A stretch of 33,575 bases of DNA from assembly GCA_947627555.1 (NCBI GenBank), contig CANQWL010000003.1, forward strand, positions 1 to 33,575, in the 5' to 3' direction. This DNA comes from an uncultured Clostridia bacterium (GTDB taxonomy: Bacteria > Bacillota > Clostridia > TANB77 > CAG-508). Below, piece after piece: positions 1-33,575 of this stretch (within the stretch, counting starts at the first letter, position 1; each line of letters starts with the position of its first letter). Both the position numbers and the translations under genes were made by a program. Under the pieces are notes generated by a model that saw only the letters and a program-made list of their open reading frames with translations, was not told where the DNA came from and made no database searches.

Positions 1-301
1 CCGCAAATATTAATACAGCACCTATTAAATATGGTATCATAGTCTTTTTATATTCAGCTTTTTCTTCAGCACTACCTAACATGTACTTAATACCTAAAAC
101 TACTAATATTGCAACAGATACAATAGAACCTATAGCTTGTATAGCACCTATTACTTTTTTACCAAAAGTATCAAAAGATGTTGTAACTGTTCCTTTTAAG
201 CTTGAAGGGTCTGTAACTGCATATACATTACTAAAGATAGATAATAAAAAAATTACTATCATAACAATATTTAAAACTTTTAATAATTTTTTAGTGTTCA
301 T
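1..301 (-). CDS. VirB2/TrbC-like T4SS pilin-type small membrane protein (3' end cut by window edge)
   Basis: Manual reverse translation from ATG at 301-299: MNTKKLLKVLNIVMIVIFLLSIFSNVYAVTDPSSLKGTVTTSFDTFGKKVIGAIQAIGSIVSVAILVVLGIKYMLGSAEEKAEYKKTMIPYLIGAVLIFA..., open to position 1. SD aaaggagg upstream. Shares GIKYMLGSAEEKAEYKxTMIPYxIG with 823..1254. Absent from the ORF track because it has no stop in the window. Confidence 0.85.
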   Translation of the reverse strand, partial: MNTKKLLKVLNIVMIVIFLLSIFSNVYAVTDPSSLKGTVTTSFDTFGKKVIGAIQAIGSIVSVAILVVLGIKYMLGSAEEKAEYKKTMIPYLIGAVLIFA

Positions 302-374
302 AATTTTAACCTCCTTTTATTAGTATATTTTATTATATATTAAATTTTCTCGTATTCTGAGAAAATGTTAATAA

Positions 375-761
375 CTATTTAAAAGCTAATATAACTGCTT
401 TCCATATTGCAAATGCTCCAAATACAACAATACATCCTATAATAAAAGGAATCATAGATTCTTTTATTTGTGCTTTATCTTCAGCAGCAGCAGTTATGTA
501 TTGTACTCCTAATATAGTGGCATATATAACTGCGAGAATAATACCTAATCCTAATAAGATATTATATATTGAATCAGATACATTTTTTATACCACTAGTA
601 GAAAGTTTAACAGATTCAGTACTAGATGCATCTATGAAGGAATCTCCTCCTGAAATTATTTCATCTAATTCAGAACATAAAGATATAGGAGTATATTTAA
701 TTATAAAGAATAATATTATAAATAATATTATAAATAATTTTTTTAAAATATTGTAACTCAT
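375..761 (-). CDS. VirB2/TrbC-like T4SS pilin-type small membrane protein
   Basis: 128 aa, signal/TM N-terminus, two C-terminal TM segments, motif YITAAAEDKAQIKESMIPFIIGCIVVFGAFAIWK related to neighbours; SD ggggagaag. Confidence 0.75.
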   Translation of the reverse strand: MSYNILKKLFIILFIILFFIIKYTPISLCSELDEIISGGDSFIDASSTESVKLSTSGIKNVSDSIYNILLGLGIILAVIYATILGVQYITAAAEDKAQIKESMIPFIIGCIVVFGAFAIWKAVILAFK

Positions 762-822
762 ATCTTCTCCCCATTTTATTATATATTAAAATATTAAAAA
801 AATCAAGTTTTTTAAAAAAGAA

Positions 823-1254
823 TTAAGAGTGAATCGATGTATATATTGCACCTACAATTGTACTAGCCATAAATACTAAAATACATCCAATTATATATGG
901 AATCATTGTACTTTTATATTCAGCTTTTTCTTCTGCAGATCCAAGCATATATTTAATTCCAATTACAACTAAAGCTCCAACAGAAGCGATACTTCCTATT
1001 GCTTGTACTATTCCTATATATTTGTTTCCTAGTTTTGTAGAGGCAGTATCTAATTCTATTTGTGAGGGAGTAAAATCATCAGGAACAATTTCTGAAGATT
1101 GAAAAGAAGCTAAAAATGTTAAAGCATCTGCAGACTGCGAGGAATCGGAAAATGTCGTAACTTGAGTTGCACGTGCAGCATAAACATTAGTAGTACATAT
1201 AATTATTAAAATAAATAATAAAAATAAAAAAGAAATTATTTTTTTAAAAGTCAT
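823..1254 (-). CDS. VirB2/TrbC-like T4SS pilin-type small membrane protein
   Basis: 143 aa, signal peptide-like N-terminus, GIKYMLGSAEEKAEYKSTMIPYIIGCILVF motif; SD aaagga. Confidence 0.75.
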   Translation of the reverse strand: MTFKKIISFLFLLFILIIICTTNVYAARATQVTTFSDSSQSADALTFLASFQSSEIVPDDFTPSQIELDTASTKLGNKYIGIVQAIGSIASVGALVVIGIKYMLGSAEEKAEYKSTMIPYIIGCILVFMASTIVGAIYTSIHS

Positions 1255-1450
1255 AATTTATCCTTTCTTAAATAAAATTTATTCTTATATAATAAATATT
1301 ACATATTTTTTTATTTTTGGCAATACTTTTTTTAAAAATTTATTCAAAATGAAACAAAAAAGTTTGTTTATTACAAAAATATTACAATTATATTAAAAAA
1401 ATATTATTTTTAGTAAAATAGTTACTTTTTATATGCTTTTTTGATATAAT

Positions 1451-1459
1451 GTATGTAGT
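1451..1459 (+). promoter_or_regulatory. Putative extended -10 promoter element for the T4SS operon
   Basis: TGATATAAT about 30 nt upstream of the SD aaaggagga and ATG at 1490; -35 not clear. Confidence 0.45.
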
Positions 1460-1489
1460 TATATTAGATTTATCAAAGGAGGATTTTAT

Positions 1490-1849
1490 ATGGGTACATA
1501 TTATATACCTAGAAATGTCAAAGGAGAAGGTAGAATATTATTTATATTTACTGGAAAATCACTGATGTATACTGCAATAGGAGCAGTAGTTGGATTTCCA
1601 ATTTATTTTGTTATATCTCATATTCTTAATATACAATATTGGGGAATACTTGCAGTATTAGTATGTGGTCTGATAGGGTTTATTATAGGTACTCTAAAAA
1701 TACCTAAAATATCTATACTAAAAAATGTTCAAGATATAGCAGGAGAAAATATTGATGAAATTATAAAAAGATATATAAAATTTAGAAAACAAAAAAATAA
1801 AATATATATTTATGAAACAGAAGAGGAGGTAAAGAATAATAATGTCTGA
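1490..1849 (+). CDS. PrgI family (VirB3-like) membrane protein
   Basis: 119 aa, MGTYYIPRNVKGEGRILFIFTGKSLMYTAIGAVVGFPIYF; position directly before VirB4-type genes; strong SD. Confidence 0.7.
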   Translation: MGTYYIPRNVKGEGRILFIFTGKSLMYTAIGAVVGFPIYFVISHILNIQYWGILAVLVCGLIGFIIGTLKIPKISILKNVQDIAGENIDEIIKRYIKFRKQKNKIYIYETEEEVKNNNV

Positions 1850-3071
1850 TAAAGTACAACAAATGAGCAATATATTAATTATAATATTAGGTATACTAGC
1901 GTGTATTCTAGTTATATTAATAATCATTTATTTTGTTATGAAACGTAAAGAAAATGATTCATTAAAAAGAAAAGATGAACAACTAAAAAGAAAAGATGAA
2001 CAACCTGAAAAAGAAAACAAAAATAAAAGTAATACAAATACACAAATGTTGCAAAAAGAATCAATTACAAAATTTATGGAATTTGATAAAGTAGAAGACA
2101 ATATGATTATACAAAAAGGTGGAAAAAGATTTATTATGGTAGTAGAATGCCAAGGAATTAATTATGACCTTATGTCTGAAATGGAAAAGACAGGAGTAGA
2201 GGAAGGATTTATTCAGTTTTTAAATACTTTAAGACATCCTATTCAAATTTACATACAAACCAGAGCGGTAAATCTAAATGATAGCATACAAAAATATAAA
2301 GCAAGTATTGACCAAATTGAAATGGAATTAAATAAAAAGCAAATAGAATATGATCAAATTAAAAAATCTAATAAAGCATCACAAAAAGAAATTGATTCAG
2401 CATTTTTTGAATTAACAAAAAAGAAAAATTTATATGAATATGGAAAAGATATTGTAAAAAATACTGAAAGTATAAGTTTAAATAAAAATGTTTTAACAAA
2501 AAAATATTACATAGTTATACCATATTTTTCAGAAGAAGCTTCAAAAGAAGAATATACTAAAGATGAAATACAAAATATGGCATTTTCTGAATTATATACA
2601 AAAGCACAATCAGTAATAAGAACATTATATGCATGTAGTGTAAGTGGTAAGATATTAAATTCATATGAATTAGTGGAATTATTGTATTATTCATATAATA
2701 GAGAGCAAGCAGAGGTATATGGACTTAATAAAGCAATACAAGCTGAATATGAAGAATTATATTCAATAGCACCAGATGTTATTGACAAGAAAGAAAGAAT
2801 TTTAGATAAAAAAATACAAGAAGAAGCAATGAAACTAGCACAACAGGAAACAAATAGAGTTAGAACAGAAAAACAAAAAAAATATGAAAAGAAAAGTAAT
2901 AGCATGCAAAAAATGATACAAGATATGGCACAATTGATTATTGAAGAGAATAGGTCGTACATAGAACAAGATGTTGCTGATGAAGCTATAGAAAATATAA
3001 AAAAATTAATAGAAGATCAAAAAGAAGGAGGAGAAAATAATGTGGGGCAAGAAAAACAAGAAATTAAATGA
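1842..3071 (+). CDS. T4SS protein resembling the N-terminal region of TraC/VirB4 proteins, TM-anchored with coiled coil
   Basis: 409 aa: N-terminal TM, then FDKVEDNMIIQKGGKRFIMVVECQGINYDLMSEMEKTGVEEGFIQFLNTLRHPIQIYIQTR and long coiled coil; start overlaps PrgI end, 3' end overlaps VirB4 start. Confidence 0.6.
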   Translation: MSDKVQQMSNILIIILGILACILVILIIIYFVMKRKENDSLKRKDEQLKRKDEQPEKENKNKSNTNTQMLQKESITKFMEFDKVEDNMIIQKGGKRFIMVVECQGINYDLMSEMEKTGVEEGFIQFLNTLRHPIQIYIQTRAVNLNDSIQKYKASIDQIEMELNKKQIEYDQIKKSNKASQKEIDSAFFELTKKKNLYEYGKDIVKNTESISLNKNVLTKKYYIVIPYFSEEASKEEYTKDEIQNMAFSELYTKAQSVIRTLYACSVSGKILNSYELVELLYYSYNREQAEVYGLNKAIQAEYEELYSIAPDVIDKKERILDKKIQEEAMKLAQQETNRVRTEKQKKYEKKSNSMQKMIQDMAQLIIEENRSYIEQDVADEAIENIKKLIEDQKEGGENNVGQEKQEIK

Positions 3072-5004
3072 AACTGAAACTCAAAATCAGCTTAACATAG
3101 AAGAACAAAATAAAGTTTTTTTAAAAAGAAAAACTATAAAAGAATTAATTGCTCCTGATGGAATAGATGTTAGAGACATATCTAATTTAAAAATTGTATC
3201 AAGCACAACTAAATATGCAAAAAGTTTTTATGTTTCAGTTTTACCTAGAGTTTGTACATTTCCTGAAATATTTAGAGATATGTACTTATTTGGAGATGTA
3301 AATACATCTATTTATATTAATCCAATTCAAGAATCTAGATCACAAAGTGAATTAAATAGAGTTATAAATGAACTTGAAACAGAAAGAATTGTTGCAGCAG
3401 ATAGAGGAAATATAAACAGAGAGAGTCAGTTAAGTCAAAAAAGATTTGAAGCTGAGCAATTAAGAGATGAAATTGCAGCAGGTTTTAACAAAATGTTTGA
3501 AGCTTCAGTAATTTCAACAATATTTGCTTATAGTTTAGAGGAATTAGAGAAATACACAAAATTATTAACTACAGAAATGTCAAAATCATTAGTAGAAATT
3601 AAAAGCGCATGGGGAATGCAAGAAGATGCATTTAAATCTAATTTGCCATTAATGGATGATAAAATTAAGAAAATACATGCTTTTGATAGAAGATCTATGG
3701 CAACAGTATTTCCTTTTACAACATCTGAAGTAGGTCATGCGACAGGTGTTCCTTTAGGATTTAATAAACAAACAGGAACTCCAATTTTATTTGACAATTT
3801 TCATCCATCATTAACAAATTATAATATGGTCATATTTGCTAAATCTGGTGCAGGAAAATCTGTTACAATGAAAACTCTAATTTCTAGATCATCAGTTCTT
3901 ATGGGAATTGAAAGTTTAGCTCTAGATGCCGAAGGAGAATATAGAATTGTTTCAGAAAGTTTAGGAGGAATAAATATTGTTTTAAGCCCTAATTCTTCAA
4001 CAATAATTAATGTGTTTGATGTAGAAACAGAATTAGTAAAAGATGAAATAACGGGAAAAGAGAGACAAGTTTTAAATATAGAAAATAAAGTAGAAGATGT
4101 AACACAAGCATTACTTACTATGGCAAGAGGATCAACTAGAAGTAAAGAAGTAAATGAAATTACAAAACAAATTATATCAGAATCAGTTGCAGAAGAATAT
4201 GCAAGATTAGGAATTAGAAATGATCCTGCAAGTTTATATGAGGCAAGTGGAAATAATGCAAGTGGACAACTATTTAAAAAGAAAAAGCTAATGCCAACTA
4301 TAGGTTCTTGGTATAGGAGAATACTAATAAAAGCAAAAGAAAATACAAATCCTGATTATAATTTCCATTATAGTTATTTAGCAAAAGTAATGAAACAATA
4401 TATAAGAGAATATGATGGTCAAATGGCATATTTTGATGGACAATCTACATTTGAATTATTAGATGGAGCACCATTTATAAATTTAGATATTTCGCAACTA
4501 GAGGAAAGATTTGCAAGACCGCTAGCACAACAAATATTACTTTCTTGGATTTGGGAAAAATACGTTAAGAAAAATAGTGAAGATAGGTCTAAAGCAAGGA
4601 AAAAAAGAGTAATTGTCGATGAAGCGTGGATGTTACTTCCATATCCAGAAGCGGTAGATTTTTTAAATACAATGGCAAGACGTGCCAGAAAAAGAAATGT
4701 TTCTCTTGCTATTATTTCACAAAGATTTCAAGATTTCTATGAAAAACCAGAGGCACAAGCAGTACTTACATCATCAGATACAAAATTATTCTTAGCACAA
4801 GATAAATCTGAAATACAATATTTAAAGGAAGTATTTAAATTAAGTGAAGGAGAGGCAGGATTTTTAATAACTTGCTTAAAAGGTGAGGGATTATTAAAAG
4901 TAGGTTCTGATACAGCTATATTACAAATAAAACCAACTAAAAAAGAATTTGAATTTGTAGAAACAAACTTGAATAAATTAATTGAAATGAATAAAAGCAA
5001 TTAA
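3040..5004 (+). CDS. VirB4/TrbE-type T4SS ATPase
   Basis: 654 aa; Walker A FAKSGAGKSVTMKTL, Walker B KRVIVDEAWMLL, ARRARKRNVSLAIISQRFQDF motif; SD gaaggagg. Confidence 0.92.
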   Translation: MWGKKNKKLNETETQNQLNIEEQNKVFLKRKTIKELIAPDGIDVRDISNLKIVSSTTKYAKSFYVSVLPRVCTFPEIFRDMYLFGDVNTSIYINPIQESRSQSELNRVINELETERIVAADRGNINRESQLSQKRFEAEQLRDEIAAGFNKMFEASVISTIFAYSLEELEKYTKLLTTEMSKSLVEIKSAWGMQEDAFKSNLPLMDDKIKKIHAFDRRSMATVFPFTTSEVGHATGVPLGFNKQTGTPILFDNFHPSLTNYNMVIFAKSGAGKSVTMKTLISRSSVLMGIESLALDAEGEYRIVSESLGGINIVLSPNSSTIINVFDVETELVKDEITGKERQVLNIENKVEDVTQALLTMARGSTRSKEVNEITKQIISESVAEEYARLGIRNDPASLYEASGNNASGQLFKKKKLMPTIGSWYRRILIKAKENTNPDYNFHYSYLAKVMKQYIREYDGQMAYFDGQSTFELLDGAPFINLDISQLEERFARPLAQQILLSWIWEKYVKKNSEDRSKARKKRVIVDEAWMLLPYPEAVDFLNTMARRARKRNVSLAIISQRFQDFYEKPEAQAVLTSSDTKLFLAQDKSEIQYLKEVFKLSEGEAGFLITCLKGEGLLKVGSDTAILQIKPTKKEFEFVETNLNKLIEMNKSN

Positions 5005-5023
5005 AGCAAAAAAGGAGGAAAAG

Positions 5024-8000
5024 ATGAAACTAAAAAATTATAATATAGTACAAAAGATAGCAATAGTATTGGTTTGTTTAGTAGTATTTAACTTTATTAC
5101 ACCTACATATGTATCTAATGCTAGTTTAGGTGGAGTTTTATTTTCTCCAATAAAAGAATTACTTGTTACTATGGGAGATATTGTATTAGATTTAATAGAT
5201 ATGGGATTTACTGGAAAATTTGAAAATGTAATGAAAGAAATGTTAGCATATAGAAAAGCGGGAGATGAAAATAATAGATTTACTGGCGATGATGATGAAA
5301 GAGAAATATTAATGTCTAAAGTAAGTTTAGAGTCTATATTTTCAAATAACGTAGAATTTTTAAATGTTGATTTTATTAATCCTATTAATGAAGATGATTA
5401 TACAGTAAAAAATAAAAGTACAACAGAAGGATTAACATCATTAAGAAAAATAATTGCTGCTTGGTATGTAGCAATTAGGAACTTTTCTTTAGTTATAATG
5501 CTTTCTATATTAGTATATGTAGGAATTAGAATTATTATTTCTAGTGCGGCATCAGATAAAGCTAAATATAAGCAATTATTGCTAGATTGGATTGTTGGAA
5601 TGTGTTTATTATTTATGTTGCATTATGTAATGTCTATTTCTATTATGATTACAGAAAAAATAACAGAAATGTTATCTGATGCTACTTCATCTGGAATTGA
5701 TTTACAGAAAGAAGATATAGATGGACCGACTGAATTAATAGGAGATGAATTTATTATTGGTACAGGTGATAATAAGATTACATACAAAAAGGGAGATAAT
5801 GTTAAGAAACTACAAAATATTTCACAATATGTGAGGTATTATGCAGATTTGAGGCAAGATTTGGCAGAACAATTTACATATCTTATCATATATTTATTTT
5901 TAGTTGCATATATAGTAATATTTGCAATAAGATACATGAAAAGGATGGTTATAATGGCATTTTTAACGATGATAGCACCTTTTGTTGCAATGACATATCC
6001 TATAGATAAAATGACTGATGGAAAAGCACAAGCATTTAATTTCTGGTTTAAAGAATACATATTTAATTTACTAATACAACCATTTCATTTAATTTTATAT
6101 ACTATATTGGTTGGAACATCTGCAGAATTGGCAACTTCAAGTTTAATTTATGCATTAGTTGCAATTGCTAGCTTACTACCAGCTGAAAAATTATTAAAGC
6201 AAATGTTTGGATTTGACAAAGCACACACACCTCCAGGAATTGCAGCACCTGCTATGGCTACAGCTTTAGCTAACCAATTAACAGGAAAAGCAAGAGGAGC
6301 TATAGCCGGAAGTAAACATTCTAACAATAGTAATATAAATACGAAGAATGAAGGAAAATCTACTGCTCAACAAAAAACAAGAACAGCAGACTATAATTTC
6401 GATAGTTTCAATTCTACAGATGCACAAAATGAAGGTGGAGATATTTATAAACCTTCTGGTGGAATAAATGAGAATGATAGCAATGCTTCTAATTTAGCAT
6501 ATGGAAAAAATTATAATAATGATGAATTAGAACAAATGGAGGAAGGACTAAAACTTGAAAAAGGAACATTAAATAGTCCATATAGCCCAAATGAGCTAGA
6601 TGATATAAATGATTATTATGCTATGCAATATGCTGCAAACGAATATAATAATAGAGATACTATTCCAAATAATGAAGATACACGAAGTATGTTAGATAAT
6701 AACCCAAGTACTGAATTTGCTAATTCTTTAAATTCTGCTTTGAATAAAGGAAAAAATGATGAAAACAAAGATGAAAATAAAAATGCAAATAATGTTACAA
6801 ATCAAAAATTATCTGAACAAGGAAAATCTGGTAACAAATTAAAAAGAGGACTAAAAAATGCAGGTAAAATAGGAGCATATGGAGTAAAGAAAATAGCAAG
6901 ACCAAAAAATATTCCAAAAGGAATAAAATTTGTAGCAAAAGCAGGATTAGGAGTAGCAGGAGCACTTGGAGGAGGAGCAGCAGGATTAGCATTAGGAGCT
7001 TTAACTGGAAAACCTTCAATGGCATTTTCTGCAATGGCTGCTGGTGCTGGAGTTGGTGGCAAAATGGGAACAAAAACAGTAGACAAAGCTGTTAGTGCAG
7101 GTGGAAAGGTAGTAAGAGCTGGCAGAAATGCAATAGATTCTGCATCTAACTTTAAAAATGAAGCTTTATATGGTGAAAGAGAAGCATACGAGAGAAGAAA
7201 AGAAAAACTAATGGCAAATGAACGTAAAAGTTATGCAAAAAATACTCAAAATAGAGATTATTTCCAACAAAAAACAGGAGCTGAAGGTGACGAATTAGAC
7301 AAAATTATGAATAGTGCAGCACAATTTAATCAAATGGGTGTAAAAGATAATGATGAAATATTAAAAGCATTAGAACTTGAACAAATTTATAAAGAAGATT
7401 ATAACATGAATGATCAACAAGCACACCAACTTGCTGGAATTTCTGCTAAAATGGTTAGCGAAGAAGGATATTCTATATCAGACTTTTCAGATGACAAAAA
7501 GAGAGCAGCAGTACAAAATAGAACAGAACAAATAGTAAAAGATTTTGGTGGAAATCTAAATGAAAATCAACAAGCTAATCTAACACAGCAAATAATGTCA
7601 GGAAACGAGTATATGTCAGGATATCAAAAAAGGCAAGATGATAGAATGAACTACAGAGATAAGCCAAAAAATACAGATAAACATACAGCTGAAGTTATAA
7701 ATACAGATGCAAATAGAAATACAAGTGCAAATAGAGCTATAGATACAAGTTCAAGTAGAAATGCAAGTGCAAATAGAACTACAAATACAACTACAAGTGC
7801 AAATACAAGTAGAGCTACAAATACAACTACAACTGCAAATACAAGTGCCAATAGAGCTATAGATACAAGTTCAAGTAGAAATGCAAGTGCAAACAGAGCT
7901 ACAAATACAAGTTCAAGTAGAACTACAAGTGCAGGTTCAAGTAGAAATGCAAGTACAAATAGAGCTACAAGTGCAAGTTCAAGTAGAAATGCAAGTACAA

Positions 8001-8071
8001 ACAGATCTACAAGAACAAATTCGAATAGAAATGCAAATAAACCTATGGATAACAATGCAAATAGAAAGTAA
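5024..8071 (+). CDS. VirB6/TrbL-like polytopic T4SS membrane protein with long low-complexity C-terminal tail
   Basis: 1015 aa; several TM segments in the first ~420 aa, then a soluble Asn-rich region, a Gly/Ala-rich segment and a repetitive Ser/Thr/Asn/Arg tail; SD aaaggagg. Confidence 0.75.
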   Translation: MKLKNYNIVQKIAIVLVCLVVFNFITPTYVSNASLGGVLFSPIKELLVTMGDIVLDLIDMGFTGKFENVMKEMLAYRKAGDENNRFTGDDDEREILMSKVSLESIFSNNVEFLNVDFINPINEDDYTVKNKSTTEGLTSLRKIIAAWYVAIRNFSLVIMLSILVYVGIRIIISSAASDKAKYKQLLLDWIVGMCLLFMLHYVMSISIMITEKITEMLSDATSSGIDLQKEDIDGPTELIGDEFIIGTGDNKITYKKGDNVKKLQNISQYVRYYADLRQDLAEQFTYLIIYLFLVAYIVIFAIRYMKRMVIMAFLTMIAPFVAMTYPIDKMTDGKAQAFNFWFKEYIFNLLIQPFHLILYTILVGTSAELATSSLIYALVAIASLLPAEKLLKQMFGFDKAHTPPGIAAPAMATALANQLTGKARGAIAGSKHSNNSNINTKNEGKSTAQQKTRTADYNFDSFNSTDAQNEGGDIYKPSGGINENDSNASNLAYGKNYNNDELEQMEEGLKLEKGTLNSPYSPNELDDINDYYAMQYAANEYNNRDTIPNNEDTRSMLDNNPSTEFANSLNSALNKGKNDENKDENKNANNVTNQKLSEQGKSGNKLKRGLKNAGKIGAYGVKKIARPKNIPKGIKFVAKAGLGVAGALGGGAAGLALGALTGKPSMAFSAMAAGAGVGGKMGTKTVDKAVSAGGKVVRAGRNAIDSASNFKNEALYGEREAYERRKEKLMANERKSYAKNTQNRDYFQQKTGAEGDELDKIMNSAAQFNQMGVKDNDEILKALELEQIYKEDYNMNDQQAHQLAGISAKMVSEEGYSISDFSDDKKRAAVQNRTEQIVKDFGGNLNENQQANLTQQIMSGNEYMSGYQKRQDDRMNYRDKPKNTDKHTAEVINTDANRNTSANRAIDTSSSRNASANRTTNTTTSANTSRATNTTTTANTSANRAIDTSSSRNASANRATNTSSSRTTSAGSSRNASTNRATSASSSRNASTNRSTRTNSNRNANKPMDNNANRK
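7695..8050 (+). repeat. Degenerate tandem coding repeat (SSSRNAS-NRAT type) in the VirB6-like tail
   Basis: Repeated units aatagagct(a)... and agttcaagtagaaatgcaagt; near-identical long copies at about 7733-7790 and 7853-7910. Confidence 0.8.
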
Positions 8072-8095
8072 AAATAATTAGGAGAATTATAACTA

Positions 8096-9025
8096 ATGTT
8101 TAGAGATAATAAATTTGTAAGATCTATAAATAGAAATAGAGAGATTATTATTTTAGTAATAGCTATGATTATATTTGGTTTTTTTATAATAAGAGCACTT
8201 AATGATGAGGCAAAAAATAATTATAACAAAATTGAAGATAATGATACAAATAATACAATATCAAGTGAAGTAAAAAGGTCTAAAGATACAATTACAACAG
8301 ATAAATCTATAGAAACTACTAAGGCAGATGAAAATTATAATTTAATTAAAAACTTTGTAGACTATTGCAATAAAAATGATATAGATGAAGCATATAATTT
8401 ATTAACACCAGAATGCAAGGAAAATGTATACCCTTCTATTGAAAGTTTTAATAAAAATTATATCCAAGTAGTATTTGAGCAAGAAAAAAAAGTAGAAATT
8501 CAAAGTTGGATAACAAATAAAGGAAAGTATACATATTTAGTTACTTATACAGGTGATATTATAGCTACAGGGGATAATGAGGAAAAAGAATATCAAGATT
8601 ATATAACAGTAGATTATGAAACAAAAAAAATAAATATTAATAAATATATAGGTAGGATAGAAAAAGAAATAGAGAAAGAAATAAATAATATAAATTTTAA
8701 AATAGATTATATAGACCTATATAAAGATTATGAGGTATATCATCTAAAAGTAAGTAATAAAAATGATACACAAATTATATTGGATAATCTTAGTTCAACA
8801 TCAAATACATATATAGAAACAGACAAAGAGAAAAAAATAAATTGTTCAAATTATGAAGCGGGAATTAACGCATTTAAATATGATGTAGGTGTAAGTAAGG
8901 ACATAAAGCTAAAATTCATGAAACAATATAATGTTGACATAGTAGATGAAAAATTAGTTTTTTCTTCAACAATTTTAAATACGGATAATCCAGAAGAAAC
9001 AGAAACTATAACCATAGAATTATAA
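8096..9025 (+). CDS. Single-TM T4SS accessory protein with NTF2-like (VirB8/TcpC-like) domain
   Basis: 309 aa; N-in TM, then LIKNFVDYCNKNDIDEAYNLLTPECKENVYPSIESFNKNYI...TYLVTYTGDI pattern typical of NTF2-like folds; operon position. Confidence 0.5.
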   Translation: MFRDNKFVRSINRNREIIILVIAMIIFGFFIIRALNDEAKNNYNKIEDNDTNNTISSEVKRSKDTITTDKSIETTKADENYNLIKNFVDYCNKNDIDEAYNLLTPECKENVYPSIESFNKNYIQVVFEQEKKVEIQSWITNKGKYTYLVTYTGDIIATGDNEEKEYQDYITVDYETKKININKYIGRIEKEIEKEINNINFKIDYIDLYKDYEVYHLKVSNKNDTQIILDNLSSTSNTYIETDKEKKINCSNYEAGINAFKYDVGVSKDIKLKFMKQYNVDIVDEKLVFSSTILNTDNPEETETITIEL

Positions 9026-9055
9026 TTATAATATATTTTATATACAGGGGAAATT

Positions 9056-11554
9056 ATGGAATTAAAAGATATAGGAAATGCATTAGGCAAGGAAGCAAAG
9101 GATAAAATAAAAAAATTTATAATAAGAAAAATTGCCATACCTGCAATGGCATCTGTTATGGGTATTGTATTAATAGCAGGAGTTTTTATGGTAATAACAG
9201 AAGCCATAAAGGATGCTGCAGGAAAGGTTGCAGAAGCTGCTTCATCAGTATTTGGAGGAGAATTTGATAATACTCAAGACCTTCCTACTATTACTATAAG
9301 TGATGACCTTATTGAAGAAATAAAAAAGCAATTAACTGAAGATGCAATTGATATAGATTCAACATATTTAACGGACAAACTATTAAAGAAATCATTAGAA
9401 GCATATTATGCTACACAATATCCGTATATTGAAGGCGCAAATTATACAGATGATGTAGTTAAAGGATGTATTTATTTAAAAAGAAATGACAATGATTTGA
9501 AATATATTAACTATAATAATTTTAAAAATTATTTAGGAGATAATAAAAGTGAATCAGATTTAGAAAATGCAAAAAAAATTTTTTCTATGGATGACAATGA
9601 TAATATAGTTGTTGTTACATGGTCTAAAAGCGTAAAAAGTGTTGAAAATACAGAAAATGGAAATAAACAAGGTGGCACAGAAGGCGGATATTCAATTACA
9701 GAATATAAAATAGATCAAAAAAATTTAACTTCATCATATGCAATGTCATACAAATTACCTATATTGCTTGCAAATCTATATTCAAATGAAGGCTTTGGAA
9801 TAGCAGTTGCAGAGCTAGGAATTAATTCGAAAATAGAATTGACAGTATTAGATAATACAACAAAAACAGAAACAGAATCTAAAGAATATTTTAAAATGAA
9901 TTATAAGGCAAGTGGAACGTGTGAATGGCAAAGTATAGGTGGTCCTGTTAGTAAAAATTTTGAAGACTTAACATGGACAGAAGATTATACAACAAATCCA
10001 TATAAAATTACAACACAAATAACCGAAGAAAATTCAATAACCATACAACCAACATTACTGGATACTTGGGTAGCAAAAGGTGAAGTTTCTGATATTACTA
10101 CAGATGAAAAAACTACCTCTAATGCTGACAATCCTGATTCAACAGATTTATCTAATAATCCACAAGATTATACAGCTGATCCTACTATATCACTTACACC
10201 AGAACAACAAAAGCAAATAAATGATCAAATGCTAGAGGAAAAAGATGAAAAAACAGGAGCGATTGTTCCAATTATAAAAAATATAAATGCTACAATCTAT
10301 AAAAAAATGACAGACCATAAATCTACAACGACAACAACTACTACAGAAACAACAACTACAGCTTCTGATATGGAATTAGAAGATAATACAGATGGATTTT
10401 TAGCTTTAATAAAAGCAAATAATAAGGGTGAATATGATTCAGAAGGCAAATTGGTTAAATACGTAAAGAAAGAAAATTCTGATGATACTAAAGAAGATGT
10501 TGAAAGCGAATTTTTAAGTTCTATAGATATGGTAATAGAAATATTAGAAAGAGATGATGAGGTTTCTGATTATGCGAACACAATGAAATATATTTATTAT
10601 AAATATACAAATGATGAAGATTATAAAACTGAATTAGATTTTTCTGCTTATGGTAAAAGTAATTTTACAAGTAATAAAAATAATATTTCTGCAGATGATT
10701 TTATAGTAAAAACTGATGAAACCAATGCTGCACCAACAGTTCCAAAGGATCAATTGGAGAAGGGATTAAAAAAATGGGTTTCAGGTAGTCAACAAACAAA
10801 TGCATTAAAAGTTTTAGACAAAGTAATAGAATATGAAAAAACATACAAAGTAAATGCAATATTTACTTATGCAATAATGCGATATGAATCTGGTGTAGGA
10901 ACTGCAGATAGTAGTTGGGTAAGAGAAAATAACTGGATGAGTTTAACAAGTTTAGGGCACATACAATATTCATCTCCTCAAGCAAATATTGAAAAATACT
11001 GCGATATTATAGCAAACGGAACGTATTATTTTAAAGCAGGTATATATAATTTATATGGAATAGGAGATATTTATAATGGTTCTACTTCATGGTCAGACAT
11101 AGTGAAAGGTTTTATGGTAGATTTGTATAATGATTGTGATGTAAGTTTAGATACAACATCTACTGGGTCTGCTGGGTCTACTGGAGGAAATCAAGGAATT
11201 GTAGAAACTGCTAAATCTAAAATGGGTTGTCCATACGTATATGGTGCAAAAGGTCCGAATACATTTGACTGTTCAGGTTTTGTATATTGGGTATATCAAC
11301 AACATGGTATAAGTGTTCCAGGAAGTACAGCTTTATATAAGCCATATAAAAATTCAAAAATAGAGATATCATGGAATGAAGCCCAACCAGGAGATATATT
11401 GCTTGTATTTGCGGAGGAAAGAGGCACAACTAATGGTCATGCAGCAATTTATTTAGGAGATAATAAATATATTCATGCACCTCAAACAGGAGATGTTGTA
11501 AAAATATCAGAAGGAGCAAAATCATCATTTAAACATGTTTTTAGATTTAAGTAG
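9056..11554 (+). CDS. T4SS-associated bifunctional cell-wall hydrolase: glucosaminidase/lysozyme-like domain plus C-terminal NlpC/P60 peptidase
   Basis: 832 aa; TM near N-terminus; VNAIFTYAIMRYESGVGTADSSWVRENNWMSL domain; C-terminal MGCPYVYGAKGPNTFDCSGFVYWVYQQHGI...GHAAIYLGDNKYIHAP (Cys/His of NlpC/P60). Confidence 0.85.
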   Translation: MELKDIGNALGKEAKDKIKKFIIRKIAIPAMASVMGIVLIAGVFMVITEAIKDAAGKVAEAASSVFGGEFDNTQDLPTITISDDLIEEIKKQLTEDAIDIDSTYLTDKLLKKSLEAYYATQYPYIEGANYTDDVVKGCIYLKRNDNDLKYINYNNFKNYLGDNKSESDLENAKKIFSMDDNDNIVVVTWSKSVKSVENTENGNKQGGTEGGYSITEYKIDQKNLTSSYAMSYKLPILLANLYSNEGFGIAVAELGINSKIELTVLDNTTKTETESKEYFKMNYKASGTCEWQSIGGPVSKNFEDLTWTEDYTTNPYKITTQITEENSITIQPTLLDTWVAKGEVSDITTDEKTTSNADNPDSTDLSNNPQDYTADPTISLTPEQQKQINDQMLEEKDEKTGAIVPIIKNINATIYKKMTDHKSTTTTTTTETTTTASDMELEDNTDGFLALIKANNKGEYDSEGKLVKYVKKENSDDTKEDVESEFLSSIDMVIEILERDDEVSDYANTMKYIYYKYTNDEDYKTELDFSAYGKSNFTSNKNNISADDFIVKTDETNAAPTVPKDQLEKGLKKWVSGSQQTNALKVLDKVIEYEKTYKVNAIFTYAIMRYESGVGTADSSWVRENNWMSLTSLGHIQYSSPQANIEKYCDIIANGTYYFKAGIYNLYGIGDIYNGSTSWSDIVKGFMVDLYNDCDVSLDTTSTGSAGSTGGNQGIVETAKSKMGCPYVYGAKGPNTFDCSGFVYWVYQQHGISVPGSTALYKPYKNSKIEISWNEAQPGDILLVFAEERGTTNGHAAIYLGDNKYIHAPQTGDVVKISEGAKSSFKHVFRFK

Positions 11555-11569
11555 AAGGAGAATAATTAA

Positions 11570-12877
11570 ATGAGAAAAATAAAGATCACTATTTTAGAAA
11601 TGATCGTTTTAATTATAATTTTGATAGTATCAGTAATAGGTTTAAAATTTAAAAATAATAATAGTAATAACGAAATAATATTAAAAGATGAAGATTTGGG
11701 AGAAGAAATTCAAATTGTAGATGAAGTTACACCAGTAAAAGATGCTAATATATTTTATTCTGTTTCATATACAATAGATAAATATTTTAGTAATTTATAT
11801 GTAAATGATAATTTTACGGAGGAAGAAAAAAAAGAGAAAGCAGTGTATTTATGTAATGTCTTAGATAAAGAATTCATAAAAAATGAAAAAATTTCACAAA
11901 ATACTGTATTAGAGATACTTAAAGGATATCAAGGAGAATTTAAATTTACAGCAACAAAAATGAATCAACTAATTACTAAAAATAATTATCAAACATATAT
12001 AGTGAAAGGTATATTAGAAAAATCTGGTACAAATGAATACTTACAAGATTGTTATTTTAAAGTAATAGTTAACAGTGATAATAATACTTATTCAATATAT
12101 CCAATCATGCAAGATATGTATTCAGATATATCCGAAATAAATGTATCTAATAATGATAATATAGAAGAAATAGAAAAAAATAAAGATAATGAATTTATCA
12201 TTTTAACTGTTAATGATGATAATCTTATAAAAAGATATATAGCATATTATAAAAATATGGCATTAAACCATACTGAGATGGCATATGAATTGTTAAATGA
12301 TGAATATAGAAATAAAAGATTTAAAAATTTAGAAAGTTTTATAAAGAATACAAAACAAAATAAAGATGTGATTGATAATATAATTATAGATAAATATAAA
12401 GTAGAACAATATGATGATTATATCTTATATATAGTAGTTGATATATACAATAATTATTACATATTTAAGGAAACTGCTATAATGCAATTTGATTTAATGT
12501 TAGATACATACACAATAGATTCAGAAGAATTTTTAAAAAAATACAATAATGGATCAGAACAATTGAAAGTAGGAATGAATTTAGAAAAAATATTTCAAGC
12601 ATTAAATAGAAAAGATTATGAGTATATTTATAGTAAATTACATGAGCAATTTAAAGAAAATAATTTCCCTACGTTACAAAGCTTTGAAAAATATATGCAA
12701 GAAAATTTCTTTGATATGAATAAGATTACTTATGGAAAATTCGAAGAAAAATCAGGAGCTTATGTATATGAAATAGAAATAACAGATGCGACAGAAACAG
12801 AAGAAAATACAATAGAAAAAAGTTTTATTATCCAATTAGGTGAAGGAACAGATTTTGTAATGTCATTTAATAAATAG
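11570..12877 (+). CDS. TM-anchored protein with multiple NTF2-like repeats (VirB8-like candidate)
   Basis: 435 aa; N-terminal TM; repeated pattern AYELLNDEYRNKRFKNLESFIK / IYSKLHEQFKENNFPTLQSFEKYM resembling the 309-aa protein. Confidence 0.5.
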   Translation: MRKIKITILEMIVLIIILIVSVIGLKFKNNNSNNEIILKDEDLGEEIQIVDEVTPVKDANIFYSVSYTIDKYFSNLYVNDNFTEEEKKEKAVYLCNVLDKEFIKNEKISQNTVLEILKGYQGEFKFTATKMNQLITKNNYQTYIVKGILEKSGTNEYLQDCYFKVIVNSDNNTYSIYPIMQDMYSDISEINVSNNDNIEEIEKNKDNEFIILTVNDDNLIKRYIAYYKNMALNHTEMAYELLNDEYRNKRFKNLESFIKNTKQNKDVIDNIIIDKYKVEQYDDYILYIVVDIYNNYYIFKETAIMQFDLMLDTYTIDSEEFLKKYNNGSEQLKVGMNLEKIFQALNRKDYEYIYSKLHEQFKENNFPTLQSFEKYMQENFFDMNKITYGKFEEKSGAYVYEIEITDATETEENTIEKSFIIQLGEGTDFVMSFNK

Positions 12878-12879
12878 AA

Positions 12880-12926
12880 ATACACCTCCAAGTGTTAGAG
12901 TTTTATTTAACATTTTGGAGGTGTAT
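12880..12926. terminator. Long inverted repeat / putative bidirectional terminator between convergent genes
   Basis: atacacctcca...tggaggtgtat perfect 11-bp stem, extending inward with near complementarity (agtgtta / taacatt). Confidence 0.65.
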
Positions 12927-12953
12927 CTAATTAATAATACAGCTATTTTTGAT

Positions 12954-13634
12954 TTAATTATTAAATTGAAATAGATTAAGAAATAAATCAACAACATATT
13001 TTATAATAATATTTTCATTGTATAAATCAACAAAATAATTTTTAACAAAAGGAATTTGCCATAATAGTATAAAGATAAATATAAAAATAATAAATGTTAT
13101 TAAATTATTAATATAATCTTTAAAAGTTTTCTTATATCTAATTTTATAACCTCGATTTTTTAAGTCTTGAATATATGCATCATGGTAAGCTCTATTAATA
13201 GCATCATTAATTTGCCTATTATATTCTTGTTCATATTTTTTTTGCTGTTCTGCTTGCATTCTTGCTTGTTCTACATCATAATTTATATTATTGTTTATTT
13301 GTTCATTATAATTAGGTGCGGTACTTTGACTATTTTGATTATTATTTGTTTCATCTTGATACATTTGAGAATTTTCATAATTTATGTTACTTTTTTGTTG
13401 ATTTAGTAATTCAGATTGCTCTAATTCCAAGTTATATTGTTTTCTTTTTTCTTCATTAGATAAAACATCATAAGCTTCATTAATCAGTTTTAGTTTTTCT
13501 TCATATTCTTGTTTTAATTCATTTTCTTGTAAATCAGGATGATATTTTCTAACAAGAACCTTATAAGCTTTTTCAATAATTTCTGGAGAGGCATTTTTAT
13601 TAATTTCTAATATATCATAATAATTTTTTTCCAT
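12954..13634 (-). CDS. J-domain (DnaJ-like) protein with C-terminal TM segment
   Basis: 226 aa; NYYDILEINKNASPEIIEKAYKVLVRKYHPDL with HPD motif; C-terminal hydrophobic FIIFIFIFILLWQIPF. Confidence 0.9.
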   Translation of the reverse strand: MEKNYYDILEINKNASPEIIEKAYKVLVRKYHPDLQENELKQEYEEKLKLINEAYDVLSNEEKRKQYNLELEQSELLNQQKSNINYENSQMYQDETNNNQNSQSTAPNYNEQINNNINYDVEQARMQAEQQKKYEQEYNRQINDAINRAYHDAYIQDLKNRGYKIRYKKTFKDYINNLITFIIFIFIFILLWQIPFVKNYFVDLYNENIIIKYVVDLFLNLFQFNN

Positions 13635-13703
13635 AATAAAACCCTTTCTATATTATAAATATAACATAAAAAGAATTAAATCTCAATAACAAATTATATT
13701 AAA

Positions 13704-13740
13704 AATAAATTATTGATAATTGAATTATTAATAATTTATT
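13704..13740. repeat. 37-bp near-perfect palindrome between divergent dnaJ-like and patatin genes
   Basis: aataaattattgataatt g aattattaataatttatt: 18-nt arms with one mismatch. Confidence 0.6.
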
Positions 13741-13791
13741 TTTACAATCACAATAAAAAATTTTTTTCATATTTTATTATTGGTGATTAAT

Positions 13792-14658
13792 ATGAAAAGA
13801 GGATTGTGCTTAGCAGGTGGAGGAGTTAAAGGAGCTGCTCATATAGGTGCTATAAAAGCATTTGAAGAAGAAAATATAGAATTTGATTACATAGGAGGAA
13901 CATCTTCTGGAAGCATTGTTGCTTGCCTATATGCAGCAGGATTTTCTTCTGATGAAATGTATGAAATATTTAAAAAGTATTGCAAAAAAATTAAATATGC
14001 AGACATAACACAGGTGCTTAAATTAATATTTGGTTTAATTTTTACAGGAAGAATTGTAATTAGCGGATTAAATAATGGTAAGAATTTAGAAAAGTTAATT
14101 AATAAAGTATGTAATAAAAAGAAAATCTATAATATATCACAAATAAAAAAACCTTTAGTTATTCCAAGTGTAGATTTATGTAACGGAAATGTAATTTGTT
14201 TTACATCCTGTAAAATTCGATCACAGATTTCAGATGAGATTGAATTTATTAATGATATTGAAATAGGAAAAGCTGTTAGAGGAAGTTGTAGTTATCCAGT
14301 AGTTTTTTGTCCTTGTAAATATAGAGATACAAAATTAATTGATGGAGGAATAAGAGAAAATGTACCTTGGAAAGAAATAAAAATGTTAGGAGCAGACAAA
14401 GTTTTAAACATTATTTTTGATGAAAAATCTAACAAAGTATGTAGTAAAAATTTAGTTGAAATAGCTGGTCGTTCTCTCAGTTTAATGGGAAGAGAACTAT
14501 CAAATTATGAATTAGAAGGTGCAGATTATAATATAATAATTAAAAGCGAAAAAGTAGGACTTTTAGATATGAAGAAAATTGATGAATTATATGAATTAGG
14601 GTATAAACAGACAAAAAAAGAAATAAAAAAATATATATTACAAGAATTCGAAAATTAA
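13792..14658 (+). CDS. Patatin-like phospholipase family protein
   Basis: GGGVKGAAHIGA, GTSSGS (GxSxG) and DGG (LIDGGIRENVP) motifs. ATG at 13792 preferred over the TTG at 13780 used by the ORF track (GGTGATT SD-like). Confidence 0.88.
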   Translation: MKRGLCLAGGGVKGAAHIGAIKAFEEENIEFDYIGGTSSGSIVACLYAAGFSSDEMYEIFKKYCKKIKYADITQVLKLIFGLIFTGRIVISGLNNGKNLEKLINKVCNKKKIYNISQIKKPLVIPSVDLCNGNVICFTSCKIRSQISDEIEFINDIEIGKAVRGSCSYPVVFCPCKYRDTKLIDGGIRENVPWKEIKMLGADKVLNIIFDEKSNKVCSKNLVEIAGRSLSLMGRELSNYELEGADYNIIIKSEKVGLLDMKKIDELYELGYKQTKKEIKKYILQEFEN

Positions 14659-14684
14659 ATATATTAAATTTAGAAAATAATAAA

Positions 14685-14808
14685 AAGAAAAGTTTATATT
14701 TTTTCTTTAACTTGCTTCTTTACATCGGTACTGTAACAAGCTAGCTTTAATAGTACACGGAGGTTTTCACGGAAAAGCTCGTTTTAGAAAAATATATAAA
14801 CTTTTCTT
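14685..14808. ncRNA. Candidate structured RNA or elaborate terminator in convergent intergenic region
   Basis: Outer arms aagaaaagtttatattttttct (14685-14706) and agaaaaatatataaacttttctt (14786-14808) complementary with one bulge; inside hairpins ttaca-tcggtac-tgtaa and ttttc-acg-gaaaa. Confidence 0.4.
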
Positions 14809-14864
14809 ATAATATATTTTTAAATCTTATTTATAGTGCATGTTGTTAATTTATTATATAACTT

Positions 14865-17800
14865 TTATTTTTTTGTAACAATGTCTTTAGACTCATCTAA
14901 AGAACTATTTTCCATATCAATAGCCTTTTTCTCATTTTGTTTTATTTTCAAATTATCCTTTGCAACTGTCATTAACAATTTAATTCTATTTGCTTGATTA
15001 GACTCACTAGCACCAGGGTCATAATCAACTGGTGAAATGTTTGCTTCAGGATATTTTTCTCTAATTGTTTTTATAACACCTTTTCCTACAACATGATTTG
15101 GTAAGCATGCAAATGGCTGAACACAAACAATATTTGGAATATCATGCTCAATATATTCAATCATTTCAGCAGTTAAAAACCAACCTTCTCCTGTTTGATT
15201 ACCAATTGATAAAACATCTTTTACTTTTTCTTCTAAATGCCAAATATCACAAGGTGGCAAATAACCTTTTTTAGAATTTGCTAAAGCAATTTTTAAATCT
15301 TTTTCTAAAATATCTATAATTTTAATTGCAGCTTTACTTATTTTTGCAGATGTTTTATTAGTATTTAATAAACGATTAAATGTAATTCTGTGTGTTGCCA
15401 TAAATTTTACAAATCCCATAAAGTCAGGAAGAATTACTTCTGCTCCTTCTTTTTCTAAAAGATCTGCAACATAGTTGTTTCCAAAAGGATGGTATTTTAT
15501 TAATACTTCACCAACAATTCCAACTTTAGGTTTTTCGACAGATGTATCTAATTCAATTTTTTCAAAGTCATTTACAATGTCATAAATGCTTTGTTTAAAT
15601 TCTTTATTACTAGATTTTTCTAATAATTTTTTACATTTTTCCATCCATTTATTAAATAAAGCTTGGGTTTCACCTTTATTTATTTCATATGCTCTATTTT
15701 TTGTAAGCATTTTTTGTAAAAGGTCTGCATATACAACAGTTTTAACTAATCTATCAATAAAAGGTACAGTTATTTTAAATCCTGGCATTTTCTCCATACC
15801 AACAAAGTTAAGCGAAATAACTGGAATATTGCTAAGACCAGCATCTTTTAAGGCTTTTCTAATAAATCCAATATAGTTAGTAGCTCTACAACCACCACCT
15901 GTTTGCGTGATAATTAAGGCAGTTTTATTTAAATCATATTTTCCAGATTGTAAAGCTTCTATCATTTGACCAGTAACTAATATAGATGGATAACATGCAT
16001 CATTATTAACATATTTTAAACCTGTTTCTACTGTTTTTTGCGTACACTCTCTTAATAGTTCCACATGATATCCGACAGATCTTGCAGCAGTTTCTATTAA
16101 TTCAAAATGAATTGGAGCCATTTGAGGAAATAAAATTGTATAATCTTTTTTCATTTCTTTTGTAAAGATTTTCTTTTTTACTCCATAATCTCCATCTAAT
16201 TTTTCTACTTGTTGTTCTTTTTCACGTTTTTTCATACTAGCAAGTAGAGAACGAATACGAATTCTTACTGCTCCCAAGTTATTAACTTCATCTATTTTTA
16301 TTAATGTATACATTTTGTTAAAACTTGATAAAATTTCTTCTACCTGATCTGTTGTTACTGCATCAACACCACAACCAAAAGAATTTAGTTGAATTAATTC
16401 TAAATTATCGTGTTTTCCAACGAAATCTGCTGCTGCATATAATCTTGCATGAAATACCCATTGATCTACTACTCTTAAAGGACGTTTTGCTTCTGTTTTA
16501 TCAGAAATACTATCTTCTGTTAGTACGCAAAGTCCTAAAGAAGTAATTAAAGTGTCTATTCCATGATTAATTTCAGGGTCTATATGATAAGGTCTACCAG
16601 CTAAAACAATTCCTTTTAAATTATTTTCTTCAATATATCTAACTGTATCAGTGCCCTTATCCCTAATATCTTTTTTACATTTTTGATATTCTGCTTCTGC
16701 CTTTTCTGCAGCTTCATTTAGTTCAGCTTTTGTAAATTGATATTCTTTAAATTCATCCAATTCTAATATTTTCTTTACTAAATTCTTTTTGTCAAATGGC
16801 AAAAATGGGTTAATAAATTTTATATTATCTTTTTTTAGATTTTCTATATTGTTTTTTAATACTTCAGAATATGATATAACAATTGGGCAATTGTAGTGAT
16901 TATCTGCTTTTTCGTATTCTTTTCTAGAATATGGCATACAAGGATAGAAAATAGTTGTTATTCCTTGTTCTAAAAGGCTTTCTATATGTCCATGTGAAAG
17001 TTTTGCAGGATAACATACAGATTCAGATGGCATAGATTCCATTCCTTTTTCATAAGTTTTTCTTGTACTTTTTTCAGATAAGACAACTCTAAATCCTAAA
17101 CTTGTAAGAAATGTAAACCAGAATGGATAATCCTCGTACATATTTAAAACCCTAGGAATTCCTATTGTTCCTCTTGGAGCAAATTGTTCCTCTAGTGGCT
17201 TATAATCAAAGATTCTCTCATATTTATATTGTACTAAATTTGGTAAATTTTGTTTTTTTGTTACAATTCCAGCACCTTTTTCACAACGGTTTCCTGAAAT
17301 GTGTTTTTGACCGTTACTAAAAGAGTTAATTGTTAATTTACAATGATTTTCGCAACCATTACAACGAGTATGTGTTACTTTTATCTCTAATTTATCTAAT
17401 TCTTCTAATTTTAAAATTGTAGAAGAATATTCCATATCTAAATTTGCTTCATATTGTTCTTTTGAAAGTAAAGCCATTCCATATGCTCCCATAAGTCCAG
17501 AAATATCTGGTCTTACTACATTTTTTCCAACTATTAATTCAAAAGCTCTTAAGACAGCGTCATTATAGAAAGTACCACCTTGTACAACTATATGCTTTCC
17601 AAGGGTTTCAACATCTCTTACTTTCATTACTTTTTGAATTGCATTTTTTATAACAGAATAAGAAAGTCCGCTAGAAATGTCTCCAACAGAATAACCCTCC
17701 TTTTGAGCTTGTTTTATTTTAGAATTCATAAATACTGTACATCTAGATCCTAAATCAACAGGCCTTTTTGCTTCAATTGCTTCTTTTACGAACTCAGATA

Positions 17801-19190
17801 TTTCTATATTTAAGCTCTTAGCAAAAGTTTCAATAAATGAGCCACAACCTGATGAACAAGCTTCATTTAATAATATATTATCAATAGAGCCATTTTTCAT
17901 TTTGATATATTTCATATCTTGGCCACCAATATCAACAATACTTGTAACATCTGGTTCAAATTGTTTAGCTGCTGTATAGTGTGCAATTGTTTCAATTTCA
18001 TTTAAATCAACATTTAATGCAGTTTGAATTAATTTTTCTCCATACCCTGTAACACCGCTATAGCGTAAAGTAGCTTTTTTAGGTAATACAGAATAAAGCT
18101 CTTTTAACATATTTATAACACTATCTAAAGGATTTCCTTCATTACTTCCATATAATGAATATAAAAGATTTCCTTCGTTATCAATTAATACAAGTTTAGT
18201 TGTTGTAGAACCTGCATCAATTCCAAGGTAACAATCACCTTCATAAGATTCTAGTTCTTTTTTTGGTACTTGATTTTTCTGATGTCTTTCTTTAAATGCG
18301 ATATATTCATCTTTATTTTTAAATAATGGGTCTAAAGGTTTTGTAGTATTGTCTTGAGAAATTCTTAAATGTTCAATTTTCTTTTCTAATTGGTCTGGAG
18401 TAATAATATCAGATTGAATAGAATCTAAAGCAGCTCCTTTTGCAACTAAAAGATGAGCTTCCTCTGGTACAATGATTTCATCTTCTTTTAATTGTAATGT
18501 TTCAATAAATCTAGTTCTTAATTCAGATAAATAATTTAAAGGACCTCCTAAAAAGGCAACATTTCCTCTAATTGGTCTACCACAAGCAAGACCACTAATT
18601 GTTTGATTAACAACTGCTTGAAAAATAGATGCTGCAATATCCTCTTTTGCTGCACCTTCATTAATTAAAGGTTGAATATCAGTTTTAGCAAAAACTCCAC
18701 AACGAGAAGCAATAGGATAAATTGTTTGATATCCTTTTGCTAATTCATTTAATCCTGCAGTATCTGTATGTAATAATGATGCCATTTGGTCTAAAAATGC
18801 ACCTGTACCTCCAGCACAAGTTCCATTCATACGTTGCTCAATAGATTGGTCAAAATAAATGATTTTAGCATCTTCTCCACCTAATTCAATTACAACATCA
18901 GTTTTAGGTATATATTTTTCAACGGCTCTTTTACAAGAAACAACTTCTTGAATAAAGTCTACTCTCAAAAATTTAGCGGCAGACATTGCTCCAGAACCTG
19001 TTAATGATAGAGTAAATGAGTTAAGAGGAAATTTAGCCAATAAATTTTCTAAAACATTACATACTGTATTTTTTGTATCTGAAAAGTGTCTTTGATAATC
19101 TTTATATATTGTATTTTTTTGGTGGTCCATAACAACAATTTTTACAGTTGTAGAACCAACGTCTAAACCAACATGTAATATATTTTCCAT
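14865..19190 (-). CDS. Giant 2-hydroxyacyl-CoA dehydratase activator-type protein (two BadF/HgdC-like ASKHA domains + DUF2229/HgdB-like region)
   Basis: 1441 aa; HVGLDVGSTTVKIVVMD and YLGIDAGSTTTKLVLID ATPase motifs, GGTGAFLDQMA / SSGCGSFIETFA Fe-S cysteine motifs, TRCNGCENHCKLTI, C-terminal dehydratase-like region. Confidence 0.9.
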   Translation of the reverse strand: MENILHVGLDVGSTTVKIVVMDHQKNTIYKDYQRHFSDTKNTVCNVLENLLAKFPLNSFTLSLTGSGAMSAAKFLRVDFIQEVVSCKRAVEKYIPKTDVVIELGGEDAKIIYFDQSIEQRMNGTCAGGTGAFLDQMASLLHTDTAGLNELAKGYQTIYPIASRCGVFAKTDIQPLINEGAAKEDIAASIFQAVVNQTISGLACGRPIRGNVAFLGGPLNYLSELRTRFIETLQLKEDEIIVPEEAHLLVAKGAALDSIQSDIITPDQLEKKIEHLRISQDNTTKPLDPLFKNKDEYIAFKERHQKNQVPKKELESYEGDCYLGIDAGSTTTKLVLIDNEGNLLYSLYGSNEGNPLDSVINMLKELYSVLPKKATLRYSGVTGYGEKLIQTALNVDLNEIETIAHYTAAKQFEPDVTSIVDIGGQDMKYIKMKNGSIDNILLNEACSSGCGSFIETFAKSLNIEISEFVKEAIEAKRPVDLGSRCTVFMNSKIKQAQKEGYSVGDISSGLSYSVIKNAIQKVMKVRDVETLGKHIVVQGGTFYNDAVLRAFELIVGKNVVRPDISGLMGAYGMALLSKEQYEANLDMEYSSTILKLEELDKLEIKVTHTRCNGCENHCKLTINSFSNGQKHISGNRCEKGAGIVTKKQNLPNLVQYKYERIFDYKPLEEQFAPRGTIGIPRVLNMYEDYPFWFTFLTSLGFRVVLSEKSTRKTYEKGMESMPSESVCYPAKLSHGHIESLLEQGITTIFYPCMPYSRKEYEKADNHYNCPIVISYSEVLKNNIENLKKDNIKFINPFLPFDKKNLVKKILELDEFKEYQFTKAELNEAAEKAEAEYQKCKKDIRDKGTDTVRYIEENNLKGIVLAGRPYHIDPEINHGIDTLITSLGLCVLTEDSISDKTEAKRPLRVVDQWVFHARLYAAADFVGKHDNLELIQLNSFGCGVDAVTTDQVEEILSSFNKMYTLIKIDEVNNLGAVRIRIRSLLASMKKREKEQQVEKLDGDYGVKKKIFTKEMKKDYTILFPQMAPIHFELIETAARSVGYHVELLRECTQKTVETGLKYVNNDACYPSILVTGQMIEALQSGKYDLNKTALIITQTGGGCRATNYIGFIRKALKDAGLSNIPVISLNFVGMEKMPGFKITVPFIDRLVKTVVYADLLQKMLTKNRAYEINKGETQALFNKWMEKCKKLLEKSSNKEFKQSIYDIVNDFEKIELDTSVEKPKVGIVGEVLIKYHPFGNNYVADLLEKEGAEVILPDFMGFVKFMATHRITFNRLLNTNKTSAKISKAAIKIIDILEKDLKIALANSKKGYLPPCDIWHLEEKVKDVLSIGNQTGEGWFLTAEMIEYIEHDIPNIVCVQPFACLPNHVVGKGVIKTIREKYPEANISPVDYDPGASESNQANRIKLLMTVAKDNLKIKQNEKKAIDMENSSLDESKDIVTKK

Positions 19191-19260
19191 TTAAAAAATC
19201 TCCTTATAAAGTTTATATTAAACGAATTTGATACATAATTGAATTTTTGTAATCTCCTTT

Positions 19261-19289
19261 ATTTTATACGGAAAACGGCATTTTGTCAA
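19261..19289 (-). promoter_or_regulatory. Putative sigma-A promoter for the dehydratase activator gene
   Basis: Minus strand TTGACA-aaatgccgttttccgta-TAAAAT (17-nt spacer). Confidence 0.55.
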
Positions 19290-19472
19290 ATGGAAAAAAC
19301 TGAAAAATGTAAAACAATTTAAGTAAAAATTTTTTATAAATTTTATAGAATTTTTATTTTTAATTTTTTGTTCTAATATGGACAAACAAATAATAATATT
19401 AAATAAAAATAAAAATTTAAAGAAAGGAGTGTATGATTATTTAAGTTATTAAATATATCATATAAGAAAACT

Positions 19473-20012
19473 ATGAAAAATCAAAAAATAATTATTATCT
19501 TTATTATTTTATTAATTATTATTTTAATAGGAGGAGTTTTAGGAATAAAATATGTTAAAAATAAAAATCAAGATACTATAGTAGAAGAATATACTCCAGA
19601 AGAAGAAATAACATCAGAACAACTAAGACAGACAATAGTTAGCCTTTATTTCCCAGAAAAAGAAACAAAACAGTTAGCACCAGAAGCAAGATTAGTAGAT
19701 ATAAAAGAATTAATTAATAACCCATACGAAAAACTGATAAATTTATTAATGGAAGGACCTAAAAATGATAAATTAGAAAAAATAATTCCGGAAGGAACAA
19801 AAATATTAAGAGTATATATGGAAAATGATTGCTTAATTTTAGATATGTCATCAGAATTTTTAAATTATAATAAAGAAGATGAAAAAATTAAAAATAATAT
19901 AATAAATAGTATTGTAAATACAATGACAGAATTAACAGAAGTAAATCAGGTAAAAATTTTAATTGATGGAAATGAAAATGAAGAGTTTAAAGAAATATAT
20001 AAAAGAAATTAA
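19473..20012 (+). CDS. GerMN domain-containing protein
   Basis: 179 aa; N-terminal TM; VSLYFPEKETKQLAPEARLVD...NLLMEGPKNDKLEKIIPEGTKILRVYMENDCLILDMSSEF is GerMN-like. Confidence 0.8.
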   Translation: MKNQKIIIIFIILLIIILIGGVLGIKYVKNKNQDTIVEEYTPEEEITSEQLRQTIVSLYFPEKETKQLAPEARLVDIKELINNPYEKLINLLMEGPKNDKLEKIIPEGTKILRVYMENDCLILDMSSEFLNYNKEDEKIKNNIINSIVNTMTELTEVNQVKILIDGNENEEFKEIYKRN

Positions 20013-20056
20013 TAAAATATTATAATAAAATAAAAAATAAATAATAAATTAAAAAT

Positions 20057-20101
20057 AAAAAAAATATTAAAATAAATTTAATTTATTTTAATATTTTTTT
20101 T
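20057..20101. terminator. Perfect 20-bp stem hairpin with 5-nt loop, bidirectional terminator candidate
   Basis: aaaaaaaatattaaaataaa-tttaa-tttattttaatatttttttt between convergent ORFs. Confidence 0.7.
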
Positions 20102-20265
20102 ATTTTTATGATTTTTGAAATATTTTTTAAATTATTCAAAAAATATTCAATTTCATTTAAAGATTTAATTGTATTTTTTTTATATAATTTAAAATCAAAT
20201 GATTTTTTATAAGAATTATTTTGTCCTCTATTATTTTTATTATCATTTATTAAATATTTTTTCAT
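20083..20265 (-). CDS. Small basic Asn/Lys-rich protein, unknown function
   Basis: 60-aa ORF preceded by a good SD (agaagggtg) on the minus strand; no recognised family. Confidence 0.45.
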   Translation of the reverse strand: MKKYLINDNKNNRGQNNSYKKSFDFKLYKKNTIKSLNEIEYFLNNLKNISKIIKIKKILK

Positions 20266-20311
20266 ACTAACACCCTTCTATAAAAATTATGTAAAATGTA
20301 TATCTTTGTTA

Positions 20312-20653
20312 TATAATATGTAAAAGATAAAAATGGTTTACAACTTTTTAGAAAATTGATATAAAAATTAAAAGTAAGAAATAGATATTTTATATGGGAT
20401 TAGAATGTTTTAGAAGATTTTTAAGAAAAAGCAAAATAGTAAACATAAACTCAAAATAAAACCTCTATAAAACAATAAACTATATTAATATTTCTATGAA
20501 AAATAAGTAAATTAATTTGATATAAGATGAATATTTTTTATTTGCAAATTTTAAAAATAAAATTAAAAGATTATTTTTAAATTTATTTTCTATAAATAAA
20601 TTTAAAATAATATATAATATAAAATAAAAAATATAATTTAGATAATATATAAA
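20312..20653 (+). repeat. RNA-like element copy A: TATAAT (20312-20317), GTTTAC (20336-20341), GTAAAC (20439-20444), downstream hairpin 20575-20607
   Basis: Extensive similarity to copy B; ungapped 97-nt interval between the complementary hexamers. Confidence 0.75.
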
Positions 20654-20908
20654 AAAAATTTAAATAAAATAAATTAAATAATATAATAAAATAAATTTAA
20701 ATAATATAAATTTAAATAAAATAAAAAATATAGTTTAAGATAAATCTAAATAAGAAACATTAAAATAAGATGATTTATTTTTATATCTTTTATATAAGTC
20801 AAAATTAAATAAATTTTTTAAATAATTATTTTAATATTTATTATTATTTCTTAAATTTTTCTTAAATTAATAATTTTTTATAGAAATTAGTAAAAAAAGA
20901 GATTTCTT

Positions 20909-21250
20909 TATAATATGAGAAATGTAAAAATGGTTTACAATTTTTTGCAAAAAATATATATAAATTAATAATATAGAGTACATATTTTTTATGGGATTAA
21001 AATGTTTTAGAAGATTTTTAAGAAAAAGTAAAATAGTAAACATAAACTCAAAATAAAACCTCTATAAAAGGACAAACTATATTAATATTTCTATGAAAAA
21101 TAAGTAAATTAATCTGATATAAAATGAATATTTTTTATTTGTAAGTTTTAAAAATAAAATTAAAAGATTATTTTTAAATTTATTTTCTATAAATAAATTT
21201 TAAATAATATATAATATAAAATAAAAAATATAATTTAGATAATATATAAA
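20909..21250 (+). repeat. RNA-like element copy B: TATAAT (20909-20914), GTTTAC (20933-20938), GTAAAC (21036-21041)
   Basis: Near-identical to copy A from atgggatta onward to gataatatataaa; same 18-nt and 97-nt spacings. Confidence 0.75.
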
Positions 21251-21465
21251 TAAATTTAAAATAAAAAAATAAAAAATATTTTTGATTTTTATTAAAAATA
21301 AAATATTTTTTTATTTAAATATTTTTAAATAGTATTTTATTAAATTTTTCACAAAATAATTATAGAATAATTATAGAAAATATTTAATATTTTTTTAAAA
21401 TTTAGTATATAAAATTTTAAATTTAAAATATTTTTTGTATTTTTGCAAAAAATATGATTTTGTTA

Positions 21466-21625
21466 TATAATGAGTGAAAATGAATATAGTTTACGTTTTT
21501 TTTGGAAATAAGTATAAAAATTAAATAGAAGAGTTAGATTTTTTGTATAGGCTTAAAGGCTTAAAGCTTATTTTAATAAAAATCTTAATCAGTAAACATA
21601 AAACAAAAATAAAAAGGAAAAGACT
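21466..21625 (+). promoter_or_regulatory. RNA-like element copy C: promoter and structured leader of the downstream methyltransferase gene
   Basis: TATAAT (21466-21471), GTTTAC (21489-21494), GTAAAC (21592-21597), again 97 nt apart; followed by aaaaaggaaaagactATG. Confidence 0.6.
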
Positions 21626-22369
21626 ATGAATATTAAGTTAAATAAAGATGAAATAATAGAAGATTTACAATTTAAAAATTTAAAAATAATTCAAAATAAA
21701 AAAGGATTTTGTTTTGGAATTGATAGTATATTATTATCAGACTTTGCAAAAAAAATAAAAGAAAATTCAAATGTTTTAGATTTAGGAACAGGAACAGGAA
21801 TTATTTCTATACTATTATGCGAAAAAACAAAATTAAAAAAAATAACAGGAATAGAAATTCAAAAAGATGTATGTGAAATGGCAAAAAAAAGTATAAAATT
21901 AAATAAATTAGAAAATAAATTTGAAATAATAAATGAAAATATATTAAATTTAAATAATTTAATTGCAAAAAATTCAGTAGATGTAATTGTAACAAATCCA
22001 CCATATAAGAAAAAAAATACAGGAATAATTAATGAAAATGAGAAAAAATTAATTTCAAGACATGAAATTACAGCTGATTTAGAAGATTTTATAAAAGTAT
22101 CTAAAAGTTTATTAAAAGATAAAGGTGAATTTTATATGGTGCATAGACCAGAAAGATTAGTAGACATTTTAAGTTTAATGAGAAAGTATAAAATCGAACC
22201 TAAAATATTAAGACTAGTTTATGCTAATAAAAATAAAGAACCTAAATTAGTATTAATAAAAGGAGTAAAAAATGCAAAACAATTTTTAAAATTGGAACAA
22301 AATTTATATATTTACGAAGAAAATGGGGAATATACAAAAGAAATAAAAGAAATATATAATAATAACTAA
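21626..22369 (+). CDS. TrmN6/YfiC-like tRNA1(Val) (adenine-N6)-methyltransferase
   Basis: VLDLGTGTGIISILLCEK SAM motif and VTNPPYKK (NPPY) motif; directly upstream of rsmI. Confidence 0.85.
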   Translation: MNIKLNKDEIIEDLQFKNLKIIQNKKGFCFGIDSILLSDFAKKIKENSNVLDLGTGTGIISILLCEKTKLKKITGIEIQKDVCEMAKKSIKLNKLENKFEIINENILNLNNLIAKNSVDVIVTNPPYKKKNTGIINENEKKLISRHEITADLEDFIKVSKSLLKDKGEFYMVHRPERLVDILSLMRKYKIEPKILRLVYANKNKEPKLVLIKGVKNAKQFLKLEQNLYIYEENGEYTKEIKEIYNNN

Positions 22370-22370
22370 A

Positions 22371-22431
22371 GTTGCCATTTAAACCCGGAACTATTGGCAA
22401 GGTTGCCATTTAAACCCGGAACCAATGGCAA
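22371..22431. repeat. Tandem 30-nt hairpin repeat (two copies)
   Basis: gttgccatttaaacccggaactattggcaa (22371-22400) and gttgccatttaaacccggaaccaatggcaa (22402-22431), each with ttgcca...tggcaa arms. Confidence 0.85.
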
Positions 22432-22449
22432 TGAAAGGAGAATTTTTGT

Positions 22450-23283
22450 ATGAATGATAAAACAGGGACTTTATATATTGTAGCGACTCCAATAGGTAAT
22501 TTAGATGATATTACTTTGCGTGCAATTAATATTTTAAAAGATGTAGATTTAATAGCAGCAGAAGATACTAGACATTCTCTAAAATTGTTAAATCATTTAA
22601 ATATTTCTAAACCATTAGTTAGTTATCATAGACATAATGAAACAACAAAAACGGATGTATTAATAAAAGATTTAAAAATTGGTAAAAATATTGCTCTTAT
22701 TTCAGATGCAGGTACTCCTGGAATATCTGATCCGGGAGAAGAAATAATAAAAAAATGTATTGAAGAAAATATTAAGATAGTTCCAATACCAGGAGCATGT
22801 GCTATGATAAATGCTTTAATATGTTCAGGTCTTGATACAACAGAGTTTATTTTTATAGGTTTTTTACCTTTGAATAAAAAAAATAGAAATGAAAAATTAG
22901 AGGAAATAAAAAATGCAAATAAAACTATTATTTTATATGAAGCTCCGCATAAAATAAAATCAACTCTACAAGATTTAAAATGTTTTTTGGAAGATAGAGA
23001 AGTTGTATTAGCTAGAGAGTTAACTAAAATACATGAGGAGTTCATTAGGGGAAATATTGATGAAATAATAGATAAAACAGAAAATATTAAAGGTGAAATT
23101 GTACTAATTATTGAAAAAAATTTTAATATTAATAAAGAAGATGCATTTGATAATCTAACACTAGAAGATCATTATAAATTATATGAAAAACAAGGTTTTT
23201 CTAAAAAAGAAATTATTAAAAAAATAGCTAAAGATAAAAATGTAAATAAAAATGAAATTTATAAAAAATTTGTTAAAAAATAA
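22450..23283 (+). CDS. rsmI: 16S rRNA (cytidine1402-2'-O)-methyltransferase RsmI
   Basis: GTLYIVATPIGNLDDITLRAINIL, LIAAEDTRHS, SDAGTPGISDPG motifs. Confidence 0.95.
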   Translation: MNDKTGTLYIVATPIGNLDDITLRAINILKDVDLIAAEDTRHSLKLLNHLNISKPLVSYHRHNETTKTDVLIKDLKIGKNIALISDAGTPGISDPGEEIIKKCIEENIKIVPIPGACAMINALICSGLDTTEFIFIGFLPLNKKNRNEKLEEIKNANKTIILYEAPHKIKSTLQDLKCFLEDREVVLARELTKIHEEFIRGNIDEIIDKTENIKGEIVLIIEKNFNINKEDAFDNLTLEDHYKLYEKQGFSKKEIIKKIAKDKNVNKNEIYKKFVKK

Positions 23284-23323
23284 ATTTAAAAGGCAATTAA
23301 AAAATAATTAATATATAGTAATA

Positions 23324-23364
23324 AAAAAGAGAATTAAATAATTTATTATTTCAATTCTCTTTTT
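23324..23364. terminator. Bidirectional Rho-independent terminator
   Basis: aaaaagagaatt ... aattctcttttt perfect 12-bp stem between convergent rsmI and abrB. Confidence 0.75.
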
Positions 23365-23375
23365 GCATCTATTTT

Positions 23376-23621
23376 TTATTTTAATTTTCCAATTTTTTTT
23401 GCGCATTCTTCGCAGATTAACTTTTCGTGATAGTTGTATAAATCCTTAGTATTTCCACAGAAGATGCAATTAGGCTCGAATTTTTTTAATATAATTGAAG
23501 AACCATCAACATATATTTCAATTGGGTCTTTTTCAACAATATTAAATTGATTTCTTAGCTCTATTGGTATTACAACTCTTCCAAGTTCATCTACTCTTCT
23601 AATAATTCCTGTTGATTTCAT
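23376..23621 (-). CDS. abrB: AbrB/SpoVT-type transition-state regulator with C-terminal zinc ribbon
   Basis: MKSTGIIRRVDELGRVVIPIELRNQFNI swapped-hairpin AbrB N-terminus; CIFCG...CEEC zinc ribbon. Confidence 0.9.
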   Translation of the reverse strand: MKSTGIIRRVDELGRVVIPIELRNQFNIVEKDPIEIYVDGSSIILKKFEPNCIFCGNTKDLYNYHEKLICEECAKKIGKLK

Positions 23622-23747
23622 AATTATCCTCCTTAAAAGTTATTTTTTTACAATCCTCATATCCATAATATACCACAAATAAAATATCAGGTCAATTATA
23701 TTGGAATAAAAATTTCTCTTAGGAATAAGATTATTTAGGTGATTAGT

Positions 23748-24344
23748 ATGTTAAATATAGTTTGGCCAATTTTTATAATAATATCATTTTCTTATGCAAT
23801 TTTTTCAGGAAATTTAGAAAGTTTAAATTCATCTATTTTTCAAAGCACGGAAGATGCTATTAATCTAACATTAAGTTTACTTGGTACAATTTGTTTATGG
23901 AATGGAATTATGCAGATAGCAAGTAAAACAACTATAATTGATAAATTAACAAAAGTATTAAATCCTATTATTAGAGTATTATTTCCAGATTTGAAAAATA
24001 ATCCACAAATACAGCAAGAAGTGTCTATGAATATGATTGCAAATATATTAGGATTAGGAAATGCAGCAACTCCTCTTGGATTAAAAGCAATGAAATCAAT
24101 GCAAAAAGAAAATAACAAAAAAGATATTTTATCAGATTCAATGATGATGTTTATTGTAATTAATACTGCATCTATTCAAATAATACCAACTACTGTAATT
24201 GCAATTAGAAATTCATTAGGTTCCGAAAATCCTACTTCTATTGTTTTCCCAGTTTGGATTGTTACAATTTGTGCAGCTATGGCACGGAATACTAGCAACA
24301 AAGCTATTAATAAAAATTACAAAAAAGGAGAAATTATAATATGA
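23748..24344 (+). CDS. spmA: Spore maturation protein A (nucleoside recognition domain)
   Basis: MLNIVWPIFIIISFSYAIFSGN...NILGLGNAATPLGLKAMKSMQ; ATG at 23748 with GGTGAT SD preferred over the 23739 start. Confidence 0.92.
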   Translation: MLNIVWPIFIIISFSYAIFSGNLESLNSSIFQSTEDAINLTLSLLGTICLWNGIMQIASKTTIIDKLTKVLNPIIRVLFPDLKNNPQIQQEVSMNMIANILGLGNAATPLGLKAMKSMQKENNKKDILSDSMMMFIVINTASIQIIPTTVIAIRNSLGSENPTSIVFPVWIVTICAAMARNTSNKAINKNYKKGEIII

Positions 24345-24868
24345 AAGTAATGAATTTTGTATCAAATATTGCAATGCCATTAATTATTTTATTAATTGTA
24401 ATTTATGGACTAAAAGAAAAAAATAAAGTATTTGACACATTTTTAGAAGGTGCAAAAGAAGGTTTAGAAATCACTTTAAGTATTTTTCCTACATTAATAG
24501 GATTGTTTGTTGCAATTGGAGCTTTAAGAAGTTCTGGAATTTTAGATATTATAATTCATTTTCTAACTCCAATATTAAATGTAATACATTTCCCAAGTGA
24601 ATTAATGCCATTAGCAATGTTAAGACCTATTTCTGGAAGCAGTTCTATTGCCGTTGCAACAGATATTATGAAAAATTATGGAGTAGATAGTAGCTTAGGT
24701 ATTATGGCTTCTACAATTATGGGATCTACAGAAACTACTATATATACAATAGCAGTATATACAAGTTGTATTAAAATAAAAAAAACAAGATGGATTTTAG
24801 CTGCAGCTTTAACAGCAGATCTTGTTGGAATGCTTGCTAGTGTAGCAATATGTCGATTTATGTCGTAA
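24341..24868 (+). CDS. spmB: Spore maturation protein B
   Basis: ISIFPTLIGLFVAIGALRSSGILD, LRPISGSSSIA, MGSTETTIYTIAVY; overlaps the spmA stop. Confidence 0.92.
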   Translation: MKVMNFVSNIAMPLIILLIVIYGLKEKNKVFDTFLEGAKEGLEITLSIFPTLIGLFVAIGALRSSGILDIIIHFLTPILNVIHFPSELMPLAMLRPISGSSSIAVATDIMKNYGVDSSLGIMASTIMGSTETTIYTIAVYTSCIKIKKTRWILAAALTADLVGMLASVAICRFMS

Positions 24869-24876
24869 AGTTTTTC

Positions 24877-24905
24877 TTGACAAATTATAAAAGTTAACAT
24901 ATAAT
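24877..24905 (+). promoter_or_regulatory. Consensus sigma-A promoter
   Basis: TTGACA (24877-24882), 17-nt spacer, TATAAT (24900-24905). Confidence 0.8.
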
Positions 24906-24931
24906 AATAAAAATTTAAAAAAGGACAAATT

Positions 24932-25042
24932 ATGATTCAAAAAATTATTTTATTTATTTCAATATTTTTTATCGTAAGAAAATTAATTATCAAAAGACTT
25001 TCAAAAAAATTCAAAAAATTAATATCAAGCGAAGAAAATTAA
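24932..25042 (+). CDS. Small 36-aa membrane-type protein
   Basis: MIQKIILFISIFFIVRKLIIKRLSKKFKKLISSEEN*, SD aaggac, immediately downstream of a consensus promoter; below the ORF-track size cutoff. Confidence 0.6.
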   Translation: MIQKIILFISIFFIVRKLIIKRLSKKFKKLISSEEN

Positions 25043-25060
25043 AAAATAAAGATTTTAATC

Positions 25061-25154
25061 TTGTAGAGAAAATAAATCCCCCTGTAAATATGAGATTAAT
25101 ATTTTTTGCCCCTATTTATTTTTAATCTTTTTTTTTCTGTTATTTTCTCTACAA
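25061..25154. terminator. Large inverted repeat with nested alternative pairings, probable terminator/structured RNA
   Basis: ttgtagagaaaataa (25061-25075) / ttattttctctacaa (25140-25154) perfect 15 bp; internal aataaat/atttatt and flanking aaagatt/aatcttt also complementary, with a T-tract. Confidence 0.5.
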
Positions 25155-25198
25155 TACAATATAATATTAAGATGGCTTTCTATAACATATATACTATA

Positions 25199-25678
25199 TT
25201 ATTTATGATAAGTTTCACCATGAGAGATTTTGAAAGCTCTAAAAATTTGCTCTAAAAGAAAAACTCTAAATAATTGGTGAGGAAATGTCATTTTTGAAAA
25301 AGAAACACGCAAATTACAATGATTTAGTAATTCTTGTGTAAGGCCAAGTGAACCACCAATAATAAAAGTAATATTACTATTTTCCATAGATATTTCACCA
25401 ATTTTTTTTGAAAAATCTTCAGAAGAATATTGTGTACCATGTATATCTAATGCAATTACATAACTATCTTTTTTTATATGTTGCAATATTTTAGAACATT
25501 CTTTGTTTTTTATTTGAGAGGTTAAAGAAGCATTTATTTTATCAGGAATTTTTTCATCAGGCAACTCAGTAATTAGCAATTTGCAATATTTTGATAATCT
25601 TTTAGAATATTCTAAAATAGCATCTTGTAAATATTTTTCTTTTATTTTACCAATGCAAATAATATCAATAGTTAGCAT
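25199..25678 (-). CDS. rlmH: 23S rRNA (pseudouridine1915-N3)-methyltransferase RlmH
   Basis: 159 aa; IICIGKIKEKYLQDAILEYSKRL, FIIGGSLGLTQELL, HQLFRVFLLEQIFRAFKISHGETYHK. Confidence 0.95.
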   Translation of the reverse strand: MLTIDIICIGKIKEKYLQDAILEYSKRLSKYCKLLITELPDEKIPDKINASLTSQIKNKECSKILQHIKKDSYVIALDIHGTQYSSEDFSKKIGEISMENSNITFIIGGSLGLTQELLNHCNLRVSFSKMTFPHQLFRVFLLEQIFRAFKISHGETYHK

Positions 25679-25701
25679 AAATTTTCCTTTCTATTGTAAA
25701 A

Positions 25702-25727
25702 TCCCAATCTAAGTTAATAAATTGGGA
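25702..25727 (-). terminator. Possible terminator of walJ
   Basis: tcccaat...attggga 7-bp stem just after the walJ stop, A-tract on the plus strand (T-rich on minus). Confidence 0.4.
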
Positions 25728-25737
25728 AATTCAATTT

Positions 25738-26527
25738 TCATATATTAATTACTTGACTATGTACATCTCTTGAAGCAACACTAAGTAATAAAGAATCTTC
25801 ATTGTAATCATTTGAAATCAATTCATCTATAACTGTTTGATAAGCAAGTTCTGGAAAATTACTTTCTTTACTTAAATGACCAAGCATAGCTGTTTTTAAA
25901 CCGTGATTTTAGTAAATGAGAAATTGTTTTTCCAGCTAGTTCATTTGATAAATGACCAGTAGGACCAGCAATTCTAGACTTTAACAAAAATGGGTAAGAA
26001 GAACATTTTAATACTTCGGGATCATAATTAGATTCTATCAATATAAATAAACTTTCTTCTAAATTTTTCAAAATATCATTTGTCATATGTCCAATATCTG
26101 TTGCGATACTTAATTTTTTGTTACCTTGAGAAATATTAAATCCGCAAGGATTTGCTGCATCGTGAGGAATAGAAAATGGATTAATTTTTAAATCTCCAAT
26201 TTCAAAGTAATCTGTAACCTTAAATTTTTTAATATTTCTATTTTCTATTTTATCTCTTTGTTTAGGCATAGCATCAAGTGTTTCTTGATTAACAAAAACA
26301 GGTAAATCAAATTTTTTGGAAAATGTTCCTAACCCTTGTACATGGTCAGTATGTTCATGAGTTACTAAAATACCATCAATTGTAGAAGGGTCAATATTAA
26401 TGTCAGTTAAAGCAGTTTCTATTTTTTTACTACTTACACCTGCATCTACTAATATTTTGGTATTTTCTGTTTCAACAAATAAACTATTTCCACTACTACC
26501 GCTATATAAACTACAAAAATTTAACAT
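25738..26527 (-). pseudogene. walJ: WalJ/YycJ-type MBL-fold metallohydrolase, frameshifted near 25903
   Basis: In-frame part 25868-26527 (MLNFCSLYSGSSGNSLFVETENTKILVDAG, THEHTDHVQGLG); after a 1-nt shift the frame continues GLKTAMLGHLSKESNFPELAYQTVIDELISNDYNEDSLLLSVASRDVHSQVINI* to 25738. Confidence 0.85.
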
Positions 26528-26555
26528 ATTATTTTTTCATCCTTTTGTATAATCA

Positions 26556-27831
26556 TTATTCTTTTACTCTTTTAATATTTGCACCAATTTTTCTAAATTT
26601 CTTTTCTATGTCTTCATATCCTCTATCAATATGCTCTAAATTATATATTTCTGTTATACCATTTGCTGCTGTTCCTGCAACTACTAGGGCTGCACCTGCT
26701 CTTAAATCTGAAGAATATACTGGAGCACCGATTTAGTTTTTCTACACCTTCGAAAAATGCTGTTTTTCCTTGAGCTGTTATTTTTGCTCCCATTTTGTTA
26801 AGTTCATCTGTATATTGAAATCTAGAATCCCATATACTTTCATTAATAATACTTGTTCCCTCTGCTAAAGATAGTACAACTCCCATTTGTGGTTGTAAAT
26901 CTGTTGGAAAACCTGGATATGGCAATGTTTTTATATTTGCTTTTCTAGGTCGATTGTTACACCAAACTCTAATGCTATCTCCGTTATCTTCTACATTTCC
27001 ACCTATTTCTATGATTTTTGCAGTAATAGATTCTAAATGTTTTGTAATACAATTTTTTAAAGTTAAATCACCTTTTGTTGCAACTGCTGCAAGCATAAAA
27101 GTTCCAGCTTCAATTTGATCAGGAACAACAGAATAAGTTGCATTACCATGTAACTTTTCAACACCATTAATTTTTATAACATCAGTACCTGCACCTCTAA
27201 TGTCTGCACCCATAGTATTTAGAAAGTTTGCAACATCAACAATATGAGGTTCTTTAGCAGCATTATCAATAATTGTTGTTCCTTTTGCTAATACTGCTGA
27301 TAGCATTACATTAATAGTAGCTCCTACAGAGACAATATCCATATATATTGGAGAAGCATGTAATTCTTCAGCTTTTGCATAAATAGTACCTTTTTCTACT
27401 TTTACATTAGCTCCTAGTAATTCAAATCCTTTAATGTGTTGATCAATAGGTCTTGCACCTAATTTACAACCACCAGGCATTCCTACTTCAATTTCTCCCA
27501 TCCTACCAAGCATAGCTCCAATAATATAGTAAGATGCTCTAAATTTACTTGTTAAATCTAATGGTGCTTTTGTTGTAGTAATATTTCTTGTATCGATTGT
27601 AATTGTGTTTTTATCAATCCAAGTGATTTTTGCACCTAATTTTTCTAATATTTCACAAGATATTTTTATATCACTAATATTAGGTAAATTTTCAATTGTA
27701 CAGATTCCGTCAATTAAAAGAGTAGCAGGCAAAATAGCTACTGCTGCGTTTTTTGCTCCACTGATTATAACTTCACCTTTCAATGAAGTGGGACCTGTGA
27801 CTACTAATTTTTCCAATAAAATTACCCCCAT
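26556..27831 (-). pseudogene. murA: UDP-N-acetylglucosamine 1-carboxyvinyltransferase MurA, frameshifted near 26730
   Basis: In-frame 26641-27831 carries typical MurA sequence; removing one base restores [60 protein letters not shown] ending at 26556. Confidence 0.88.
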
Positions 27832-27863
27832 TAATCTATTTTAAAAAATTTGACAATTTAAAA

Positions 27864-27882
27864 AGAGTGTAAAAAACACTCT
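27864..27882 (-). terminator. Rho-independent terminator for spoIIR
   Basis: Minus strand agagtgt-ttttt-acactct followed by ttttaaa. Confidence 0.65.
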
Positions 27883-27946
27883 ATAATATATAAAATATAA
27901 CATAAGTTTTGAACTATTGCAACTATTTTATAGTAATCACTTAAAA

Positions 27947-28612
27947 TTAATTTTTAGCAGTTATTAGTCCGTTATTATTAAAGAATTCTAATAATTTAAA
28001 TTTAAATTTAATTTGTGTATCAGAATTATCAGATACAAGCGCAAATTCTTCTTGGGTTAAATTATTTTCTAGTAATTCTTTTGATTCTTCAGGCACAATA
28101 CCAGAAGAGATATCAACAAAACATAAAGGAGGGAACATTACACACCACCAATTTTGTCCTTTTGCTTCACCTATTTCTACTCGTAATGCATCATAATATC
28201 CTGCTGGAAGTGAAATATCTCCGTAATTTTTTGTAGGAAATTCAAAATTGCCTATATTAATATTGACATCATAAGAATATCCTTCTGATTTAATTTTTTC
28301 TAATGCTATCTGCTTAAAATTATCTTTATTTTTTTCTACTAATAATATAGCTTCTTCTTTTGAAGAACAATTCTTACATATTTCATTCATATATTTTAAA
28401 AGGCTATCACGAACTTTATATTTTAAATTTTGATCTTCACTAGTATCACTATTAGCAATAACATGTAATCTAAATACACTATTTGCTATATCTGATGATA
28501 TGTTTTGAGCATAAGACATAGCACATATTGTAGTATATATAAATAGTAAAAAACTTAAAATAATTACCATATTTACCTTGGGATTTTTAAATAAATTTAA
28601 TATTTTTTTCAT
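27947..28612 (-). CDS. spoIIR: Stage II sporulation protein R
   Basis: FRLHVIANSDTSEDQNLKYKVRDSLLKYM, FPTKNYGDISLPAGYYDALRVEIGEAKGQNWWCVMFPPLCFVD. Confidence 0.93.
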   Translation of the reverse strand: MKKILNLFKNPKVNMVIILSFLLFIYTTICAMSYAQNISSDIANSVFRLHVIANSDTSEDQNLKYKVRDSLLKYMNEICKNCSSKEEAILLVEKNKDNFKQIALEKIKSEGYSYDVNINIGNFEFPTKNYGDISLPAGYYDALRVEIGEAKGQNWWCVMFPPLCFVDISSGIVPEESKELLENNLTQEEFALVSDNSDTQIKFKFKLLEFFNNNGLITAKN

Positions 28613-28726
28613 TAGTTACCTCCAAAAAACTTTTTTGTTAAAAAATTCATTTACTATAATTATTAACAAAATTTTAAATTTTATACAGTTTGCAAAAAAT
28701 GTCGATGATTTTTTTTTGAAATATTA

Positions 28727-28793
28727 TTGACATATTTGTAAAGAAATGGTAAAATTTACCAGTAAACAAAAAATAAGAAACGGAACATTCCGT
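28727..28793 (+). promoter_or_regulatory. Sigma-A promoter overlapped by a palindrome, plus a downstream palindrome
   Basis: TTGACA (28727-28732)-N17-TAAAAT (28750-28755); GGTAAAATTTACC (28748-28760) and ACGGAACATTCCGT (28780-28793). Confidence 0.6.
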
Positions 28794-28823
28794 AAGTATA
28801 AGTTTGAAAGGACGGATTTTTAA

Positions 28824-29294
28824 ATGAATAAAAATCAAGATACAAAAGAAAAAAGTTGTGTGTTTTATATAAGTAACTATCATTTTGAAATGATAAGCTT
28901 ACCTTATATTAGTAAAAAATTAGATGAAAATAAAAAAATATTAATATTAACAGAAGAAAATTTAGAAGAAACAATTAATATGTTAATATCAAAAACTAAT
29001 TTTAAAGAACAACAAAAAAATAAAATATTAGAAATTAATTGGAAAAATGATAACGAAAATAAAATAAAAGAGTTAGAAAATGAAATTAATAATCAAAAAG
29101 AAATAGAAATATTTATAAAAGGAAATGAAGAATATATAAAAAATACTAATAAAAATATAGATAAAATAATAAATAATTATAAAAATGTGAAAATTATAGA
29201 TTGCTATAATATAGAGGAAATAGAAACAAAAATAAATAATATAAAAAATAATTACGAAAAAATAATTAGTACAATTGGAGAAAAAAATATATAA
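28824..29294 (+). CDS. Conserved-looking hypothetical protein
   Basis: 156 aa; CVFYISNYHFEMISLPYISKKLDENKKILILTEENLEETINMLIS; SD gaaagga; no family I can name. Confidence 0.65.
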   Translation: MNKNQDTKEKSCVFYISNYHFEMISLPYISKKLDENKKILILTEENLEETINMLISKTNFKEQQKNKILEINWKNDNENKIKELENEINNQKEIEIFIKGNEEYIKNTNKNIDKIINNYKNVKIIDCYNIEEIETKINNIKNNYEKIISTIGEKNI

Positions 29295-29415
29295 GTATTG
29301 ATTTTATAAAAAAAATAGTATATAAATATAAATACAGATAAATTATTTTATCTGTATTTATTAAATTTATCATTAGTCTAAGAAAAAATATGATGTAATG
29401 AAAGGAAGAATAAAA

Positions 29416-30666
29416 ATGGATGATAATATACAAGAAATAAAATCAATTTTAAAAAAATATAATCAAGAACACTTAATAAAACATTATGAAACACTTGATG
29501 AAAATCATAAAAAACAATTGATACAACAAATAAAAAATATTGATTTTTCATTAATAGATAATTTATATAAAAATACAAAAAAAGAAGAAAAAAATAATCA
29601 AGATGAAATAACTCCAATTGAATATTTAGATAAATATAAATTAAATGATGAGTATAAATACTATGAAAACATTGGTAAAAAAGCAATAAAAGAAGGAAAA
29701 TTGGCTGCTGTAACGATGGCAGGAGGTCAAGGAACAAGATTAGGACATGATGGACCAAAAGGAACTTATGATATCGGATTAGATTCCCATAAATCTTTAT
29801 TTGAATTATTATGTGATAGTTTAAAAGAAGAAGGAAAAAAATACGGAGTAACAATTCCTTGGTTCATTATGACAAGTAAAGAGAATAACAAAGCTACAGT
29901 AGAATTTTTTGAAAAACATAAATATTTTGGATATCAAAAGGACAAAAATATATTTTTCTTTATTCAAGGTGAATTACCAATGATAGATACAGAAGGTAAA
30001 ATACTATTGAACGAAGAAGGACTAATTAAGCTAGCAGCAGATGGTCATGGTGGTATTTATGAGTCATTAGTAAAAAATGGTATGACAGAAAAGATGAGAC
30101 AAATGGGTATAGAATGGGCATTTATCGGAGGAGTAGATAATTGTCTAGTAAAAATGGTGGATCCTGTTCTTATGGGACTTGCAATTGATAAAAAAGTAAC
30201 AGTTGCATGTAAATCAATTGTAAAAGCAAATCCACATGAAAAAGTAGGAGTATTTTGCAAAAGAAATGGTAAGCCAAATGTAATTGAATATTCTGAAATT
30301 ACAGATGAGATGGCAGAACAAGTAGATGAACAAGGAGAACTATTATATGGAGAATCACATATATTATGCAATCTTTTTAGTATTGATGCAGTAGAAAGAA
30401 TGGGAGCAGCTCCATTACCATATCATGTAGCATATAAAAAAGCAAAATATTTAGATGAGAATGGAAAAATAGTAGAGCCTGACTCACCAAATGCCTACAA
30501 ATTTGAAGCATTTTTATTTGATGCGTTTGGTAAAGTTGATGAAATGGTAGTTTTAAGAGTAAAAAGAGAAGAAGAATTTGCACCTGTTAAAAATGCAGAT
30601 TCTGCTGGTGTCGATTGTCCAAGAACGGCTAGAGAATTATATAAGAAATATTATAATTTAGATTAA
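29416..30666 (+). CDS. UDPGP-family UDP-sugar pyrophosphorylase (UAP1/UGP-like uridylyltransferase)
   Basis: VTMAGGQGTRLGHDGPKGTYDIGL, VDNCLVKMVDP; ATG at 29416 follows SD aaaggaag. Confidence 0.88.
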   Translation: MDDNIQEIKSILKKYNQEHLIKHYETLDENHKKQLIQQIKNIDFSLIDNLYKNTKKEEKNNQDEITPIEYLDKYKLNDEYKYYENIGKKAIKEGKLAAVTMAGGQGTRLGHDGPKGTYDIGLDSHKSLFELLCDSLKEEGKKYGVTIPWFIMTSKENNKATVEFFEKHKYFGYQKDKNIFFFIQGELPMIDTEGKILLNEEGLIKLAADGHGGIYESLVKNGMTEKMRQMGIEWAFIGGVDNCLVKMVDPVLMGLAIDKKVTVACKSIVKANPHEKVGVFCKRNGKPNVIEYSEITDEMAEQVDEQGELLYGESHILCNLFSIDAVERMGAAPLPYHVAYKKAKYLDENGKIVEPDSPNAYKFEAFLFDAFGKVDEMVVLRVKREEEFAPVKNADSAGVDCPRTARELYKKYYNLD

Positions 30667-30720
30667 ATAATCAAGGATGCCAAAGTGCGTGTTCACTTGA
30701 TAAAAGAAAGGAAGATGAAA

Positions 30721-32445
30721 ATGGGATATTTGGAGGAGTATAAAAAATGGTGTGAAAGTCCAGAATTTGATGAAGAAACTAAAAAAGAGTTATTAGAGAT
30801 AAAAGATGATGAAAAAGAAATAGAGGATAGATTTTATCAAGAATTGGAATTTGGAACAGCAGGATTAAGAGGAGTAATTGGAGCTGGAACTAACAGAATG
30901 AATAAATATACAGTAGGAAAAGCAACCCAAGGTTTGGCAAATTATATACTAGAGCAAGGTACACAAAACAAAGGTGTAGCAATAAGCTATGATTCAAGGA
31001 AAATGTCTAAAGAATTTAGTATGCAAACAGCATTAATTCTAAATGCAAACGGAATAAAAACTTACTTATTTGAAAATTTAAGACCTGTTCCAGAATTATC
31101 TTTTGCAGTAAGAGAGTTAAAATGCACAGCAGGTGTTATGATAACAGCAAGTCATAATCCACCAAAGTATAACGGATATAAGGTATACTGGGATGATGGT
31201 TCTCAAATAGTAGCACCAAGAGATAAAGATATTATAGAAAAAGTAAGAGCTGTTAAAAATTATAATGAAATAAAAGAAATAACAAAAGAAGAAGCTGAAA
31301 ACCTAGGGCTATTTAATATTATAGGAAAAGAAATAGATGATAAATATTTAAGCATATTAAAGAGTAAAGTATTAAATCCGGAAATTGTTAAAGAAGAAGG
31401 AAAGAAAATAAAAGTTGTATATACTCCTTTACATGGAACAGGAAATACAGTTACTGAAAAACTTTTAAATGAAATTGGTTTGCAAAATGTATATGTAGTT
31501 CCAGAGCAAAAAGATCCAGATGGAAACTTTCCAACAGTAAGTTATCCAAATCCAGAAGATAAAAAAGCATTTAAGTTAGCATTAGAATTAGCAGAAAAGG
31601 TAGATGCAGATGTTGTTTTAGCTACTGACCCAGATGCAGATAGATTAGGAATTTTTGCAAAAGATTCAGCAAGTGGAAAATATATGGAATATACAGGAAA
31701 TATGTCAGCACTTTTAATTGCAGAATATAGAATTTCTCAAATGAAAGAAAAAGGAATTTTACCAAGTGATGGAATGTTTATTACAACTATAGTATCTTCT
31801 GAATTAGCAAAAGCTATTGCCAAAAATTATAATTTAGAATGTATAGAAGTTCTAACAGGATTCAAAAATATTGGAGCTGTAATGAAAAAAGCAGAAGAAA
31901 ATAAGGATAAGACATATGTTTTTGGATTTGAAGAAAGCTATGGTTGCTTAATTGGTGATTATGCAAGAGATAAAGATGGAATAGCAGCGGTAATGGCACT
32001 TTGCGAAGCGGCTTGTTATTATCAATCAAAAGGAAAAACTTTATGGGATGCAATGATAGATATTTACGCAAAATACGGATATTATAAAGAAACACAAGTA
32101 TCAATTGTTATGGAAGGCGCTGAAGGAGCACAAAAGATTAAAGATATGATGACAAACATGAGAAATACACCTATAGAAAAAATTGGAGATTATAAAGTAT
32201 TAACATTTAAAGACATAGAAAAAGATATTGTAAAAAATATGCAGACAGGAGAAATAACTACAACGGGATTACCAAAATCTAATGTTTTATATTATGAATT
32301 AGAAAATAATAGTTGGTGTTGTGTAAGACCTTCTGGAACAGAGCCAAAAATAAAGTTATATATGGGTGTTAAAGGTACAAGTGATGAAGATGCCAGCGAA
32401 AAATTAGAATCATTAAAAAATGCAATGACACAAATAGTAAAATAA
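30721..32445 (+). CDS. Phospho-sugar mutase (phosphoglucomutase/phosphomannomutase, PgcA-like)
   Basis: FGTAGLRGVIGAGTNRMN, VMITASHNPPKYNGYKVY, ATDPDADRLGIF, FGFEESYGCLIGDYARDKDG, RPSGTEPKIKLY. Confidence 0.93.
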   Translation: MGYLEEYKKWCESPEFDEETKKELLEIKDDEKEIEDRFYQELEFGTAGLRGVIGAGTNRMNKYTVGKATQGLANYILEQGTQNKGVAISYDSRKMSKEFSMQTALILNANGIKTYLFENLRPVPELSFAVRELKCTAGVMITASHNPPKYNGYKVYWDDGSQIVAPRDKDIIEKVRAVKNYNEIKEITKEEAENLGLFNIIGKEIDDKYLSILKSKVLNPEIVKEEGKKIKVVYTPLHGTGNTVTEKLLNEIGLQNVYVVPEQKDPDGNFPTVSYPNPEDKKAFKLALELAEKVDADVVLATDPDADRLGIFAKDSASGKYMEYTGNMSALLIAEYRISQMKEKGILPSDGMFITTIVSSELAKAIAKNYNLECIEVLTGFKNIGAVMKKAEENKDKTYVFGFEESYGCLIGDYARDKDGIAAVMALCEAACYYQSKGKTLWDAMIDIYAKYGYYKETQVSIVMEGAEGAQKIKDMMTNMRNTPIEKIGDYKVLTFKDIEKDIVKNMQTGEITTTGLPKSNVLYYELENNSWCCVRPSGTEPKIKLYMGVKGTSDEDASEKLESLKNAMTQIVK

Positions 32446-32461
32446 TATTAATATAATAATA

Positions 32462-32503
32462 AAAAATGCGAAAAAAGTATATTCATACTTAAATCGCATT
32501 TTT
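32462..32503. terminator. Bidirectional terminator hairpin
   Basis: aaaaatgcga ... tcgcattttt with inner agtat/atact, between convergent genes. Confidence 0.75.
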
Positions 32504-32504
32504 A

Positions 32505-33218
32505 TTATTTAAGAATTTTCCATTCATCTAAATTTCTTTGAATTGCACCAAATAAATTTGCACGTAGCATAGGAATGCTTTTAGTAAGAGTGAAAATTAA
32601 TTGTTTCATATCTTCCCTTTTAGAATTACCATCCATTGGGCAAACCTTTGGCATTACTTCTAAATTATTTTTTTTAATAAATCTTTTTGTATCTTTTTCA
32701 GGAGTATAAATTAAAGGTCTAATTAATGTAATTTTAGAACGATCCATATAACTAACAGGAGAAAATGTATTTATACTACCAGTATAAAATAAATTTAATA
32801 GAAAAGTTTGTAAAACATCATCTTGATTATGTCCTAATGCTATTTTATTACAGTTTTCTCGTATAGCTATAGAATTAATAACTCCTCTACGTAAGTTGGC
32901 ACAGAGTGAACATGGATTTTTTTCTTTCCTTATATCAAAAACAATTTCTTTTGCATTATTTTTTTCTATAAATAATGGTATTTCTAATTTGTTACATAAA
33001 TTTTCTAAAAATTGAGTGTCAAAAAAATCAAATCCAGGATCTATGCTAATCGCGATAATATCAAATTTTTTAGGGTAAAATCTTTGTAAAGCCTTAAATG
33101 CATGTAGTAATGTAATGGAGTCTTTTCCTCCGGATAAGCATATAGCAATTTTATCATTTTCTTCTATCATATTATATTCTTCTATTGCTTTTCTCATATG
33201 ACTTAATATTTTCTGCAT
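32505..33218 (-). CDS. TtcA/TilS-superfamily tRNA thiolation-type ATPase (TtcA-like)
   Basis: ICLSGGKDSITLLHAF PP-loop, CSLCANLRRGVINSIA, LGHNQDDVLQTFLLNLFYTG. Confidence 0.88.
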   Translation of the reverse strand: MQKILSHMRKAIEEYNMIEENDKIAICLSGGKDSITLLHAFKALQRFYPKKFDIIAISIDPGFDFFDTQFLENLCNKLEIPLFIEKNNAKEIVFDIRKEKNPCSLCANLRRGVINSIAIRENCNKIALGHNQDDVLQTFLLNLFYTGSINTFSPVSYMDRSKITLIRPLIYTPEKDTKRFIKKNNLEVMPKVCPMDGNSKREDMKQLIFTLTKSIPMLRANLFGAIQRNLDEWKILK

Positions 33219-33349
33219 TTTAAATTTTTCCTTTCATGCTTAATTTTTAAAATGATTATTTCTATAAATTAATTACCTAAAATACTACAACAAAATTGCA
33301 AAAAAGGCAAGAATAATAAAAATAAAAAATTAGAAGGATGTAAATATTA

Positions 33350-33490
<141 letters not shown>

Positions 33491-33575
33491 AGTTTTTAAA
33501 AAATTAAATCGATTTTGAAAAAAACGAGTTAATTTAAGAAAAAACGAATATGTTTTGATATAATAGACAAAAATA

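What the first reader, a model, noticed from the sequence alone, without database searches (positions are those of the whole stretch)
20281..21625. Three tandem RNA-like elements with identical architecture in a 1.35-kb near ORF-free block
Seen directly: three units each show TATAAT, 17-18 nt, GTTTAC, exactly 97 nt, GTAAAC (20336/20439, 20933/21036, 21489/21592). The 97-nt interiors align without gaps, including divergent copy C (shared TTTTT, TATAAAAATTAAA, TAGAT..TTTT, TAT.GG.TTA). Conserved length despite diverged sequence, complementary end hexamers and a -10 box at fixed distance suggest a family of transcribed, structured RNAs. I do not recognise the family.
Basis: partly seen in the sequence, partly recalled or inferred. 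Interest (0 to 1): 0.8.

Follow-up and report, generated by a model that had tools for sequence, protein, structure and literature searches.

The report
Tandem copies of a gene leader
The three look-alike blocks are repeated copies of the promoter and leader region of one tRNA-modification gene, not a family of folded RNAs, and they appear to carry a variant of a previously unnoticed two-part DNA element that forms arrays on both sides of the replication origin in this genus of gut bacteria.

Summary
In detail: all coordinates, hexamers and the 97-nt interiors check out. The RNA-family interpretation is not supported. Copy C is the promoter and 5' leader of a trmN-like methyltransferase gene (21626-22369); the same TATAATATG promoter sits in front of trmN across the genus. 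A and B are extra copies upstream of it. The nearest species (92% TrmN identity) has two copies. Ten homologous leaders give no consensus fold and no covariation for the end hexamers; Rfam finds nothing; single folds are no better than shuffles. What is conserved is a bipartite motif at fixed spacing. Copy C matches, at 53 nt, a model trained only on elements of other genomes. That family, TAGGC...GTTTACATA, has noncoding spacings peaking at 64 and 75 nt. It forms arrays near dnaN-recF-gyrB-gyrA and at trmN, on opposite sides of oriC. In orthologous noncoding copies the words changed at 1 of 112 sites against 14% in flanks, while the interior is free to change. The same words occur in the coding frame of a CpaE-like ATPase gene. 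I infer a protein-bound DNA element, amplified in tandem; its function is not known.

The parts
20312..20320 (+). copy A: TATAATATG (-10-like box, no clear -35)
   Evidence: promoter scan lists no promoter here; aligned with trmN promoters of the genus
20336..20444 (+). copy A: element from GTTTAC to GTAAAC (109 nt)
   Evidence: model R1 71.1 bits (the model was built from it)
20394..20405 (+). copy A: box 1 (ATGGGATTAGAA), diverged
   Evidence: alignment A2: GG invariant in 10 leaders
20439..20447 (+). copy A: box 2 (GTAAACATA)
   Evidence: alignment A2: ACATAAA invariant in 10 leaders
20909..20917 (+). copy B: TATAATATG
20933..21041 (+). copy B: element from GTTTAC to GTAAAC (109 nt); repeat of A at spacing 597
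20991..21002 (+). copy B: box 1 (ATGGGATTAAAA)
21036..21044 (+). copy B: box 2 (GTAAACATA)
21443..21471 (+). copy C: promoter of the trmN-like gene (TTGCAA, 17 nt, TATAAT)
   Evidence: conserved across the genus
21489..21597 (+). copy C: element from GTTTAC to GTAAAC inside the trmN leader
21548..21600 (+). copy C: two-box element TAGGC...GTAAACATA, 53 nt
   Evidence: two-box matrix trained on 72 elements of 63-76 nt scores 10.9 here; 400 random sequences: mean -18.8, max 6.1
21626..22369 (+). trmN-like methyltransferase gene, downstream of copy C
   Evidence: Pfam MTS and best NCBIfam match TrmN, below its cut-off
20083..20265 (-). conserved 60-aa ORF of unknown function, divergent from trmN, marks the other edge of the expanded intergenic region
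   Evidence: no Pfam family

Best explanation
Shown: the block is an expanded intergenic region between a divergent 60-aa ORF and a trmN-like gene. Copy C is the trmN promoter plus 5' leader; A and B are additional tandem copies of that segment. Shown: homologous leaders in other species keep a two-box motif at fixed spacing (53-54 nt) with freely changing interior and no RNA covariation; copy C also matches a two-box model built from noncoding elements of other genomes of the genus (TAGGC...GTTTACATA, 64 or 75 nt), which form arrays of units some 400-950 nt apart in the oriC region. Inferred: the boxes are bound as DNA by one protein complex that tolerates gaining or losing one helical turn (steps of 10-11 nt), and tandem copies spread by recombination; what the complex does (regulation of the downstream genes or origin-region chromosome organisation) is open. 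A and B are most likely extra or decaying sites rather than RNA genes.
For: Promoter in front of trmN in the genus: 69 distinct TATAATATG promoters, 60 with TTG/TTT at the -35 position. The intergenic region is 41-70 bp in the most compact species and up to 1257 bp when expanded. Sister species has two copies. A two-box matrix trained without any window sequence or 53-nt member finds copy C as best of spacings 40-89. Spacing histogram of noncoding elements peaks at 63-65 (42) and 74-76 (63) of 114, with reversed-word and complemented-word controls giving 0 and 1; a scan of 211 genomes with free spacing shows the same two lengths. Orthologous noncoding copies: words 1/112 changed, flanks 224/1589, interior 69/419, P=2.3e-6. 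Arrays around dnaN, recF, gyrB, gyrA; trmN and gene X lie 41-72 kb apart and diverge in 14 of 15 genomes, with dnaA between them in the three checked. No RNA consensus structure.
Against: A and B score poorly on the two-box matrix (-7.4, -3.5), and box 2 of the type i copies reads GTAAACATA or other variants rather than GTTTACATA, so membership of the window copies in the wider family rests mainly on C. The 75-nt words also exist as codons of a CpaE-like gene, so the family may have begun as coding sequence. No binding protein was identified. Arrays are absent from many genomes (65 of 211 have a strict match, including some chance ones). The helical-turn reading rests on three spacing classes.
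Confidence: 0.45

Rival explanations
1. Neutral tandem duplication: A and B are non-functional, decaying copies of the trmN promoter and leader in an AT-rich region that expands easily; only C matters, as an ordinary mRNA leader.
For: A and B lack a -35 box; the A/B repeat has ragged edges; the intergenic region varies from 41 to 1257 bp between species and contigs often end in it; the elements seem dispensable, since many species have a compact region without them.
Against: Box positions are invariant in ten leaders from seven species while the rest diverges; in the related family the words are under strong purifying selection in noncoding copies; type i copies also occur away from the trmN promoter (L077).
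Confidence: 0.3
2. The elements are relics of the 3' part of a CpaE/TadZ-like ATPase gene (LGIK...SLHII codons) copied into nearby intergenic regions; spacing 75 is the coding spacing.
For: Coding copies carry TAGGC-75-GTTTACATA in frame; several noncoding copies resemble the host's own gene from TAGGC onwards and beyond box 2; two X-locus copies align to such genes better than all controls.
Against: Similarity starts abruptly at TAGGC and upstream is at the random level; relics would not keep 14 word positions nearly free of change while everything else changes; 64 and 53 spacings are out of frame; type i copies do not align to the gene better than controls.
Confidence: 0.13
3. A family of transcribed structured RNAs, as first proposed.
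For: Own -10 box at fixed distance, conserved length, complementary end hexamers.
Against: No covariation, no consensus fold, no fold better than shuffles, no Rfam match, no terminators.
Confidence: 0.06
4. A short upstream peptide (for example MGLECFRRFLRKSKIVNINSK in A) controls trmN.
For: Open frame in A, B and the sister's A copy.
Against: The frame is broken by stops in C and in the G205, G218, G032 and G173 leaders; A-rich DNA gives such frames easily.
Confidence: 0.03

Closest known systems
Duplicated promoter / 5' leader regions (ordinary bacterial mRNA leaders)
   Same: Copy C has a sigma-70-type promoter and lies directly before a ribosome-binding site and start codon
   Different: Three copies about 600 nt apart with fixed internal spacing of two boxes
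Structured cis-regulatory RNAs (riboswitches and other Rfam leaders)
   Same: Position in a 5' leader, conserved length
   Different: No consensus fold or covariation, no Rfam match, interior free to change
parS sites of the ParAB (Soj/Spo0J) system
   Same: Several sites spread on both sides of oriC
   Different: Sequence unrelated: no parS within 3 mismatches in the window; two boxes at fixed spacing, in arrays
DnaA-box clusters and other origin-proximal protein-binding arrays
   Same: Repeats near dnaN-gyrB-gyrA
   Different: No DnaA box in the window; different words, long spacer, long repeat unit
MITE / REP-type dispersed intergenic repeats
   Same: Multi-copy intergenic element
   Different: End hexamers are not conserved as inverted repeats; confined to two origin-proximal neighbourhoods as far as searched

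Membership tests
Structured noncoding RNA | Covarying base pairs across homologues | tested here: not met
   RNAalifold 0 pairs; end helix no double changes, 88% paired, not above shuffles
Structured noncoding RNA | Match to a known family | tested here: not met
   none, even at E<=1
Structured noncoding RNA | More stable than shuffled sequence | tested here: not met
   z -0.43 to -1.20
Structured noncoding RNA | Discrete transcript | not testable with these tools
   no RNA-seq available
trmN promoter / leader duplication | Same promoter in the same position before trmN in relatives | tested here: met
trmN promoter / leader duplication | Copies homologous to one another | tested here: met
Two-box origin-proximal element (this work) | Box words at helical-turn spacing | tested here: inconclusive
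   C fits the independent model at 53 nt; A and B do not reach it
Two-box origin-proximal element (this work) | Words conserved against flanks in noncoding orthologues | tested here: met
   for the 63-75-nt members (eight orthologous pairs); not tested for the window copies themselves
Two-box origin-proximal element (this work) | Location near oriC, pointing away from it | tested here: inconclusive
   met in 14 of 15 relatives with both loci on one contig; in the window's own assembly the two loci lie on different contigs
parS | TGTTTCACGTGAAACA | tested here: not met
DnaA-box cluster | TTATNCACA | tested here: not met
Leader peptide | Conserved open reading frame | tested here: not met
MITE | Conserved terminal inverted repeats | tested here: not met
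   end hexamers not complementary in several homologues

The most novel reading that the evidence does not exclude
A new class of origin-flanking DNA element: two short words held at 53, 64 or 75 nt (steps of one helical turn), pointing away from oriC on both chromosome arms, amplified in tandem arrays, with one copy embedded in the coding sequence of a CpaE-like ATPase; it would be a binding platform for an unknown chromosome-organising or regulatory protein in a genus of gut Clostridia.
Probability: 0.2. Interest if true: 0.8.

Novelty: new variant of a known kind. Interest (0 to 1): 0.5.

Why it matters
It turns an RNA-looking puzzle into a testable DNA element with a clear signature. If the wider family is a protein-binding site, it would be an undescribed origin-region element that can be tested by spacing mutants and pull-down. 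It also shows that conserved length with diverged sequence need not mean a folded RNA.

Tried and rejected
Structured RNA. GTTTAC as a second promoter's -35 (TTTACA-17-TATAAA in A; a similar arrangement in C): the -10 partner is not kept in G205, G032 or G173 on inspection. Small peptides: frames broken. Direct descent of the window copies from the cpaE-like gene: an apparent z of 5 for copy A did not stand out against control DNA. parS and DnaA boxes: absent. Phage or plasmid origin: no viral-contig match to a strict pattern, one weak plasmid match. Integron attC and Xer dif resemblance: considered from memory only; the ends are not arranged as in those sites. Three literature searches gave nothing on such an element; absence there is weak evidence.

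Full report
Observation. The three units are present exactly as described and are the only such units in the assembly. They are homologous to one another (A/B 87%, A/C 73%). The repeat of A and B is spaced 597 nt, but the strongly similar part is only about 20381-20630. The block has no ORF of 60 aa or more.

What copy C is. Copy C begins with a full sigma-70-type promoter (TTGCAA-17-TATAAT), contains the element, and runs into the start of a trmN-like methyltransferase gene at 21626 (Pfam MTS; best NCBIfam match is TrmN but below its cut-off). In relatives the same promoter lies between trmN and a divergent, conserved 60-aa ORF. The region between them is 41-70 bp in the most compact species and up to 1257 bp in others; in about a dozen genomes the 60-aa ORF was not found upstream of trmN, mostly because the contig ends there. 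In the window, A sits next to the 60-aa ORF and C next to trmN; B lies between. The closest species (92% TrmN identity) has one A-like and one C-like copy.

RNA test. Single folds are no better than dinucleotide shuffles. Ten homologous leaders (A, B, C, two from G175, and G205, G218, G032, G171, G173) give an empty RNAalifold consensus. The end hexamers pair fully only in the window and G175 copies; the other species break pairs and none shows a compensatory change. Rfam has no match. The peptide frame of A is interrupted in C and in several other leaders.

What is conserved instead. In the ten leaders, GTT-AC after the promoter, a GG-containing box and ACATAAA are invariant, and the last two are 53-54 nt apart (counted from the sequences). 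In other species the same intergenic region, and the region upstream of a 241-aa gene (gene X) near gyrA, contain noncoding elements TAGGC...GTTTACATA. A scan of 211 genus genomes with spacing left free shows two sharp lengths, 63-65 and 74-76; in the fetched loci 105 of 114 distinct noncoding elements fall there, while reversed-word and complemented-word controls give 0 and 1 (note that part of these loci were fetched with the same words). Arrays of 3-12 copies, about 400-950 nt apart, lie around dnaN, recF, gyrB, a VirB4-like gene, a CpaE-like gene and gene X. Eight orthologous noncoding pairs, the partner located by flanks only, show 1 change in 112 word positions against 14.1% in flanks and 16.5% in the interior (P=2.3e-6). 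So the words, not the interior, are under selection.

Are the window copies members? A two-box matrix built only from 72 non-redundant noncoding elements of 63-76 nt was scanned over 20281-21625 with spacings 40-89. Its best hit is copy C at spacing 53 (10.9; 400 random sequences: mean -18.8, maximum 6.1). A and B score -7.4 and -3.5. I therefore count C as a probable divergent member and A and B as relatives through C. Spacings 53-54, 64 and 75 differ by 10-11 nt, one turn of DNA; this is the basis of the DNA-binding inference, and it is an inference.

Coding link. The CpaE-like ATPase gene of many species carries the same words in frame (LGIK ... SLHII) at 75 nt. Some noncoding copies resemble the host's own gene from TAGGC onward but not upstream, so part of the family may descend from that gene. 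The window copies do not align to the gene better than to control DNA.

Position. In 14 of 15 genomes with both loci on one contig, trmN and gene X lie 41-72 kb apart and are transcribed divergently; in the three divergent ones that were read through, dnaA lies between (with for the gene X side of G130). A ParA-like gene is also present there.

Conclusion. The best reading is tandem copies of a trmN promoter-leader segment that carries a variant of an origin-region two-box DNA element. The functional part is not shown.

Noticed in passing
window 1-12900: Cluster of type IV secretion / conjugation-like genes (two VirB4-like parts, a 1015-aa membrane protein, an 832-aa protein with an NlpC/P60-like end) on the chromosome near trmN; judged from the translations only.
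   Followed up: no
window 20083-20265 (-): Small ORF (60 aa) conserved next to trmN across the genus, with no Pfam family.
   Followed up: partly
window 26641-27831 (-): MurA-like ORF whose C-terminal end looks out of frame, possibly an assembly error or a frameshift; the neighbouring MBL-fold ORF 25868-26527 may end the same way.
   Followed up: no
L328-L335, L236: Arrays of 3-10 intergenic units around dnaN, recF, gyrB, gyrA in several species; a VirB4-like and a CpaE-like gene lie between gyrB and gyrA.
   Followed up: partly
trmN promoters of the genus: About 17-18 nt after TATAAT most trmN leaders show GTT or TGTT, even in compact ones without the element; reason unknown.
   Followed up: no
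L186 (G167), L236 (G169): Elements at the trmN locus and at the gene X locus of the same genome can be very similar, which suggests copying between the two loci.
   Followed up: partly
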